Assembly: GCF_003268595.1 (NCBI RefSeq)
Contig: NZ_CP029797.1
Coordinates: 3,493,501-3,557,500 of the forward strand
DNA from: Paraliobacillus zengyii
GTDB taxonomy: Bacteria; Bacillota; Bacilli; Bacillales; Amphibacillaceae
Length of the DNA: 64,000 nt
Reading direction: 5' to 3'
Shown: piece after piece, positions 1 through 64,000 of the stretch
Position numbering within the stretch: the stretch's first letter is position 1
Layout: each line of letters begins with the position of its first letter
Translations under genes and position numbers: made by a program
Notes under the pieces: generated by a model
Seen by the model: only the letters and a program-made list of their open reading frames with translations
Told to the model about the DNA's origin: nothing
The model's database searches: none

Positions 1-75
1 AATGATCGTAGCTAACACTGAGACTTGTTCTTGCTTTAAAGTGATCACATCTAAAACATCATGTATATCACGCAT
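1..75 (-). CDS. XdhC/CoxI family protein, N-terminal fragment
   Basis: The first 25 codons of a minus-strand gene are visible; the rest lies left of the window. The translation begins MRDIHDVLDVI and continues with a VLATII segment. This resembles the N-terminus of XdhC/CoxI proteins, which help insert or process the molybdenum cofactor of xanthine-dehydrogenase-type enzymes. A good Shine-Dalgarno sequence (GGAAGGAGAG) lies 7 to 8 bases before the ATG at 73-75, which fixes the start. The family call rests on a short stretch, so it is moderately confident. No xdh structural genes are inside the window. Confidence 0.6.
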   Translation of the reverse strand, partial: MRDIHDVLDVITLKQEQVSVLATII

Positions 76-148
76 AGTAGCACTCTCCTTCCTGCAGTAG
101 TTGTTTTTATTATATTATTCAGAAAATTAAAGATGATAAAAGGCTATG

Positions 149-174
149 AAAAAACGCCATTATATAAAGGCGTT
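149..174 (-). terminator. Rho-independent terminator-like hairpin
   Basis: A 6-bp GC-containing stem (AACGCC/GGCGTT) with a 10-base AT loop is followed on the minus strand by a run of six T. It lies well downstream of the DUF1836 terminator, so it may be a second, back-up terminator. Confidence 0.55.
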
Positions 175-419
175 CCTTTTATAGCTAATGGATTTCGTTA
201 CGTTATATTATCTAACATTAATTGTTATGTTTTTTAACTTAACGTTATACTAATACTTTTCCAATCTTTTGTCACTAGTTATTCTATCTAATATGGAAAA
301 TGTATTTTAGCTTATTTAACTAACTTTGATAAACTGCTAGCTTAATTGTTGTACAGCAGTCCGTCTTGTCATACTTAATTCGATATCATTCCAAAATACT
401 CCTTCCAATCATTAGATTT

Positions 420-446
420 AAAAAAGCACAGACAAGAAGTCTGCGC
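420..446 (-). terminator. Terminator of the DUF1836 gene
   Basis: On the minus strand an 8-bp stem (GCGCAGAC pairing with GTCTGTGC, one G-U) with a short loop is followed by TTTTTT. It sits nine bases past the stop codon of the DUF1836 gene. Confidence 0.8.
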
Positions 447-454
447 TAACATTT

Positions 455-1048
455 TTATTCATCTTTTTCTTCTTCATTAAATAATTCAGGAATTTGATCA
501 ACTAATTTCTCAGCTAGTTTTCGATACATATTACTTCTGTTAACAAGCGCTACAATTAATAATACTTGTTCAATATAAGCTTGATCTTCTTTATCAAAGT
601 CATCCGCTTCTTTCTTCACGTCAGTTGAAAGTTTGTTAGCGTCTACTTTAAAGTCATCAACATTTTTATCATATAAGTTAATATAGTGATCATATATCAA
701 TTCCAAGTCAGTTTGATCTAAGTCTACTTTATCATTTAAATCTGATAAGACGACTTTAATATCATTGATCGAGAGTGTTCCTTTTAACTGGTATATTAAA
801 TGAATAAGCATAATATGTTCTTTACTATACTTTTTATTTTTAATTGGGAATAGTAACTTGGCCTTTGCATAGTTATTAATCATTGTTTTGGTTAATACTT
901 TTTCCTCCTCATTACGCTTACTTTTAGAAAAGGTATTCTCAAACAACTGCGTAACTTGATCCATATACAAGTCAATCGATGGAATGTCTTCTCGGTTTAT
1001 TTTATTATTTAATTCGAGTTCTTCGATAATTTTATCTATGTTTTCCAT
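455..1048 (-). CDS. DUF1836 domain-containing protein
   Basis: A 197-residue soluble, acidic, lysine-rich protein with no signal peptide or membrane segment. Residues about 22-130 match the DUF1836 pattern: IPSIDLYMDQV, then LTKTMINNYAK, then YSKEHIMLI and LSINDIKVVL. The domain has a winged-helix/MerR-like character (an N-terminal helical unit that recognises a shift in growth or envelope state is often assumed), but the biochemical role is unknown. The C-terminal third is helical and highly charged. The gene is monocistronic, with its own terminator, and is divergent from the hemolysin III gene. The family call is confident; any regulatory role is inference. Confidence 0.85.
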   Translation of the reverse strand: MENIDKIIEELELNNKINREDIPSIDLYMDQVTQLFENTFSKSKRNEEEKVLTKTMINNYAKAKLLFPIKNKKYSKEHIMLIHLIYQLKGTLSINDIKVVLSDLNDKVDLDQTDLELIYDHYINLYDKNVDDFKVDANKLSTDVKKEADDFDKEDQAYIEQVLLIVALVNRSNMYRKLAEKLVDQIPELFNEEEKDE

Positions 1049-1190
1049 ATCAAAACCTCAACTTTTAGCGGTGGTATTTCGTTCCATTATAGCTTAGTAT
1101 ACCCGCTACGTAAATCTTGACGAGATTACAATATATGATTATTATAGTATGTAGTATTTAAAACTATATGTTGTAATAGGAGTGTTTATT

Positions 1191-1838
1191 TTGAAACAAT
1201 ATATTCGCGAACCAATAAATGGATTCACTCATTTAGCAGGTGCTATTCTTTCCTTTATAGCTTTACTGGCCATGGTTATTAAAGCCACTGCAACAACCGG
1301 ATCCCCTATAGCTATCACAGCAGTAATTATTTTTGGGATTAGTATGATTTTGTTATATGCGACTTCAGCAACTTATCATATGGTTATCGCTAAAGATAAT
1401 GTAATAGCTTGGTTAAGAAAACTTGATCATTCGATGATATTCATTTTAATTGCAGGAACATATACACCATTTTGCTTAATCGCTTTACAAGGAACAATAG
1501 GTTGGTTATTATTTGGCATTATTACAGTGATTGCAGTAAGTGGGGTTATCTTTAAGATGGTTTGGTTTGATTGTCCAAGGTGGCTCTCTACCAGTCTTTA
1601 TATAGTGATGGGATGGATGATCATTTTCGTTGCTACGCCACTATCCTCTTCTATCGATCCTACCGGTATGTTTTTATTAATTTTTGGTGGTATTATTTAT
1701 ACTGTCGGTGGCATTATTTATGCAACAGAACCTAAATTTTTAGCATCTAAATACATGGGTTTTCACGAGATATTCCATATTTTTATTTTACTTGGAACAT
1801 TAGCCCATTTTCTAAGTGTTTATTTCTATGTATTATAA
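1191..1838 (+). CDS. Hemolysin III / PAQR family membrane protein (YplQ-like)
   Basis: A 215-residue protein with seven predicted membrane helices. Family signatures are seen in order: NGFTHLAG near the N-terminus, ATSATYHM, LDHSMIFILIAGTYTPF, and GFHEIFHIFILLGTLAHF at the C-terminus. The conserved histidines of the PAQR/HlyIII superfamily are therefore present. Members are integral membrane proteins related to eukaryotic adiponectin receptors and are thought to act as hydrolases; hemolytic activity is documented for only some. I chose the TTG at 1191 because AGGAG (1178-1182) lies 8 bases upstream; the GTG at 1182 overlaps that site. The gene is single and followed by a strong terminator. 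Confidence 0.88.
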   Translation: MKQYIREPINGFTHLAGAILSFIALLAMVIKATATTGSPIAITAVIIFGISMILLYATSATYHMVIAKDNVIAWLRKLDHSMIFILIAGTYTPFCLIALQGTIGWLLFGIITVIAVSGVIFKMVWFDCPRWLSTSLYIVMGWMIIFVATPLSSSIDPTGMFLLIFGGIIYTVGGIIYATEPKFLASKYMGFHEIFHIFILLGTLAHFLSVYFYVL

Positions 1839-1866
1839 AAACCAAGAGAATTCACTTGGTTTTTAT
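1835..1866 (+). terminator. Terminator after hemolysin III gene
   Basis: A perfect 12-bp stem (ATAAAAACCAAG/CTTGGTTTTTAT) with an 8-base loop overlaps the stop codon. The A and T tracts in the arms would let it work in both directions. Confidence 0.85.
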
Positions 1867-1984
1867 AAATTCAACTATTTAATAACTAAACTTTCTCACC
1901 AAAAAATAAGCACTAATTGTTGACTATTCTAATTTTTCGTACAGCTATTATATCGCTTGAAAGTTTTTTAAAAGCCTACTATTT

Positions 1985-2264
1985 AAAAGTTTTCGTTTAG
2001 TACGAAACACCATCAACTGCGACGTAACAGAATTACCTGACCCGCTTCTCAAGTAAAATTGACTCCCTTTCCGCAGGCACGGCTTCAGCTAACTTGGAAA
2101 GGGAGACCATTTGCTTGCGTAGCGTATCTACAGTAATAGATTTTTGTTTGTGATAAGAATGTTACGTCGTAGTTTCTCTCAAGTTCGTATGATGAAACGT
2201 AATGGTGCTTATGAAAGAAGCGCGAAGTTGACTTTAATACCTGTTTCACACTTTGAAAGTTGCG
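1985..2264. repeat. Interspersed Bacillaceae hairpin repeat, copy A
   Basis: This non-coding block is GC-richer than its surroundings. Bases 2011-2095 match, in inverted orientation and with few differences, the block near 39865-39952. Shared marks are CATCAACTGCGAC, AATTGACTCCCTTT and the CAGGCACGGCTTCAGC type segment. Inside the unit, CTGCGACGTAAC (2018-2029) is answered by GTTACGTCGTAG (2161-2172), so the RNA would fold into a large hairpin. A distal part (2191-2264, GTGCTTATGAAAG and GAAGTTGACTTTAA) recurs near 28060-28100 and, inverted, near 11195-11240. No transposase is present. It resembles the dispersed intergenic repeats common in Oceanobacillus and Bacillus genomes. Confidence 0.8.
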
Positions 2265-2678
2265 TTAATAAGAAATAATTTCTTCACTTTCTGTATCTGA
2301 ACCTTCTGACCTGATTTCTATCAGTAACTTGTGTGGAAGACAAATAATCGTTTCTCCTGGTTCACTCTTCCAACCCATCTTTACTCCAACTTGATCAGGA
2401 CTATTATCTTCTTTAATACGAATCTCTTCACCATTAACTTCTATTAAATTATACTGATTTCCTTTTCCTTCTATGATAAATTGGTCATTACCTTCATGAC
2501 CAGTCAATGTTATTTCTTGTATTACTTCACCATCTTGAATGATTGCTGCGACAACTTGATCTCCTTCATTTACTGTCTTTGACATTGAAAAAACAGTCAA
2601 TGGAATAAATGATATTGCTATTAAAATAACGATGATAATAACATCGAACGGCTTCATTATTTTCATGACATTGCGCAT
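2265..2678 (-). CDS. Stand-alone NusG domain II protein
   Basis: A 137-residue protein with a single N-terminal transmembrane helix (about residues 10-32) and an outward-facing beta-rich domain. The C-terminal part carries the NusG_II (pfam07009) signature: VKMGWKSEPGETIICLPHKLLIEI. Such proteins usually occur beside electron-transport or thiamine/flavin-related membrane genes, but no such partner lies here. Start ATG at 2676-2678 is preceded by AGAGGG. The stop codon lies right at the edge of repeat copy A, so the acidic tail (after residue 125) may have been altered by repeat insertion. The family is clear; the function is unknown. Confidence 0.8.
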   Translation of the reverse strand: MRNVMKIMKPFDVIIIVILIAISFIPLTVFSMSKTVNEGDQVVAAIIQDGEVIQEITLTGHEGNDQFIIEGKGNQYNLIEVNGEEIRIKEDNSPDQVGVKMGWKSEPGETIICLPHKLLIEIRSEGSDTESEEIISY

Positions 2679-2816
2679 ATTAAAAACCCTCTCTATAATA
2701 AGCGTTTACACACATTTCTATATACGCTTATTATACCACTTTTGTTTATAATATAGGTGGCATTTCTAGATTTATGATAAAATGTATCTATTCTTCAAAA
2801 TGGTTAGGTGATGCAT

Positions 2817-3902
2817 ATGCAAAATATTATTGATTTTTTACAGAACTATTTTATCGTTGGTCAACTGGTTATCGTTGCTTCCGTATTGGCATTAATATTA
2901 TTCACACGTCTACTTATCTTGTGGATAGCAACAAAAAAAGGGACAGACTATCCAGAGCGTAACCAAGCGATTCGCTATTTTTTAAACTGGATTACTTTTT
3001 ATTGTATTCTTTTGTTTCTATTCTTTTATTTCGGTGAAACCAGTTGGATGTTAAAATCATTCTATCAATTAGGATCAACTAACATTACGTTATCTTTATT
3101 CTTAATAATATTCTTAATTTTATCGTTTGCTTACCAGATTTCAAAAGTGTTAACTAGTTTATTCATGCCACGTATTTACGATCGTTATCAACTTGACCGA
3201 GGTATTCAATTTACTTTTAATCGTGTTTCTCACTACATGATTATGATTATTGCTGTTATGATCAGCATTTCTACAGTTGGCATCAACCTTAGTGCATTAA
3301 CTGTTTTCGCAAGTGTTTTAGGTGTTGGTATTGGTTTTGGACTTCAAAATATTACATCTAATTTCATTTCAGGTATTATTTTATTATTTGAACGTCCAAT
3401 TAAAGTTGGGGATCGTGTCATTGTAAATGACATTATTGGTGATATTGAACAAATCAACATGCGTGCTACCATTATTAAATCAATTGATAACGAGCATATT
3501 ATTGTTCCTAACTCTTATTTCTTAGAAGAACATGTTATTAATCGCTCTTATAGCGATCCAACGATGCGTCTTGTGATTCCAATTGGTGTTGCTTATGGAT
3601 CTGATCCAGAACTAGTCCGTGATTTACTCATCCAAGTGGCAAATGATGAATCATCTTCAACAGAATCTGTCTTATTAGATCCTTTACCTTTTGTTTATTT
3701 TACTGGATTTGGTGACTCATCATTAGATTTTGAATTATTCATTTGGATTTCTAATCCAAATGACATTGTCCGGGTCAAAACAAATGTTAATTTTCGGATC
3801 CATCATATACTAAAAGCACACCAAATCGAAATCCCGTTTCCACAACGAGATTTACACTTACGTTCAGTTGATTCAACCATTTATGAAAAATGGCATCAAT
3901 AA
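2817..3902 (+). CDS. Small-conductance mechanosensitive channel (MscS family)
   Basis: A 361-residue membrane protein that opens under membrane tension to release solutes during hypo-osmotic shock. Three hydrophobic helices precede the pore helix. The signature segment around residues 160-205 shows the Gly/Ala-rich pore (SVLGVGIGFGLQNITSNFISG) followed by ERPIKVGDRV at the start of the cytoplasmic beta domain. NDIIGDIEQINMRATII and VPNS follow as in MscS. The start at ATG 2817 is favoured because AGGTG (2806-2810) lies six bases upstream; earlier GTG/ATG codons overlap this site. It is single, divergent from the NusG-II gene, and ends at the long palindrome shared with treR. Confidence 0.9.
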   Translation: MQNIIDFLQNYFIVGQLVIVASVLALILFTRLLILWIATKKGTDYPERNQAIRYFLNWITFYCILLFLFFYFGETSWMLKSFYQLGSTNITLSLFLIIFLILSFAYQISKVLTSLFMPRIYDRYQLDRGIQFTFNRVSHYMIMIIAVMISISTVGINLSALTVFASVLGVGIGFGLQNITSNFISGIILLFERPIKVGDRVIVNDIIGDIEQINMRATIIKSIDNEHIIVPNSYFLEEHVINRSYSDPTMRLVIPIGVAYGSDPELVRDLLIQVANDESSSTESVLLDPLPFVYFTGFGDSSLDFELFIWISNPNDIVRVKTNVNFRIHHILKAHQIEIPFPQRDLHLRSVDSTIYEKWHQ

Positions 3903-3905
3903 TCT

Positions 3906-3951
3906 CTCGTTAAAAGAACCGATATCAATTGATATCGGTTCTTTTAACGAG
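3906..3951. terminator. 46-bp perfect palindrome, bidirectional terminator
   Basis: Two 23-bp arms are exactly complementary with no spacer, centred at 3928/3929 between the convergent MscS and treR genes. The arms contain AAAAGAACC and GGTTCTTTT, so a stem ending in a T run forms in either direction. This fits a shared terminator, although the arm length is unusual. Confidence 0.85.
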
Positions 3952-3965
3952 TACAATTATTAACG

Positions 3966-4679
3966 TCAATGGTTCCTTCTCGCAAAATCAACAAAACGAA
4001 AGCGATCTGGTCGATGACGTGATTCTGTATATTGAAATAAACTTGCATCATCTAAATAAACATAATTTTTAATCACAACAATATTATGAAAACCATCCAA
4101 ATCAAGCAATTCACGATCTTCTCCAGTCGGCTCATCAACTGTTATTTCCTTTTTAGCAAAACTAATCGTCAAACCCACTTCCCCTTCTAGATAAGAATAG
4201 ATGGAATCCTCACATATTTCCTTTGATAAGTGCGGAACATACTTTTCATTAAAATAATCCTTATCTAAAATCACCTTATCACCAGCAAGGTCTCTAACTC
4301 GTATCACTTGCCAAGCCTGATCTTTATTTGATACGTGTAGCTGTTTTTTTAAATATTCATTAGGCGTTGATAGTGATACATCATGAACGATTGTTTTCAC
4401 TTTATTATCCATCTTGTTAGTCAACTCTTTAAAACTAACTAATCCAGAGACAGGAAAATCATATTTATTCCTCGGAATTACTAAGGAGCCTTTTCCTCTT
4501 ACTTTTTGAATGTAGCCGTTTTGTGATAATAGATTGAGCGCTTTTCGAATTGTTTCTCGGGATGTTTCATATTGTTCTTTTAATTCATGCTCCGATGGTA
4601 ACAACTGGTCATCTTGCCATGTACCATTATCGATCTGCGTTACAATTTCATTATAAATCACTAAATATTTATTCGTCAT
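3966..4679 (-). CDS. treR: Trehalose operon repressor TreR (GntR/HutC family)
   Basis: A 237-residue regulator. Residues about 3-70 form a GntR winged helix (LLPSEHELKEQYETSRETIR, then GYIQKVRGKGS). The remainder (about 90-232) is a UTRA effector domain ending in YTESRHRPDRFRFVDFARR, which is typical of TreR. In Bacillus subtilis TreR binds tre operators and is released by trehalose-6-phosphate. Here it is the third gene of treP-treA-treR, 21 bases after treA, so it should be autoregulated. Two matching operators lie at the treP promoter (7981-8041). The start ATG at 4677-4679 has a GGTAG-type ribosome site. Confidence 0.93.
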   Translation of the reverse strand: MTNKYLVIYNEIVTQIDNGTWQDDQLLPSEHELKEQYETSRETIRKALNLLSQNGYIQKVRGKGSLVIPRNKYDFPVSGLVSFKELTNKMDNKVKTIVHDVSLSTPNEYLKKQLHVSNKDQAWQVIRVRDLAGDKVILDKDYFNEKYVPHLSKEICEDSIYSYLEGEVGLTISFAKKEITVDEPTGEDRELLDLDGFHNIVVIKNYVYLDDASLFQYTESRHRPDRFRFVDFARRNH

Positions 4680-4700
4680 ACTACCTACGTCCTTATCTGC

Positions 4701-6380
4701 CTACATATTTAAATAATATACAATGGACTCATATGGACGAAGTTTTCCAGATCGAAAATCCGTTGAAGAATCGCGATAATTTGAAAGCAAAATGGTAGAC
4801 TCCATTATATCCAGTTCTAAATTACCCGTTAATTCGAAGTCAGATTCTTCTCCATAAAAATTATTAAGCACTAATAATTTTTCATTTCCATTATTACGTA
4901 TATAAGCAAAAATAGCATGATGGTCATCTAAAATCAACTGATAATCACCTTCAACAATGATATCATATTCTTTTCGAAGCTGAATGAGCTTTTGGTAATG
5001 ATAAAAGATAGAATCTTGATCCTCAAGTGCCGCTTCTGCATTGATGGTGGAATAGTTATCCGCTACATTAATCCAAGGAACATCTGCAGTAAAGCCAGCA
5101 TACGGCTTATCATTCCATTGTACAGGCGTCCTTGAATTATCACGTGACTTTTGTTTGAGAATAGCAATAATCTCTGAGTCTTTAAAACCTTCTTCTTTCT
5201 TCATTTTATACATGTTTAGCGATTCGACATCTCGATAATCTTCTATTCGGTCAAACGCCGGATTCGTCATACCAAATTCCTCACCTTGATATATATAAGG
5301 TGTACCTTGCATCATATGGATTGTTGTAGCTAGCATTTTGGCTGATTCTTTGTGATACATTACATCATCTCCAAAACGCGAGACAACTCGTGGCTGGTCA
5401 TGATTACACCAAAACAGCGCATTCCATCCACCACCTTGATGCATCTTTGTCTGCCACTCAGAAAGAATTTGTTTCAGTTTCTGAAAATCAAATCGTGCAT
5501 TTGTCCATTTCTTACCATTAGGATAATCCACTTTTAGATGATGAAAGTTAAAAGTCATATCTAGTTCTTGACGTTCAGGGTTGGTATATTTAATACAATT
5601 ATCTATCGAAGTTGATGACATTTCTCCAACTGTCATTATGTTATATTCCGAAAAAACTTGTGCATTCATTTCCTGTAAATAGTCATGAATCTTAGGTCCA
5701 TCCGTATAAAACTTTCTACCATCACCAGGCGCAACCGAGCCGTCATCATTAGGAAATGCTTGATTCTTTGAAATTAAATTAATAACATCTAACCGGAAGC
5801 CGTCCACACCTTTTTCTAACCAAAAATCCATCATTTGATAGATTGTATCGCGGACTATTTCATTTTCCCAATTCAGATCAGCTTGTGTTTTATCGAATAA
5901 GTGCAAAAAATATTGACCCGTTGTTGTATCATATTCCCATGCCGGCCCACCAAATTTAGATTGCCAGTTTGTTGGCTCTTTACTATTTATTCCATCTTTC
6001 CAAATATAAAAGTCTCGATATGGATTATTTTTTGAGGAAGCTGCTTGTTTAAACCATTGATGTTCTGTAGAAGTATGGTTGACCACAATATCCATAATAA
6101 TCTTCATATCCCGCTTATGTGCTTCTTCTAATAACTGATCAAAGTCTTGCATTGTGCCATATTCTTTATAGATAGTATAGTAATCACTTATATCGTAGCC
6201 ATTATCATTCTGTGGGGAGTCATAAATTGGAGTGAGCCACAGTACATCGACCCCTAATTTATATAAGTAATCTAGCTTCTCAATAATCCCTTGTAAATCA
6301 CCTTTACCATTAGCTGTTGTGTCATTAAAACTCTTCGGATAAATTTGATAAACCACCGCTTTTTTCCACCATTGCGTCAT
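4701..6380 (-). CDS. treA: Alpha,alpha-phosphotrehalase (trehalose-6-phosphate hydrolase)
   Basis: A 559-residue cytoplasmic GH13 enzyme that splits trehalose-6-phosphate into glucose and glucose-6-phosphate. The (beta/alpha)8 core shows MDIVVNHTS near residue 96, nucleophile Asp198 in GFRLDVI, acid/base Glu253 in VGEMSS and the transition-state Asp328 in NHDQPR. The TIM barrel start WWKKAVVYQIYPKSFND matches the TreA/oligo-1,6-glucosidase subgroup. Context (treP upstream, treR downstream) decides for phosphotrehalase over oligo-1,6-glucosidase. It follows treP after a 77-base gap that contains a hairpin. Confidence 0.94.
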   Translation of the reverse strand: MTQWWKKAVVYQIYPKSFNDTTANGKGDLQGIIEKLDYLYKLGVDVLWLTPIYDSPQNDNGYDISDYYTIYKEYGTMQDFDQLLEEAHKRDMKIIMDIVVNHTSTEHQWFKQAASSKNNPYRDFYIWKDGINSKEPTNWQSKFGGPAWEYDTTTGQYFLHLFDKTQADLNWENEIVRDTIYQMMDFWLEKGVDGFRLDVINLISKNQAFPNDDGSVAPGDGRKFYTDGPKIHDYLQEMNAQVFSEYNIMTVGEMSSTSIDNCIKYTNPERQELDMTFNFHHLKVDYPNGKKWTNARFDFQKLKQILSEWQTKMHQGGGWNALFWCNHDQPRVVSRFGDDVMYHKESAKMLATTIHMMQGTPYIYQGEEFGMTNPAFDRIEDYRDVESLNMYKMKKEEGFKDSEIIAILKQKSRDNSRTPVQWNDKPYAGFTADVPWINVADNYSTINAEAALEDQDSIFYHYQKLIQLRKEYDIIVEGDYQLILDDHHAIFAYIRNNGNEKLLVLNNFYGEESDFELTGNLELDIMESTILLSNYRDSSTDFRSGKLRPYESIVYYLNM

Positions 6381-6410
6381 TTTGTGCTCACCTTCTTTGA
6401 TTTATAGATA

Positions 6411-6452
6411 GGACAGCATAGCAACTATACGTTCATAGTCGCTATGCTGTCT
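6411..6452 (-). promoter_or_regulatory. Intercistronic hairpin between treP and treA
   Basis: A long stem (GACAGCATAGC paired with GCTATGCTGTC) with an internal loop that can pair further lies between treP and treA. On the minus strand it is followed by TATCTATA, not a clean T run. It is therefore more likely an mRNA-processing or partial attenuation element that sets treP and treA levels than a full terminator. Confidence 0.55.
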
Positions 6453-6457
6453 ATTTA

Positions 6458-7903
6458 TTATTTTTTCCCTAAGCGTTGAAATGCATTTTGACCCATTTTC
6501 ATTTTTGAGAAAAGCATTGTTAAGAATAATGGGACTACAATTGCTACTGCCATTGCTACAAAAAACATTAGCCAATGTGCAGCTTGGATTGATAGAAAAC
6601 CTGGTATACCACCAACACCAATCGAGTTTGCCATGACACCACTACCAACTGAAATAATTGCTGCAATCGCAGAACCAATCATCGCTGCCAAAAACGGGAA
6701 TCCATATTTTAGATTAATACCGAACATCGCAGGCTCTGTAACTCCTAAGTAACAGGAGATAGCCGCAGGAATTGAAACCTGCTTTTCTTTTTCATCATTA
6801 CGGTTAATGATAATCATTGCAACTACTGCTGAACCTTGCGCAATATTAGATAACGCGATCATCGGCCATAAATTCGTTCCATTAAACTCACTCATTAGTT
6901 GTAAGTCTATTGCATTTGTCATATGGTGTAAACCTGTTATAACCAGTGGTGCATAGGCAAAACCAAACACTGCTGCAAATAACCAACCAAATGCTGAAGT
7001 TAACCCACTATAAACGATATCAGAAATCCATGCACCGATTTCCCATCCAATAGGTCCAAGTACGACATGCGCAATTAGAACTGCTGGTAATAATGCGAAA
7101 AACGGAACAAATATCATCGAAATAACATTTGGAATAACCTTCCTTAAGCCAATTTCAAGATAAGCTAACACAAAACCAGCTAAAATCGCAGGAATAACTT
7201 GTGCTTGGTATCCAATCATATTAACTGTGGCGAAACCAAAATCCCAAAATGGGATATCTGTTGATCCCGCTCCCGCTACACCATAAGCATTTAATAACTG
7301 TGGCGATACAAGCGTAAGCCCAAGCACAATACCTAGAATTTGTGTTGTACCCATTTTGCGTGTAACCGCCCAAACTATACCAACTGGTAAGAAATGAAAT
7401 ATCGCTTCACCTATTAACCATAAAAAAGAATGTGTCCCTGCCCAAAATTGTGATAGTTCGATTAGTGCTTGATCACCATTTGGTCCAAAGTTCGGAATAT
7501 CACCAATTACATTACGAAAACCTAATATTAAACCACCAACTACCAAAGCCGGAATTAATGGCGTGAAAATATCTGCAAGATGCGAAATCATTCGTTGGAT
7601 GAAATTCATATTTTGTTTTGCCGCAACTTTCGCATCATCTTTTGATGTATCACCTACACCAGCAATTTTAGAGAATTCTTGATAAAAAGTGGATACTTCA
7701 TTTCCAATAATGACTTGGAATTGACCTGCGTTCGTAAACGTACCTTTAACTAGATCTATTTCTTCAATTTTATCTGTATCCGCCTTCTCGTTATCATTTA
7801 AAACAAAACGCATACGTGTTGCACAGTGTGTGACAACTGAAATATTATCACTACCACCAACGTACTCTAGTAAAGCTTTGGCTGAATCAGTGTATTTACC
7901 CAT
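6458..7903 (-). CDS. treP: Trehalose-specific PTS permease, EIIBC (TreP)
   Basis: A 481-residue membrane transporter that imports trehalose and phosphorylates it to trehalose-6-phosphate. The IIB domain (about 1-90) carries the phosphorylated Cys27 in THCATRMRF. The IIC domain (about 105-470) has around ten hydrophobic segments and the GITEPAMFGIN-like signature seen here as LGVTEPAMFGINLKYGFPF. No IIA domain is fused, so the phosphate must come from another EIIA, perhaps the BglP EIIA (41640-43586) or a glucose EIIA. It is the first tre gene. AAAGGGG lies nine bases before the ATG. Upstream lie one sigma-A promoter, two TreR operators and a cre-like site. Confidence 0.93.
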   Translation of the reverse strand: MGKYTDSAKALLEYVGGSDNISVVTHCATRMRFVLNDNEKADTDKIEEIDLVKGTFTNAGQFQVIIGNEVSTFYQEFSKIAGVGDTSKDDAKVAAKQNMNFIQRMISHLADIFTPLIPALVVGGLILGFRNVIGDIPNFGPNGDQALIELSQFWAGTHSFLWLIGEAIFHFLPVGIVWAVTRKMGTTQILGIVLGLTLVSPQLLNAYGVAGAGSTDIPFWDFGFATVNMIGYQAQVIPAILAGFVLAYLEIGLRKVIPNVISMIFVPFFALLPAVLIAHVVLGPIGWEIGAWISDIVYSGLTSAFGWLFAAVFGFAYAPLVITGLHHMTNAIDLQLMSEFNGTNLWPMIALSNIAQGSAVVAMIIINRNDEKEKQVSIPAAISCYLGVTEPAMFGINLKYGFPFLAAMIGSAIAAIISVGSGVMANSIGVGGIPGFLSIQAAHWLMFFVAMAVAIVVPLFLTMLFSKMKMGQNAFQRLGKK

Positions 7904-7980
7904 TGTGTTGACCCCTTTCTTCTTTTACGAAGATTAATTTTAGTTTATATCTAAATAAATGACTTATACAATAAGGACAA

Positions 7981-8004
7981 GATAACTTGTATATACATGT
8001 TATC
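7981..8004. promoter_or_regulatory. TreR operator O1
   Basis: A 24-bp near-perfect palindrome with a single mismatched pair, centred on TGTATATACA, fits the known Bacillus TreR operator core TTGTATATACAA. It lies just downstream of the predicted treP transcription start. Confidence 0.85.
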
Positions 8005-8018
8005 TGATTACGCTTTCA
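8005..8018 (-). promoter_or_regulatory. cre-like CcpA site at treP start
   Basis: On the minus strand TGAAAGCGTAATCA matches the cre consensus TGWAANCGNTNWCA at 13 of 14 positions. It abuts the -10 element and spans the predicted start point, a position where CcpA would repress treP in glucose. Confidence 0.6.
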
Positions 8019-8046
8019 TTATATCTTGTATATACATGTTAGTCAA
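8018..8046 (-). promoter_or_regulatory. treP sigma-A promoter with operator O2 in the spacer
   Basis: On the minus strand TTGACT (8041-8046) and TATAAT (8018-8023) are separated by exactly 17 bp. The spacer is filled by a second TGTATATACA operator core (8027-8036). The two operator centres are 39 bp apart. TreR bound here would exclude RNA polymerase. Confidence 0.88.
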
Positions 8047-8057
8047 TAAAAAATTAA

Positions 8058-8088
8058 AAGGACATCAACAATTTTTGTTGATGTCCTT
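8058..8088 (-). terminator. Terminator of ric
   Basis: A 13-bp perfect stem (AAGGACATCAACA and its complement) with a 5-base T-rich loop lies just past the ric stop, followed on the minus strand by a T-rich tract. Confidence 0.85.
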
Positions 8089-8091
8089 GGT

Positions 8092-8781
8092 TTATCTTTT
8101 AAATAATATATTATTTTCTAGATGAATATGCTCAAATGTATTTGCCTCTAACTCCGCTAAGCGAGCATATGTCATTCGATATGAATTACACGAACCTTCT
8201 GGTAGAACAAATCCATTAGTAACAGCATACATTTCCTTTAATAAATCACCGATTAGTTGATGTTCATTTTGCATCTTATCCGACAGTTCTTGAATGAGAA
8301 TTGCCGTTTCTGAATCTTTGGTTTCTTCGTATTGAAGTATGAGTGGAAATAACGTCGTTTCTTCTTCAAATAGATGTGACTCTATGTCTGACATAAATGT
8401 GTGATATAAAATATGTAGCTCTTTAAGATGTGTATGACTTTTACCATGCACCCGATATATTTTGGTTACAAATTGACTAAGTGGCTCTAATTCCTTGTGC
8501 AAATAATCGTGGTGATGTTCTAGAATATGTTCAACTAAGGCTGTGCTTGATACTTGATTCCAATCTGTCACTACGTTCCCCGCTTCTTTCCAACTATTAT
8601 ACGCTTGATTTATAGATTGAAGAAGGTTCTCAACATCCACTTCTTTATCTACTAATACTTCTTTAAGTGGCGTATCTCCCTCACAACAAAAATTAATTTG
8701 CTCTTTTTTAAAAATATCACTTGCTTGCGGGAAAGTCTTAACGATTTCTGCAGGTGTGTCATTTATTTGAAATGCTTGCAT
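8092..8781 (-). CDS. ric: Iron-sulfur cluster repair di-iron protein Ric/ScdA
   Basis: A 229-residue cytoplasmic protein that repairs iron-sulfur clusters damaged by nitric oxide or peroxide. The N-terminal ScdA_N (DUF542) domain has the Cys32-Cys33 pair in INFCCEGDTPL. The hemerythrin-like domain supplies iron ligands in HILEHHHDYLHKEL, HLFEEETTLFPLI, EHQLIGDLL and HIHLENNILF. The ATG at 8779-8781 is chosen because AGGAGG sits nine bases upstream; a longer frame adds 12 residues without a ribosome site. An FNR/CRP-type palindrome lies at 8840-8855, consistent with anaerobic or NO control. The NO sensor NsrR is encoded at 62618 in this window. Confidence 0.92.
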   Translation of the reverse strand: MQAFQINDTPAEIVKTFPQASDIFKKEQINFCCEGDTPLKEVLVDKEVDVENLLQSINQAYNSWKEAGNVVTDWNQVSSTALVEHILEHHHDYLHKELEPLSQFVTKIYRVHGKSHTHLKELHILYHTFMSDIESHLFEEETTLFPLILQYEETKDSETAILIQELSDKMQNEHQLIGDLLKEMYAVTNGFVLPEGSCNSYRMTYARLAELEANTFEHIHLENNILFKR

Positions 8782-8839
8782 AAAATAACCTCCTAATAAA
8801 GTGTATATAAAGAACATAACGCACTTTTGTTTAGGAGGT

Positions 8840-8855
8840 TGTGAGATAAATCACT
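8840..8855. promoter_or_regulatory. FNR/CRP-type palindrome upstream of ric
   Basis: TGTGA-N6-TCACT matches the FNR/CRP half-site layout with one deviation. Its centre (8847.5) would be at about -41.5 if TATGTT at 8814-8819 is the -10 element, the classic activating position. The -10 assignment is tentative. Confidence 0.5.
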
Positions 8856-8879
8856 TATAAGTAAAGTTCATTACTAGTA

Positions 8880-9227
8880 TTATTCAAATGCATTTTTATC
8901 TACATGAGCTTCATTTTCTTGTAATATTATTAACGCTTCTCCAAAATCTTCTTCTGCAACCTCACACTCTAACACTGTTTTATGTTCTGTCTGACCTGGT
9001 TTTAAAAGACCATCACCAAGTGCAGGAATTGGATAAGGAGAACTACTAGGAGTTGTAGAAGATTGTCCCCCACTTGCAGCTACCAATGGTACAACTACTT
9101 TATTTTTCAAACCATCGGAAACCTCATCGATCATTACATTGCGCACATTAACTTTATTGTTTAACTTTGCATGAACGCTTTCTGCATCATTTTCAGTCTT
9201 AAAATAAGCTTGTAAGGATTTAAACAT
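8880..9227 (-). CDS. Uncharacterised putative stress protein with sigma-B-type promoter
   Basis: A 115-residue soluble protein. An N-terminal alpha/beta unit (LQAYFKTENDAESVHAKLNN, then VRNVMIDEV) and a C-terminal matching unit (ECEVAEEDFGEALIILQENEAHVDK) flank a Gly/Ser/Pro-rich linker (about residues 55-80). This suggests a ferredoxin-like fold split by a flexible loop. It reminds me of Bacillus general-stress proteins of the YflT/YsnF kind, but I do not recognise the family with certainty. A good sigma-B promoter (9283-9307) lies 55 bases upstream. The second ATG (9225-9227) is chosen because AAAGG directly abuts the first one. Confidence 0.7.
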   Translation of the reverse strand: MFKSLQAYFKTENDAESVHAKLNNKVNVRNVMIDEVSDGLKNKVVVPLVAASGGQSSTTPSSSPYPIPALGDGLLKPGQTEHKTVLECEVAEEDFGEALIILQENEAHVDKNAFE

Positions 9228-9282
9228 TTTGATCATCCTTTCTAATTTTGTTTGAGTTTCTATTTATAATCTATACCATCCG

Positions 9283-9307
9283 TTACCCTACTACTCACAA
9301 AATAAAC
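9283..9307 (-). promoter_or_regulatory. Putative sigma-B promoter
   Basis: On the minus strand GTTTAT (9302-9307), a 13-bp spacer and GGGTAA (9283-9288) match the sigma-B pattern GTTTAA-N12-15-GGGTAT with one change in each box. It lies in the gap between the DUF488 gene and the stress-protein gene it would serve. Confidence 0.6.
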
Positions 9308-9312
9308 AATTA

Positions 9313-9675
9313 CTAATTAATATTCTCTAATTCTTCCTTTAATACTAACGCTTGGTTATGCTGTTCATCCTTGGCTGCATACAAAAGTGTCACATTATCA
9401 TTTGAACGAATAACGTCTTTTAGTTCCTTTAATGCTTCTTGTTTCTCTGAGTCTTCTTTTAACTCTGTTTGATATTTTTGTTTAAACGTTTGATACTTAT
9501 CAGGATCATGTTGGAACCATTTCCTTAATGACGTTGACGGCGCTAGTTCTTTCAACCAATTATCCAACTGTAAATTTTCCTTGGAGATACCTCTAGGCCA
9601 AACACGATCAACTAATATTCTTTTCCCATCATCTTTTCTGATAGTTTCATATACGCGTTTTACTTTTATTGTCAT
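9313..9675 (-). CDS. DUF488 family protein (YeaO-like)
   Basis: A 120-residue soluble protein with the YeaO/DUF488 signature. The first strand VKRVYE is followed by ILVDRVWPRGISKE at residues 20-33, then LKELAPSTSLRKWFQHDPDKY and, near the end, VTLLYAAKDEQHNQA. The family is widespread and structurally known, but no reaction is established. It could be the first gene of a two-gene unit with the downstream stress protein (85-base gap), although that gap contains a separate promoter. The start ATG at 9673-9675 begins MTIKVKRVYE, which is the usual family start. Confidence 0.88.
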   Translation of the reverse strand: MTIKVKRVYETIRKDDGKRILVDRVWPRGISKENLQLDNWLKELAPSTSLRKWFQHDPDKYQTFKQKYQTELKEDSEKQEALKELKDVIRSNDNVTLLYAAKDEQHNQALVLKEELENIN

Positions 9676-9829
9676 TTATTATCACCTATTTTTTCTATTT
9701 CACTTACACAATGAAACTAAACCTCTATAATTGTAAATTTAGTCCAAACTTTTCAAAATAATTGAGACAGCATGTATTTTATTGCGTAACATGAGATTTA
9801 GTTATTAATGATAAAAGGTGGAGGTATAA

Positions 9830-11128
9830 ATGAGGAAGTTCTCTAAAAGGGAATCAAGCTGGGTATTTTATGATTGGGCTAATTCTGCTTATTCTATTGT
9901 TATTACAACAGCTGTTTTTCCTATCTTTTATAAAGCAGCTGCGACGGAAGCTGGTGTTTCAGGGCCAAATTCAACTGCTTATCTTGGCTATACCATTTCT
10001 ATTTTCACATTTATTCTAGCTATGATTGCCCCAATTTTAGGGACAATTGCGGATTACCAAGGATATAAAAAACGGTTTTTCACCTTCTTTTTCAGCTTAG
10101 GTATTACAGCCACCGCAACACTTGCTTTTATCCCTAGTGATAATTGGCTATTGCTCTTAATTTGTTATTTAGTAGCTTCGATTGGATCAACGGGTGCAAA
10201 CATTTTTTATGACGCATTTTTAGTTGATGTTACAACAGACAAGCGCATGAATCGAGTTTCTGCACGCGGTTATGGTTTAGGCTACATAGGTAGTGCCATA
10301 CCATTTTTATTAAGTATCGTCATTATTCTATTGGCACAGCAAGAAGTTTTACCCATATCTAGTATTACAGCAAGTCGAATAGCGTTTTTAATAACTGCAG
10401 CTTGGTGGGGTCTATTCTCAATCCCCTTATTAAGAAATGTAAAGCAACGCTATGCGATCAAACCTGAACCACACATTATTAGAAATAGTTTTAAACGACT
10501 TAGTGGCACCTTTAAAGAGGTTAAGAAATACCGAGCCGTATTTTTATTCTTACTTGCTTATTTCTTTTATATTGATGGGGTTGGTACGATCATTTCCATG
10601 TCTACTGCATATGGAACCGACCTAGGATTGAATACCACAAGTCTCTTAATTGTATTATTTGTTACCCAAGTAGTTGCGGCACCGTTTTCCATTTTATATG
10701 GAAGACTATCTGAAATCTTTAAAGGAAAAAAGATGTTGTATGCTGGAATCGGCGTATATATGGTAGTTTGCATCTATGCGTTCTTTTTAGAAACAATTGT
10801 TGACTTTTGGATTTTAGCAATGCTTGTTGCAACATCACAAGGTGGTATTCAGGCTATAAGTCGTGCATATTTCGCAAAACTCGTACCAAAGCATCAAGCT
10901 AATGAATTCTTTGGTTTTTATAATATCTTTGGTAAATTCGCATCCATTACTGGTCCATTGCTAGTCGGTATAACAACGCAAATAACAGGACGTTCAAACT
11001 TGGGTGTGTTTAGTCTTATCTTATTATTCATTGTAGGTATGATTATATTAAGACTTGTACCAAATCCAGATCAAAATCTCACTAATAATAACGCTATTAT
11101 TCAAACAGATGACATTAACCCTTTATAA
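9830..11128 (+). CDS. MFS transporter, UMF1/Atg22-like (YxiO family)
   Basis: A 432-residue membrane protein with about 12 hydrophobic helices. The N-terminus (SKRESSWVFYDWANSAYSIVITTAVFPIFY) is the hallmark of the Atg22/UMF1 (YxiO) branch of the major facilitator superfamily. In yeast Atg22 exports amino acids from the vacuole; bacterial substrates are unknown. The loop YFAKLVPKHQANEFFGFYNIFGKFAS in the second half is also family-typical. ATG 9830 follows GGTGGAGG at the right distance. The gene is single, divergent from DUF488, and followed by a repeat block with no ordinary terminator. Confidence 0.88.
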   Translation: MRKFSKRESSWVFYDWANSAYSIVITTAVFPIFYKAAATEAGVSGPNSTAYLGYTISIFTFILAMIAPILGTIADYQGYKKRFFTFFFSLGITATATLAFIPSDNWLLLLICYLVASIGSTGANIFYDAFLVDVTTDKRMNRVSARGYGLGYIGSAIPFLLSIVIILLAQQEVLPISSITASRIAFLITAAWWGLFSIPLLRNVKQRYAIKPEPHIIRNSFKRLSGTFKEVKKYRAVFLFLLAYFFYIDGVGTIISMSTAYGTDLGLNTTSLLIVLFVTQVVAAPFSILYGRLSEIFKGKKMLYAGIGVYMVVCIYAFFLETIVDFWILAMLVATSQGGIQAISRAYFAKLVPKHQANEFFGFYNIFGKFASITGPLLVGITTQITGRSNLGVFSLILLFIVGMIILRLVPNPDQNLTNNNAIIQTDDINPL

Positions 11129-11149
11129 CTAACTTAACTTTAGCGAGTG

Positions 11150-11440
11150 AAGGCATTTAAGTCTTGATAAACACGCGAAATTTCGCAATCTAAAGGTGAA
11201 GTTGACTTCAAACTACTTTCGTTAGCATCATTACGTTTCATCTTGCTAACTTGATAGAAACTGCGACGTAGATTCCATACTCGCTCCACAATTAAAATGG
11301 GATCGCTTTCCGTAGGCACGGCTTCAACTAACTCGGATAAGCATAATTCGCTTTCCGAGTGGATCTTCAGCCCGCGCTGTTCCCACTGGAGTCTCACCCA
11401 TTTCAATTGCTCCGCTGGATAGGCGATAAAACTGATACAT
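11150..11440. repeat. Interspersed hairpin repeat, copy B
   Basis: A non-coding block sharing segments with copy A: AGAAACTGCGACGTAG, TTTCCGTAGGCACGGCTTCA and GTGGATCTTCAGCCCG. Bases 11200-11240 carry, inverted, the distal part of copy A (GAAGTTGACTT and CATCATTACGTTTCATC). An 88-codon open frame on the minus strand (11140-11406) is a by-product of the repeat. Confidence 0.75.
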
Positions 11441-11514
11441 CGTCTACTGTTCAGGAATTTTAATTGTGCTTATGACAATAGCTGTTCACGTTATGCTAAT
11501 TGATTGTAGCGTAG

Positions 11515-11670
11515 GACAGTCGACTCCTGCGGGAAAAGCAACAGCTGAAAATCCCGCAGGAAGTGCTTTTTGCTTCCGAGGAAGTTGAAGCGTTGGGTCT
11601 GCGATTACTCGACCCATCGAAAAGACTTGCCCGCGGAAAGCGACTGTCCGAAGCGAAAATCAACATGGCG
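11515..11670. repeat. Interspersed hairpin repeat, copy C
   Basis: Complementary arms GGACAGTCG (11515) and CGACTGTCC (11640) bound this block. It holds ACTCCTGCGGGAAAAGCA, AATCCCGCAGGAAGTGC, TTTTGCTTCCGAGGAAG and GATTACTCGACCCATCGAAAA. These are the motifs of the repeat family scattered through Bacillus-group genomes. GATTACTC.ACCCATCGAAAA recurs inverted in copy D near 39800. Confidence 0.8.
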
Positions 11671-11806
11671 GTTTATGTCTCAGTTGATGATTATTCTGAT
11701 GCATGGAACGTTTTGTCAGAGTCTATGGATGTTTCACACGCTAAACTTAAAAAGCGACGGATTAGTACTTATTTTGGCTAAAAAGTTATGTGACTAGTAT
11801 TTCTGT

Positions 11807-13501
11807 TTATTTACCGATTAACTTTTTGGTCATAGCATCTACTGGCAATGGTTTACTAAAATAATATCCTTGAATCAGGTCACCGTCATGTTCTTTAAAA
11901 AATTGCAATTGTTCCTTGGTTTCTACACCTTCAATTAAAACAGTTAGTCCTAATGATTTACCTAGTTGCATAATGGAATGTAACAATGCGGCATCCCGTT
12001 TGTTCTCCGGAACATTAATAATAAAAGAACGATCGATCTTTAAAGTATCAACTGGAAAATCTTTTAAATAATTTATCGATGAATACCCTGTCCCAAAATC
12101 ATCAATAGAGATCGAGATACCTAAAGCTTTTAATTTATGCAGTTTGCTAATGATATGCTCTGGGTCAATTAATAGACTTTCTGTAATTTCTAATTCTAAT
12201 GAAGCTGGCGACAAGCCTGTTTCATTTAAGGTTTGTTCCACTTTATTAACAAATTTCGGATGAACAAACTGTACGGCAGAAACGTTAACTGATACAGGTA
12301 TAGCTTCGAACCCCTCTTCTTGCCACTTTTTATTTTGAACACAAGCTGTATACATTACCCATTCTCCAAGCTCAATAATAAAGCCTGTTTCTTCTGCAAT
12401 CGGAATGAAGTTCGCAGGGCTAATCATGCCAAATTTTGGATCACTCCACCTAATTAAAGCTTCCATTCCTCTTAATTCCGATTCCACCGTATACTTTGGC
12501 TGATAATGAAGTGAAAATTCATTCTCTTCTAATGCGTGTTGAAATCTTTTTTCCAACCTCATCCGTTCTGCTAACTGTTCTGATAATTGCAGATTAAAAT
12601 AAGCATAACTACGCGTTGTGAACTGTTTAGCTTGTTTCATTGCAAGAGAAGCAAATGTAAGCAAACTTTCTACATCCTGTCCATTCTCTGGGAATTGGCT
12701 TATTCCAATACTATAATCTAGTTGAATCTCTTCTCCTTGTAATAAATAAGGACGACTTAGTTTTTGCTCCAATTCCGTCAATATATCTTCTAAGGATAGC
12801 TCATTCGAATACAAAATAACAAAATCATCAGCAAAACTACGACATATCGGCGTTAATGTACATACTTGACGTAACCGCTCTGCTACTTGCAATAAAATGT
12901 TATCACTCAAGGCTTCTCCGTATGTATTATTTACATTACGAAAACGATGTAAATTGATACGTAACAGGCTACCTTTTTTATCTTGATTAATAATTTGTTG
13001 AATACGCTTCTTAAAAAAATCTAAGTTCATTAATCCTGTTACACGATCAAAGTTAGACAACTCTTTCATTTTCTTATTGGAGTAATTCTTTTCTTCAATC
13101 TCTTCAGTAACATCAAACTGTAATCCAATAAAATAAGTTAATTTACCTTCCGTATCATGGACAGGACTGATAATAAATTGATTCCAGAAATAGCTGCCAT
13201 CCTTGCGATAGTTTTTTAAAACTACACCAGTTGCTTCTGCTTCCTTAATAGCATCTCTTACTTTATCTACTTCTTTTTGGTCTGTACTATTTCCTTGTAA
13301 GAATCGACAATTTTTATTTAAAACTTCTTCCTTATTATAGCCAGTCATTTCAACAAATCCTTGATTAACATAAATAAGTGGTAGTTCCCTTTTTGTAGCA
13401 TCAACAACAGTTAAACCTACACCCATTGAATTAATAGCATCTAAGAAATGCGGAAGTTTCATTTCAGATTCAAATTGATTAAGAATATCAGTTCGTTGCA
13501 T
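11807..13501 (-). CDS. Blue-light LOV-GGDEF-EAL c-di-GMP phosphodiesterase
   Basis: A 564-residue cytoplasmic signalling protein. Residues about 18-135 form a LOV-type PAS domain: photoactive Cys65 in NKNCRFLQG, flavin contacts Asn97 (LKNYRKDG), Asn107 (FWNQ) and Gln128 (IGLQFDVTE). The spacings of 32, 10 and 21 residues are those of phototropin LOV domains. A GGDEF domain follows (about 150-305) with the degenerate motif SFADDF, so cyclase activity is unlikely. The EAL domain (about 315-560) keeps MEALIRW, LEITESLL, DDFGTGYSS, KIDRSF, EGVET and QGYYFSKP and should hydrolyse c-di-GMP. Blue light would tune this activity. It is monocistronic and divergent from the luciferase-like gene. Confidence 0.93.
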   Translation of the reverse strand: MQRTDILNQFESEMKLPHFLDAINSMGVGLTVVDATKRELPLIYVNQGFVEMTGYNKEEVLNKNCRFLQGNSTDQKEVDKVRDAIKEAEATGVVLKNYRKDGSYFWNQFIISPVHDTEGKLTYFIGLQFDVTEEIEEKNYSNKKMKELSNFDRVTGLMNLDFFKKRIQQIINQDKKGSLLRINLHRFRNVNNTYGEALSDNILLQVAERLRQVCTLTPICRSFADDFVILYSNELSLEDILTELEQKLSRPYLLQGEEIQLDYSIGISQFPENGQDVESLLTFASLAMKQAKQFTTRSYAYFNLQLSEQLAERMRLEKRFQHALEENEFSLHYQPKYTVESELRGMEALIRWSDPKFGMISPANFIPIAEETGFIIELGEWVMYTACVQNKKWQEEGFEAIPVSVNVSAVQFVHPKFVNKVEQTLNETGLSPASLELEITESLLIDPEHIISKLHKLKALGISISIDDFGTGYSSINYLKDFPVDTLKIDRSFIINVPENKRDAALLHSIMQLGKSLGLTVLIEGVETKEQLQFFKEHDGDLIQGYYFSKPLPVDAMTKKLIGK

Positions 13502-13677
13502 TAAATTTTCGACCCCTTTGACTTGTCCGTCTTCTTATTTACTATATCATGAGATGTTACTACTTGTTTAGTCAAAAGCTGTTGTAACTAAAAGGAAATT
13601 TACTTGAAACAGATAATTGGAGAAAAAATAAAAAACGGCGTATTCTAAGATTACTTTAATATAGAGGAGCTTTTAAA

Positions 13678-14697
13678 TTGACTACACATAAATATTTCAA
13701 CGGCGTGCCACTATCTGTTTTAGATCTTGCGCCTGTAAATGAAGGAAGCAATCCCGCTGCATCATTTAAACATAGCGTTGCATTAGCAAAAGACGCTGAG
13801 AAATTGGGTTTTCATCGTTATTGGTTTGCTGAACATCACAACATGCCAGGAATAGCAAGCTCAGCCACATCCGTCGTTATTGGACACATTGCTGGAGCCA
13901 CCAAAACGATTCGTGTCGGTTCTGGAGGAGTTATGCTTCCTAATCACGCACCACTAGTAATTGCGGAACAGTTCGGAACTTTAGAGTCTCTATATCCAGG
14001 TCGTATCGATCTCGGTCTTGGCCGCGCTCCAGGTAGTGATCAAGGTACAGCTTATGCTTTAAGACGAACGTTGAACAGCTCAGCTGAAGAATTCCCAGAA
14101 CAATTAGCAGAGTTACAAGCTTATTTTACTGAAGAGGGTAACAGAGGCGTTCGTGCAGTACCAGGACAAGGTTTAGCTATTCCTACTTGGTTATTGGGAT
14201 CTAGCGGATTTAGCGCACAACTAGCCGCCGAAAAGGGGTTACCTTTTGCATTTGCGAGTCATTTCTCACCAGATTATACAATACCAGCATTAAACATTTA
14301 TCGGGATCATTTCAAACCTTCTCATACGTTAACAAAACCATATGCCATGGTTGGCGTTAACATTGTTGCTGCTGATACAACGAAAAGAGCAGAGTGGCTA
14401 GCTACTTCACAGCAACAACAATTTTTAAGCATTATTCGTGGTAAGCCTACAAAATTACAACCACCGATTGATGACATTAATACTTTCTGGTCAGCACAAG
14501 AAAAAGCAGCTGTTGAAAAAACACTTGATTCGCGTTCAACTATCGTTGGAAATGCAAAACAAGTTCAAGAGAAACTAGCAGCCTTTTTAGCTGAAACAAA
14601 TGCTGATGAAGTCATTATTAGCTCACAAATTTATCACCAGGAAGATCGACTACGTTCTTATGAGATAGTAGGAGAAATGTTACAAAAAAACGACTGA
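13678..14697 (+). CDS. Luciferase-like flavin-dependent monooxygenase (LLM class)
   Basis: A 339-residue soluble TIM-barrel protein of the bacterial luciferase-like superfamily, similar to Bacillus YhbW/YddN-type proteins. Signatures include [52 protein letters not shown] and [14 protein letters not shown]. Such enzymes use reduced flavin and oxygen; the substrate cannot be read from sequence. The start is the TTG at 13678, with GAGGAG about nine bases upstream. It ends in a shared terminator with ypjP on the other strand. Confidence 0.88.
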
Positions 14698-14717
14698 TTG
14701 CTCAGTCGTTTTTTTTT
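14684..14717. terminator. Bidirectional terminator between LLM gene and ypjP
   Basis: Arms AAAAAAACGACTGA and TCAGTCGTTTTTTT with a 4-base loop overlap the LLM stop codon and serve both converging genes. Confidence 0.9.
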
Positions 14718-14729
14718 GCGTAACTTTTA

Positions 14730-15335
14730 TTATGCCATCCATTTTGGTGGTGTATCTTTACTCCAGTATACTTCGCCAATAGTGTGGTGTGTTTCATATC
14801 CATCTTGTTCTGTATGATAGTGGAAATTGAACCAATAGCCTTCTTGTGGACGGTTATCTCTACGAACATGGAAACGTGCAATATCTTGCTTTGTTCGCTC
14901 ATCATATAAGTCAAATATTTTCTCACCATAACCAGCATATTGTGCTTCTGATACCTTAATATAAGGAACTTCATCACTTCCTACATCTTGTAAGATTGTT
15001 GCAACCACCTCTTCAATTCCAGGCAAAATTTCAGAAGTAAAGTTAGCTTCAATTCGATTCGAAATTTTCGGTCCTAACTTTAGGAAAGCTTGCGCCTTTG
15101 CTTGCTCTGTTAAGCTACTGATTGGATCTGTATCCGGAATAAATGCATCGACTATTTCAGTCGTTTCATCTATAAAAACAGATCCATTATCTACCAGAGA
15201 ATCGTCTTTGGACGACTCGATTTCTTTATTACTTGCTTCCGTGTTTGTATGTAATTGTACCGGGGGGACATACATGCCTAACGTCATAATTGAAACCAAT
15301 ACGACAAATATTTTTTTCAACCAAATATTTTTCAT
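14730..15335 (-). CDS. ypjP: YpjP-like exported protein
   Basis: A 201-residue protein with an N-terminal hydrophobic segment (WLKKIFVVLVSIMTLGMYVPP) acting as a signal peptide or anchor, an acidic low-complexity stretch (about 30-65), and a conserved C-terminal domain. That domain has AFLKLGPKISNRIE, ILPGIEEVVA, IARFHVRRDNRPQEGYWFNF and WSKDTPPKWM, which closely follow Bacillus subtilis YpjP as I remember it. Function is unknown. The start at ATG 15333-15335 is favoured because GGGGGG lies ten bases upstream; a TTG 24 bases earlier precedes that site. Confidence 0.85.
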   Translation of the reverse strand: MKNIWLKKIFVVLVSIMTLGMYVPPVQLHTNTEASNKEIESSKDDSLVDNGSVFIDETTEIVDAFIPDTDPISSLTEQAKAQAFLKLGPKISNRIEANFTSEILPGIEEVVATILQDVGSDEVPYIKVSEAQYAGYGEKIFDLYDERTKQDIARFHVRRDNRPQEGYWFNFHYHTEQDGYETHHTIGEVYWSKDTPPKWMA

Positions 15336-15495
15336 CACGTAAGTACCCCCCTTTATCAATTACTGCTGTTATATTAAATTTTAGCATGATTATTTAGAAA
15401 GTCTATCTTTATATATACTTTTTAATCAAATTGAAATATTTTTATACATTTTCAGGCGCGCATCGCACATACTATTGGAAAAAAGGAGTGTAACC

Positions 15496-15972
15496 ATGTC
15501 AGAAGAAATGAATTTATTAATGTTTAGTGGTGAATATGACAAAGCAATGGCAGGCCTAATTTTAGCAAATGCTGCACGTGAGCTTGATGTTGAAGTAACC
15601 ATGTTTTTTTCTTTTTGGGGTTTATGGTTAGTTCGTGATCCCGAAAAAATTTCAAACGAGGCCAAGACTATTTACGAAAAAATGTTCAGCTCTTTTTCAC
15701 CTAAGGGCATAGAGGACCTCCCATTATCAAAAATGAATTTTAACGGTTTAGGAAAAAAACTATTAGTTGATATGATTGATGATAACCATGCACCTCACCT
15801 TATACACTTCTTAAAAGGCGCACGAAAAAAAAATGTGAAGTTTTATGGATGTAAACTTTCAGTAGATATCATGGGCTTTAAAGAAGAAGAGTTATTACCT
15901 GAATTAGAAATCGTTGATGCAAAAACATATTTAAAAAGTGCGTTACAATCAAACATGCAGTTGTTTATCTAA
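15496..15972 (+). CDS. DsrE/DsrF-like sulfurtransferase family protein
   Basis: A 158-residue protein of the DsrE-like (YrkE-type) family. Marks are LLMFSGEYDKAMAGLILANAA at the N-terminus, VTMFFSFWGLWLVR, SKMNFNGLG, and Cys119 in YGCKLSVDIMGFKEEEL, the position of the conserved cysteine that carries persulfide in related proteins. It closes with LQSNMQLFI, matching the usual family end. ATG 15496 follows AAGGAG at seven bases. No terminator separates it from the class V aminotransferase gene 111 bases downstream, so the two may be cotranscribed and work together in sulfur transfer; this is inference. Confidence 0.85.
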   Translation: MSEEMNLLMFSGEYDKAMAGLILANAARELDVEVTMFFSFWGLWLVRDPEKISNEAKTIYEKMFSSFSPKGIEDLPLSKMNFNGLGKKLLVDMIDDNHAPHLIHFLKGARKKNVKFYGCKLSVDIMGFKEEELLPELEIVDAKTYLKSALQSNMQLFI

Positions 15973-16083
15973 TAAAGTCTTTAGCCGTGACAAAATTATG
16001 TCTTATCCCTTTTATGCATAACACTTTCATCATTTAAACATAGGCTGATGGTAGATGTTTTTGATTAGAAGGGCGGATTGACG

Positions 16084-17595
16084 ATGTTTAAAGCAAAGAT
16101 CGGTAATAATATAAACTATCCAACTGGCGAGTTAGAACAACACTTTCAAGCATTTCGGAGACACATAGTTGGCCATCATCACGTATTTCATTCTCCTTAT
16201 GGAATAAAAAAAATCATATACGCAGATTGGACGGCTAGCGGTAGACTATATCGTCCAATCGAAACAAAAATCACTAATCTTTTTGGTCCGTTTATCGGAA
16301 ATACACACACAGAGTCAACTGTTACAGGAACCACAACAACAGAGGCTTATCATTATGCGAAAGAAATAATTAAAAGCCATGTCCATGCAGATGATTCTGA
16401 CATATTAATCTCAGCTGGAACAGGTATGACGGCTGCTGTAACTAAATTACAAAGGTTACTAGGGATACGTGCCCCCGAAAACATGCAAAAGCAAATGCAT
16501 ATAAAGAAGGAAGATCGTCCAATAATCTTCGTCAGTCATATGGAACATCATTCTAATTATCTCTCTTGGCAAGAAACAATTGGTGACGTAGTTATGTTAC
16601 CCCCAAGATCAGATGGTACGATCAACATGGATGAGCTTCAATCACTCCTCACCAAGTACAAAAATAGAAAACTGAAAATTGGCGCCTTTACGGCTTGTTC
16701 CAATGTAACCGGCATTCAAACAAACTATCATCAATTAGCAAAGATTATGCATCAGCATGGTGGGGTCTGTTTTATTGACTTCGCTGCTTGTGCTCCTTAT
16801 GTTGAGATTGATATGCATCCTAAAGATAAATTAAAAAAATTAGATGGAATCCTTTTTTCGCCTCATAAGTTTCTAGGTGGACCTGGCACAAGTGGCATTT
16901 TAATACTATCGAATACTTTACTTAAAAACGCTATACCCGACAACCCAGGTGGTGGAACAGTTTTATGGACAGATCAATGGGGGGATTATAAGTATGCATT
17001 TAATCTAGAAGAACGAGAAGATGGTGGTACACCAGGTTTTTTACAAATGATCAAAACTGCATTAACCCTTCAACTAAAAGAACAGATGGGTATCGAAGAA
17101 ATGCACCATCGAGAGAAAGAATTGATAGCTTTTTTCCTACCACAATTAGAACAAATGAAAGAGATTACTATATTAGATAATTCATCTTTACATCAACGTC
17201 TAAGTATTATTGCATTTTATACAAAAGATATTCATCATCATCTGTTTGTGAAATTATTGAACGATCGATTTGGGATTCAGGCACGAGGTGGCTGTTCTTG
17301 TGCTGGACCATATGGTCATTACTTATTTAACATTGATCATTCCTACTCTAAAAAAATGGCCAACAAAGCAGAGGCTGGTGATATGTCATTAAAGCCTGGT
17401 TGGGTAAGGATTTCTTTACACCCTGTCATGTCAAATAAGGAAATTCAATATATACTCATGGCCATTAAAGAGGTCATCGAACATAAAGATGAGTGGTGTA
17501 AAGACTATCAGTACAATTCTCAAAAGGATACATTTGAACATATTCGTTTAGCTGAAGTACCAGCATTGGATATGAGTCAATTGTTTTCCACATGA
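16084..17595 (+). CDS. Class V PLP-dependent aminotransferase, cysteine-desulfurase-like
   Basis: A 503-residue fold-type I PLP enzyme, longer than the usual 400-residue SufS/Csd. Seen are THTESTVTG near residue 75, SAGTGMTAAV, EHHSN (155-159), IDFAACAPY with the cofactor Asp232, and the Schiff-base Lys262 in FSPHKFLGGPGTSG. Near the C-terminus Cys404 and Cys406 in ARGGCSCAGPYG sit where desulfurases place the catalytic cysteine. The reaction is not settled: cysteine desulfurase-like or another lyase. The neighbouring DsrE-like protein would be a natural sulfur acceptor. ATG 16084 is preferred to TTG 16078 because the AAGGG site fits its spacing. Confidence 0.82.
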   Translation: MFKAKIGNNINYPTGELEQHFQAFRRHIVGHHHVFHSPYGIKKIIYADWTASGRLYRPIETKITNLFGPFIGNTHTESTVTGTTTTEAYHYAKEIIKSHVHADDSDILISAGTGMTAAVTKLQRLLGIRAPENMQKQMHIKKEDRPIIFVSHMEHHSNYLSWQETIGDVVMLPPRSDGTINMDELQSLLTKYKNRKLKIGAFTACSNVTGIQTNYHQLAKIMHQHGGVCFIDFAACAPYVEIDMHPKDKLKKLDGILFSPHKFLGGPGTSGILILSNTLLKNAIPDNPGGGTVLWTDQWGDYKYAFNLEEREDGGTPGFLQMIKTALTLQLKEQMGIEEMHHREKELIAFFLPQLEQMKEITILDNSSLHQRLSIIAFYTKDIHHHLFVKLLNDRFGIQARGGCSCAGPYGHYLFNIDHSYSKKMANKAEAGDMSLKPGWVRISLHPVMSNKEIQYILMAIKEVIEHKDEWCKDYQYNSQKDTFEHIRLAEVPALDMSQLFST

Positions 17596-17912
17596 CTATA
17601 GAATTATTTATACCATTTTCTAAAAGGTCCATTGTCAGAAAAGATTGATGAACAATGACGTAGTACTCGCTTTTCATATAATGATGTAAGCGAGTACTAC
17701 TATTCATATCATATCTATTATAAGTATAGATGAAAATAACGTTTATGATAGAGTCGTTAGTAAAATAGTAATGTACTACTATTTTACTATTGTAATATTT
17801 TACATAATCTGTATACTAATATGTGTAATCTATCGGCCGATAGAAAACATCATGAGCTTTTCTTAACATACGTATTCATCAAAAATTCACTAAAATGAAG
17901 GAGATGTGCGGA
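17596..17912. promoter_or_regulatory. Intergenic region with hairpin and pectate-lyase promoter
   Basis: A 13-bp inverted repeat (GTAGTACTCGCTT, 17660-17700) can end the aminotransferase transcript, though its T run is weak. A second inverted repeat (AGTAAAATAGTA, 17759-17788) follows. TTGTAA (17790-17795) and TATACT (17812-17817), 16 bp apart, make a plausible promoter for the lyase. Confidence 0.6.
17830..17843. promoter_or_regulatory. Perfect 14-bp palindrome, candidate operator
   Basis: CTATCGGCCGATAG is a spacer-free perfect palindrome placed a few bases after the predicted transcription start of the pectate lyase. It is strikingly GC-rich for this AT-rich gap. It would suit an unidentified repressor or could be chance. 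Confidence 0.45.
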
Positions 17913-19022
17913 ATGAAAAGAAAGGTCTATTTATTATTAGCTTTAAGTTTATTTATCGGTGTTTTTATGATAGCGGGTTCAGTGCAAGCAGCTAGTTTTG
18001 AAGCAAGTAAATCCTATAAGATTGTTAACAAATCTAGTGGCAAAGCACTTGAAGTTTATGACTGGTCTACAGCAGACGGTGGAAATATTGTACAGTATGA
18101 TGATTGGGGTGGCCTGAGCCAACAATGGAAAATTATTAATGTTGGAAATGGTTACGATAAAATTGTAAACGCATTCAGCATTAAGGCAATGGAAGTCCAG
18201 GATTGGTCGACTGCAGACGGTGCTAATATTGCACAGTGGTCAGACTGGAATGGCGATAGTCAACAATGGAATATCGTCGACTTAGGTAATGGCTATGTCA
18301 AAATTATCAATAGATTCAGTGGAAAAGCGTTAGAGGTGTATGAGTGGTCCGCAGCTGATGGCGCGAATGTCGTGCAATGGGCAGATTTAGGTGGAGATAA
18401 TCAACAATGGCGGATTACTGAAGTCACACCATCCGATACAATTACAGTAAATCAAACCATTGTTGTAGAAGAAGGACAAACCTTTGATGGTGAAGGGAAT
18501 AGATATGTTGCTAATCCCAATACAGTTGGAGATGGTAGCCAGGATGAAGATCAAGATCCAGTATTTCGTTTAGAAGATGGCGCAACATTACGCAACGTTG
18601 TGCTAGGTGCACCAGCAGCCGATGGTGTGCATACGTATGGGGATGTTCTCGTTCAGAATGTTGTCTGGGAAGACATTGGAGAAGACGCTCTAACCATTAA
18701 AGGCGAAGGTAATGTTACAATTCGTGGTGGGTCAGCTCAACACGGCGATGATAAGATGTTTCAAGTGAACGCACCTTCTACATTTAATATTATTAATTTT
18801 ACCGCAAACGATGCTGGTAAAATGATTAGACAAAATGGTGGCACTACTTTTAAGACAAGTATTAATATTGAAGGCAGTGTAATTACCAATATGGATGAAG
18901 CTATTTTTAGAACAGATAGTAATACGAGTGAAGTTAACATGGTAAACACACGTTATTCAAATGTCGGGAATAAGTGGTATAACGTGCAACATGTATCCGA
19001 AAATAATAATTTAGAATTTTAA
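17913..19022 (+). CDS. Secreted pectate lyase (PL3) with ricin-type lectin domain
   Basis: A 369-residue exported enzyme. A signal peptide covers residues 1-26 (cleavage after VQA). Three ricin-B-type repeats follow (about 30-170), each with [20 protein letters not shown] and QQW motifs, a carbohydrate-binding module. Residues about 172-369 form a PL3 pectate lyase beta-helix: [47 protein letters not shown] and [12 protein letters not shown]. It should cleave polygalacturonate outside the cell. The third possible start (ATG 17913) has AAGGAG nine bases upstream; earlier ATGs overlap it. It has its own promoter, candidate operator and terminator. Confidence 0.92.
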
Positions 19023-19034
19023 TTCAATAGTTAC

Positions 19035-19070
19035 AAAAGGAATTGGATGCATGTCATCCAATTCCTTTTT
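19035..19070 (+). terminator. Terminator after pectate lyase
   Basis: Arms AAAAGGAATTGGATG and CATCCAATTCCTTTT with a very short loop, followed by T-rich sequence, lie 12 bases after the stop. Confidence 0.88.
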
Positions 19071-19146
19071 ATTTTATGAACTTCACTTATCCACACACTA
19101 TCCACATAATCTAATTTAATGAAATAACTGAAACCATTATTGTAAT

Positions 19147-19182
19147 AAAACCTGTGGATTGTCTCAGTCATCCACAGGTTTT
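19147..19182 (-). terminator. Terminator after photolyase gene
   Basis: A 13-bp stem AAAACCTGTGGAT/ATCCACAGGTTTT with a 10-base loop lies immediately past the photolyase stop and can act in either direction. Confidence 0.85.
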
Positions 19183-20640
19183 TTAAATACTATTAATTTC
19201 TTTCATTTCATAATAAGCTACTAAAGCTCGTTCCCTAGCTGCTTTATGATCAACGATGTGTTCTGGATATGTTTGTCCCAGTTTTATCCCCAACTGTGTT
19301 AATACTTTTTCCGGAGCGGTCCATGGAGAGAAGATGTATTTATTTGGTAAGTCAGCGATTTCCGGAATCCATTTTCGTACATACTCGCCATCTTTATCAA
19401 ACTTCTCCCCCTGAAGAATAGGGTTAAACACACGAAAGTATGGAGAAGCATCATAACCTGATCCTGCAACCCATTGCCAACCCATCGTGTTATTTGCAAG
19501 ATCATGATCAATCAATGTATCACGGAACCATGCTGCGCCTTCTAGCCAATGAATAAGTAAATGTTTAACCAAAAAGGATGCAGTAATCATGCGAATCCTG
19601 TTATGCATCCATCCTGTTTCCCATAGTTCACGCATTCCAGCATCAATTAGCGGATAACCTGTCATACCACTTTTCCAACGATCTAACGCTTCCGTATTTT
19701 TCAGCCATGGAAACGCCTTAAACTCATCTTTTAACGGTTGGTTAATAACATATGGATAACTAACTAATTGATGATAAGCAAAGTCACGCCATACTACTTG
19801 TCGTAAATAGGACTCAATTTGCTTATAACGATCACCTTCCTCTTTACTAACCATATCTAATTTCTCTTTACTTTGATACCAGATACTACGTGGACTAATT
19901 TCACCCCATGCAAGATGTGGTGATAGTTTTGAAACACCTTCTTTGGAGGGAATATCTCGCTGATCATCATATTGTTCAATTGCATCTAGTAAAAAATCTT
20001 TCCATTTCGTATAGGCACCATTTTCCCCTGGGGTCCAGTAATGATTAAATTTATCTGACCAAGGGTAATCTGACAATAGACCTAGCTCTTCCAATTCTCC
20101 AACAACAAAGTCAGAAGGGAGTTTAGAATTTATACGCTTCGGTTTAGGAACTGGCTTTTCTACTATTTGCTGTCTAGCTTGTTTCAAAAAAGGTGTGAAT
20201 ACTTTATAAACATTATCTTGCTTATTTCTCACTGTGCCAGGTGTAAATAGTAAGTTCGAATGAAAGGTTTGCACACTTATTCCTTGCTCTGCGAGAACAT
20301 TACTGATTTGTTGATCACGCTCACTTATTTGAGGTTCATACCGTTTAGTAAAGAATATACCATCTGCCTGTGTTTCTTCTATTATTCTTTGTAACGTTTC
20401 TTGAGTTGGACCTTTTCGTAAAATTAGTGGAACATGATACGTTTTTAATTCCTGTTGCAAAGCTTTTAGACTATGATGTAACCACCACGATTCAGCAGAT
20501 CCCATCCCCATGTCTTCTTCATCAGGTGCATGTATGTAGACTAAAATAACATTATCTTCTTTAGCGGCTTCATATAAGGCCATATTATCTTGAAGTCGTA
20601 AATCTTTACGAAACCAAACGATCATTGTTTTTTTGGACAT
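19183..20640 (-). CDS. phr: Deoxyribodipyrimidine photolyase (class I)
   Basis: A 485-residue soluble flavoprotein that repairs UV-made cyclobutane dimers with blue light. The N-terminal antenna-binding Rossmann domain starts TMIVWFRKDLRLQDN. The C-terminal FAD domain shows WRDFAYHQL, GMTGYPLIDAGMRELWETGWMHNRIRM, LIDHDLANNTMGWQWVAGSG and DASPYFRVFNP, including the tryptophan-rich electron-transfer region. The ATG at 20638-20640 is chosen because AGGGAGAT precedes it; the longer frame adds seven residues. A cryptochrome function cannot be fully excluded. It shares blue-light use with the LOV-EAL protein 6 kb away. Confidence 0.92.
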   Translation of the reverse strand: MSKKTMIVWFRKDLRLQDNMALYEAAKEDNVILVYIHAPDEEDMGMGSAESWWLHHSLKALQQELKTYHVPLILRKGPTQETLQRIIEETQADGIFFTKRYEPQISERDQQISNVLAEQGISVQTFHSNLLFTPGTVRNKQDNVYKVFTPFLKQARQQIVEKPVPKPKRINSKLPSDFVVGELEELGLLSDYPWSDKFNHYWTPGENGAYTKWKDFLLDAIEQYDDQRDIPSKEGVSKLSPHLAWGEISPRSIWYQSKEKLDMVSKEEGDRYKQIESYLRQVVWRDFAYHQLVSYPYVINQPLKDEFKAFPWLKNTEALDRWKSGMTGYPLIDAGMRELWETGWMHNRIRMITASFLVKHLLIHWLEGAAWFRDTLIDHDLANNTMGWQWVAGSGYDASPYFRVFNPILQGEKFDKDGEYVRKWIPEIADLPNKYIFSPWTAPEKVLTQLGIKLGQTYPEHIVDHKAARERALVAYYEMKEINSI

Positions 20641-20726
20641 AACTATCTCCCTTTTAAACACATGTCATAACTTTATTATAATATCTATTCCCTCTAGTAC
20701 AAGTAACCAACCTTATTATATATAAA

Positions 20727-20758
20727 AAAGCAGAGGGTCTATTATATCAGAACCCCTC
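20727..20758 (-). terminator. Terminator-like hairpin after the ATP-grasp gene
   Basis: On the minus strand GAGGGGTTC and GACCCTC can pair with a bulge, and the hairpin is followed by a TTTTTT run. It lies about 115 bases after the ATP-grasp stop. Confidence 0.55.
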
Positions 20759-20873
20759 TCCTTCTCTTATCATAGTTTTAGTAAATGTAATGTCATCAGT
20801 AAAATACCTATCCAAATCATACAAATTTTTAAAATTACTTGCAGAAGTATAAGTGCAAACGACTTCGTATAGC

Positions 20874-21707
20874 TTATGAAACTGTTCTAGTTGGTAAAGG
20901 CCTTGTTGGAAATGGCTGATTAAATTCATTACTTATATATTGATAGATTGCTTGTTCAAGAGATACTCCTGCCCTTTGCAAACCTTGATTACCGAATAAT
21001 ATATTGAATTCCAGAATATAAAATTTACCTTCACTAATCATGACATCAAATCCAGCATGATTAATATTTAACTCCTTTGCTATTCGGAGAACAAGTTCAC
21101 TAGCTTCCGGTGGGACAAAATCATAACAAAGCTTGCCGCCTTGGGCAAGATTATGCAGAAATTCCCCTTCCATTCCAACACGCCAATAAGATGCGAAAAT
21201 TTCATCACCTATTACACATATTCGCATATCTTTCCCATCATTCTCTAAATGTTCTTGTACATAAAGTACATCATTTTGCTTTGCATAATTGATAAATTGT
21301 TCTTCACTTTCAATAAGAAAAGTCCCTCTACCCATTGAATTCCGTATTTCTTTAGCGACAAAGGGAAAAGGAAACGTATCTAATATCATCGCGATATTTG
21401 TTGGCGTACTTGCCACAATCTCTGTATACGGTACATTTTCTGGCGCAACAGCCCATAACGCTCTTGTCATTTCTGTTTTACTAAAACCGAGTTGCATCGA
21501 TTCTATACTAGGGAAAATCTTTTTCTTCCATCCATAAACAAGTGCTGGGACTTGCCACGTTTCCGGGAATAGGACAATATCCGCTTTCCTAATTGCATCT
21601 ATTTCTTTAAACATAAGATCAGGTTTTATATAATGCACGCCTGGCATACCAATCGTGCGAAAGGCATTAAACGATACGATTTTCATGTTGCTATTCTCAC
21701 ACTCCAT
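20874..21707 (-). CDS. ATP-grasp domain protein, RimK-like
   Basis: A 277-residue soluble protein with ATP-grasp signatures: PFVAKEIRNSMGRGTFLI for nucleotide binding, VLYVQEHLENDGKDMRICVIG, ASYWRVG, and the metal-binding end DVMISEGKFYILEFNILFGNQGL. Such enzymes form amide bonds between a carboxylate and an amine. The N-terminal third (PGVHYIKPDLMFKEIDAIRKADIVLFPE) is family-like but substrate-blind. The start is uncertain: ATG 21705-21707 or the in-frame ATG at 21684-21686; neither has a strong ribosome site. It lies 56 bases after the APC permease with no terminator between, which suggests a two-gene unit. Confidence 0.75.
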   Translation of the reverse strand: MECENSNMKIVSFNAFRTIGMPGVHYIKPDLMFKEIDAIRKADIVLFPETWQVPALVYGWKKKIFPSIESMQLGFSKTEMTRALWAVAPENVPYTEIVASTPTNIAMILDTFPFPFVAKEIRNSMGRGTFLIESEEQFINYAKQNDVLYVQEHLENDGKDMRICVIGDEIFASYWRVGMEGEFLHNLAQGGKLCYDFVPPEASELVLRIAKELNINHAGFDVMISEGKFYILEFNILFGNQGLQRAGVSLEQAIYQYISNEFNQPFPTRPLPTRTVS

Positions 21708-21763
21708 CTGACTAGAATCAGATATAGCATAGCACCTATTTTCAAATTAGCAAGCGTTATTTT

Positions 21764-23062
21764 TCATTCTGTTTGCTGTTTTTTTAAAAAGAAATGCAAG
21801 CCAACAAAAACAAGCAACGTTGCAATAATGGAAATAATTATGATCAGTGGATCTGAGGTCCACTTGACCCAGATAAATGCTAGTAGAATGATACCATCAA
21901 GTATAAAGGCGCTCATCACAATATAAGGATTAGCCCCAACTTGATCACGCAGATGTTTAAATACACCCCAATGAATGATCATATCCATAATTAAATACAG
22001 AATAGCACCCATGGAAGCAATACGACTTAAATCAAAAAATATGGTTAATACCATTGCAATTACAATCGTATAAACAAGTGTATGCTTTTGTATTCCACCT
22101 GGCATGCCAAAATGTTTATGTGGGATGAGCTCCATATTCGTAAGCATAGCCAACATACGAGATACTGCAAATACACTAGCAATAATCCCTGTAATGGTTG
22201 CAATAATAGCAATAATAACGGTGAACCAGACACCAATATTACCGAATGCTGGTCGCGCGGCTTCTGCTAAAGCATAATCTTGGGCTTTAATAATTTCAGT
22301 TATTGATAAATTACTAGAAACTGCCCATGCAAGGATTAAATAAACAAATAAACTAATTAAAATTGATATAACAATCGCTCGCCCTACATTTTTCTTTGGT
22401 TTAGTAATTTCTGATCCACTATTTGTTATCGTTGTAAAACCTTTAAAGGCTAAAATAGTTAGGGCAACTGCTGCTACATAATTTACCATACCTGGATTCG
22501 GTGGATTATCACCAAGTTCTGCTGGCTCAATTGCAAAGTTAGCCACCCATAGTCCACCTATTGCAAAAATAAGCAAACCAATAATTTTTATTAATGATGC
22601 AGAGGATGTGAATGATTGAATAAAACTATTTCCTGAGATATTGACAATAAAAGCAAGGATTAGCAAACCAACACCTAATACCGGCACAAGAATACTCGAT
22701 GTATTTACATCAAATAATTGTAACGTATACGTACCAAATGTTCGGGCTACCAAACTTTGATTAATAACCATCGACAAAGCCATTAGCATTGCAGCTGAGG
22801 CCGCAATGGTTCCTTTTCCATAAGCTTTGACTAGATACATTCCAATACCGCCAGCAGATGGATACTGCTGACTCATTTTTGCATATGAATAAGCACTAAA
22901 TCCAGTTACGATACCACCAATAATAAAGATAATCGGGAACCAAACTCCCGACATCGCAGCTACTTGTCCGAGTAACGCGAAAATACCGGCACTAATCATT
23001 ACACCTGTACCTAGTCCAACAGCTCCAGTTAATGTAATACTATTCTTTTTATATTCTGACAT
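21764..23062 (-). CDS. APC-family amino acid permease
   Basis: A 432-residue membrane protein with about 12 helices. The first helix carries the unwound substrate motif GLGTGVMISAGIFALLG, and QQYPSAGGIGMYLVKAYG and AFKGFTTITNSGSEITKPKKNVGRAI are typical of the APC superfamily. It should take up an amino acid or related amine using an ion gradient; the substrate is not predictable. ATG 23060-23062 is chosen over an upstream TTG that abuts AGGAG. The downstream ATP-grasp gene may act on the imported compound. Confidence 0.88.
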   Translation of the reverse strand: MSEYKKNSITLTGAVGLGTGVMISAGIFALLGQVAAMSGVWFPIIFIIGGIVTGFSAYSYAKMSQQYPSAGGIGMYLVKAYGKGTIAASAAMLMALSMVINQSLVARTFGTYTLQLFDVNTSSILVPVLGVGLLILAFIVNISGNSFIQSFTSSASLIKIIGLLIFAIGGLWVANFAIEPAELGDNPPNPGMVNYVAAVALTILAFKGFTTITNSGSEITKPKKNVGRAIVISILISLFVYLILAWAVSSNLSITEIIKAQDYALAEAARPAFGNIGVWFTVIIAIIATITGIIASVFAVSRMLAMLTNMELIPHKHFGMPGGIQKHTLVYTIVIAMVLTIFFDLSRIASMGAILYLIMDMIIHWGVFKHLRDQVGANPYIVMSAFILDGIILLAFIWVKWTSDPLIIIISIIATLLVFVGLHFFLKKQQTE

Positions 23063-23224
23063 ATAACATAACAACTCCTAAAAAAATCCTTAATGGTTAT
23101 GTTATTACCTATTTTTATAAAACTAAACACACAGGCGCTACTTGCATTTCAATTAAAAACAGTTCGAATCTCTCAGCTGCTATTTTCGGAACAATAAGTA
23201 TATTACATTTTTTATCATATTAAT

Positions 23225-24391
23225 CTATAGATTTTCAATAAATAATCGAATAACATCTGTTCCCGCAATAATTGTACCTAATGTACTTCCTAAATTAGCA
23301 AGCACTACGATTAGTAATACACGTGTTACTTTATTACGCCAAAAACCTTTCACACTAAAAACATCTTCTGTTAAACTTTCAAAATCGGACACTTGCGGAC
23401 GTTTTACAAAAGCTTGCACAAATCCAGCAAACCAACCAGCTGCTATTAAAGGATTTAGTGACGTTATCGGCGCTGCGACAAAGGCAGTAATTATTGCTAA
23501 TGGATGACCTAAACCAATTGCAACTCCAAGAGCTGAAAATCCACCATTCCATAACAACCAACTTACAATTTGCTGTTGACCTGCTGCTGGATTGGCAATA
23601 AACGTATAGGCAATTAATGCAATGATTAACATCGGTATTGTCCACCCAATAATTTTAGGGATTTTTGACTTTGGCGGTATCTGATTTAATGCCTTTAAAT
23701 CGTGTTCTTTCTTTATCTCTTCCTTAATACCCGGTATATGTGCTGCACCTAATACGGCCACTATCTTCTTTCCAGGAGCATCCTTAATTTTTTGGGCTAG
23801 ATACTGATCTCGTTCATCAATTAACGGCTTTTTCAATTTAGGAAAAGATTGCGTGAATTCACTTAGCACTGCATTAATTGAGTCTTGACTCTTCATCTTC
23901 TCTAGATCTTCTTCTGATATTGAATCTTTACTAAAGATACCAGCAACAACCTGCGTTAGCAGCATCATTTTCCCCTTAAAACCTACACCAGACCAAATAC
24001 GAGCAAATGTAATTTGAATATTACGATCTGCTAACACTAGCTTTGCCCCTGATTCTTTAGCAGATTCAATACCTTGAATCATTTCTTGACCTGCTTCTAT
24101 ACCAAATTGTTTCGCCATTCTTTTTTGGAAAGAGGAAATAGCAAGATTCATTAATAAAAGTGATGCTTTCTTCTCTTTAATAACCTTAAATATGTCCATT
24201 TCCTTCCACTTATTGCCGTCCATAATCGATTGGTAACGCTGTTTATCTAATTCAATACAAACAGCATCTGGCTGTTCAGCCTCTATTACTTCTTTTACTT
24301 GCTCCGCGCTATTTTTAGATACATGAGCTGTTCCAATCAAAATGAATTCTTTACCATTTTGTTCAATTCGTGTAATATTCTCTTCTACCAT
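23225..24391 (-). CDS. TraB/GumN family membrane protein
   Basis: A 388-residue protein. Residues about 1-235 form the TraB domain: FILIGTAHVSKNSAEQVKEVI, PDAVCIELDKQRYQSI, GAKLVLADRNIQITFARIW and KKIVAVLGAAHIPG. The conserved GTAH, ELD, DR and GAAH motifs suggest a metal-dependent protease or esterase related to Tiki. The C-terminal third holds about five membrane helices. The Enterococcus TraB relative reduces pheromone activity, but a general role in Bacillaceae is not established. ATG 24389-24391 is used. No partner gene is evident. Confidence 0.88.
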   Translation of the reverse strand: MVEENITRIEQNGKEFILIGTAHVSKNSAEQVKEVIEAEQPDAVCIELDKQRYQSIMDGNKWKEMDIFKVIKEKKASLLLMNLAISSFQKRMAKQFGIEAGQEMIQGIESAKESGAKLVLADRNIQITFARIWSGVGFKGKMMLLTQVVAGIFSKDSISEEDLEKMKSQDSINAVLSEFTQSFPKLKKPLIDERDQYLAQKIKDAPGKKIVAVLGAAHIPGIKEEIKKEHDLKALNQIPPKSKIPKIIGWTIPMLIIALIAYTFIANPAAGQQQIVSWLLWNGGFSALGVAIGLGHPLAIITAFVAAPITSLNPLIAAGWFAGFVQAFVKRPQVSDFESLTEDVFSVKGFWRNKVTRVLLIVVLANLGSTLGTIIAGTDVIRLFIENL

Positions 24392-24509
24392 GAATTAACC
24401 TGCCTTTTACTCAAACTTTTTATATGCATTGACTTATTTTTTAAAAAAATATGTATCTTCGTTATTTTATCATAAAGTTTTAATATTAACAGAATAATAT
24501 CACGTACAT

Positions 24510-24546
24510 AAAAAGGCTTTTGTCTTAACAAGACAGAAGCCTTTTT
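24510..24546 (-). terminator. Terminator of the P-type ATPase gene
   Basis: A stem of about 16 bp (AAAAAGGCTT and AAGCCTTTTT arms extending over GTCTT/AAGAC) with a 4-base loop lies nine bases past the stop. Confidence 0.9.
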
Positions 24547-24554
24547 ATTATTTA

Positions 24555-27215
24555 TTACCTCAATCCAGCAATTTTTCGTGTAATATATTTTTCTATTTCT
24601 ACAATAACAAATACACTAGCACCAATGATTAGTGGAAAACGCCAATACACCAAATCTATTGGAACTGTTCCTAAGATCGTATTCATAAATGGTAAATATG
24701 TAATACCTAATTGAATTAATAATAGCAAGCCTGAAACCATAAACGCTGCTCTATTGGAGAAGAAATCTTTATTAAATGCAAAATCACGTTCATTTCTACA
24801 ATTAAACAAATAGAAAAGTTGCGAAATTACTAATGCATGCAAGGTTACTGTATTCACAACTGCAATATCATAACCATCACCAAGCAGATCTGCGTTCATC
24901 CAAAGAATTCCACCACCTATTAATAAGGAAACAAAAATTATCCGAAAGATATAGTAACCACTTAACAATTTGGTATCTGGACCTCTTGGTGAACGTTCCA
25001 TTGCACCAGCCTCTAATTTTTCAAAAGCAATAGCCAATGATACCGTTACTGCTGTGATCATATTGACATATAAAATTTGAACTGGTGTCAAAGGCATAAC
25101 CATACCAAATAATATACTAGCAAATATTAATGAAGCTTCCGCACCGTTTGTAGGTAAAATAAATAGAATTGTTTTCTTCAAATTATCGTAAACACGTCTT
25201 CCTTCACTAACTGCATTAACAATTGTGCGGAAGTTATCGTCTACTAAAACCATTTGTGAAGCTTCTTTCGCAACTTCTGTACCTTTTATACCCATGGCCA
25301 CACCAATATCTGCTCTTTTTAATGCTGGTGCATCATTTACTCCATCACCTGTCATAGCACTTATATGACCACGCGCCTGTAATGCTTTAACTAATTGTAA
25401 TTTATTATCTGGGCTTGTCCGGGCAAACACATCATATGCTTCTACAGTATCTTGTAATTCTGTTTCAGACATATTATCTAAATCGCGACCTTCAATTGCT
25501 CGTTCATTATTTGTAATACCCATCTTCCTTGCAATCGCGATGGCAGTTTCCTTGTGATCTCCCGTGATCATTTTCACTTGGATTCCTGCCTTTTTACACT
25601 CTTTAACCGCTTCTATTGCTTCTTCGCGAGGGGGATCCATAATACCAGCTAATCCTAGCATTGTTAATCCATCTATAATATCTTCATGGTCAATTTGTTC
25701 TGTAGAAGCATCGACATATTTCATTGCTGCGCCTATTATACGCTCCCCTTTTTCTGTTCGTCTCTGCATCTTGTCTTCCCACATTTTACGGTCTTCTGTA
25801 TCGTTTTTCAAGTTTGCCATGTCAAACAATCGATCAGGAGCACCTTTTACATAAATGATTTTTTGGCCATCTTCTTCTACAAGTGCCGCCATATATTTAT
25901 AAGAAGAATCAAACGGGATCTTTGAAATTACATCAAGTCGTGCAACGGGTTCACTAGCTTTTTCAGCTAATGTTATTAAACAACCTTCTGTCGGCTCACC
26001 ACTAATAACCCATTCATCCTTCTTATTACGTCTAAGCGTTGTATCATTTACTGTTTTTACTGCGGTTAAAAATTGCTGTAAAACCTGATTTTCAGTAACG
26101 CTAACTTCCTTTTGACCAGTTTGTATACTTCCTTCTGGGGCATAACCCGATCCAGTAACACGATATTCTGCTTTAGCAGTCATCACTGCTTGTACTGTCA
26201 TTTCGTTTTTCGTTAATGTTCCCGTTTTATCTGAACAAATTACCGATACTGCTCCTAATGTTTCAACAGAAGGCAAGTTACGCATAATGGCATTCTTTTT
26301 CGCCATCGTTTGAACTCCAAGCGCTAAAATAATTGATAATATAGCTGGTAGACCTTCTGGAATAGCTGCAACAGTTAAACCAATTACCGCTAGTAATAAT
26401 TCTCCCATTTCGTAATCATGAAACAGAGAACCAAAAACAAATAACGCTGCTGCTAAAAATAAAATAACAATTGAGATCATCTTTCCAAATTTCGCAGTTT
26501 GTTGTAGCAGTGGTGTTTGAATTTCCTCCACTTCTGTAATTGATTTGTTTATTTTACCAATTTCCGTATGCTCTCCAATTTCCACTACAAGACCTTTACC
26601 AGAACCACTCGCAACAGATGTACCTGAGAAAGCCAAATTTGTCCGATCACCTAATACTGTATCTTCTGGTAAAGGTTCTGTATTTTTGTCTACTGAAATC
26701 GCCTCACCCGTCAAAGGTGATTCCTCTATTTTTAAATTATCTGCTTGTATTAATCGAACATCAGCTGGTATCTTATCACCGGCTCGCAATATAACAAGAT
26801 CCCCTGGTACTAGTTCATTAGATGGTATATCTGAACGCTCTCCGTTACGAATAACTGTTGCTTGCAACGATAACATGTTTTTAATCCCTTCCAATGCTTT
26901 CTCCGCTTTATTCTCCTGAATATAGCCGATTGTTGCATTGATTAACGCGACAAGAATAATAACAACCGTATCAATATAATGTCCTAATATCGCTGTAATA
27001 ACTGCTGCTACTAATAATACATAGATTAATACATCTTTAAAATGTCGAATAAACTTTAGCCATACTGGATCTTTTTCCTGCTCTGGCAGTTCATTTTTAC
27101 CCCATTTTTCTTGTTGCTTATCTACATTTTTAATCGTAAGTCCAGTTTTTCTGTCCGTATTTAAATTCTCCACTACATCTTCTATTCCATAATGGAACCA
27201 TTTCTGTTTGTTCAT
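24555..27215 (-). CDS. Cation-translocating P-type ATPase, Ca2+ type
   Basis: An 886-residue membrane pump of the P2A type (SERCA/LMCA1/YloB-like). Seen are a cation-ATPase N-terminus (WFHYGIEDVVENLNTD), the actuator TGE motif near residue 170 (ESPLTGEAISV), helix-4 PEGLP near 287, phosphorylated Asp329 in SDKTGTLT, the hinge MTGDGVNDAPALK, and ten hydrophobic helices. Later helices carry NGAEASLIFA and YVNMITAVTVSLAIAFE. Calcium is the likely cargo, although related proteins move Na+ or H+. It is monocistronic with its own terminator. Start ATG 27213-27215 follows AAGGAGATG. Confidence 0.9.
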   Translation of the reverse strand: MNKQKWFHYGIEDVVENLNTDRKTGLTIKNVDKQQEKWGKNELPEQEKDPVWLKFIRHFKDVLIYVLLVAAVITAILGHYIDTVVIILVALINATIGYIQENKAEKALEGIKNMLSLQATVIRNGERSDIPSNELVPGDLVILRAGDKIPADVRLIQADNLKIEESPLTGEAISVDKNTEPLPEDTVLGDRTNLAFSGTSVASGSGKGLVVEIGEHTEIGKINKSITEVEEIQTPLLQQTAKFGKMISIVILFLAAALFVFGSLFHDYEMGELLLAVIGLTVAAIPEGLPAILSIILALGVQTMAKKNAIMRNLPSVETLGAVSVICSDKTGTLTKNEMTVQAVMTAKAEYRVTGSGYAPEGSIQTGQKEVSVTENQVLQQFLTAVKTVNDTTLRRNKKDEWVISGEPTEGCLITLAEKASEPVARLDVISKIPFDSSYKYMAALVEEDGQKIIYVKGAPDRLFDMANLKNDTEDRKMWEDKMQRRTEKGERIIGAAMKYVDASTEQIDHEDIIDGLTMLGLAGIMDPPREEAIEAVKECKKAGIQVKMITGDHKETAIAIARKMGITNNERAIEGRDLDNMSETELQDTVEAYDVFARTSPDNKLQLVKALQARGHISAMTGDGVNDAPALKRADIGVAMGIKGTEVAKEASQMVLVDDNFRTIVNAVSEGRRVYDNLKKTILFILPTNGAEASLIFASILFGMVMPLTPVQILYVNMITAVTVSLAIAFEKLEAGAMERSPRGPDTKLLSGYYIFRIIFVSLLIGGGILWMNADLLGDGYDIAVVNTVTLHALVISQLFYLFNCRNERDFAFNKDFFSNRAAFMVSGLLLLIQLGITYLPFMNTILGTVPIDLVYWRFPLIIGASVFVIVEIEKYITRKIAGLR

Positions 27216-27411
27216 ATTTCATCTCCTTCCTTCTAAAATTCACATATAGTAATACATTTTCAACTTTATCTGCTATCAAACACATTAATATATTCACTTA
27301 TTATTTATATTTTAAAAATATCTATACACCAAATAAAAAAACAGCGCCTTTTTAAGACACTGTTTTCACTATTGTAAGGTGAAAATTAAAGTAATTAGGT
27401 TTTGGGTAGCA

Positions 27412-27963
27412 CTACGATAAATCAAATACTTCCTCTAAGTGTTTATCAAGCTTTTCTAGATATCCACTTATATCAGGGGTTTTAACCTTGTGAACAGAAA
27501 AAGTTTTTAATTGCTTCATCCCAGTGAATTCCTGTGTTTTATGAAGCGGAAGTAATACATCATCAATAGCTTTCCCATCAAAGAATTCCGCTTTATTTAA
27601 AAACGCCTCTTCCGGTGCACCCCATGTTGTAGAGAACATATATTGTTTATCCGTTAACAATCCACCACACCCATAACCCTTTCCGCCTGTAAAAAAGAGA
27701 TCTCGCTTATAGATCTGTTCAAAATATGATTTGAATTTACCTGGTACACTAAACCAATAAATAGGAGTTTGGAAAATGATAATATCTGCCCATAAGAATT
27801 TTTCCTGTTCCTCTGTTATATCGTACCCCTGATCAACAATCGTTGTATCTATTTGATATACTGTTTCTAATTTTTTAATTATTGCTTGAAAGATAGTATG
27901 ATTTAGATCCCCTTTACTATGTGGGTACTTTTGATGACCGTTGATGATTAAAATATGTTTCAC
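27412..27963 (-). CDS. Flavodoxin-fold NAD(P)H oxidoreductase (MdaB/KefF type)
   Basis: A 183-residue cytoplasmic protein of the flavodoxin_2 family. Marks are HILIINGHQKYPHSKGDLN at the start (phosphate loop), WADIIIFQTPIYWFSVPGKFKSYFEQIY in the middle, and GYGCGGLLTDKQYMFSTTWGAP near the flavin. Relatives are quinone or drug-modulating NAD(P)H reductases. The start is the GTG at 27961-27963, because AGGGGATGAG precedes it at a normal distance; the upstream ATG overlaps that site. It is divergent from the membrane hydrolase, with a repeat remnant between. The physiological acceptor is unknown. Confidence 0.85.
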   Translation of the reverse strand: MKHILIINGHQKYPHSKGDLNHTIFQAIIKKLETVYQIDTTIVDQGYDITEEQEKFLWADIIIFQTPIYWFSVPGKFKSYFEQIYKRDLFFTGGKGYGCGGLLTDKQYMFSTTWGAPEEAFLNKAEFFDGKAIDDVLLPLHKTQEFTGMKQLKTFSVHKVKTPDISGYLEKLDKHLEEVFDLS

Positions 27964-28049
27964 TACATTCTCATCCCCTAACATTTATGCATACTTTTAG
28001 AGAGTATATGTTCTAACTCTGGAATTTAGTATCTATTTTTGTAAAAAAA

Positions 28050-28140
28050 CTTAAGCACAGTGATGCTTATGAAAGGAGCATGAAGTCAACTTTAGCTTTG
28101 AATGGTAAGACTTATTTTTCAGTTTCACTCTGCGACAGTT
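28050..28140. repeat. Repeat remnant, copy E
   Basis: ATGCTTATGAAAGGAGC, TGAAGTCAACTTTAG and CAGTTTCACTCTGCGAC echo the distal half of copy A (2208-2262). Only one end is kept, so this looks like a decayed copy. Confidence 0.55.
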
Positions 28141-28222
28141 GAGTTACTTAAAATATGTATTCATGTTAAAATTAACATGGCTCAAAGAAAAAAATGTAAG
28201 TAAACAAAAAGGAGAACTGAAC

Positions 28223-29926
28223 GTGCGCACTTCATTAAATAAACAATTAAACCAAACAAACCTATTTACGAAGCCTAGTCGTTCTTTTGCAAGTAGCTTC
28301 TCTAGCATGCTTATACTAGCAAATAGCTTAACGATTATAGCAGGAATTGTTTATCTATTAATTGATAGTTCAAATGGGTTATGGAATATCTACGGTATTT
28401 TTATGATGTTAACTCTTTTAGGTAACTTTATTGTGGCTGCTATTCCTAGTAATCAGAAGGGTCTCGATTACTTCTATTTAACCTTCACAATCTTAATAAT
28501 GTTACTCTTGCCTATTCTAAACTCCATCGCTTCTTTTGATCCTTTAAATACAACTTCACGAAGTATGGTTTCTATAATTCTATTACTTAGTTTGTTTATT
28601 TTAGGCGGGATAATAGCAGGAACGACACGTAAGAGTCTAAATAACATGGGATACATAAGATTTAGCAACACAATGACGCAAGATAAGAAGGGATTCTTCC
28701 ATATCCTGATGATAAGTCTATGGATACTCTGTCTGCTTTTAGGAGCATATGTATCGTTTCTACTAATAAGAGGAGAAAATAATGGTAGCATTGTTGAATT
28801 ATTCGTTCCTGGATATGCTTTGTTTTTCAGTTTAATAACGTTAGCAATCGTCGCACTGATTCTTAGAATGCGGACTGGTAAAAACCTTTCGTTTATTAGT
28901 ATCATAACTTCTATTATAGGAATAGCTGTTTCTATCACCTTTTCTGTTCCTCTCGTTACAACCGTATTAACCTTTTCAGAGATGGAAAATGACTTTTCAA
29001 ACACATTAAATGAAGCGGATCAAAATTCATTAACTGATAGTATGACAGATACTTTTTTAGACGTACCTTTTTCATTACCGGCTTACTTTTTCGGATTATC
29101 AACTGAAAACTATAATCTTGAACAAGACACTTTATTCTACTCAGGAACAGAGGGTGTGGATGAAGGAATTGAATTACACTTCGATGCTTATCTACCGACA
29201 TCAAATCCAGCCCAATTGCCTGGAAATAGCTCTGTTTTAATTCGAATTCATGGTGGCGGTTGGACAATTGGTGACAAAGGATCATCTAACAATGCAGCAG
29301 TTAATAAGTACTTCGCAAGTCAAGGCTATGTAGTATTTGATATTCAGTACGGATTAAGTAGTGAGGATAAATTTGTTGAATTTGCACCAGTCCCCGAAAA
29401 TATCGTTGCTGACTTCTCTCTTGATGATATGGTCCGTCACATCGGTCTTTTTACTAATTATTTAGTTGAAAACAATGATGATTATAATGCGAATTTAGAC
29501 TCCGTTTTTATCTCTGGGGCATCTGCAGGTGGACAATTAGCAAATGCAGCTGGTTTAGGCCTTACAAGTGAGAATTATCAAGATGTTTTAAACCCTGAAC
29601 TTGATGTAAATGGTATTATCCCGATTTATCCTGCCAATGGATTAGCTAAAAATATTGGAATAGCCGGTTCTGATTCGTTTATGGATACATCTCTCCTAGT
29701 TAAAGAAGATAGTCCGCCGGCACTCATATTCCAAGGAGACGCAGATGGCATTGTTGACGCATCTATTTCTCGTGATTTCTATGAAGCGTATCGAGAGAAT
29801 GGAAATGAGCAAGCTACTTTACTAATGATGCCTTATGCCGGACATAATGGGGACTATTATTTTGCTAGTTACTACAATCAAGCTTTTATTTACTATATGG
29901 AACGGTTTATGTATGTAAACAAATAA
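28223..29926 (+). CDS. Membrane-anchored alpha/beta hydrolase (esterase type)
   Basis: A 567-residue protein with an unusual build. Residues about 30-255 hold six or seven hydrophobic helices, and the C-terminal half is an extracytoplasmic alpha/beta hydrolase_3. That half shows the oxyanion motif IRIHGGGWTIGDKG, the nucleophile elbow SGASAGGQLAN, an aspartate in FQGDADGIVD and a histidine in PYAGHNGDYY. It should hydrolyse an ester, possibly of lipid or cell-envelope origin. The start is GTG 28223, since AAGGAG lies eight bases before it; the open frame extends 28 codons further without a site. It is single, just upstream of the S-box region but not part of it. Confidence 0.82.
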   Translation: MRTSLNKQLNQTNLFTKPSRSFASSFSSMLILANSLTIIAGIVYLLIDSSNGLWNIYGIFMMLTLLGNFIVAAIPSNQKGLDYFYLTFTILIMLLLPILNSIASFDPLNTTSRSMVSIILLLSLFILGGIIAGTTRKSLNNMGYIRFSNTMTQDKKGFFHILMISLWILCLLLGAYVSFLLIRGENNGSIVELFVPGYALFFSLITLAIVALILRMRTGKNLSFISIITSIIGIAVSITFSVPLVTTVLTFSEMENDFSNTLNEADQNSLTDSMTDTFLDVPFSLPAYFFGLSTENYNLEQDTLFYSGTEGVDEGIELHFDAYLPTSNPAQLPGNSSVLIRIHGGGWTIGDKGSSNNAAVNKYFASQGYVVFDIQYGLSSEDKFVEFAPVPENIVADFSLDDMVRHIGLFTNYLVENNDDYNANLDSVFISGASAGGQLANAAGLGLTSENYQDVLNPELDVNGIIPIYPANGLAKNIGIAGSDSFMDTSLLVKEDSPPALIFQGDADGIVDASISRDFYEAYRENGNEQATLLMMPYAGHNGDYYFASYYNQAFIYYMERFMYVNK

Positions 29927-29969
29927 TATCTTTTTATAAAGAATATTCAAATAAATTTAAAAAACCCAC

Positions 29970-29997
29970 TAGACACATAAGATATCTGTGGTATACT
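29970..29997 (+). promoter_or_regulatory. Promoter of the S-box operon
   Basis: TAGACA (29970-29975), a 16-bp spacer and TATACT (29992-29997) make a plausible sigma-A promoter about 20 bases before the first aptamer. Confidence 0.65.
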
Positions 29998-30020
29998 CTA
30001 TTTAACATTAAACATTTATA

Positions 30021-30163
30021 AAGAGTGGACGAAAGATCTGGCTTAACGACTCCACGGCAACCTGCTCAGCAAGGTGCCCCTACCAGCAAAGCATAAGCTT
30101 TGGATGATGAAGTAATTCGCGGATTAAAACCCTCTTTCATCGTCAGTTGAAAGAGGGTTTTTC
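30021..30163 (+). promoter_or_regulatory. Divergent S-box-like riboswitch with terminator (first of two)
   Basis: The leader aligns with the SAM-I aptamer: AAGAGTGG, CTGGC, GGCAACC, AAGGTGC and CCAGCAAA occur in order and at the right spacing. It departs from the family in the usual AGAGGGA segment, in the GATGA segment (here ACGACTCC) and in the joining bases between GGTGC and CCAG. A strong terminator follows (AAAACCCTCTTTCA/TGAAAGAGGGTTTT, 30126-30162). SAM sensing is likely but not certain. Confidence 0.7.
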
Positions 30164-30183
30164 TTGCAAATAAAACAAAATAA

Positions 30184-30334
30184 CTCTTATCAAGAGTGGT
30201 AGAGGGACTGGCCCGATGACACCCAGCAACCATTAAGTTACTACTTAAAAGGTGCTAATTCCAGCAGATTCATTCTGATAGATAAGAAGAGCATGCATTT
30301 ACCGCCCTCTTCTTAAAGAAGAGGGCTTTTTTAT
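30184..30334 (+). promoter_or_regulatory. SAM-I (S-box) riboswitch with terminator (second of two)
   Basis: This is a canonical S-box: CTCTTATCAAGAGTGG, AGAGGGACTGGCCCGATGA, CAGCAACC, AAGGTGCTAATTCCAGCA and GATAAGAAGAG in order. The terminator stem GCCCTCTTCTT/AAGAAGAGGGC with a T run lies at 30304-30333, ten bases before the ribosome site of metY. With high S-adenosylmethionine, transcription should stop here. Confidence 0.95.
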
Positions 30335-30356
30335 AACATTACAGGAGGGTTTTACT

Positions 30357-32153
30357 ATGACAAAAGAAAAAAACACAACGTATGACATCGAAACTTTAGC
30401 ATTACACGGCGGGCAAGCTCCCGATCCAACAACTGGTTCACGTGCAGTACCAATCTATCAAACTACTTCTTATGTATTTCATGACTCTGAACACGCAGAA
30501 CGATTATTTTCGCTTGATGAACCAGGTAACATTTATTCAAGAATTGGCAATCCCACTGTTGAAGTTTTCGAAAAACGGTTAGCTCTATTAGAAGATGGTG
30601 TAGCTGCTGTTGCGACTTCTTCTGGTATGTCTGCCATTACGTTATCTATTTTAAATGTAGCCAGTGCGGGAGATGAAATTGTAGCAGCGATTAACTTATA
30701 CGGTGGAACATATAATCTTTTTGCTATAACGTTACCTCGATACGGAATCAATGTAAAATTTGTTGATCCAAGTAATCCAGATAATTTTAAAGATGCAATT
30801 ACTGATAAAACAAAAGCAGTTTTCGGTGAAATTATCGGTAACCCTAACTTACATGTTTTGGATGTAGAGAAAGTAGCTGAAATCTCACATGAGGCTGGTG
30901 TACCATTAATTATCGATAATACCTTTGCCACGCCGTATGTGTGTAAACCTATTTTACTCGGTGCCGATATTGTCGTACACTCTGCTACCAAATGGATAGG
31001 CGGACATGGTACTACAATCGGTGGAATTATCATTGATGGTGGTCGATTTAACTGGAATTCAGAAAAATTCCCAACTTTCACAGAGCCTGATCCAAGCTAT
31101 AACGGTATTCGCTATGCAACAGATTTCGGCACTTTAGCATTTAGTACGAAAGTCCGTGTGCAATTGTTACGTGATTTTGGTGCATCATTGAGTCCATATA
31201 ATGCTTTCCAACTTATCCAAGGATTAGAAACTTTACATCTACGTGTACAGCGCCATAATGAAAATGCAATTAAACTAGCCAACTATTTAGATAACCATCC
31301 AGCAGTTGATTGGGTTGATTATCCTGGGCTTGAAAGTCACAGTTCACATGCCTTAGCAAAGGATATTCTAAATAATGGTTTTGGTTCCATTCTCGTATTT
31401 GGTATTAAAGGTGGCCGAGATGCAGGAAGAAAATTGATTGATAATGTCTCGCTCTGGTCACACGTAGCCAATGTTGGAGATGCTAAATCATTAATAATTC
31501 ACCCAGCTTCGACAACACATCAACAATTATCAAAAGAGAAGTTAATTGAAACTGGTGTTAAAGAAGAATTGGTAAGATTATCTGTAGGTCTTGAATCGCT
31601 TGATGATATTATCCATGATCTAAATCAAGCATTAGTTAAGGCAACAGGTATTGGCAAAGGCGAAACAAATGACATTGTCATCAACGATGAAGGAATCATT
31701 AAATGGGCGTTAAACTCCCCTTACGAACGATTTGAAATAGATGGCGTTGAAAAAACAAGACAAAAGACGTTAGCCATTGTTGGATTAAGCGGTAAAGAAG
31801 CAAGACCAAGTTACCGTCTAGCAAGAAAAATGCAACGTCTCGGTTATAAAATCATTCCAGTTAACCCACGTGAAACAGAAATATTGGGTGAAAAAGCTTA
31901 TCCAGATTTAAAGAGTATCCCTGAAGCGATTGACATTGTTCAAGTATTCAGAAGTCCAGAAGCAGCAATTGGCGTTGCAAAAGAAGCAATTGAAGTCAAA
32001 CCAAGAGTCTTCTGGTTGCAAGAAGGTGTGGTCTCACCAGAAGCTGCTGCAATTGCCAGCGAAGCAGGATTAGAAGTAATCCATAACAGATGTACGTATA
32101 AAGAGGCACAACGTTTACGCGGGTCAATTTCAACATATGCATGTGAAATTTAA
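30357..32153 (+). CDS. metY: O-acetylhomoserine sulfhydrylase (MetY) fused to a CoA-binding domain
   Basis: A 598-residue fusion. Residues 1-435 are a Cys/Met-metabolism PLP enzyme of MetY type (TLALHGGQAPDPTTGSRAVP, SRIGNPTVEVFE, Schiff-base Lys212 in HSATKWIGGHG), which joins O-acetylhomoserine with sulfide or a thiol. Residues about 470-598 are a CoA_binding_2 (YccU-like) Rossmann domain starting TLAIVGLSG and ending near HNRCTYKEAQRL. The pairing is unusual, and the added domain may bind CoA or acyl-CoA to tune activity. It is the first gene after the tandem S-box. A GGAGGG site lies seven bases upstream of the ATG. Confidence 0.92.
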   Translation: MTKEKNTTYDIETLALHGGQAPDPTTGSRAVPIYQTTSYVFHDSEHAERLFSLDEPGNIYSRIGNPTVEVFEKRLALLEDGVAAVATSSGMSAITLSILNVASAGDEIVAAINLYGGTYNLFAITLPRYGINVKFVDPSNPDNFKDAITDKTKAVFGEIIGNPNLHVLDVEKVAEISHEAGVPLIIDNTFATPYVCKPILLGADIVVHSATKWIGGHGTTIGGIIIDGGRFNWNSEKFPTFTEPDPSYNGIRYATDFGTLAFSTKVRVQLLRDFGASLSPYNAFQLIQGLETLHLRVQRHNENAIKLANYLDNHPAVDWVDYPGLESHSSHALAKDILNNGFGSILVFGIKGGRDAGRKLIDNVSLWSHVANVGDAKSLIIHPASTTHQQLSKEKLIETGVKEELVRLSVGLESLDDIIHDLNQALVKATGIGKGETNDIVINDEGIIKWALNSPYERFEIDGVEKTRQKTLAIVGLSGKEARPSYRLARKMQRLGYKIIPVNPRETEILGEKAYPDLKSIPEAIDIVQVFRSPEAAIGVAKEAIEVKPRVFWLQEGVVSPEAAAIASEAGLEVIHNRCTYKEAQRLRGSISTYACEI

Positions 32154-32216
32154 ATGAAACTATAATTGGCTTATAGAGATAAAAGTCGATTAGTAAAAAC
32201 AAAGGGGCAAATAAAA

Positions 32217-33221
32217 TTGAAAAAAATAGCATTGATTGATGTTAGAAGCTTTCTTGCAATTATTCTTGTAGGTGTTGTATTGGTAATAGCTGTAGGTTGT
32301 TCATCTGATACAAGTGGAGAAGAAACAGGTCCAGAAGAAATCCGTTTAGATTACGCATACTACTCTCCAACTAGTTTAGTTTTAAAGAAATTCGGTTGGG
32401 CTGAGGAAGAATTTGAAGAAGAAGGTATTGAGATTGAATGGGCATTAAGTCAAGGAAGTAATAAAGCTTTAGAATTCTTGAATAGTGATAGTGTCGACTT
32501 CGGTTCTACAGCTGGAGCGGCAGCTTTAATATCTAAATCAAATGGTTCACCAATTCAAAATGTTTATATCTATTCAAAACCTGAATGGACAGCACTCGTA
32601 ACGAATCCCGATTCTGACATTGAGTCAGTAGCTGACTTAACCGGTAAAAAGGTTGCAGCAACAATCGGAACAGATCCGTATATTTTCCTACTACGTGCAT
32701 TGGCAGCTGAAAATATCGATCCTGATGAAGTAGAAATTGTTAACTTACAACATGGCGACGGTGCATCCTCACTTGTTTCTGGGCAAGTTGACGCATGGGC
32801 AGGACTTGATCCTCATATGGCACGACTGGAAATTGAAGCAGACGCTGAATTGTTCTACCGTAATGCTGATTTTAATACGTATGGATTCTTAAACGTAAGA
32901 AATGAATTCGCTGAAAATTATCCTGATTACGTAAATCGTGTGATTAAAGTATACGAAAAAGCTAGAAATTGGATCCTTGAAAACCCTGAGGAAGCCGCTG
33001 AATTATTAGCTGAAGAAGCAGATATTGATGTAGAAGTTGCAAAAATCCAATTAGAAAGAAATGATTTTTCTAATCCAATTCCTGGTGATGTTCATATCGA
33101 AGCATTAATTGAATCTGGAGGCATTTTGCAAGATGGGGAAGTTATTGATGCAGATGCTAATATCGAGGAACTTACGAATGAATTAATTAACCCCGCTTTT
33201 GCAGAAGAAACAGTTGAATAA
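32217..33221 (+). CDS. Sulfonate/nitrate-type ABC transporter substrate-binding lipoprotein
   Basis: A 334-residue lipoprotein (lipobox IAVGC followed by SSD) of the SsuA/NMT1-like periplasmic-binding family. Seen are LDYAYYSPTSLVLKKFGWAEEE at the start, VDFGSTAGAAALISKSNG, LTGKKVAATIGTDPYIFLLRAL and VDAWAGLDPHMARLE. Relatives bind aliphatic sulfonates, taurine or similar anions. The start is TTG 32217 with AAAGGGG at nine bases; the ORF runs 17 codons further upstream without a site. It is second in the S-box operon, which points to a sulfur-containing cargo. Confidence 0.88.
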   Translation: MKKIALIDVRSFLAIILVGVVLVIAVGCSSDTSGEETGPEEIRLDYAYYSPTSLVLKKFGWAEEEFEEEGIEIEWALSQGSNKALEFLNSDSVDFGSTAGAAALISKSNGSPIQNVYIYSKPEWTALVTNPDSDIESVADLTGKKVAATIGTDPYIFLLRALAAENIDPDEVEIVNLQHGDGASSLVSGQVDAWAGLDPHMARLEIEADAELFYRNADFNTYGFLNVRNEFAENYPDYVNRVIKVYEKARNWILENPEEAAELLAEEADIDVEVAKIQLERNDFSNPIPGDVHIEALIESGGILQDGEVIDADANIEELTNELINPAFAEETVE

Positions 33222-33237
33222 GTGGGAGGAATAACAA

Positions 33238-34083
33238 ATGTCTAAAAATGAAGCTGATGTTTCAAGTGCATATGTTACGAGTCAAGTGAAAAAGGATAAA
33301 CTTAAAAAAGCTAGAAATAAACGTTCACAAACTATTATTTTAGGCAGTATATTACCAGTTATATTGCTTATCTTCTGGGAGCTTCTAAGTAAAGCGGGGG
33401 TCTTCCCCTCCTACCAACTCCCGGCTCCTTCAATAATATTCTTAACCATTCTGGAAATGGGCCAGACTGGCGAATTATGGGGGCATATTGGCATTACCGT
33501 TTATCGTGTCTTTGCTGGTTTTGTAATTGGAACACTTGTAGCCATACTATTAGGTTCTCTTGTTGGTTTCTATCAAAAAGCGGAACAATTATTTGATCCA
33601 ATTATACAAGCCTTTCGTTCGATTCCATCACTAGCATGGGTACCCTTATTTATCTTATGGATGGGTATCGGGGAAACATCTAAAATCACGATGATTGCAG
33701 TCGGGGTATTTTTCCCCGTTTATCTAAATCTTGTTAGCGGTATTTTAGGTGTAGATCGGAAATTAATTGAAGTTGGAAAAATGTATAAATTAACGCCTTT
33801 TCAGCAAGTACATCGCATTATATTACCAGCATCCTTACCTTCTTTTTTAATTGGCTTACGCAGTGGACTAGGACTTGGTTGGATGTTCGTTGTTGCAGCA
33901 GAATTAATGGGGGCAAGTCAAGGTCTAGGATATTTACTTGTATTAGGACAAAATACACTATCACCAGAAACGATTATCTCCAGTATTATTCTCTTTGCAA
34001 TTATTGGTAAATTATCAGACTGGTTGCTAAAGATTTTAGAAGAACGCTCACTACACTGGCAAGATCGATTCGTAAAAACATAA
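33238..34083 (+). CDS. Sulfonate-type ABC transporter permease (SsuC-like)
   Basis: A 281-residue BPD_transp_1 membrane protein with about six helices. The N-terminal 35 residues are charged and cytoplasmic. The coupling-loop region reads AFRSIPSLAWVPLFILWMGIGE, and the EAA-like motif falls at about LTPFQQVHRIILPASLPSFLIGLR. It belongs with the preceding binding protein and the following ATPase; gaps are 16 and 15 bases. No SsuD-type monooxygenase is encoded in the operon, so imported sulfonate, if that is the cargo, would need an enzyme encoded elsewhere. Confidence 0.92.
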   Translation: MSKNEADVSSAYVTSQVKKDKLKKARNKRSQTIILGSILPVILLIFWELLSKAGVFPSYQLPAPSIIFLTILEMGQTGELWGHIGITVYRVFAGFVIGTLVAILLGSLVGFYQKAEQLFDPIIQAFRSIPSLAWVPLFILWMGIGETSKITMIAVGVFFPVYLNLVSGILGVDRKLIEVGKMYKLTPFQQVHRIILPASLPSFLIGLRSGLGLGWMFVVAAELMGASQGLGYLLVLGQNTLSPETIISSIILFAIIGKLSDWLLKILEERSLHWQDRFVKT

Positions 34084-34098
34084 CAGGGGGAAACCGAC

Positions 34099-34830
34099 AT
34101 GAGCTTAGCATTACGTAACGTTAGCAGAACCTTTGCCGGAAACACAGCCGTCCGAAATGTTAATTTATCTGTTCAACCTGGAGAGATAATTGGCTTACTA
34201 GGTACAAGTGGTTGTGGAAAAAGCACGATATTACGTGCAATATCTGGTTTGGATGATGGTTACGAAGGGGAAATCGAAATTAACGGAAGTACCTCTAAAG
34301 GTGTACATGATACCACAGGATTTATCTTTCAAGAACCACGCCTATTACCCTGGCTGACCGTATTAGACAATGTCACTTTTGGCCTAAAAGGTGATAAAGC
34401 AACTAGAGAGAAACGTGCGAAAGAATATATTGCGAACGTTGGGCTTGTTGGTAATGAAAATCTATACCCTCGTCAATTGTCAGGAGGAATGGCTCAACGC
34501 GTAGCAATTGCACGTGCACTCGTAACATCACCAGAAATTCTTTTATTAGATGAACCTTTTAGCGCGTTAGATGCATTTACGAAAATGCAACTACAGGACC
34601 TACTTCTGGATATATGGAAAGCATATCAATCAACTATTGTACTCGTAACGCATGATATAGATGAAGCTACTTATTTATGTGATCGAATCCTTATCCTTCG
34701 TGGTCAACCTGGCGAAGTTGATCGTGAAATAACCTTAACCGAACAAAGACCAAGAAATAGAGGAAGTCAGGAACTCGCAAAATGCAAATCTGATATATTA
34801 CAAAGTTTAGACCTTAATCGAACAAATTAG
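34099..34830 (+). CDS. Sulfonate-type ABC transporter ATP-binding protein (SsuB-like)
   Basis: A 243-residue ATPase: Walker A GTSGCGKST near residue 36, Q-loop FIFQEPRLLPW, signature LSGGMAQRVAIARAL, Walker B LLLDEPFSALD, and H-loop THDIDEA. The EPRLLPW motif is characteristic of the nitrate/sulfonate/taurine branch. It powers the transporter made with the two preceding genes. GGGGG precedes the ATG by about eight bases. The acyl-CoA synthetase gene follows after a 39-base gap. Confidence 0.92.
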   Translation: MSLALRNVSRTFAGNTAVRNVNLSVQPGEIIGLLGTSGCGKSTILRAISGLDDGYEGEIEINGSTSKGVHDTTGFIFQEPRLLPWLTVLDNVTFGLKGDKATREKRAKEYIANVGLVGNENLYPRQLSGGMAQRVAIARALVTSPEILLLDEPFSALDAFTKMQLQDLLLDIWKAYQSTIVLVTHDIDEATYLCDRILILRGQPGEVDREITLTEQRPRNRGSQELAKCKSDILQSLDLNRTN

Positions 34831-34869
34831 AGATAGAATAATGTTAAACAGACAAAGGGGAAAGCAGCG

Positions 34870-36537
34870 ATGGCTATTGAACTGACTCCTGTAAATGGAG
34901 TATATAATCTATCAAATTATCAAAAAACGAAAGATACATTCGACTGGGATCAAGCTAAAGAAGCTTTATATTATGGTAAGACAGGGAAAATGAATGCAGC
35001 TTACGAAACAATTGATCGGCACGTCGCCGATGGTTATGGTGATAAAATCGCGCTACATTATGTTGATCAAGAGGAAAGCTATTCACTTACTTTCCAACAG
35101 GTAAAAGAAAAAACAGATCATTACGCTAGAATTTTAAAAGAAAATGGCGTAAGAAAAGGCGATCGTGTTTTTATCTTTTTACCAAAAAATCCTGCATGCT
35201 ATATCTCTATCTTAGCAGTAATTAAAATAGGTGCAATTGCTGGTCCGTTGTTTGAAGGTTTTATGGATGAAGCAATACAAGATCGTATCAATGATTGCCA
35301 AGGGAATTTATTAATTACTGATAAAAATCTCGGGAAACGTGTACAGAAAAAACTAATTCCCTCATTAAAAGAAATTTTATATACAGAAGATATTGAATCG
35401 AAAACATATGTTACAGAAAATAATACATCCTTGATTGAATGGGTAGATCCCGAAGATGGTTTGCTTATTCATTATACGAGTGGTTCAACCGGCAAACCAA
35501 AAGGTGTACTTCATGCCCACCGATCGATCATTCATCACTACCAAACAGGAAAATGGGTGCTGGACATACAAGAAAACGATGTATATTGGTGTACATCACA
35601 TCCTGGTTGGGTTACCGGAAGTGTTTACGGTCTGTTCGCTCCATGGCTTAACAGAGCAACAATCGTAATACAAGGTGGACGTTTTAAAGCTGAAGATTGG
35701 TACCAATTGATTGAAACGTTACATGTTACAACATGGTATAGTGCACCAACAGCTTTCCGCATGTTAATGTCTCAGGGAGATCTTCATAAAAACTATGATC
35801 TATCATCCCTTCGTCACGTGCTAAGTGTTGGAGAACCACTAAATCCAGAAGTAATTAGCTGGGCATGGAATACTTTGAACTTACGCATTCACGACACATG
35901 GTGGATGACCGAAACAGGTGGACATCTAATTGTGAACTTACCTTCGGAAACAATTAAAGCTGGATCCATGGGTAGGGCATTTCCAGGAATTCATGTTGGC
36001 ATTTTGGATGAAGAAGGTAAAGAAGTCCCAAACGGTGAAGTAGGACAGTTAGCTGTGAAGACGCCATGGCCTGGATTAATGAAAGAAATTTGGGGGAACC
36101 ACGACAAATACAACTCTTACTTCCAATATAAAGGTTGGTATATTTCAGGTGATCTAGCTATTCAAGATTCGGAAGGATACGTCTTTTTCCAAGGCCGAAA
36201 TGATGATATGATCAACTCCGCTGGCGAAAGAATTGGACCTTTTGAAGTTGAGAGTACATTGATTGAACACCCTGCAGTTGCAGAAGCTGGCGTAATTGGT
36301 AAACCTGATGCATTACGCGGTGAAATTGTGAAAGCATTTATTACATTGCGAACTGGATACACTAGTTCAACTGAATTAATTGAAGAAATCCGTCTTTTCG
36401 TTCGAAATAAATTGGCAGCTCACTCTGCCCCAAGAGAAATTGAAGTAGTGGACGAATTACCTAAAACAAAAATCAGTGGTAAGATTTTGCGTAGAGAACT
36501 AAAACAGCAAGAAATAGAAAAAAGCTCAGTAAAGTAA
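34870..36537 (+). CDS. acsA: AcsA-like acetyl-CoA synthetase (AMP-forming)
   Basis: A 555-residue ANL-family ligase that activates a carboxylic acid to its CoA thioester. Seen are IHYTSGSTGKPKG for ATP, HPGWVTGSVYGLFAPW, TWYSAPTAFRMLM, DTWWMTETGG and YISGDLA, with the catalytic lysine in KTKISGKILRREL near the end. The tryptophan in DTWWMTETGG limits the pocket to small acids such as acetate or propionate in known enzymes. It is the last gene of the S-box operon, which ties CoA-thioester formation to methionine status. AAAGGGG precedes the ATG. A paralogue elsewhere may serve general acetate use. Confidence 0.88.
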   Translation: MAIELTPVNGVYNLSNYQKTKDTFDWDQAKEALYYGKTGKMNAAYETIDRHVADGYGDKIALHYVDQEESYSLTFQQVKEKTDHYARILKENGVRKGDRVFIFLPKNPACYISILAVIKIGAIAGPLFEGFMDEAIQDRINDCQGNLLITDKNLGKRVQKKLIPSLKEILYTEDIESKTYVTENNTSLIEWVDPEDGLLIHYTSGSTGKPKGVLHAHRSIIHHYQTGKWVLDIQENDVYWCTSHPGWVTGSVYGLFAPWLNRATIVIQGGRFKAEDWYQLIETLHVTTWYSAPTAFRMLMSQGDLHKNYDLSSLRHVLSVGEPLNPEVISWAWNTLNLRIHDTWWMTETGGHLIVNLPSETIKAGSMGRAFPGIHVGILDEEGKEVPNGEVGQLAVKTPWPGLMKEIWGNHDKYNSYFQYKGWYISGDLAIQDSEGYVFFQGRNDDMINSAGERIGPFEVESTLIEHPAVAEAGVIGKPDALRGEIVKAFITLRTGYTSSTELIEEIRLFVRNKLAAHSAPREIEVVDELPKTKISGKILRRELKQQEIEKSSVK

Positions 36538-36566
36538 GGCAGATGTGATTTCTGCCTTACTTTTTT
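36535..36566 (+). terminator. Terminator of the S-box operon
   Basis: An 8-bp stem TAAGGCAG/CTGCCTTA with a 9-base loop and a T7 tract overlaps the acsA stop. Confidence 0.85.
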
Positions 36567-36572
36567 ATTTGT

Positions 36573-37136
36573 TTACCATTTATTTATATAGCGCGGTTGA
36601 TAGTCCGTCATCCTACTTAGTAAAGTATCAACGTTTTCCTCTAAAATAATTAGCTCTTTATATTCTTTTTTGACAAAGCCTTCAGCTATCATGTGGTCAA
36701 AAAGCGCTACGATTGGATCATAATAATGATTTATATTTAAAAGTGCACACGGCTTGTGATGGTAGTCAAGTTGAGCCCAAGTGAATACCTCAAACCACTC
36801 TTCTAATGTCCCAGAACCTCCAGGCAATGCTATAAAACCATCCGCTAATTCAGCCATTAACGCTTTCCTTTCATGCATCGTTTCTACTACATGTATTTCG
36901 GTTAAGTTCTGATGAGCGATTTCAACGTCAGCTAACTTTTTAGGAATCACACCAATTACTTCTCCTCCTGCCTCTAGAACACCATCTGCCACAGCACCCA
37001 TACACCCTACCGTTGCTCCACCATAAATGAGATCTATTCCATTTGCTACTAGAATTTCACCTAACTTTCTTGCTTGTTCCATATAGATCAGGTTATTCCC
37101 TTTACTAGAACCACAATATACTGCCACTGTTTTCAT
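36573..37136 (-). CDS. LOG family protein (cytokinin riboside 5'-monophosphate phosphoribohydrolase-like)
   Basis: A 187-residue Rossmann-fold enzyme of the LOG/TIGR00730 family (YvdD-like). Seen are VAVYCGSSKGNNLIY at the start, DLIYGGATVGCMGAVADG, MHERKALM and the diagnostic PGGSGTLEEWFEVFTW. Plant and bacterial relatives release the base from nucleoside monophosphates. The ATG at 37134-37136 is used because AAAGGA sits nine bases before it; an ATG two codons earlier is too close. It is single and divergent from the XRE gene cluster. The true substrate in Bacillaceae is not certain. Confidence 0.9.
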   Translation of the reverse strand: MKTVAVYCGSSKGNNLIYMEQARKLGEILVANGIDLIYGGATVGCMGAVADGVLEAGGEVIGVIPKKLADVEIAHQNLTEIHVVETMHERKALMAELADGFIALPGGSGTLEEWFEVFTWAQLDYHHKPCALLNINHYYDPIVALFDHMIAEGFVKKEYKELIILEENVDTLLSRMTDYQPRYINKW

Positions 37137-37246
37137 GAACATCTATCCTTTCCTGTTATCTGCTTTTATTCTAACGTATTAAAATAAAGTTAGCATTATA
37201 TATGTAAAGATATTTTGACACTTTTTTGATGAGAGGAGCGTGGCTC

Positions 37247-37462
37247 GTGAAGGTTATCAACCACATTCAGGAAGTACGTAAAAGCAGACAGATTACACAA
37301 GTGAAAATGGCAGAAGACTTACAAATCACGCGTCAAACTATTAATGCAATTGAAAAAAATAAATATAATCCTAGTTTAGAACTTGCTTTAAAATTAGCTA
37401 GCTATTTTGATATACCATTTGAAACTTTATTCTATTTAGAGAAAGGAGAAACCAAAAAGTGA
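37247..37462 (+). CDS. Small XRE-family transcriptional regulator
   Basis: A 71-residue helix-turn-helix protein: QITQVKMAEDLQITRQTINAIEKNKYNPSLELALKLA covers the five-helix DNA-binding domain, and FDIPFETLFYLE completes it. Such small Cro/YgzD-like regulators typically sit ahead of membrane-protein genes and repress them. The GTG at 37247 has GAGGAG eight bases upstream. Its stop codon overlaps the GTG start of the next small gene (GTGA), implying translational coupling. Confidence 0.9.
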   Translation: MKVINHIQEVRKSRQITQVKMAEDLQITRQTINAIEKNKYNPSLELALKLASYFDIPFETLFYLEKGETKK

Positions 37463-37596
37463 AGAAAAAGCATCAAATACTTATGTATGTGTTCCTAATT
37501 ATCTGTATTCAATTTGGAGGATTTTTAGGCCTATATTTAATTGAAAAAAGGAGGGTAAGAGATTCCCTTATCACTTTTGGAAATAATCACATATAG
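37459..37596 (+). CDS. 45-residue putative membrane micropeptide
   Basis: A short gene reading MKKKHQILMYVFLIICIQF onward. It has one hydrophobic helix (about residues 8-28) between a basic head and an EKRRVRD tail. Its GTG start overlaps the TGA stop of the XRE gene, and AAAGGAGAAACC lies within normal range upstream. It ends 34 bases beyond the proposed ATT start of the next gene. The coupling supports a real gene, although it is too small to assign to a family. Confidence 0.6.
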   Translation: MKKKHQILMYVFLIICIQFGGFLGLYLIEKRRVRDSLITFGNNHI

Positions 37597-37876
37597 TTTA
37601 ATCGGCACAATAGGCGGCTTTGGAATTGTCTTTTTGCAATCCTACTATCGCAAGAAAAAACATGGGAATGTACCAACAGTAGATGAGAGAAGTCTTTTAC
37701 TATTTAAACGATACTTTTTGCTTGTTTTGTATATAGTGTTATTTGGTAGTAGTGCTCTACTCCTTATCCTTTTCGCAATAGGTGTTAAAACAATCGAAAT
37801 CGAAATCCTAATAGTCTACATGATGTTTTTGTTTATTTTCATCGAACTAGGTGCGTTCATTACCAAAAGATTATAA
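37562..37876 (+). CDS. Small membrane protein of the XRE cluster, possible ATT start
   Basis: About 104 residues with three hydrophobic helices: ITYSLIGTIGGFGIVFLQS, FLLVLYIVLFGSSALLLILFA and ILIVYMMFLFIFIELGAFI. In between lies VPTVDERSLLLFKRY, a pattern seen in small membrane proteins coded beside XRE regulators. The only conventional in-frame start (TTG 37577) lies over 20 bases from the strong GGAGGG site, while ATT 37562 lies about seven bases from it. No other start codon exists after the in-frame TAA near 37556. The ATT choice is inference. Confidence 0.7.
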   Translation: MPLSLLEIITYSLIGTIGGFGIVFLQSYYRKKKHGNVPTVDERSLLLFKRYFLLVLYIVLFGSSALLLILFAIGVKTIEIEILIVYMMFLFIFIELGAFITKRL

Positions 37877-37915
37877 CTTTCACAAGTTGCTCTTAAACTA
37901 TTCTATTGATGTTCT

Positions 37916-37959
37916 ATCCTGAAGGACTACCAGACTAATTTTCAGAAGTCCTTCAGGAT
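37916..37959. terminator. Bidirectional terminator after the XRE cluster
   Basis: Arms ATCCTGAAGGACT and AGTCCTTCAGGAT are complementary and separated by an 18-base loop. The 3' arm overlaps the last codons of the opposing Cys-Cys micropeptide gene. Confidence 0.7.
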
Positions 37960-38087
37960 TTATCAGCACTTTTCTTTTCAATTTCACTCCAATCGACCTT
38001 TTTGTTCACCTCCTCAATTTCCACATTACAACAGTCTTTTTCCTTTTTTACAAATAGTTTACTAAAAACAGACTTCTTTTCCGTCAT
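37953..38087 (-). CDS. 44-residue Cys-Cys micropeptide next to the COG0701 permease
   Basis: A small soluble peptide reading MTEKKSVFSKLFVKKEKDCC onward, then NVEIEEV and a lysine/glutamate-rich tail. AAGGAGGTG lies seven to eight bases before the ATG at 38085-38087, one of the best ribosome sites here. The gene begins 13 bases after the permease stop, so the two are surely cotranscribed. The vicinal Cys19-Cys20 pair followed by a VEIEEV strand suggests a thiol or soft-metal chaperone partner. I recall similar peptides beside such permeases, but have no family name. Confidence 0.75.
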   Translation of the reverse strand: MTEKKSVFSKLFVKKEKDCCNVEIEEVNKKVDWSEIEKKSADKS

Positions 38088-38100
38088 CTCTTTCACCTCC

Positions 38101-38988
38101 TTAAAGTATCGATTGTGCAATAAAACCAGCTATGATTGCCACTGATAAAATTGAGATCAAAAATGCAATAACTAATCTTCGTTTAAATAACTTACTAAGC
38201 AATACCACTTCAGGAATACTTGCTCCTGCACCACCAATTACAAGCGCAATTATCGAGCCGATCCCCATTCCCTTTGATACCAGCGCGTCCGCAATTGGTA
38301 GAATAGCCTCCGCACGAATATACATTGGAATACCAATAATAGAGGCGACCGGAATTGCCCAAGGCTGATCTCCACCCGCAAAACGTACAATTATTTCTTC
38401 TGGTAGAAAGCCATGAATGAAAGAGCCAATCAGAACGCCAATTACTAAAAATGGTAAAACAGGATAAAAGAATCCCCAAGCATCTTGCAACGCTACTCTC
38501 CATTTTGGTTGTTCTGTGTTGTGTTCTGTTTCTGTTTTACTCTTTCGTACACGAACTTCTTTCACAAAATCTGCTAAACCTAATGTCATCCAAACAACTC
38601 CAATTAAAATTGCAAATATCGCTACAATTACCGTATAAAATAATGCTGCATTCCAGCCCATCAATGTCCCGATCAGGATGATAATGACTGGGTTTAATAA
38701 TGGCGATGCAATTAAGAAAGTCATTGTTGGGCCAAAAGGAGCGCCAGACGATAATAATCCTGCTAATATAGGTATGGTCGAACATGAACAAAAAGGGCTT
38801 ATTGCTCCTAGACCAACACCATATAAATAGCTGATAAATTTATTGGGTCGATCTAACATCCGTTTTATCTTATCTTCTGATATATTTTGCTGTAACAAAC
38901 TAATTAAAAAGCTAATAAAAATAAATAAAACTGCTAATTCCAGAAAAAGCGTAACAAACGTTATTATAAAATCTGTCCATCCATTCAT
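38101..38988 (-). CDS. COG0701-type permease (arsenite permease-like)
   Basis: A 295-residue protein with about eight membrane helices. The signature loop SPFCSCSTIPILAGLLSSGAPFG and ASPLLNPVIIILIG mark the DUF318/COG0701 permeases, some of which export methylarsenite or other thiol-reactive compounds. The CSC pair lies in a membrane re-entrant region. The ATG at 38986-38988 has GAGGAG nine bases upstream; a longer frame adds 22 residues with no site. Between it and the ArsR-like gene lies an ATCAA-N6-TTGAT operator (39028-39043). The cargo is probably a thiol-reactive or metalloid species, by inference. Confidence 0.88.
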   Translation of the reverse strand: MNGWTDFIITFVTLFLELAVLFIFISFLISLLQQNISEDKIKRMLDRPNKFISYLYGVGLGAISPFCSCSTIPILAGLLSSGAPFGPTMTFLIASPLLNPVIIILIGTLMGWNAALFYTVIVAIFAILIGVVWMTLGLADFVKEVRVRKSKTETEHNTEQPKWRVALQDAWGFFYPVLPFLVIGVLIGSFIHGFLPEEIIVRFAGGDQPWAIPVASIIGIPMYIRAEAILPIADALVSKGMGIGSIIALVIGGAGASIPEVVLLSKLFKRRLVIAFLISILSVAIIAGFIAQSIL

Positions 38989-39027
38989 AAAGAAAACTCC
39001 TCTCATAATCTTTTTATTACACATTAC

Positions 39028-39043
39028 ATCAAAAAAAATTGAT
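39028..39043. promoter_or_regulatory. ArsR-type operator 1
   Basis: ATCAA-N6-TTGAT, extended on both sides to ACATCAA/TTGATGT, lies between the regulator gene and the permease. It may control a second, permease-specific promoter. Confidence 0.7.
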
Positions 39044-39059
39044 GTATGGCGCAAAAAAA

Positions 39060-39377
39060 TTATTTTTTACTCGGATAAAATATGCAACATAGTTCTTCGG
39101 ACAATAGACCTTTGACTTCTTTATCATTTAAACGATAATAATTCCATGTACCAATCTTTTCTCGTTCTATTAGATTCGCGTCCAACAAAATTTTTAGATG
39201 ATATGATAATTTAGATTGTGGTAAATTTACCTTTTCCGTTAAATCACAAACACATAGCTGTCCATGCTGATTAAGTTCATACATAACTTGTAACCGTAAC
39301 TGATCTGCTAATGCCTTAAACTTTAATTCATACGTTTCGAATTGAACTTTATTATTTATCTGTTTTGTCTGCAACAA
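39060..39377 (-). CDS. ArsR/SmtB-family metalloregulator
   Basis: A 105-residue winged-helix repressor. The core reads FKALADQLRLQVMYELNQ, LTEKVNLPQSKLSYHLKILLDANLIEREK and GTWNYYRL. Cys42 and Cys44 in LCVCDL form the As(III)/Sb(III) binding pattern of ArsR (ELCVCDL), and a further Cys97-Cys98 pair lies near the C-terminus. Three matching operators (39028, 39396, 39456) surround it. The start is one of two adjacent TTG codons after AGGAGGT; the first is used. It should derepress the permease and micropeptide genes on binding a thiophilic ligand. Confidence 0.92.
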   Translation of the reverse strand: MLQTKQINNKVQFETYELKFKALADQLRLQVMYELNQHGQLCVCDLTEKVNLPQSKLSYHLKILLDANLIEREKIGTWNYYRLNDKEVKGLLSEELCCIFYPSKK

Positions 39378-39395
39378 CCTTACCTCCTCTAATAT

Positions 39396-39411
39396 ATCAA
39401 ATAAAATTGAT
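39396..39411. promoter_or_regulatory. ArsR-type operator 2 at the promoter
   Basis: ATCAA-N6-TTGAT lies directly after the -10 element (TATAAT on the minus strand, 39420-39425), covering the predicted start point of the arsR-like transcript. Confidence 0.8.
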
Positions 39412-39455
39412 GTATCCTCATTATATTACTTATTTTTAAAAACACAATACTTTAG

Positions 39456-39471
39456 ATCAAAATAATTTGAT
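39456..39471. promoter_or_regulatory. ArsR-type operator 3
   Basis: A third ATCAA-N6-TTGAT copy, 60 bp from operator 2. It sits within a longer inverted repeat (AACACAATAC/GTATTGTGTT, 39440-39481) that could also form a hairpin. Confidence 0.65.
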
Positions 39472-39493
39472 GTATTGTGTTTATTTAAAACTT

Positions 39494-39952
39494 CGTAGTC
39501 AATAGAAACTGCGACGTATATCCTAACCCGTCGCGTCATCAAATGTTTTCGCTTTCCGGTGGGCACAACCATTTGCTTCCGTAGCTGGCGTCTAATTACA
39601 AACGATATCAGTATGGACAGATAAGATGAATTAATCTGGTTGAAAGTAACAATTAACATGCTGATTGTTACTTTCAAAATTTGATTAGAACCCATCACTT
39701 TACGTTCACATTTATACTCACTGTTAGTGATGAGCAGACGGGTACTAGCGTATCAAGTGAAATTGACGACACTCCTGCTGGAACAGCAAATGTTTTCGAT
39801 GGGATGAGTAATCGCAATCCCACGGGCTGAAGATCCACTTTGGAAAGCGATTTTTGCTTTCCAAATTTAGCTGAAGCCATGCCTGCGAAAAGGGAGTCAA
39901 TTTCACTTGAGGAGCGGGGCAGGAAATTCTATTAAGTCGCAGTTGATGAAAA
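39494..39952. repeat. Interspersed hairpin repeat, copy D (composite)
   Basis: Two parts: 39494-39590 (ATAGAAACTGCGACGTA, GCTTTCCGGTGGGCAC) resembles the left part of copy B; 39728-39952 is the inverted counterpart of copy A plus the GATTGC/CCCATCGAAAA motif of copy C. Small open frames here (39426-39698, 39695-39880) are repeat by-products. No other gene was seen in 39482-40040. Confidence 0.8.
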
Positions 39953-40040
39953 TTGTGACCTAATAGAATTTTTAATTCGTTGCGTAAGTAAAATATTTTT
40001 TTGATTATTAGACCTCAGTTTTTTTAGACTTTCTTTCGAT

Positions 40041-40070
40041 AAAAAAGAAGAGCTCGTTTCGCTCTCCTTA
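40041..40070 (-). terminator. Terminator of the beta-glucoside operon
   Basis: On the minus strand AGGAGAGC and GAGCTCTTCT pair around a short loop, followed by TTTTTT, ten bases past the GH1 stop. Confidence 0.8.
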
Positions 40071-40079
40071 AAATCACGC

Positions 40080-41519
<1,440 letters not shown>

Positions 41520-41566
41520 TCATTCCTCCTATTTACGTTTATCAACTTCTTATGTAGAAACAACAT

Positions 41567-41606
41567 ACAGCAAGGAGAGTATCAGTCAGTACTCACACCT
41601 TGCTGT
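41567..41606 (-). promoter_or_regulatory. Intercistronic hairpin between bglP and GH1 gene
   Basis: ACAGCAAGG and CCTTGCTGT pair across a 22-base loop. There is no strong T run, so it is more likely an mRNA-stability or processing element than a terminator. Confidence 0.45.
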
Positions 41607-41639
41607 CATATTGTTTATTACTTATTAAACTGCCTTATC

Positions 41640-43586
41640 TTAATTTCCAGAATTCTCATTTTTTAGCGTAATTAATGTTTCTGTTGGTTTAACTATATGT
41701 TGCTCTGTAAAGGAAATTACCGCATAGTTATCTGGATTGGTTACAATCACTGGTGTTGTTACAAGATAACCAGCTTTCTTAATTTCAACTAGATCAAATT
41801 CAACAAGTAATTTACCTTTTTCTACTATATCACCTTGTTTTACATAGCTTGTGAAATATTGACCACCCAGATTAACAGTATCCATACCAACATGAATCAG
41901 AATTTCTGCACCATCTTCTGTTGTAATTCCAAGTGCATGCTTGGTAGGGAATAATGCTGTAATTGTTCCTGTAACTGGTGAGAATAATTTACCCTCGATT
42001 GGTTCAATCGCAACCCCTTTACCCATTGCACCTGAAGCAAATGATTCATCTTTAATTTCTGATAATTGTCTTACTTCACCAGCAAGTGGGCTAGCGATAA
42101 CTTCTCCATTAATTGCTTTTTCTTCTACAACCACTTTATCTGTTGCAGGTGTAGTTGTTTCTTCTTTAACCGTTTGTTCTGAAGTCTTTTCGTTTTTCAC
42201 ACCGAATAGATACGTTAAAACGATACCTAAAACAAGCGCACCTATCATTGCAATGATCATACCCCAGAATCCTGCATCCATTCCTTCAGGACTAATGTAA
42301 GATGGTATACCAAAGATTCCTAATCCACCAATCATATAACCTCTTGTACCTGCAATACCTAGCACAGCACCACCAAGACCAGCGACAATACAACTTATAA
42401 TAAAAGGTCTTTTCAGTGGAAGTGTAACACCATAAATTGCTGGTTCCGTTACACCAAAGATACCTGAAATAGCTGCTGGAATACTTAATGTTTTAATTTT
42501 TTTGTTTTTCGTTTTCATTAGAACACCAATTACAGCACCAGTTTGTGCAAATGAAGCTGTAAACATCATTGCTAAGATTGGATCTGAACCTAATGTTGTT
42601 AAATTGTTAATAGCAATTGGTATAAGACCCCAGTGTAGACCAAAGATAACTAACACTTGCCAGAACGCTCCAATGAATGCTCCTGCAATAATAGGACTTA
42701 GATCATAAATACCATTTGTCGCCATACCGATAAGGTTAGCCGCCCAAGTTGCAATTGGTCCAATTACCATAAATGTTATTGGTACAACTATAATAAGCGT
42801 TAAGAATGGAACAACAAATACTTTTACTACATCAGGGATTAATTTCTTAAGGAATCCTTCTACTCTTGATGCAAAGAATGCTGCTAAAATAATTGGAATA
42901 ACAGATGATGAATATGTCATAAGAATTACTGGAATACCTAAAAACTCAACAAAAATCGGAGCTTCAAATAACGCTGAACCTGCAAACAAAGTATATAATG
43001 GTTCACCTGCTGATAGAGCTGTAATATCAGGATAAACTAACGAACCACCTATTGCCATACCGATAAATGGTGATCCACCAAATTTTTTAATCGCGGTATA
43101 TCCTAAGAATATTGGGAAGAAGTAAAATAATGAATCCCCTACAGCATTTAATATTTGATACGTACCTGAAGTATCTTCTAACCAACCTAAAGCTAAAAAT
43201 AGTGCATTAAAACCTTTGATCATACCTGTTGCTGCTAACACACCAAGTACAGGAGTAAATATACTAGCAATAATATCTATTAATTTATTAAATATGCTTT
43301 GATTTGAATTATCTTCCTCTTCTTCAGTTGCAGCAGTTTGGAATCCACCAAGTTCAACAATTTCTTTAAATACATCTGGTACGTGATTACCAATAACAAC
43401 TTGGTATTGACCACCACTCTTCATTACTGTAACGATACCATCCATATCTTTTAAGACTTCTGTGTTTGCTTTACTTTCATCTCTTAACTTAAAACGTAAA
43501 CGTGTAATACAATGAACAACGCTGATAACGTTTTCTTTTCCGCCGACGTTTTGGATAATGTCTTTTGACAATTGTTCGTATTTCAT
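41640..43586 (-). CDS. bglP: Beta-glucoside PTS permease EIIBCA (BglP)
   Basis: A 648-residue transporter-kinase with three domains. IIB (about 1-85) carries phosphorylated Cys26 in VVHCITRLRF; IIC (about 105-455) has about ten membrane helices and FGVTEPAIYGVTLPLKRPF. After a linker, IIA (about 500-645) has SPVTGTITALFPTKHALGITT and the active His in ILIHVGMDTV. It imports aryl-beta-glucosides or cellobiose-like sugars with phosphorylation. Leader RNA with RAT and terminator (43624-43706) and a cre-like site control it. No LicT/BglG antiterminator gene is in the window. Confidence 0.93.
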   Translation of the reverse strand: MKYEQLSKDIIQNVGGKENVISVVHCITRLRFKLRDESKANTEVLKDMDGIVTVMKSGGQYQVVIGNHVPDVFKEIVELGGFQTAATEEEEDNSNQSIFNKLIDIIASIFTPVLGVLAATGMIKGFNALFLALGWLEDTSGTYQILNAVGDSLFYFFPIFLGYTAIKKFGGSPFIGMAIGGSLVYPDITALSAGEPLYTLFAGSALFEAPIFVEFLGIPVILMTYSSSVIPIILAAFFASRVEGFLKKLIPDVVKVFVVPFLTLIIVVPITFMVIGPIATWAANLIGMATNGIYDLSPIIAGAFIGAFWQVLVIFGLHWGLIPIAINNLTTLGSDPILAMMFTASFAQTGAVIGVLMKTKNKKIKTLSIPAAISGIFGVTEPAIYGVTLPLKRPFIISCIVAGLGGAVLGIAGTRGYMIGGLGIFGIPSYISPEGMDAGFWGMIIAMIGALVLGIVLTYLFGVKNEKTSEQTVKEETTTPATDKVVVEEKAINGEVIASPLAGEVRQLSEIKDESFASGAMGKGVAIEPIEGKLFSPVTGTITALFPTKHALGITTEDGAEILIHVGMDTVNLGGQYFTSYVKQGDIVEKGKLLVEFDLVEIKKAGYLVTTPVIVTNPDNYAVISFTEQHIVKPTETLITLKNENSGN

Positions 43587-43623
43587 AATAAACCCTTCCT
43601 TCTGTTATTATATTTTAAAAACA

Positions 43624-43706
43624 AAAAACCCGAACTGATTTGAGCACACACACGTAAATGTGGCGTTCAAACCAGTTCAGGTTATGCCCGAAAGCGGTAA
43701 CATTCC
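43624..43706 (-). promoter_or_regulatory. RAT antiterminator site and overlapping terminator
   Basis: On the minus strand GGAATGTTACCGC and CGGGCATAACC (43680-43706) form the ribonucleic antiterminator bound by LicT/SacT/BglG proteins. Its 3' end overlaps a long terminator, AACCTGAACTGGTTTGA paired with TCAAATCAGTTCGGGTT and a T run (43627-43683). Without the phosphorylation-controlled binder, transcription stops before bglP. Confidence 0.88.
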
Positions 43707-43720
43707 TAACTGATAAATTT

Positions 43721-43749
43721 ATTATAGCACCACAAGAAAACGTTTGCAA
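43721..43749 (-). promoter_or_regulatory. bglP promoter with overlapping cre-like site
   Basis: TTGCAA (43744-43749) and TATAAT (43721-43726) are spaced 17 bp on the minus strand. AGAAAACGTTTGCA (43735-43748) matches cre at 12 of 14 positions and covers the -35 region, so CcpA would repress initiation. Confidence 0.7.
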
Positions 43750-43886
43750 TACTTTTTTAAAAAATATTTTACTAAAGATCTATTAAAGGGATTTTAGCTC
43801 ATTTGATTTTAGCTCATTTTACTTATTAGGTTTTCAATTTGCATTCAATCCTATATAATTCAAAGTAACTAAATGATCTTCATTTA
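43750..43886. other. Intergenic stretch with direct repeat and xpt promoter
   Basis: An imperfect direct repeat of TTTTAGCTCATTT lies at 43792-43825. TATAAT at 43854-43859 with TTTTCA at 43831-43836 (17 bp apart) is a likely promoter for the guanine riboswitch transcript. Confidence 0.55.
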
Positions 43887-44050
43887 ACTCGTATAAAAGC
43901 AGGAATATGGCCTGCACGTTTCTACCAGCTTACCGTAAATAGGCTGACTATGAGTAAGCATTTATAATTTTGAAAATTCTGTATCTATTCGATAGATAGA
44001 GTCTATATTATAAACCGCGGCTTACTCTTATGAGTATGTCGCTTTTTTAT
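43887..44050 (+). promoter_or_regulatory. Guanine-class purine riboswitch with terminator
   Basis: The aptamer (43887-43955) shows ACTCGTATAA, GGAATATGGCCTGC, GTTTCTACC, CCGTAAAT and GACTATGAGT. The base that selects the ligand is C in GACTATG, which indicates guanine or hypoxanthine, not adenine. A terminator hairpin (GCGGCTTACTC and GAGTATGTCGC, then T6) lies at 44015-44050 just before xpt. Confidence 0.95.
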
Positions 44051-44054
44051 TTAA

Positions 44055-44648
<594 letters not shown>

Positions 44649-44665
44649 CACTATCTGTATTTATA

Positions 44666-44703
44666 AAAGAAACCACGCAGCTTGCTTGCCACGTGGTTTC
44701 TTT
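44666..44703. terminator. Terminator between xpt and the M6 protease gene
   Basis: Arms AAAGAAACCACG and CGTGGTTTCTTT with a 14-base loop; the A and T ends suit both converging genes. Confidence 0.85.
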
Positions 44704-44713
44704 AAAATGTAAA

Positions 44714-47700
44714 TCAGTTAACTTTTCTTCTTCTTTGAAAGATAAACAATAAACCACCGATAAGGAGAACAACTACTCCTATTCCAACCAAATTAAAAAT
44801 ATTTGTCGCCGTGCTAGGTAGATTACTACCACTTGTGGCTGTTTCTCCTTTTGTTGAGGCAGTTACAGCTTCACCTGCACCTGTTTTTCCTCCTTTATTC
44901 CCAGACGTTTCTGTACCTGTTTTCACTTCATCGTTATCTTCAGCCGTTTCCGAGTCAGTCTCTTCCTCTTTTGTTAGAGCATTAATCGTAACGATTCGCT
45001 TAGCAATCGTTTCATTTCCAGAGGCATCTTTAACTGTATAGATTAGAGTATAGGCACCGACCTTATCTACATCAAGATCGCCTGAAACACTTACCTTATC
45101 AGTTAAGTCGCCATCTGCACGATCACTCGCCACGTAACCTGGTTCCTTATAAGTAGTTCCTTTATCCATCTCAACTGGATTACTTCCTTTTAATTTAATA
45201 ACTGGTGCTATTGTATCTACTACTTTGACGGTACGTATTGCCGTGGTTTCATTTCCAGATGAATCTGTTACAGTATAATTTACGGTATATTCTCCAACAG
45301 CAAAACCAACTTTACCAGAAACAATAACATTATCTGTAATGTTCCCTTCATAGTTATCTGTAGCTGTAAATCCTTGCTCCAAATAAGCTAAGCCAGCTTC
45401 TAAAATATAAGGATCAACGCCCGCCAATTCAATAGTAGGCGCATGTGTATCAATAATATGGACAGTCCTTGTAATCGTTGCTTCATTTCCAGATTCGTCT
45501 ATCACCTTATACGTCAACGTATATTCGCCAAGTACGTCCGTATCTACTGAACCTGTAACTGTTACGATATCTGTTACATCTCCATCGTAATTATCCGTAG
45601 CGCTAATACCTGCATCTTCATATACCGCACCTACTTCCAATGTAACAGAAGCATCCCCTTTTAATTCAATTATCGGGGCTGTATGATCAACCACTAAAAC
45701 AGTTCTCGTTACCGCAAATACATTATCATTTTCATCTGCGACTGTATAAACTAAGGTATATTCTCCAACTGTTTCCGTATCAATTTCTCCAGTTACAACA
45801 ACTTGTTCCGTAATATCACCGTCCAAGTTATCTTCCGCAACATAGCCTAATTCTTGATAACTCGTTCCCACCTGTAGTTCAATAACAGTATCACCAGACA
45901 GTTCAATATAGGGAACCTCTTCATCAACAACATGGACTTTACGAACAGCAATTGTTTCATTCCCTGCCGTATCCGTTACGAGATATGTTAGGATATATTC
46001 TCCTAAAACTGTATTGTCAACCTCTCCAGTAATTTCAACACTATCCGTTATATCTCCATCACTTTCATCTATAGCCATGTATCCTGGCTCCGTATATGCA
46101 GCTCCAGCTTGTAATACTAATGGATTATCACCTTCTAAAGTGATTTCCGGTATTGTATTATCAAGTGTGAATTCTTGTGAATGCCAATCTAGTACATTTC
46201 CTACCGCATCCGTTGCCCTAACATGCAAATACCAGCTACCATTTTGATCTGATAGTTTGAGCGTATCACCGTTATCAAAGTGAGTCCAACCGTCAGTCGG
46301 CAAATCTTCAGATTCAGACCAGACGTATTGCAGAGAGTCAGATTCTGCTTCTTGAATATTGACCTTAACACTTGCTTCTTTACTACTATCTTGATTACCA
46401 TCTTGATCTACTTCAATTGTTGGTTTTTCATTATCCACTGTAAAAGTTCCTTCATCCGTTACAGTATTCGTACCGTCATTAGCTGTCATTTTGAGTGTGT
46501 AGATACCAGATGATATTCCTTCTGGCAACTTCAAACTGACATCTAAAGAAGTTTCCTCATTTTCAGCAACAAAAGATTGATCATCTGTCGCCACAACTTC
46601 TCCATTTGGATCAATCACCTCAGTTTCAACCGTTACTTCCTCACTGAGATTAGGATCATATGCAGCCACTTTCAGCTCAAGTAAATGATGACTTTCTTTG
46701 CTAGAGTATACTTCACTCAATCCTTCAAATGATAAAGTAGGTTTTCTTGTCTCATAATTTAATAACAACTGTGCCACCGACAAGTCCTGTGCCTGATCAG
46801 TTATCGCTACCGTCAAACCATAAGGCAACACATTTCGTCCAGCATATATTTGACCTGGATTCGTATAATCAAACGCATCATTAAACACGGAGACTGCGGC
46901 TTGGGATTCCATCTCTAAACTTGTCCCATTAATATCAAGATAATCCAGAAACAGTTTATCTGTTTCATTTAGCGAAAATGCCGCATCTTGTATTTGGTAT
47001 CGCGTAACAGCTGTCTCACCATTTGACCATACTGCTGTTTCCTGATGTGCATCTACAACACCTAAGAACCCATCACCAGGATGATCACCTACCCAATTAT
47101 TATCATATTTATTATCGACATACCACACAACCATTCCTGGATCTAAAGTCATTACTGAATTACCACGCGTGATCCGCTCTAGAGCTGTATCCGCTGCTGC
47201 GTAATTCCTCCACTCAATCAGATAATAATGGTCTGACTTCTTATTACCGTCTGATTTAGTGAATCCTTCCATAGTAAAGATGGTATCCTCAGATTCCGCA
47301 TCATCAGTTAGAAGCACTGTATCATTTGCGATAACTTCTAAATCATCCACATATAAACCCGGTAGTGAAGCAGCAACATCTGTCCAATAATTAATACGTA
47401 ATTGAATTTCCTTTCCGACATAGCTATCTAGATTGAAAACAGCTTCAATCCAACCTTTTGAATCACCTGTAATCCCATGACCAGGGTTTTGTCCATAGGG
47501 GTCAGAATCCGTTGTAATGTTTCCTGGAATTGCAACCCAACCAGATCCGTCATTTACCTGAACAGATCCATAATCCCAATCTAGTTCAATATCATAGAAA
47601 GCATTAAATTTAAAAGAAGCGTTTGACACATCTTTCAGATTTATAGTTGTCACTAAACTATTGTTAAGATCATTTCCATTTCCACTAAAGTATTGATATT

Positions 47701-49165
47701 CACCACTTGTTGGTGTATTAATCGTTGTTAATTTATCTGGCAAGGTCACTTTCACGGCATCAGCGTTTGTCCCTTTTACACTTGCTTGATCTATGTTAAG
47801 CGAAATATCTCCAGCCTTTATATCGTCTAAGCTATATTCAGCGTCCTTAAACCAATTCGATTCCGGCATCCTATTTTGCAAAAACTCTTTATCATAAGGA
47901 CTAAAGCCAGTTGGTTCTGTCCCATTAATTAAACCAGCCCAGCTACCTGCAGCCATAATAGTCCAATAGTCAGTAGGCGCACCAACACCACCCGCCGTAC
48001 TATTTGTATCATAGGAATCAGGTAATCCCAAATCATGACCGAACTCATGTGCAAAAACACCTACCGCACCATCTTCAGGCTGTACTGTATAGTCGTAAGC
48101 AGCTATACCACCCCAATATGGAACATCGGTTTCGTCCTCTGTACCTGGGACAACTGTCGGGGCATCTAAATTCCAACTATGGGACCAAATTGCATCCCCA
48201 TTTAAACTTCCTCCACCAGCTTCTTCACCAGTCCCTGCATGAACAATCATTAGGTGATCAATGATACCATCTGGCTCACGATAATCTCCGTCACCATCTA
48301 AATCGTATAAATCCTCTTTGTCAAAATCAGCTAGATTAATAGATGGATCAGCAGCAGCTTGCGCTAATGCCTCTTTTACTAATTCACGCGGCCTAATGTC
48401 ATTACCATCTGGAGCAGGCTCATTTGCTCCATAATAAGCGGCCGGATGTTCTGCTGTATACCAACCTGCTACTTGGCCATCAATCGTATAGCTACCACCA
48501 GATTGTTGCTCATAAAAAGCCTTCATCGAGATAAAGTCTTCTCCATTTCCTCCCTTATACGTTTCATCTGCAAATACCATATTTTCATAGTGTTCCTTTG
48601 TGTAATTATCATATAGTAACACTGGATTATCCGCTTCTGTAATATTACTATTTTGATAATCAGCAAAATCAATTAATAAAACAAGAACTTCATCCGTTTG
48701 TACTGCCCCGTCCCAACTTTCTTCTACAATTGATTCAATGCCATTCGATTTTGCTTTAACACCGCTCTCTTCTGACTGTTTCGCAACACCAGCAGGTACT
48801 TGTTTTAGATCTGCCTGTTCTAATAACTCATTCCTGAGCTTTTTTTGGTCATGTCGGTCAACAGCTAATTCTTCTGCATTTTCAGACCGCTTTAGTAAAT
48901 ATTCATTCAATTGCTCTTCTTGTTTTTCCTTAGATAAACTACCATCAATAATCCCTTGTTCTATCAAAGCTAACAGGATTTTATCTTGATTAACTATACC
49001 TATATCAAAAGGGCCACTGGCATGCTGTTTCATAAATGGATAAATATATTCTTCTTCCGTAGTTTCTTTTGCTGCATTCACCTCAATTAGAGACATATTA
49101 CTAACTAAACCACATATAATACTTAAAACTACCAAACTATATAAAGCTTTTTTTGCAATTAACAA
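44714..49165 (-). CDS. Cell-wall-anchored M6-type metalloprotease with five DUF5011 repeats
   Basis: A 1483-residue exported protein. After a signal peptide (about 1-32), a pro-region leads to an immune-inhibitor-A-like (M6) zinc protease with HEFGH at 373-377 (HEFGHDLGLPD) and TIMAAGSWAG after it. Beta-sandwich regions follow. Five DUF5011/Ig-like repeats of about 77 residues span about 1005-1393; each has a pattern like GDITDSVEITGEVD and GNETIAVRKVHVVD. A Gly/Thr/Lys linker leads to LPSTA, a hydrophobic helix and RRRKVN, a sorting signal of the LPxTA form used by class D sortases. The TTG start follows GGGGAGG. It likely degrades extracellular proteins. Confidence 0.9.
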   Translation of the reverse strand: MLIAKKALYSLVVLSIICGLVSNMSLIEVNAAKETTEEEYIYPFMKQHASGPFDIGIVNQDKILLALIEQGIIDGSLSKEKQEEQLNEYLLKRSENAEELAVDRHDQKKLRNELLEQADLKQVPAGVAKQSEESGVKAKSNGIESIVEESWDGAVQTDEVLVLLIDFADYQNSNITEADNPVLLYDNYTKEHYENMVFADETYKGGNGEDFISMKAFYEQQSGGSYTIDGQVAGWYTAEHPAAYYGANEPAPDGNDIRPRELVKEALAQAAADPSINLADFDKEDLYDLDGDGDYREPDGIIDHLMIVHAGTGEEAGGGSLNGDAIWSHSWNLDAPTVVPGTEDETDVPYWGGIAAYDYTVQPEDGAVGVFAHEFGHDLGLPDSYDTNSTAGGVGAPTDYWTIMAAGSWAGLINGTEPTGFSPYDKEFLQNRMPESNWFKDAEYSLDDIKAGDISLNIDQASVKGTNADAVKVTLPDKLTTINTPTSGEYQYFSGNGNDLNNSLVTTINLKDVSNASFKFNAFYDIELDWDYGSVQVNDGSGWVAIPGNITTDSDPYGQNPGHGITGDSKGWIEAVFNLDSYVGKEIQLRINYWTDVAASLPGLYVDDLEVIANDTVLLTDDAESEDTIFTMEGFTKSDGNKKSDHYYLIEWRNYAAADTALERITRGNSVMTLDPGMVVWYVDNKYDNNWVGDHPGDGFLGVVDAHQETAVWSNGETAVTRYQIQDAAFSLNETDKLFLDYLDINGTSLEMESQAAVSVFNDAFDYTNPGQIYAGRNVLPYGLTVAITDQAQDLSVAQLLLNYETRKPTLSFEGLSEVYSSKESHHLLELKVAAYDPNLSEEVTVETEVIDPNGEVVATDDQSFVAENEETSLDVSLKLPEGISSGIYTLKMTANDGTNTVTDEGTFTVDNEKPTIEVDQDGNQDSSKEASVKVNIQEAESDSLQYVWSESEDLPTDGWTHFDNGDTLKLSDQNGSWYLHVRATDAVGNVLDWHSQEFTLDNTIPEITLEGDNPLVLQAGAAYTEPGYMAIDESDGDITDSVEITGEVDNTVLGEYILTYLVTDTAGNETIAVRKVHVVDEEVPYIELSGDTVIELQVGTSYQELGYVAEDNLDGDITEQVVVTGEIDTETVGEYTLVYTVADENDNVFAVTRTVLVVDHTAPIIELKGDASVTLEVGAVYEDAGISATDNYDGDVTDIVTVTGSVDTDVLGEYTLTYKVIDESGNEATITRTVHIIDTHAPTIELAGVDPYILEAGLAYLEQGFTATDNYEGNITDNVIVSGKVGFAVGEYTVNYTVTDSSGNETTAIRTVKVVDTIAPVIKLKGSNPVEMDKGTTYKEPGYVASDRADGDLTDKVSVSGDLDVDKVGAYTLIYTVKDASGNETIAKRIVTINALTKEEETDSETAEDNDEVKTGTETSGNKGGKTGAGEAVTASTKGETATSGSNLPSTATNIFNLVGIGVVVLLIGGLLFIFQRRRKVN

Positions 49166-49546
49166 AGTATGACCTCCCCATTTTTATGTAATAGGATTTC
49201 ATTTCCCTCCTTCGACCTATTCTCTATACAACCCTATTTATTGGAAAAATTTAAATAATAGATTTATTTATAGCATAGAAATAGCGAACAATATATCCTT
49301 TCAAGTAAAGTTCATAAAAGTCTACAAAGGTTCTAATAATTCTCTTTTAGGCTTGGAAATACGACTTTTATTTTAGACAAGTTATCACAATAAATTATTC
49401 TTTTTTTACACTCTTTCTTTTGTTCTAGCTCTTTTCATAAACAATATTTCTTTTCGGCATTTGAACTTAATGACTTTATTTTAAATAAGAAGGGATTTGT
49501 AGATAGAATAGTGAATTTAAATATGTGAGAAAAGAGGGAATTAGAT
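49166..49546. other. Divergent intergenic region, no gene seen
   Basis: About 380 bases of AT-rich DNA between the divergent protease and BsuPI genes. It must hold both promoters, but I could not fix either with confidence. No riboswitch, repeat or small gene was recognised. Confidence 0.5.
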
Positions 49547-50002
49547 ATGACTAAAATTTATGCAATATTAATCATTCTACTTATTTTGATAGGGGGGTAT
49601 AAAAATATGGACATCAAGTTGTCTACAACACCTTCAAAAGACATCCAAATAGAAGAAACAAATGTAATAGATAATATGGTTCCAATAATTTTATATGATG
49701 AGCCTAATAAGACAGTTACCTTTACCATTACAAATGAGTCCACTAATATGTTTACATTTCATTTTGCATCAACCCGACATTTTAGTTATCAAATCAAAAA
49801 TAAAGATGGACAAGTAGTACAAGAATCACCGAAAGATAACCAATCGCCAAAATTACCAAGCACCTTTCCGGTCAAACCAGGGGGCCATATTAGTTATGAG
49901 GTAAGTATAGATATGTTACCAAAGGGGGATTACACCATTCAATTTGTTTTATTAGCTAAAGAAATTCAACCTAAATTAATGCTAGAATTTCACGTAAATT
50001 GA
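49547..50002 (+). CDS. BsuPI-domain protein (proteinase-inhibitor-like)
   Basis: A 151-residue exported or membrane-anchored protein. A short N-terminal hydrophobic segment (IYAILIILLILIGGY) precedes a beta-sandwich with the BsuPI pattern: VTFTITNESTNMFTFHFAST, YQIKNKDGQVVQESP, then PVKPGGHISYEV and LPKGDYTIQFVL. The Bacillus subtilis intracellular proteinase inhibitor gives the domain its name, but many members are exported with unknown partners. The neighbouring large protease, divergently coded, could be a target; this is only suggestive. AGAGGG precedes the ATG. Confidence 0.72.
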   Translation: MTKIYAILIILLILIGGYKNMDIKLSTTPSKDIQIEETNVIDNMVPIILYDEPNKTVTFTITNESTNMFTFHFASTRHFSYQIKNKDGQVVQESPKDNQSPKLPSTFPVKPGGHISYEVSIDMLPKGDYTIQFVLLAKEIQPKLMLEFHVN

Positions 50003-50176
50003 AACGCGCTCTTTATTAGATATCTTTGTGTAGCTTTTGTAAAATCTATTTTTATTAACAATACCATCGTCGTTTAGTTTTATCGGCAATGAATAATAAT
50101 TTTCTAATCTTTAAAAAGAAGATTAGAAGAAGCCTCATAGTTTGTAGAGCTTTATAGATAACATGTTATGTACTCT

Positions 50177-51175
50177 TTAATTAAGCAAGTCTTTTCTGTT
50201 CACTGAATGTGGTGGGTATTCTAACCAACCATTATTTATCATTAATTCAGCACCGTCTTCACCGTACAAGCCTATCTTTGTCATTTGTTTAACGTATTTA
50301 GCAGCTAAATCTCTTCTAAAACTTAATGCAACAGAACCACCAATATTCGCCAATGAAATGGAAGTTAAAGCATTACATTGGAATAGCATTAGCTTGTCCG
50401 AAAAAGGAGGTATTGTTGAATCGCTTACTTCTGCATCCCATGTCATAGGCGACGGTAAATTACTCTCATCCATTAGAACCTTTAGTACCTCTAAAATTCC
50501 TCTAGACAATTCCATCCCCTTAATGAAGTGTTTTTTTACTTGTTCATTTTTTGCTACTTGTGCAAAACCCATCAAAAGAGAGGAACCGTAAATATTATTT
50601 GTATAATTCATATAAATATGAGATATCTCTTCAGCAGTTAATGGTCTTCTTTCACCGAGCCAACCTTGTAAAAACTTTTCGCTTTTCACAAACGTTACTT
50701 CTTTCGGAACCGGCAAATGAGGTGGTCTAATAAATAAGCCTTTAGACAGAAGAACTTGCTTTGTAACATCTTCCACATGAATTGAATCATTAATATATCT
50801 AATGTAAATATTTCTCATATCCTCTCTAGCTGAAAAGGTTAACGCCGCGCCATTGCTAGCAATCCCAGCTTTACCTAAATTGCGTAAAAAATAAAGAGCG
50901 TATGTATCTGAATATAACCGAGGTGCATTCAAGTCCACACCTGCTTTTGTAAAACCAATTGGCACAGGATAATTCTCCTCATTAAAAATATTGATTACTT
51001 CTAAGATGTGTTCTTCACTATAATTTAATGCTATTTTAAGAACTGATTTAACTTCTTTATCCTCAACTTTTTCGAGAAAGTACTTTAATAACGGGATTGC
51101 ACCACTTTCAGTCATGTAACTTGCCCAAAGTGCACCTATTTCTGATGATGTTAAATTTATTTTAGGTTGCTTCAT
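50177..51175 (-). CDS. DUF3231 family protein
   Basis: A 332-residue soluble, mostly helical protein. It consists of two related halves of about 165 residues: LTSSEIGALWASYMTESG opens the first and LTAEEISHIYMNYTNNIYG the second. Each half looks like a ferritin-like four-helix bundle. DUF3231 proteins are common in spore-forming Bacillaceae, sometimes linked to sporulation or stress; the role is unknown. GGAGGTTAG precedes the ATG at 51173-51175, seven codons into the longer frame but first with a proper ribosome site. It is single. Confidence 0.88.
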   Translation of the reverse strand: MKQPKINLTSSEIGALWASYMTESGAIPLLKYFLEKVEDKEVKSVLKIALNYSEEHILEVINIFNEENYPVPIGFTKAGVDLNAPRLYSDTYALYFLRNLGKAGIASNGAALTFSAREDMRNIYIRYINDSIHVEDVTKQVLLSKGLFIRPPHLPVPKEVTFVKSEKFLQGWLGERRPLTAEEISHIYMNYTNNIYGSSLLMGFAQVAKNEQVKKHFIKGMELSRGILEVLKVLMDESNLPSPMTWDAEVSDSTIPPFSDKLMLFQCNALTSISLANIGGSVALSFRRDLAAKYVKQMTKIGLYGEDGAELMINNGWLEYPPHSVNRKDLLN

Positions 51176-51310
51176 TAAATAACTAACCTCCATGTATTCA
51201 TTTTAGGTTAGTTTATCTATTTAGTTACAATTAATACAATTTTAGTGATACATTTCTAATAAAATGGGATTTCGAATTATAGCTCAATAATCGTCCATGT
51301 TAAACACAGC

Positions 51311-51345
51311 AAAAAAATCACACCTTTTTAAATCAAGGTGTGATT
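51311..51345 (-). terminator. Terminator of the MHYT-EAL gene
   Basis: AATCACACCTT and AAGGTGTGATT pair around an 8-base loop; the minus-strand side continues into a T7 tract. It overlaps the last codons of the gene. Confidence 0.85.
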
Positions 51346-53373
51346 CTTAACTATCCAAGTCTCTATTTCTTTTACTGTCATTGGTTTGGCAAAGTAATAA
51401 CCTTGCAATAGTAAATCTGATCTATGCTTGGTTAAAAATAGAAATTGTTCTTTTGTTTCAATTCCTTCAATAACTACGGTTAAATTAAGCGACTGCCCAA
51501 GGTCGATAATTGCTTTTACTATTGCTGCGTCTTTTTCTGATTCTGGAACATGCTCAATAAATGTTTTATCTATTTTCAATGTAGAAATAGGCATTTGTTT
51601 TAAATAAGATAAAGATGATACCCCTGTTCCAAAATCATCTAGTGCGACTTTAAAACCGAGCGAACGGAAAGTTTCTATAGAATACATTGCCGTATCAATA
51701 GATTCAACAAAACTCGTTTCGGTAATTTCTAGTTCTATCTTTTGTGCATCTAGTTGAGTTTCCTTTATTACATGCTGCAATACCCCAACTAATCGGGATG
51801 AACTAACATATTCACCAGGAATATTAATCGCAATATTCCATTCTATATGACCTTCTTCTTGCCAGTCTACCAACTGCCTACATGCCTTTTTTATAATCCA
51901 GTCCGTTAAGTCTCTCATCCGCTTATATCGCTCTAATATTGGAATAAAGACGGCGGGTGATAACAGCCCATATTCTGGGTGTTGCCAACGAATTAACGCT
52001 TCAAATCCCAACGTGGACATTGTATCAGCCCACACTTTAGGTTGGTAAACGAGAAAGAGTTGATTCTCCACCATCGCTCTATCTATTCCCTCCATTATTT
52101 TATGATCGAAAGAATAGGTGTGAACAGCTGAATCATAAAGAACCACCTCTTGTTGAAAACCAGTGGTTGGGTGTTCCAATACAGATAATGCATGATTGTA
52201 TAAATCTCTGATATCATCTTTATGCGTAATCGTTGAAATTGCACATGCACCTTCAATCATAATATGATTATCTGAAATCAATACAGGATTATCCCAACCC
52301 TGAGACACTTCTTTCATTGCCAGTTTCAAACGTTCTAAATGATCTGAACGATTCAGTAAGAAAGCAAATTGATTATCTCTTAAACGATATAGTGTTAGTT
52401 GCGGAATATGGACTTTTTTTAATGTATCCACCACATAATCAATTAATTCATCACTAGATTGATAACCGTACACCATATTCATTTTTTCAAAATTATTAAT
52501 TTGCCAAACCGCTAAAGACTTACTTGAACTCGTTTGTCTAATTGCCTTCTCATACAGACGAGCATTAGGAAGCTTTGTACGTGTATCGAAGAAACTTACA
52601 CGATAATCAATATAACGATCAAGAAATACGGATAGCATTAACAAAACCAATAAGCTTACAACACCAATAGATATACCTGTGATTAAAAGCGGCGTATTCA
52701 TTTGATGGGTAGTACCATCCGTAACTAAGTAATTTCGGTTCAGATAAAAAGTTGTTCCAAACATTGCGGTATAATGCATACTCGTAACAGCAAGTCCTAA
52801 AAAAATAGACGTTACCGCTTTTATGAATGATCCTCGCGTTTTCCTTTTTCGAGAAGTCGAAAAAATATATAATGCACCAAAAGAAGCAATTACTGCAATA
52901 GCAATGGAAAAGAATACAAAAAGCGGATTATATGAAAAGTTAGCATCCATAACCATGGACTCCATTCCAATATAATGCATTCCAGTAATCCCAAGACCCA
53001 TTATAAATCCTGACAATATATAGAGAGACAAGGACTTATCTAGTTGATTCACTAAATAGAAGGCTATGAAGGATGCACCAAATGCTGGAATCATCGACAA
53101 CAATGTTAAACTATGATCATAGCTCATTGAAACTGGCAACATATATGCGCCCATACCAACAAAATGCATCGACCATATCCCAAAACCCATCGCAGCTGAG
53201 GCTAATAATAGCCAAATTCTACGATCAAAAAAACTATTTTTTTGTATGCGATCATTCATTGAAATTGCTACATAAGAAGCGAAACAAACCATAAGAACAG
53301 ATAAAAATACAATAGGCCAATCATATTCACCATTTAAAACAATAAAGTAGTTAAGATCTGGTTGTGTGTACAA
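51328..53373 (-). CDS. MHYT-GGDEF-EAL membrane c-di-GMP phosphodiesterase
   Basis: A 681-residue membrane-bound signalling protein. The N-terminal seven-helix MHYT sensor carries three His-containing motifs (WSMHFVGMGAYMLPV, GMHYIGMESMVM, SMHYTAMFG) thought to bind copper and sense O2, CO or NO. The GGDEF domain (about 265-420) is degenerate at its signature (RLRDNQFAFLL), so it is not expected to be a cyclase. The EAL domain (about 430-675) keeps FEALIRWQHP, LEITETSF, DDFGTGVSS, KIDKTF, EGIETKEQ and QGYYFAKP. It should break down c-di-GMP. The start is TTG with GGAGGG upstream. It is monocistronic. Confidence 0.92.
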   Translation of the reverse strand: MYTQPDLNYFIVLNGEYDWPIVFLSVLMVCFASYVAISMNDRIQKNSFFDRRIWLLLASAAMGFGIWSMHFVGMGAYMLPVSMSYDHSLTLLSMIPAFGASFIAFYLVNQLDKSLSLYILSGFIMGLGITGMHYIGMESMVMDANFSYNPLFVFFSIAIAVIASFGALYIFSTSRKRKTRGSFIKAVTSIFLGLAVTSMHYTAMFGTTFYLNRNYLVTDGTTHQMNTPLLITGISIGVVSLLVLLMLSVFLDRYIDYRVSFFDTRTKLPNARLYEKAIRQTSSSKSLAVWQINNFEKMNMVYGYQSSDELIDYVVDTLKKVHIPQLTLYRLRDNQFAFLLNRSDHLERLKLAMKEVSQGWDNPVLISDNHIMIEGACAISTITHKDDIRDLYNHALSVLEHPTTGFQQEVVLYDSAVHTYSFDHKIMEGIDRAMVENQLFLVYQPKVWADTMSTLGFEALIRWQHPEYGLLSPAVFIPILERYKRMRDLTDWIIKKACRQLVDWQEEGHIEWNIAINIPGEYVSSSRLVGVLQHVIKETQLDAQKIELEITETSFVESIDTAMYSIETFRSLGFKVALDDFGTGVSSLSYLKQMPISTLKIDKTFIEHVPESEKDAAIVKAIIDLGQSLNLTVVIEGIETKEQFLFLTKHRSDLLLQGYYFAKPMTVKEIETWIVKNHTLI

Positions 53374-53562
53374 AAGTTACCCTCCACTTGTACTAAGGTT
53401 TCGAAAGAATATTATTTATAAGATATCTTCTATCTTATATCGGGCATAATAAACTAATTATTAGTGAATAATAAATTTCTCTAATACATATTAGGTAAAC
53501 ACAATAAAATCCCCGAGGTTCATACTTTCAAACTTTAAGGGATTCATGATTATGCACTATTT

Positions 53563-54390
53563 TTATTCTATTCCATCTATTTCTTCAATATCTTCAGTTA
53601 TTTCTTGCGATACATCCTGACCACCAAAGAATTCCGCGGATATTTCAGTCAGTGTTCCATCCTCTTTCATTTCACCAATGGTTTGTTCGATTCTCTCCGC
53701 TAGTTCGTCACTACCTAAGTCAGCCACAACACTAACTGTTTGAGGATGGAACCTTAAGTCGGAATGCAATTCTATTTCCATCTCAGGAAAAGCCTCAAGA
53801 GCAAGGGATTGTAAATAGTAATCGTTAATCACAACATCAGTTCGGCCATTTTCCACATCACGTAAATAGACATCATTGGTTGCATTACCGTACGTTACTA
53901 CCTCAGCCCCATACTTCTCTGCTATATCGCTATATACAGTTGTCGCAGCTCCACCAGCCTTTTTCCCTTCAAGGTCTTCCAACTTCTCTATTCCTGAATG
54001 ATCTTCTGAACGAACAATCATAGTTGAATAAGAATATTTAATAGGTTGACTAAAAATAAAATTGTCTTTGCTCTCTTCTCTAGGACCAGCTGTAATTATA
54101 TCAACACGTCCAGATTGCAATGCAGCCAGCATAGCATCATAAGCCATAACTTCAAATTTAACTTCCAAGTCTAAGCGTGAAGCTACCTCTCGGATTACCT
54201 CAACGTCATACCCAGTTAACTCATCAGAACCTTCAGGATAATAAGAAGCTGGATATAGCGTACCTGCTGTCGCAAAAACAATTTCACCTGATTTTTCTAT
54301 TTCATCCCAATTAGTTACTTCTTCACTGCTACTGCTATCACATGCAGCTAAAACAACTAGCAAAACAAAAACACTTACTAATTTCTTCAA
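53563..54390 (-). CDS. Amino-acid-type ABC transporter binding lipoprotein (orphan)
   Basis: A 275-residue lipoprotein (lipobox VLAAC followed by DSSS) of the SBP_bac_3 family. Seen are EIVFATAGTLYPASYYPEGSD, LTGYDVEVIREVASRLDLEV, YDAMLAALQSGRVDIITAG and KAGGAATTVYSDIAEKYG. It should bind a polar amino acid outside the membrane, but no permease or ATPase gene is next to it, so it must share a transporter or act as a sensor. The acidic C-terminal tail (after about 255) is unusual. The GGGGGG-type ribosome site is well placed for the ATG at 54388-54390. Confidence 0.85.
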   Translation of the reverse strand: MKKLVSVFVLLVVLAACDSSSSEEVTNWDEIEKSGEIVFATAGTLYPASYYPEGSDELTGYDVEVIREVASRLDLEVKFEVMAYDAMLAALQSGRVDIITAGPREESKDNFIFSQPIKYSYSTMIVRSEDHSGIEKLEDLEGKKAGGAATTVYSDIAEKYGAEVVTYGNATNDVYLRDVENGRTDVVINDYYLQSLALEAFPEMEIELHSDLRFHPQTVSVVADLGSDELAERIEQTIGEMKEDGTLTEISAEFFGGQDVSQEITEDIEEIDGIE

Positions 54391-54500
54391 AAAAATCCCC
54401 CCTGTTATACTTTAATTACACTATATAATATAACAGTTTTATATCGTCAAAACAACGTTCTATTATACTGTATTACTGCATAATTAAAAAAACAAAAAAC

Positions 54501-54553
54501 AAAAAAAAAAAAAAAAAAGATGACCCTCACACTAAAATAGGAGGATCATCTTT
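54501..54553 (-). terminator. Terminator of aguB with an 18-base T tract
   Basis: On the minus strand AAGATGATCCTC and GAGGGTCATCTT pair (one wobble) around an 11-base loop. They are followed by an uninterrupted 18-T run (A18 at 54501-54518 on the plus strand), the longest homopolymer noticed here. Confidence 0.88.
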
Positions 54554-54558
54554 CTACA

Positions 54559-55440
54559 TTATTTGGCTGGTTGTTGCCCATCATTTGTCGTAATAACGTG
54601 ATAAAGCTCTGGACGGCGGTCACGGAAAATACCCCATTCAATTCGTTGTGCATCTAACGCATCTAAATCAAATGTAGCAAGTAAGATTTCTTGCTCAGTT
54701 CTTCCAGCTTCTGCAATTCTATTCCCTTCTGGACCTGCAATAAATGAAGAGCCATAAAAAGTAATTTCTGATTCTTCATCTTTTTCAACACCAATTCGAT
54801 TGGATGCAATTACAGGCATTAAGTTCGCAGCTGCATGACCAAGCATACATGCTTGCCAATGATTTTTTGAATCAATCGATGCGTCTTCTGGTTCTGAACC
54901 GATTGCTGTTGGATAAAGCAACACCTCAGCACCCTGTAACGCCATCACCCTTGCTGCTTCTGGATACCATTGATCCCAACAGATTCCTACACCGATTTTT
55001 CCAAAGCGCGTTTCCCAAACTTTAAAGCCAGTATCACCTGGGTTAAAGTAAAACTTTTCTTCATACCCAGGACCATCTGGAATGTGACTCTTTCGATACG
55101 TTCCTAATATTTCACCAGTTGCATCAATCATCGCAAGCGCATTGTATCTAGCATAGTTCTTTTTTTCATAAAAACTGATTGGAAGAACAATCTTTAGCTC
55201 TTTAGCAATCTGTTGAAAGTGTTGAATTGCCTTGTTTTCACTTAATTCAGTCGCATAGCTATAATAAGCAGGTTTTTCCTTTTGACAGAAGTATGGTGTT
55301 TCAAATAGTTCTTGTAATAAGATGACTTGTGCACCTTGTGCTGCAGCGTCTCTAACTAGTGCTTCTGCCTTCGTAATATTATCTTCTATCTGATTGGAAC
55401 AACTCATCTGGGTCGCAGCAAATGTTATATTTCGGACCAT
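54559..55440 (-). CDS. aguB: N-carbamoylputrescine amidase
   Basis: A 293-residue cytoplasmic nitrilase-family enzyme that converts N-carbamoylputrescine to putrescine, CO2 and ammonia. The catalytic triad is visible: Glu44 in LLQELFETPYF, Lys117 in YRKSHIPDGPGYEEKFYF and Cys154 in GICWDQWYPEAAR. The motif DGPGYEEKFYFNPGDTGF is characteristic of AguB and separates it from other nitrilases. It lies 16 bases after aguA, so the two form an operon that makes putrescine from agmatine. AAGGAG precedes the ATG at 55438-55440. Confidence 0.95.
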   Translation of the reverse strand: MVRNITFAATQMSCSNQIEDNITKAEALVRDAAAQGAQVILLQELFETPYFCQKEKPAYYSYATELSENKAIQHFQQIAKELKIVLPISFYEKKNYARYNALAMIDATGEILGTYRKSHIPDGPGYEEKFYFNPGDTGFKVWETRFGKIGVGICWDQWYPEAARVMALQGAEVLLYPTAIGSEPEDASIDSKNHWQACMLGHAAANLMPVIASNRIGVEKDEESEITFYGSSFIAGPEGNRIAEAGRTEQEILLATFDLDALDAQRIEWGIFRDRRPELYHVITTNDGQQPAK

Positions 55441-55456
55441 TACTATCTCTCCTTCT

Positions 55457-56485
55457 TTACCTGTTAACGGGCATTTGTTGTGTCATACAATGGATATTAC
55501 CACCTTCGCGAATAATTGCCATTCCATCAATTGGGTGTATAACACGTTCAGGAAATAACTGCTTGAATTGTTCGATCGCAGCTTTATCTGTTTCTATTGC
55601 ATCCTCACCAAAAACCGGTAGTATAATACCTCCATTAACAAAATAGAAATTAAGGTAACTCAATGTTAACCGGTCGTCACCATCTGTTCGAAGTGGCGGC
55701 TGTTTGACCGGTACGATTTCTAACTTTCTTCCCTTTGCATCTACTTCCGCTTCTAATATCGCAAGATTCTCTTGAGTAGTCTTATAGTTCGCATCAGTTG
55801 GGTCATCACACACCTGGATCATTATTTTCCCAGGTGCAATGAAACAAGCAATATTGTCGACATGACCATCTGTTTCGTCACCAGCAAGACCATTCTTCAA
55901 CCAGATAACTTTCGAAACATCTAGGTGTTTTTTTAGATAACCTTCAATTTCTGTCTTTGTATAGGATGGATTTCGATTTGGATGGAGTAAGCATTCTTCA
56001 GTCGTAATTAATGTTCCTTCTCCATCAACATGAAACGAACCACCTTCCATTACGATTGGTGCATCTATTTGTTTCACTTGATAATTCGCTAATACTTTTG
56101 ATGCAACAAGATCATCTAAATCCCAAGGCGTGTATTTTTCTCCCCACGCATTAAATATCCAGTTGACACCTGCAACCTCACCTGCCTCTGATACAACAAA
56201 TGTTGGTCCGTTATCACGTAACCACGCATCATCATGTTCAATTACAAGTAGTTCAATAGCCGCGTTATTAAAAAGTGATTGTACCTTCTCTATTTCTGCC
56301 TGATTGACCAAAACAGTAACAGGCTCATAGACTGCTATCGCTTCTACAATAGCACGATAACCATCGGAAACAGTCGCGTAATCTTCAGGGTAACACATCG
56401 ATTCTTTTACAGGCCATGAGATAAATGTACGTTGATGTTCTTCCCATTCTGCCGGCATTTTATAGGATATATTTATTGGATTCAT
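55457..56485 (-). CDS. aguA: Agmatine deiminase
   Basis: A 342-residue enzyme of the guanidino-modifying (PPAD) fold that hydrolyses agmatine to N-carbamoylputrescine and ammonia. Seen are MPAEWEEHQRTFISWP near the start, HDDAWLRDNGPTFVV, VMEGGSFHVDGEGTL, GLAGDETDGHVDNIACF and the catalytic cysteine in EGGNIHCMTQQMP near the end. The ATG at 56483-56485 is preferred to an upstream one 13 codons earlier because the purine-rich GGGAAAAGAGAG lies before it. First gene of aguA-aguB. No agmatine transporter or aguR is in the window. Confidence 0.94.
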   Translation of the reverse strand: MNPINISYKMPAEWEEHQRTFISWPVKESMCYPEDYATVSDGYRAIVEAIAVYEPVTVLVNQAEIEKVQSLFNNAAIELLVIEHDDAWLRDNGPTFVVSEAGEVAGVNWIFNAWGEKYTPWDLDDLVASKVLANYQVKQIDAPIVMEGGSFHVDGEGTLITTEECLLHPNRNPSYTKTEIEGYLKKHLDVSKVIWLKNGLAGDETDGHVDNIACFIAPGKIMIQVCDDPTDANYKTTQENLAILEAEVDAKGRKLEIVPVKQPPLRTDGDDRLTLSYLNFYFVNGGIILPVFGEDAIETDKAAIEQFKQLFPERVIHPIDGMAIIREGGNIHCMTQQMPVNR

Positions 56486-56589
56486 ATGCTCTCTCTTTTC
56501 CCTTGTAATATAACGTAAAAACAAATTATAACAGCATTATTAGCAAAAAACACTTATTTTTTATACGTGATCATCACTATTATCTCACA

Positions 56590-56628
56590 ACAAAAAAGAA
56601 CCATTCCACGATGAATAAGAATTGTCCT
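56590..56628 (-). terminator. Terminator-like hairpin after ogt
   Basis: On the minus strand AAGGACAATTC and GAATGGTTCTT pair imperfectly and are followed by TTTTTT, just past the ogt stop. Confidence 0.55.
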
Positions 56629-56633
56629 TTTGT

Positions 56634-57164
56634 CTAAGATAAACCTTCTGTTAATGTATGTTGTTCAAGTTTCAAGAGATGCTTTTTCATTTCTATACCA
56701 CCACGATAACCTGTTAATGTCCCGTCTTTACCAATTACGCGATGGCAAGGAACCGAAATAAGCACTGGATTTGCACCAATCGCTGTTCCAACTGCACGAA
56801 CAGCAGTCGGTTTTCCAATTAATTCAGCTATTTGTGCGTAATTATACGTTTTTCCATATGGTACGTGGTGAAGTGCTTGCCACACTTTCTGTTGGAAGGG
56901 CGTTCCCTGTAAATCAGTAGCAAAGCTTAAGTTTGTTAATTCACCTTGGAAGTAGGCGATTAAATCATTTTTATATGGTTCTAGCTGATCAGTATCTTCT
57001 ATTAAGTTAACAGAAATAAACTTCTTAGTGATCCAACTTTGAAGCTCTTCCCGCTTACTATTTGGTGAACTAACATAACATAAACCTTTTGTAGTCGCAG
57101 CTAAATAAAAATGCCACTCTCCAACAGTAAAATCTGACCAATAGATACACGTATTTTCATTCAT
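56634..57164 (-). CDS. ogt: Methylated-DNA--protein-cysteine methyltransferase
   Basis: A 176-residue suicide repair protein that takes methyl groups from O6-methylguanine. The active cysteine is in SVPCHRVIGKDG, followed by LTGYRGGIEMKKHLLKLE. LQGTPFQQKVWQALHHVPYGKTYNYAQIA covers the DNA-binding helix-turn-helix, and GKPTAVRAVGTAIGANP supplies the arginine finger. The ATG at 57162-57164 has GGAGG at seven bases. It is single here, downstream of serC in the same direction but with a terminator between. No Ada-type regulatory domain is fused. Confidence 0.94.
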   Translation of the reverse strand: MNENTCIYWSDFTVGEWHFYLAATTKGLCYVSSPNSKREELQSWITKKFISVNLIEDTDQLEPYKNDLIAYFQGELTNLSFATDLQGTPFQQKVWQALHHVPYGKTYNYAQIAELIGKPTAVRAVGTAIGANPVLISVPCHRVIGKDGTLTGYRGGIEMKKHLLKLEQHTLTEGLS

Positions 57165-57208
57165 CACTAACCCTCCGATCTGACACCTTGCATAGATTCA
57201 ACTTATAT

Positions 57209-57243
57209 AAAAAGGTGGCAATGATAGAATCATTACCACTCCT
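57209..57243 (-). terminator. Terminator of serC
   Basis: On the minus strand GTGGTAATGA and TCATTGCCAC pair, followed by a CTTTTTAT tract, ten bases beyond the serC stop. Confidence 0.85.
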
Positions 57244-57252
57244 GCTACCTAT

Positions 57253-58341
57253 TTATTTATAATTCTCTTCAAATTCTTTCATAAAACCAACTAACTTTTC
57301 TACACCTTCTAGTGGCATTGCATTATAAATACTAGCTCGCATGCCGCCAACAGAACGATGACCTTTTAGTGTTTCCAAACCTAATCCTTGTGCTTCTTTA
57401 ATAAAGGCACTTTCTAAATCTGCATCTCCATTAACCGTAACAAATGGGATGTTCATAATCGAACGACTATCTGCCCTAACTGGTGACGCAAACATCGATG
57501 AATCCTGTATAGCCTCATACAAAATTTGTGCCTTCTTACGATTAATCCGTTCCATCTCTTGAATACCACCTAGTTCATTCAACCACTCAAAAACTAACTT
57601 AGCAATATAAATGGCATAAGTCGGTGGCGTATTATAAAGTGATCCACTTTCACTATGTGTTTTATAATCCATCATTGTAGGACAATTATCCGATGCATGA
57701 CCAATTAGATCCTCACGAATAATCACAAGTGTTAACCCTGCTGGTGCGATATTTTTCTGTGCGCCAGCGTAAATTAAACCGAATTTAGATACATCAATTT
57801 CTTCTGATAATATGTTAGAAGACATGTCTGCGATTAATGGAACATCACCTGTATCTGGGAACTCTGTATAAGCTGTTCCTTCTATTGTATTGTTGGTAGT
57901 AATATGAACATAGTCAGCTTCTGGATCAATCATGCTTCGATCTATCTTTGGTATGTAAGTGAAGTTCTCCTCCTCAGAAGAAGCTATGACGCGAATATCA
58001 CCGAATTTCTTTGCTTCACTTATTGCTTTTTTAGACCATGATCCTGTGTTTATATAATCAGCTCTACCGTTTTTAACAAGTAAATTCATCGGTATCATCG
58101 CAAATTGTTGCGATGCACCACCTTGTAGAAATAGTACCTTATAATTATCAGGAATGGTCATCAATTGTCGCAAATGCTTTTCTGCCCCTGTAATAATATC
58201 CGTAAACAAAGCCGAACGGTGGCTTAACTCCATTACAGACATGCCAGAACTACGATAGCTCAATAATTCTGATTGCGCCTTCTCTAAAACTGGTAAAGGA
58301 AGCATTGACGGTCCAGCTGAAAAATTATACACTCTATTCAT
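57253..58341 (-). CDS. serC: Phosphoserine aminotransferase
   Basis: A 362-residue PLP enzyme (class V) that makes 3-phosphoserine from 3-phosphohydroxypyruvate and glutamate in the serine pathway. Seen are [20 protein letters not shown] at the start, [29 protein letters not shown], the Schiff-base lysine in [13 protein letters not shown] and, near the end, [15 protein letters not shown]. Length and motifs are normal for SerC. It is monocistronic with its own terminator; serA and serB are not nearby. ATG 58339-58341 is the usual family start. Confidence 0.96.
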
Positions 58342-58579
58342 ATCACCACACCCATCTATTTTTATCTATAAAATCCCAAACAATTTATCTAGTAGACTTA
58401 TTCTATAAAAAGCAATTTAATCTTTGTGATCATTTTAACAGCATTCGTATTTACTTTCAACTTACAATATTCAAAAAATTAAGGTAATTATTTATCAATC
58501 CAAAAAACCCTTCATCCTTATCAATCTAGCATGTTATGATTAACAGTGGACTTGGATAGAATGACGGGAGGCAACAATC

Positions 58580-59293
58580 TTGGATACAATCATTTTTGAT
58601 CTGGATGACACACTTTATGATCAAACATTACCTTTTAAAAAGGCAGTAGTTAAACAGTTTAAACAGACGTTTACGGATGAAGAGCATACTAAGCTTTACA
58701 TAGCTAGTAGAAAATATAGTGATGCATTATTTCATAAAAGTATAACTGGCGAAGTAACTACCGTTGAATTACAAACATATCGAATCACTGAAGCTTGTAA
58801 GGAATTCGGCATTACGATTAGCTATCAAGAAGCAATTGAATTTCAAGCTACATATTTAGCGGAGCAAAAGAAAATCACTCTTTTTAAGGAAGTGGAAGAA
58901 TTATTAGAGGCACTTTTTAAAGAGAAAAAGCAATTAGCTGTCCTTACCAATGGAGAGAAAGCACATCAAACAATGAAAATTAAACAACTCGGTTTATCAA
59001 AGTGGATTCCAGAAGATCATCTTTTTATTTCTGGGGAAATTGGACATGCAAAACCGGAATCAGAAGTATTTAACTATATTGAAGAAAAGCTACAATTAGA
59101 CAAGGCAAAAACAATCTATATTGGGGATTCATTTGAAAATGATGTTGTAGGAGCAAAACAAGCTGGATGGCAATCGATTTGGTTAAATCACCGGCATAGG
59201 ATGCCGACAACACTAGCGCAACCAGATAAAGTTATTTATCATGCGAAAGACCTTATAGAAGTATTTCGAAATGACTATTCACTAATAGATTAG
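58580..59293 (+). CDS. HAD-family hydrolase
   Basis: A 237-residue phosphatase-like protein with all four HAD motifs: DLDDTLYD (nucleophile and acid), LTNGEKAHQTMK (motif II Thr), the lysine in GHAKPESEVF, and IGDSFENDVVGAKQAG. The alpha-helical cap lies between motifs I and II (C1 type), as in pyrimidine 5'-nucleotidase YjjG and phosphoglycolate phosphatase. The substrate cannot be told. The start is TTG 58580 with GGGAGG eight bases upstream. It is single and ends at a hairpin that overlaps the opposing GNAT gene. Confidence 0.9.
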   Translation: MDTIIFDLDDTLYDQTLPFKKAVVKQFKQTFTDEEHTKLYIASRKYSDALFHKSITGEVTTVELQTYRITEACKEFGITISYQEAIEFQATYLAEQKKITLFKEVEELLEALFKEKKQLAVLTNGEKAHQTMKIKQLGLSKWIPEDHLFISGEIGHAKPESEVFNYIEEKLQLDKAKTIYIGDSFENDVVGAKQAGWQSIWLNHRHRMPTTLAQPDKVIYHAKDLIEVFRNDYSLID

Positions 59294-59296
59294 TTT

Positions 59297-59331
59297 AATG
59301 ATTAGAGATACATCTTGCATCTCTAATCATT
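59297..59331. terminator. Bidirectional terminator between HAD and GNAT genes
   Basis: Arms AATGATTAGAGAT and ATCTCTAATCATT are perfectly complementary around a 9-base loop; the structure overlaps the last codons of the GNAT gene. Confidence 0.8.
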
Positions 59332-59820
59332 CCCTATGACTTTACTCCTTCGTTCAAGTATTACTACATCTCGCCACTTACCATCCATTTTACTTATCCG
59401 TTCTTTTGTGCCAACTATTCTAAAGCCTGCTTTCTGATGAAGTTTTAAACTGGCACTATTCTCAGTAAAAACACCTGCTTCAAGTGTCCAAAATCCCGTC
59501 TTTTCACTTTCTTCGATAAGCGCATCCATCAACTTACTTCCAATCTTCTTACCCGTATAACCATTTTTTATATAAATACTTACTTCAGCAACACCTTGAT
59601 ACACGCAACGACTTGAAACTGGACTAAGTGCAACCCAACCAACTGCTTCATTATTAACTAGCGCTACTAAGCGACAAGTAGCAAGATGTCCCTTGTCCCA
59701 TGCTTCCCAAGTTGGTGCTTTTGTTTCAAAAGTTGCATTACCTGTAGCAATTCCATCTTCATAGATTTGTTTTACTCGTTCCCAGTGCTCTTGTTGCATT
59801 TTACTAATCACTATTTCCAT
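59323..59820 (-). CDS. GNAT N-acetyltransferase (phosphinothricin acetyltransferase-like)
   Basis: A 165-residue acetyltransferase. IYEDGIATGNATFETKAPTWEAWD at the start and SRCVYQGVAEVSIYIKNGYTGKKIGSKLM in the acetyl-CoA site are typical of the PAT/YwnH branch, which acetylates phosphinothricin, methionine sulfone or related amines. Also seen are LEAGVFTENSASLKLHQKAGFR and RISKMDGKWRDVVILERRS. The natural role may be detoxification of methionine sulfoximine-like compounds. The ATG at 59818-59820 follows GAGAAGAGGG. It is single. Confidence 0.88.
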   Translation of the reverse strand: MEIVISKMQQEHWERVKQIYEDGIATGNATFETKAPTWEAWDKGHLATCRLVALVNNEAVGWVALSPVSSRCVYQGVAEVSIYIKNGYTGKKIGSKLMDALIEESEKTGFWTLEAGVFTENSASLKLHQKAGFRIVGTKERISKMDGKWRDVVILERRSKVIGND

Positions 59821-59928
59821 TTACACACCCTCTTCTCTTTTATTATCTTACTAAGATTATACACGTTTATTACTTACTTTCAGGCCATATCCTTTTAAAT
59901 AATGTAAGCAAACGCGTATAATGATAAA

Positions 59929-59942
59929 TGAAAGCGCAATCA
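59929..59942 (+). promoter_or_regulatory. cre-like site at the epimerase promoter
   Basis: TGAAAGCGCAATCA matches the cre consensus at 13 of 14 positions. It lies directly after a TATAAT element (59917-59922), where bound CcpA would block start or elongation. The -35 element is poor. Confidence 0.5.
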
Positions 59943-59962
59943 AATTAGAAGAGGTGAATTTA

Positions 59963-60817
59963 TTGAAAAAAGTAGTTATTACTGGTGGTAGTGGTTTACT
60001 AGGTCCTTCTGTTATCGAAGAGTTTATTAATAGTGGGTATAAGGTATTAAATGTTGATCATAAACTACCTGATAATCCAATTTGCGAAACAATTATTGCA
60101 GATTTAACAAATTTAGGTGAGGCATATGACGTATTGGTCGGTGCTGATGCAGTTGTACATTTAGCAGCTATTCCGAGAGCATACATGGCCCCAACTGATG
60201 TTACATTTCAGAATAATACAATGGCAACATTTAATATTTTAGAAGCAGCAGGGAACTTAGGTATTAAAAAGGCTGTTATTACATCAAGCGAATCTATTTA
60301 TGGCATCGTTTTTTCAAAAAGCGGGTTAACACCACAATATGTTCCTATAGATGAAGAACATCCGACATTACCAGAAGATAGCTATGGTCTATCTAAAATA
60401 GTTAACGAAAAAACCGCTAAAATGATCCATAACCGAACAGGAATGCAGGTTGTCTCATTACGGATTGGAAACGTTATCGCAGCACCACATATGTATAAAA
60501 ATTTCCCGGGGTTTATAGATAATCCTAAAGAACGTATAGCAATTCTATGGAGCTACATTGATGCCCGTGATGCAGCAATCGCTTATCGATTAGCAGTAGA
60601 AAAGAACGAACTTGGAACGGCAGTTTTAAATATCGCGGCAGATAACAGTAGTATGAATATAAAAAGTACTGATTTAATGAAGGAAGCTTTCCCTGGTGTA
60701 ACCGATTTCCGTGAACCACTAACAGGTTATGAAACATTGTTAAGTAACAAAAAGGCAAAAGAAATCCTCGATTGGAAGCCTATTTATAATTGGCGCGATG
60801 AAGTGAAGAAATTATAA
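59963..60817 (+). CDS. NAD-dependent epimerase/dehydratase (extended SDR)
   Basis: A 284-residue Rossmann enzyme. KKVVITGGSGLLGPSVIEEF is the nucleotide-binding start; GADAVVHLAAIPRAYMAP, SSESIYGI and YGLSKIVNEK carry the catalytic Ser/Tyr/Lys set (Tyr-x3-Lys). DARDAAIAYRLAVE and ILDWKPIYNWRDE close it, like sugar-nucleotide epimerases or uronate dehydrogenases. Uronate dehydrogenase would suit the pectate-lyase theme but is not proven. The TTG start at 59963 follows AGAGGTG by six bases; the open frame runs 14 codons upstream without a site. Confidence 0.85.
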   Translation: MKKVVITGGSGLLGPSVIEEFINSGYKVLNVDHKLPDNPICETIIADLTNLGEAYDVLVGADAVVHLAAIPRAYMAPTDVTFQNNTMATFNILEAAGNLGIKKAVITSSESIYGIVFSKSGLTPQYVPIDEEHPTLPEDSYGLSKIVNEKTAKMIHNRTGMQVVSLRIGNVIAAPHMYKNFPGFIDNPKERIAILWSYIDARDAAIAYRLAVEKNELGTAVLNIAADNSSMNIKSTDLMKEAFPGVTDFREPLTGYETLLSNKKAKEILDWKPIYNWRDEVKKL

Positions 60818-60922
60818 GGAATGTGACTGGTGATAATTTAGTTGCAATGAAAGAATATAAAAGATGATTTTTTTCGTATAAAATAAGTCCTTGTTTCTCA
60901 TCTTATACCTAGAGGTGACGAA

Positions 60923-61411
60923 ATGTTGAATCGATCAATAACAACAGCTTTATCTGGAATAGGTATCGCGCAATTTTTAAAAGTACCGTTAAATTATTTA
61001 GAAAACGGCAACTGGGACTGGACAAAGCTTTTTGGTACAGGGGATATGCCAAGTTCGCATTCCTCCGCCGTTACATCCCTCACTACATATGTAGCCTTGA
61101 AAAAGGGGGTGCCATCAATAGATTTTGGTGTTAGTACTGTCTTTGGTTTGATTGTCATGTACGATGCAATGGGGATTCGCTGGCAAACAGGAGAAATTGC
61201 AATTGCGGTAAATGACTTGAATGAACAATTGGATGATCTTTCATACGAACATTCTGGTGTTCGCCATGATAAAAGGGAGAAAGAATTAAAAGAAATGCTT
61301 GGACATTTACCAATTGAAGTAGCCGGAGGTGCTGTACTAGGAGTTGCCATCGGGGTATTAAGCTATTTAACCGAAACGAAAAAACAAGAAAAGCGTCAGA
61401 CCTCTGAATAG
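60923..61411 (+). CDS. Divergent PAP2 family membrane protein (DUF212, YuiD-like)
   Basis: A 162-residue membrane protein of the DUF212 family, distantly related to acid phosphatases. Signatures are IAQFLKVPLNYL, GDMPSSHSSAVTSLTTYVALKKG and FGLIVMYDAMGIRWQTGEIA, followed by a more polar HSGVRHDKREKELKEMLGHLPIEV region and a final helix. Plant relatives affect photomorphogenesis, but no reaction is established. AGAGGTGA precedes the ATG at 60923. It is single and shares a terminator with the following minus-strand gene. Confidence 0.92.
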   Translation: MLNRSITTALSGIGIAQFLKVPLNYLENGNWDWTKLFGTGDMPSSHSSAVTSLTTYVALKKGVPSIDFGVSTVFGLIVMYDAMGIRWQTGEIAIAVNDLNEQLDDLSYEHSGVRHDKREKELKEMLGHLPIEVAGGAVLGVAIGVLSYLTETKKQEKRQTSE

Positions 61412-61425
61412 GTTGTGACGCTTTC
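61388..61425. terminator. Bidirectional terminator between DUF212 and epimerase genes
   Basis: GAAAAGCGTCA and TGACGCTTTC pair around an 18-base loop that can itself pair (ACCTCTGAATAGGTT). It overlaps the DUF212 stop. Confidence 0.8.
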
Positions 61426-61428
61426 TTT

Positions 61429-62439
61429 CTAGTTAATTTGCGCTAAGAACTCCTCATAGCTAGCTATCGCATAATCCATTTTTTCATTTAGGACATGGTC
61501 AATAGTTTGTAATTCTGGATTCTCTTCAAAATAAGCAATCGACTCTCGTATCCCTTGCTCAAAGTTAGTTGTTGCTTTATAACCTGGAACGAAGGATTTT
61601 ATTTTGCTATTATCAACAACATAACTAGTAGAAGCATCCCCAAATAACGGCGCCTTAAACTCCGGCATAAAAAGAGATATAGATTCTGAAGTCATATGGA
61701 TGATCCTTGGTTTAACACCAACAACCTTACCCAAAACAGCAAGATATTGATCCCATGTTTTCACCTCATCAGAAGTGATATGAAAGGCTTCCCCAATTGT
61801 TTCGCTATTCCCTAATAAACCAACTAAACCCTTTGCAAAATCGGTATTGTGCGTGATTGTCCATAAGGAGCTTCCATCACCAGGTACGATAATCTTTTTC
61901 CCGTTTATAATCCGATCGATCAATGTCCACGGATGAACACCGCTTGTAACAGCAAAAGGGATACTAGTATTTCCATATGTCTGTGAAGGTCGGACAATTG
62001 TCATTGGAAAGCCATTTTCACGAAGTTCCTGTCTTAACCTATCTTCACAGGCTATTTTTTCACTAGCATATTTCCACCATGGATTATGCTGTGGCGTTGA
62101 TTCGTCGACCATATAGTGAAGCGGAGGTCGCTGATATGTAGCGACAGTACTAATGAATATATACTGTTCTGTTTTTCCAGTAAAGTAAGCAATATCTCGC
62201 TCGATATCTGCCTCTGTAAACACGATCCAGTTAACAACAACATCAAAATGGTGCTCATCTAATAATGTATTCATTTCCTTTCGGTTATTAATATCACCAT
62301 AAATCACTTTAGCTCCTTCTGGTACAAAAGAGTTTCGATTCCCTCTATTTAATAAGTAAAGATCCACACCTTCTTCCACAGCCAGCTTGGAAACTTCTTT
62401 ACTAATAAGCCCCGTTCCTCCAATAAATAATACTTTCAT
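61429..62439 (-). CDS. NAD-dependent epimerase/dehydratase family protein (atypical SDR)
   Basis: A 336-residue protein of the extended/atypical SDR superfamily. KVLFIGGTGLISKEVSKLAVEEG is the dinucleotide-binding start with GGTGxxS spacing. FISTVATYQRP, WWKYASEKIACEDRLR (Tyr/Lys replaced in order) and IVRPSQTYG follow. It resembles the CSP41-like, RNA- or sugar-binding epimerase relatives and Bacillus uncharacterised epimerases. C-terminal elements KTWDQYLAVLGKVVG and PGYKATTNFEQGIRESIAYFEENPE match sugar epimerases. The substrate is unknown. The ATG at 62437-62439 follows GAGAGGAAGCG. Confidence 0.88.
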   Translation of the reverse strand: MKVLFIGGTGLISKEVSKLAVEEGVDLYLLNRGNRNSFVPEGAKVIYGDINNRKEMNTLLDEHHFDVVVNWIVFTEADIERDIAYFTGKTEQYIFISTVATYQRPPLHYMVDESTPQHNPWWKYASEKIACEDRLRQELRENGFPMTIVRPSQTYGNTSIPFAVTSGVHPWTLIDRIINGKKIIVPGDGSSLWTITHNTDFAKGLVGLLGNSETIGEAFHITSDEVKTWDQYLAVLGKVVGVKPRIIHMTSESISLFMPEFKAPLFGDASTSYVVDNSKIKSFVPGYKATTNFEQGIRESIAYFEENPELQTIDHVLNEKMDYAIASYEEFLAQIN

Positions 62440-62617
62440 TTAATCGCTTCCTCTCAAACAGTGTTTATCTACGCTCCTATTCTATCACTTTTTGTAAGCG
62501 ATTACTCTGTTTGTGTGTTTAAAAAGACTGAATAGTATGTTTTTAATCTTTTTATAAGACTTTTTATTAAAAATAAGATATGATTGCTAGTAAACATACG
62601 TTGGATAGGGTGATGAA

Positions 62618-63055
62618 ATGCGCTTAAAAAAACATACAGACTATGCCTTGCGCGTTTTAATGCTGGCTGGGTCAAAAGAGGATAATGCGTTAACAAATAT
62701 TAAAGAAATAGCAGACACCTATTCTATATCTGTAGAACATGTCCGAAAAGTTGTTTTTCAGCTCAACAAATTAGGGTTTATTCAAACTAGTAGAGGCAGA
62801 AATGGTGGATTAAAACTTGCACAAGACCCACAAGATATTAACATTGGAAAGGTTGTACGGTTGATGGAGGATGACTTTGTCATTCTAGAATGTTTTAACA
62901 GGGAGACCAATCAATGTATCCTCAGTCCGGCTTGTAAGTTAAAACACGCATTAAATAAAGCACTACTAGCATTTTTACAAGTACTAGATGACTACACACT
63001 AGCAGATGTGATTGAAAACCAAGTAGATTTAAGAAGTCTAATGGACTTCAGTTAA
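62618..63055 (+). CDS. nsrR: Rrf2-family NO-sensing repressor NsrR
   Basis: A 145-residue regulator. The winged helix reads LKKHTDYALRVLMLAGS, IADTYSISVEHVRKVVFQLNKLGFIQTSRGRNGG. Cys92, Cys100 and Cys106 (ECFNRETNQCILSPACKLK) have the numbering and spacing of the Fe-S ligands of NsrR, not of IscR or CymR. TLADVIEN near the C-terminus fits. In Bacillus NsrR represses NO-response genes such as hmp and nasD. In this window ric (8092-8781) is the obvious NO-response gene, but no typical NsrR box was found upstream of it. AGGGTGATGAA precedes the ATG. Confidence 0.93.
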   Translation: MRLKKHTDYALRVLMLAGSKEDNALTNIKEIADTYSISVEHVRKVVFQLNKLGFIQTSRGRNGGLKLAQDPQDINIGKVVRLMEDDFVILECFNRETNQCILSPACKLKHALNKALLAFLQVLDDYTLADVIENQVDLRSLMDFS

Positions 63056-63110
63056 TTGCGATCTATATCATGGAAAAGATCTCTTTTTACAATTAAATGA
63101 AGTAATAACC

Positions 63111-63147
63111 AAAGCTATCTTCTCCCAAATTGAAGAGAGGCTTTTTT
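63111..63147 (+). terminator. Terminator of nsrR
   Basis: AAAGCTATCTTCTC and GAAGAGAGGCTTT pair with one or two mismatches around a 7-base loop, followed by T5. It lies about 55 bases after the nsrR stop. Confidence 0.75.
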
Positions 63148-63164
63148 ATTTACGTGCTCTTTTC

Positions 63165-63193
63165 TTGACATTAGCTTAACTATTAATTATGAT
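63165..63193 (+). promoter_or_regulatory. Promoter of the TetR-family gene
   Basis: TTGACA (63165-63170), a 17-bp spacer and TATGAT (63188-63193) form a near-consensus sigma-A promoter. Confidence 0.85.
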
Positions 63194-63208
63194 GGTTTTC
63201 ATGAACAT

Positions 63209-63265
63209 TGACCAATCGGTTACCTAAAATGACCGTTCGTTTATATTAGGAGGGGTGACCAATCG
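63209..63265 (+). promoter_or_regulatory. Three TGACC-type direct repeats, candidate operators
   Basis: TGACCAATCG (63209-63218), TGACCGTTCG (63230-63239) and TGACCAATCG (63256-63265) lie between the promoter and the first codons of the TetR-family gene. The spacings are 21 and 26 bp. Their place suggests autorepression sites, with the last overlapping the start codon. Confidence 0.5.
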
Positions 63266-64000
63266 CAAAAAAACAAGAGCTAAAACAAATTGCCATTAAG
63301 TTATTTGCTGATCAAGGTTATCATCATACTTCTATTCAGCAAATTGCTAAAACTGCCAATATTTCTAAGGGCGCCTTCTACAACCATTTTGATTCCAAAG
63401 ATCAATTATTTATTGAATTAATGAAAAATAATCATGAAGAATTATATCAAAAATTGGATTCACTTCACTTATCTACTTCGTTAACTAAAAAAGAAGTATT
63501 CACGAAGAAGTTAGAAATTGAGTTAGAACAAATCCACCGAGATCGCTCCTTTTTGTTAATAATGTTCAAAGAGTTTCCACACAAAAATGACGATGTCATG
63601 TCTAAAATAAATGAGGATTTTCGTATACGTTTAATTAAACGACATAAAGATGAACTTTTAGAAGTCTATGGTGAACGAATCAAAGCAACGGTTTGGGATT
63701 TAACGACTATTCTTGAAGGTATGATGAAAGAGTATATCTCACTCATTGTCTTTCAAGGTATAACGATCTCTATTAAAAAGCTCACCAAATTTATCGTTGC
63801 CCATATGGATACACTTGCTGAATCAATAGTAAATATGGAACCAATTCTAAACGAGGAACTGTTATGTAACTCAAATCGAACAAGTCATGTTTCAATAGCT
63901 GAACAGCTAGATGATATGCTCTCGATGCTAAAGCCTAAAGTGGAGAGATTAACCATTTCTGATAACGAAAAAGAGAAGTTATTGGATTGCTTAACTAACC
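63262..64000 (+). CDS. TetR/AcrR-family regulator, partial, apparent ATC start
   Basis: At least 246 codons stay open to the window edge. The N-terminus reads AKKQELKQIAIKLFADQGYH, then TSIQQIAKTANISKGAFYNHFDSKDQLFIEL, a textbook TetR helix-turn-helix beginning at residue 2. AGGAGG lies eight bases before ATC 63262. An in-frame TGA just upstream leaves no ATG, GTG or TTG before the domain. Either ATC is used, or the A7 run at 63267 hides a frameshift from the GTG at 63255, or the start was mutated. The long C-terminal domain is typical of drug- or fatty-acid-sensing members. Confidence 0.85.
   Translation, partial: MAKKQELKQIAIKLFADQGYHHTSIQQIAKTANISKGAFYNHFDSKDQLFIELMKNNHEELYQKLDSLHLSTSLTKKEVFTKKLEIELEQIHRDRSFLLIMFKEFPHKNDDVMSKINEDFRIRLIKRHKDELLEVYGERIKATVWDLTTILEGMMKEYISLIVFQGITISIKKLTKFIVAHMDTLAESIVNMEPILNEELLCNSNRTSHVSIAEQLDDMLSMLKPKVERLTISDNEKEKLLDCLTN

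What the first reader, a model, noticed from the sequence alone, without database searches (positions are those of the whole stretch)
30021..30334. Tandem S-box riboswitches, the first with a divergent core
The leader of the metY operon contains two complete aptamer-plus-terminator units in series. The second is a canonical SAM-I switch. The first keeps the CTGGC, GCAACC, GGTGC and CCAGC framework but has altered sequence in the J1/2 AGAGGGA segment, the kink-turn GATGA segment and the J3/4 joining bases that line the SAM pocket. It may sense SAM with different affinity, or a related ligand, giving two-input or steeper control.
Basis: partly seen in the sequence, partly recalled or inferred. 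Interest (0 to 1): 0.72.

Follow-up and report, generated by a model that had tools for sequence, protein, structure and literature searches.

The report
Two SAM riboswitches before metY
The messenger RNA of a methionine-making gene begins with two SAM-sensing RNA switches in a row; the first looks odd because it belongs to a recurring, apparently unnamed flavour of the ordinary SAM-I switch that keeps nearly all the bases of the SAM pocket but has an unusually weak switching stem.

Summary
The tandem is real. Both units are SAM-I (RF00162; cutoff 44.4 bits): unit 1 at 30013-30113 (65.6), unit 2 at 30184-30288 (88.2), each with its own terminator, before metY. Tandem SAM-I leaders are already published (164 doubles, one triple).

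Unit 1 is divergent, but not in its main SAM contacts: A6, U7, G11, C44, A45, A46, C47, U57, G58, C59, A87 and U88 are kept. The one pocket-adjacent change is C8 to A. The rest lie in the scaffold: P2b, loop L2, A61/A62, and pair 64-85 (U-A to A-U).

These changes recur. I aligned 55 sequences of the subtype from the window's family, order and class. They stand before metY, msrA, an esterase-like gene and, most often (32 of 55), small proteins of unknown function. Their P1 is weak (mean -2.8 against -7.0 kcal/mol in 125 other SAM-I; unit 1: -1.1).

Most likely both units sense SAM and terminate in series, unit 1 probably needing more SAM. A changed ligand is unlikely but not excluded. Nothing was tested at the bench.

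The parts
29970..29997 (+). Probable promoter (TAGACA, 16 nt, TATACT, with TG before the -10)
   Evidence: 10 of 12 consensus matches; the scan found 5 promoter-like sites against 4.9 expected, so position supports it, not the count. A similar TAGACA...TATAAT stands before the second unit in L010 and the first in L041.
30013..30113 (+). Unit 1: SAM-I aptamer of the short-P1 subtype
   Evidence: RF00162 65.6 bits, model 1-108; 55-sequence subtype alignment A3
30013..30020 (+). P1 5' strand of unit 1 (faces 30106-30113); A8 at 30020 faces G86 and does not pair
   Evidence: Rfam alignment; duplex energy -1.1 kcal/mol
30033..30044 (+). P2b with 6-nt loop L2: AAG (30033-30035), loop AUCUGG, CUU (30042-30044); CUGG 30038-30041 forms the pseudoknot with CCAG 30083-30086
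   Evidence: alignment; pseudoknot pairs formed in 55 of 55
30057..30077 (+). P3 with the adenine pocket: GCAACC (30057-30062) and GGUGC (30073-30077), SAM contacts kept
30078..30082 (+). J3/4 CCCUA: A61 and A62 replaced by C; A64 at 30082 pairs with U85 at 30105 (U-A in ordinary SAM-I)
   Evidence: contact roles from passages of PMC9580860 and PMC3764141
30087..30102 (+). P4 CAAAGC/GCUUUG, nearly fixed in the subtype
   Evidence: 50 of 55 subtype sequences against 7 of 125 other SAM-I
30103..30144 (+). Predicted antiterminator 1: 30103-30112 with 30135-30144
   Evidence: ViennaRNA duplex -12.6 kcal/mol, local hairpin fold -10.5; appears in the fold without the terminator 3' arm
30126..30163 (+). 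Terminator 1 (14-nt perfect arms, then U run)
   Evidence: the simple scan did not list it
30184..30288 (+). Unit 2: ordinary SAM-I aptamer
   Evidence: RF00162 88.2 bits; P1 duplex -6.6 kcal/mol
30283..30315 (+). Predicted antiterminator 2: 30283-30291 with 30307-30315
   Evidence: -11.1 kcal/mol in both
30304..30332 (+). Terminator 2
30357..32153 (+). metY: O-acetylhomoserine sulfhydrylase fused to a C-terminal CoA-binding domain; regulated gene
   Evidence: TIGR01326 660.6 bits, cutoff 495.1; PF01053 and PF13380
32166..36537 (+). Likely rest of the operon: SsuA-type binding protein, permease, ATPase, acetate--CoA ligase
   Evidence: co-transcription inferred from spacing and strand

Best explanation
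The metY leader carries two independent SAM-I riboswitches in series, both OFF switches that terminate transcription when SAM is bound. In each, SAM holds P1 together and frees the terminator; without SAM the 3' strand of P1 joins an antiterminator and RNA polymerase reads on. Transcription reaches metY only if both stay antiterminated. Unit 1 is a member of a recurring SAM-I subtype that keeps the main SAM contacts but has a weak P1, a flipped 64-85 pair, mostly no A61/A62, and a nearly fixed P4. Its weak P1 against an antiterminator about as strong as that of unit 2 predicts that it needs more SAM, or slower transcription, than unit 2. The pair would then span a wider SAM range, with a tighter OFF state at high SAM. 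Shown here: family membership, kept contacts, recurrence, paired structure. Inferred: SAM binding, direction of switching, relative sensitivity. The confidence below is for two SAM-sensing OFF switches in series; for unit 1 being the less sensitive one I would say about 0.6.
For: RF00162 over cutoff for both units. A6, U7, G11, C44, A45, C47, U57, G58, C59, A87, U88 are fixed in 55 of 55 aligned subtype sequences, A46 in 53 of 55 (the P2b-P3 stretch up to GCAACC was part of the selection, so conservation there is partly by choice). The structure covaries: 14 of 37 pairs change on both sides, 0 of 500 shuffles as high. Terminator hairpins -19.9 and -17.5 kcal/mol; antiterminators form when the 3' arm is absent. 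P1 duplex -1.1 for unit 1, -6.6 for unit 2, mean -6.98 in 125 other SAM-I, none as weak as unit 1. A passage of PMC3656099 says SAM affinity rises as P1 is extended and the antiterminator shortened. Some targets fit SAM control: metY, msrA. The order subtype unit, ordinary unit, metY recurs by sequence in G031, G035 and G037.
Against: C8 to A changes a base that one paper counts among those around the pocket and the top P1 pair; P1 may be too weak to switch alone. J3/4 and L2, which dock P2b on the core, are remodelled. Energies are simple two-strand or MFE estimates without tertiary contacts; the MFE of neither full unit contains P1, and the antiterminator comparison depends on the method (unit 1 stronger as a duplex, -12.6 against -11.1; slightly weaker as a local fold, -10.5 against -11.1). 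One of five covariation measures, further pair types, was reached by 141 of 500 shuffles. Most partner genes of the subtype are of unknown function, so a SAM logic is not visible for them. G003 has a subtype unit before metY without a second unit by my pattern, so the tandem is not general.
Confidence: 0.82

Rival explanations
1. Unit 1 senses a different ligand (SAH, MTA, a polyamine or another methionine-related compound), so the leader is a two-input gate.
For: Precedent: rare SAM-I variants, some from Oceanobacillus and Bacillus, sense spermidine (PMC10853860). The subtype has consistent scaffold changes, C8 to A in 9 of 55, and often precedes genes of unknown function.
Against: The spermidine variants change J1/2 and the P3 internal loop, bases important for SAM binding (legend); unit 1 and the aligned subtype keep those contacts. 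Genes seen include metY and msrA; by eye no polyamine gene among the 55 sites.
Confidence: 0.06
2. Unit 1 is a decaying copy without ligand response; unit 2 alone regulates metY, and terminator 1 only lowers the basal level.
For: Lowest score of 9 in the genome, broken 8-86 pair and P1 weaker than in all 125 other SAM-I compared.
Against: Relatives keep the same kind of unit in the same place (L010, L041; G031, G035, G037). A8 is shared by 9 aligned sequences, so it is not private decay. Terminator and antiterminator are intact.
Confidence: 0.07
3. Two SAM switches of equal sensitivity: a plain pseudo-cooperative pair that only steepens the response. (This shares the SAM-in-series part of the best explanation and differs only on sensitivity, so the odds overlap.)
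For: This is how the tandem review reads its 164 SAM-I doubles (PMC9481103 passage). The two antiterminators are of similar strength.
Against: P1 of unit 1 is about 5.5 kcal/mol weaker as a duplex than that of unit 2, and the two belong to different subtypes.
Confidence: 0.2

Closest known systems
SAM-I riboswitch (S-box, Rfam RF00162)
   Same: Four-helix fold, k-turn, pseudoknot, SAM contacts, terminator/antiterminator platform; both units score above the family cutoff.
   Different: Unit 1: weak P1 with A8 facing G86, A64-U85 in place of U64-A85, C61/C62 in place of A61/A62, 6-nt L2 (also seen in some ordinary SAM-I), and the subtype's conserved P4.
Tandem SAM-I riboswitches (PMC9481103: 164 doubles, one triple)
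   Same: Two SAM-I units in series, each with its own terminator.
   Different: Here the two units belong to different SAM-I subtypes; whether any of the 164 do was not visible to me. Natronobacillus azotifigens (L010) has a triple, which may or may not be the published one.
Spermidine riboswitch, a SAM-I variant (PMC10853860)
   Same: Divergent SAM-I relative with a terminator platform, partly from Bacillaceae genera.
   Different: That class changes J1/2 and the P3 internal loop and sits before polyamine genes; unit 1 keeps those contacts and sits before metY.
SAM-IV and SAM-I/IV (same Rfam clan)
   Same: Similar SAM pocket (recalled; a cited title says so for SAM-IV).
   Different: Within the clan RF00162 is the best match for unit 1, and the full SAM-I model including P4 aligns.

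Membership tests
SAM-I riboswitch RF00162 | Covariance score above the gathering cutoff over the full model | tested here: met
   65.6 and 88.2 bits against 44.4, model 1-108
SAM-I riboswitch RF00162 | P1-P4 four-way junction with L2-J3/4 pseudoknot | tested here: met
   All helices and the pseudoknot align in unit 1; covariation on A3. P1 is weak: its pairs 1, 2 and 8 are broken in unit 1, and its outer pairs are often unpaired in the subtype.
SAM-I riboswitch RF00162 | k-turn tandem G.A pairs (19-36, 20-35) | tested here: met
   G19 kept in 54 of 55, A20, G35, A36 in 55 of 55
SAM-I riboswitch RF00162 | SAM-contact nucleotides | tested here: met
   Kept in unit 1 (roles from passages and partly recalled). 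C8, which one paper counts among the residues around the pocket, is A in unit 1.
SAM-I riboswitch RF00162 | Binds SAM and terminates transcription | not testable with these tools
   Needs in-line probing and single-round transcription
Pseudo-cooperative tandem riboswitch | Two aptamers, each with its own expression platform | tested here: met
   Two terminators and two predicted antiterminators
Pseudo-cooperative tandem riboswitch | Both sense the same ligand with similar threshold | not testable with these tools
   P1 energies suggest different thresholds
Spermidine riboswitch (SAM-I variant) | Altered J1/2 and P3 internal-loop contacts | tested here: not met
   Unit 1 has G11, A12, C44, A45, A46, C47, U57, G58. 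The variant consensus figure was not readable; only its legend was seen.
Spermidine riboswitch (SAM-I variant) | Located before polyamine genes | tested here: not met
   metY operon; none recognised by eye among the 55 subtype sites
SAM-IV / SAM-I/IV | Best covariance match within the clan | tested here: not met
   RF00162 is the clan winner; one lower-scoring clan match was left out of the listing, so its score was not seen

The most novel reading that the evidence does not exclude
The short-P1 subtype is a functionally separate SAM-I subclass with a swapped tertiary triple, tuned to high SAM (or to another signal such as SAM relative to SAH). Its core job is to control an uncharacterised family of about 108-residue proteins, and it has been recruited as a second, high-threshold gate in front of metY's own switch.
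Probability: 0.2. Interest if true: 0.6.

Novelty: new variant of a known kind. Interest (0 to 1): 0.36.

Why it matters
The tandem itself adds one more case to a known list. More useful is that the odd first unit is not random drift. The same combination of changes recurs in many relatives, so SAM-I has a natural scaffold variant in which P1 strength and the 64-85/L2/J3/4 module vary while the pocket stays nearly fixed. That is a ready natural experiment on how SAM-I sensitivity is set. The subtype also points to small proteins of unknown function that are probably switched on when SAM is low.

Tried and rejected
Alternative ligand class: not the most likely, because the contacts changed in the spermidine variant are kept. 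SAM-IV or SAM-I/IV: rejected by clan competition. Chance match: rejected, E 4.8e-13 for unit 1 in the whole window. Decay: unlikely, see rivals.

Recruitment of unit 1 from a small-protein leader: a tree of 27 units with their platforms put the 9 A8 sequences on one side of a branch, but only with support 52/87, so this is suggested and not shown.

Fold search for the small protein: of 980 PDB matches, 0 with E <= 0.001; no function follows. Pfam gave nothing for 4 of 5 small proteins, and only matches below cutoff for the fifth.

A parsing slip: the two window rows were read from a wrong record and fell among the 9 of 130 rows that the pattern missed. Of the 121 parsed, 3 are subtype. Of the other 118, pair 64-85 is U-A in 114, A-U in 1, G-C in 1 and unpaired in 2. 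The 125 other SAM-I used for P1 and P4 were not cleared of near-identical sequences from close species. L133 was dropped from the subtype alignment by eye, as its P4-P1 end looks decayed.

Literature: the searches listed no paper that by title or abstract start describes this subtype. They cover open-licence PMC papers only. I saw listings, and for six papers passages or named sections (PMC9481103, PMC10853860, PMC9580860, PMC3764141, PMC3766115, PMC3656099), never a whole text. Work that I recall on natural variation of S-box sensitivity in B. subtilis was not read.

Full report
WHAT IS THERE. Rfam finds two SAM-I aptamers (RF00162) on the + strand: unit 1 at 30013-30113 (65.6 bits, E 4.8e-13) and unit 2 at 30184-30288 (88.2 bits, E 1.4e-19); the gathering score is 44.4. 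Each is followed by a terminator with perfect arms: 30126-30139/30148-30161 and 30304-30314/30316-30326 (the simple scan listed only the second). A promoter-like site lies at 29970-29997, though that scan finds no more promoter-like sites than chance. The gene behind is metY, fused to a CoA-binding domain, then an SsuABC-like transporter and an acetate--CoA ligase gene. The genome search found 9 SAM-I aptamers and unit 1 scores lowest.

HOW UNIT 1 DIFFERS. Numbering is that of the T. tengcongensis crystal structure (mapping partly recalled; roles of positions from passages of PMC9580860 and PMC3764141). Kept: A6, U7, G11, A12, C44, A45, A46, C47, U57, G58, C59, A87, U88, both tandem G.A pairs and the pseudoknot. 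Changed: C8 to A (30020), P2b GGG:CCC to AAG:CUU (compensated), one extra base in L2, U34 to C, A61 and A62 to C, and the pair U64-A85 to A64-U85. Ordinary SAM-I can also have the longer L2. The published structure has a triple (A85-U64)-A24 and minor-groove contacts of A61/A62 with P2. Rfam's own consensus already pairs 64 with 85 (structure line), so the swap is compatible with the family.

THE SUBTYPE. The same features recur. AAGGTGCCCCTACCAGC with at most 1 mismatch occurs in 16 of 159 genomes of the family. The P2b-P3 motif CTGGCTYNNNGACTYCACRGCAACC with at most 1 mismatch occurs in 78 of 397 genomes of the order (80 places, of which 30 were fetched) and in 43 of 398 of the class (43 places, 10 fetched, 6 of these already fetched before). 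The two draws share genomes, and the window's genome is in all three. The control, each motif read backwards, was 0 in every row printed. Eleven motif-bearing loci were given to Rfam (L105, L107, L113, L118, L120, L124, L125, L143, L154, L157, L160) and all 11 matched RF00162 at that place, 64.3-75.7 bits. I aligned 55 distinct sequences (A3), that is the fetched ones, not all places found. The script asked for the P2b-P3 stretch, five bases between UGC and CC in J3/4, and some P4 hairpin; L133 was dropped by eye. Of the 55, 28 were fetched by the P2b-P3 motif alone, which does not choose bases in J3/4, P4 or P1; most of the rest came by the J3/4 motif, which contains A64, or by similarity to unit 1.

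SUBTYPE FEATURES WITH COUNTS. Pair 64-85 is A-U in 45 of 55, G.U in 2, unpaired in 8; among the 28 it is 19, 2 and 7. In 118 other SAM-I parsed it is U-A in 114, A-U in 1, G-C in 1 and unpaired in 2. Positions 61-62 are CC in 40 of 55 but AA in 6, so the loss of A61/A62 is common, not universal. P4 CAAAG/CUUUG is in 50 of 55 (24 of the 28) against 7 of 125 other SAM-I. The P1 duplex averages -2.83 kcal/mol (sd 1.72, n 55; -2.94 in the 28) against -6.98 (sd 1.23, n 125, near-identical sequences not removed). Unit 1's is -1.1, weaker than all 125; unit 2's is -6.6. A8 occurs in 9 of 55. Covariation on the subtype alignment: 14 of 37 pairs with changes on both sides, 0 of 500 shuffles as high; slid structures fall to 31-44% paired against 90.8%; the measure 'further pair types' is not significant (141 of 500 shuffles as high). 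The outer three P1 pairs are mostly unpaired, which goes with the weak P1. Controls of this kind lean towards a structure taken from one of the sequences, as here.

GENES BEHIND THE SUBTYPE (read, largely by eye, 55 sites): metY 10 units; ABC transporter or ligase genes like those of the metY operon 3; msrA 3; alpha/beta hydrolase 5; small proteins of one look (MNxxGxxRGYMAK) 18, with 6 more divergent ones; 8 other small proteins (58-139 aa); 1 TPR protein; 1 none found. So 32 of 55 are small proteins of unknown function. For L090 the script picked another short ORF; I took the 93-residue ORF. Pfam was run on one msrA and one hydrolase only. A profile of the small-protein family matched 8 of 61 genomes searched, not the window's. 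In 7 of those 8 Rfam finds SAM-I just upstream; G002 (L164) has none.

TANDEMS. Of 80 metY loci (the best 80 of 148 relatives), 79 have at least one SAM-I within 1 kb upstream, 16 have two or more and 1 has three (from; L015 has none). Among the 80, only L010 (Natronobacillus azotifigens, two subtype units and one ordinary one) and L041 (Amphibacillus marinus) carry the subtype by my pattern. By sequence pattern the order subtype, ordinary, metY also holds in G031, G035 and G037; the subtype units of G035 and G037 are identical to those of L010 and L041, so these are three relatives, not five. G003 has one subtype unit and no second by the same pattern. The same-genus genome G001 has one ordinary unit before its more distant metY (65% identity) and a subtype unit before the small-protein gene. 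The tandem review counts 164 SAM-I doubles and one triple and calls them likely pseudo-cooperative (PMC9481103 passages). So the tandem is a known kind.

MECHANISM. Folded without the terminator 3' arm, both units form an antiterminator that uses the 3' strand of P1: 30103-30112 with 30135-30144, and 30283-30291 with 30307-30315. Their strengths are similar: -12.6 and -11.1 kcal/mol as duplexes, -10.5 and -11.1 as local folds. With the 3' arm the terminators win (-19.9 and -17.5 for the hairpins alone); the MFE of neither full unit contains P1, as expected if the ligand is needed to hold it. This is the standard SAM-I OFF switch. A passage of PMC3656099 cites work in which SAM affinity rises as P1 is lengthened and the antiterminator shortened. 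By that rule unit 1 should be less sensitive to SAM than unit 2. This is inference from simple energies without tertiary contacts.

ALTERNATIVES. The spermidine riboswitch shows that SAM-I can change ligand in related bacteria (PMC10853860; abstract, introduction, first part of results, concluding remarks and figure legends seen). Its changes are in J1/2 and the P3 internal loop, whose contacts unit 1 and the aligned subtype keep. I give a changed ligand 0.06. Decay is unlikely, because the unit is kept in place in other genera.

EVOLUTION. The A8 form is shared by the window unit, both Natronobacillus units and six small-protein leaders. A tree puts these 9 together with support of only 52/87. 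Recruitment of a small-protein leader into the metY leader is therefore a suggestion.

VERDICT. A tandem SAM-I leader of known kind, whose first unit belongs to a recurring scaffold variant that I did not find described in the searches made (open-licence papers only). Interest is moderate.

Noticed in passing
L115:1635-1958, L093, L114, L116, L117, L128, L130-L132, L134, L136 and others: A family of about 108-residue proteins (MNxxGFIRGYMAKN...) is the commonest gene behind the SAM-I subtype; no Pfam match for the member tested, 24 database matches (the query included), AlphaFold model with mean pLDDT 84, no significant PDB match.
   Followed up: partly
L106, L107, L113, L118, L122, L123, after the terminator: Six small-protein leaders carry CACTCTTT after the terminator, complementary to the aptamer's 5' AAAGAGTG and, in part, to the GGAGTGA Shine-Dalgarno region seen in five of them (the L106 print ends there). 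This could be a second, translational switch on the same aptamer.
   Followed up: no
30357-32153: metY is fused to a C-terminal CoA-binding domain (PF13380); the 80 relatives kept match over nearly the whole protein, so the fusion is widespread among them.
   Followed up: no
L041:2274-2378 and the second unit before metY in L171 (G031): Unit 2 of these tandems has G64-C85, a third Watson-Crick type at the 64-85 pair (L041; L171: read).
   Followed up: partly
L129, L135, L148, L149, L150, L152: A second small-protein type (about PEELEAFKxERYxKFIxP) stands behind the SAM-I subtype; no Pfam match for the two tested, L129 and L149.
   Followed up: no
43869-43970: Purine riboswitch, 86.1 bits.
   Followed up: no
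L010:1907-2431: Triple SAM-I leader before metY in Natronobacillus azotifigens, with a promoter-like TAGACA...TATAAT between the first and second units.
   Followed up: partly
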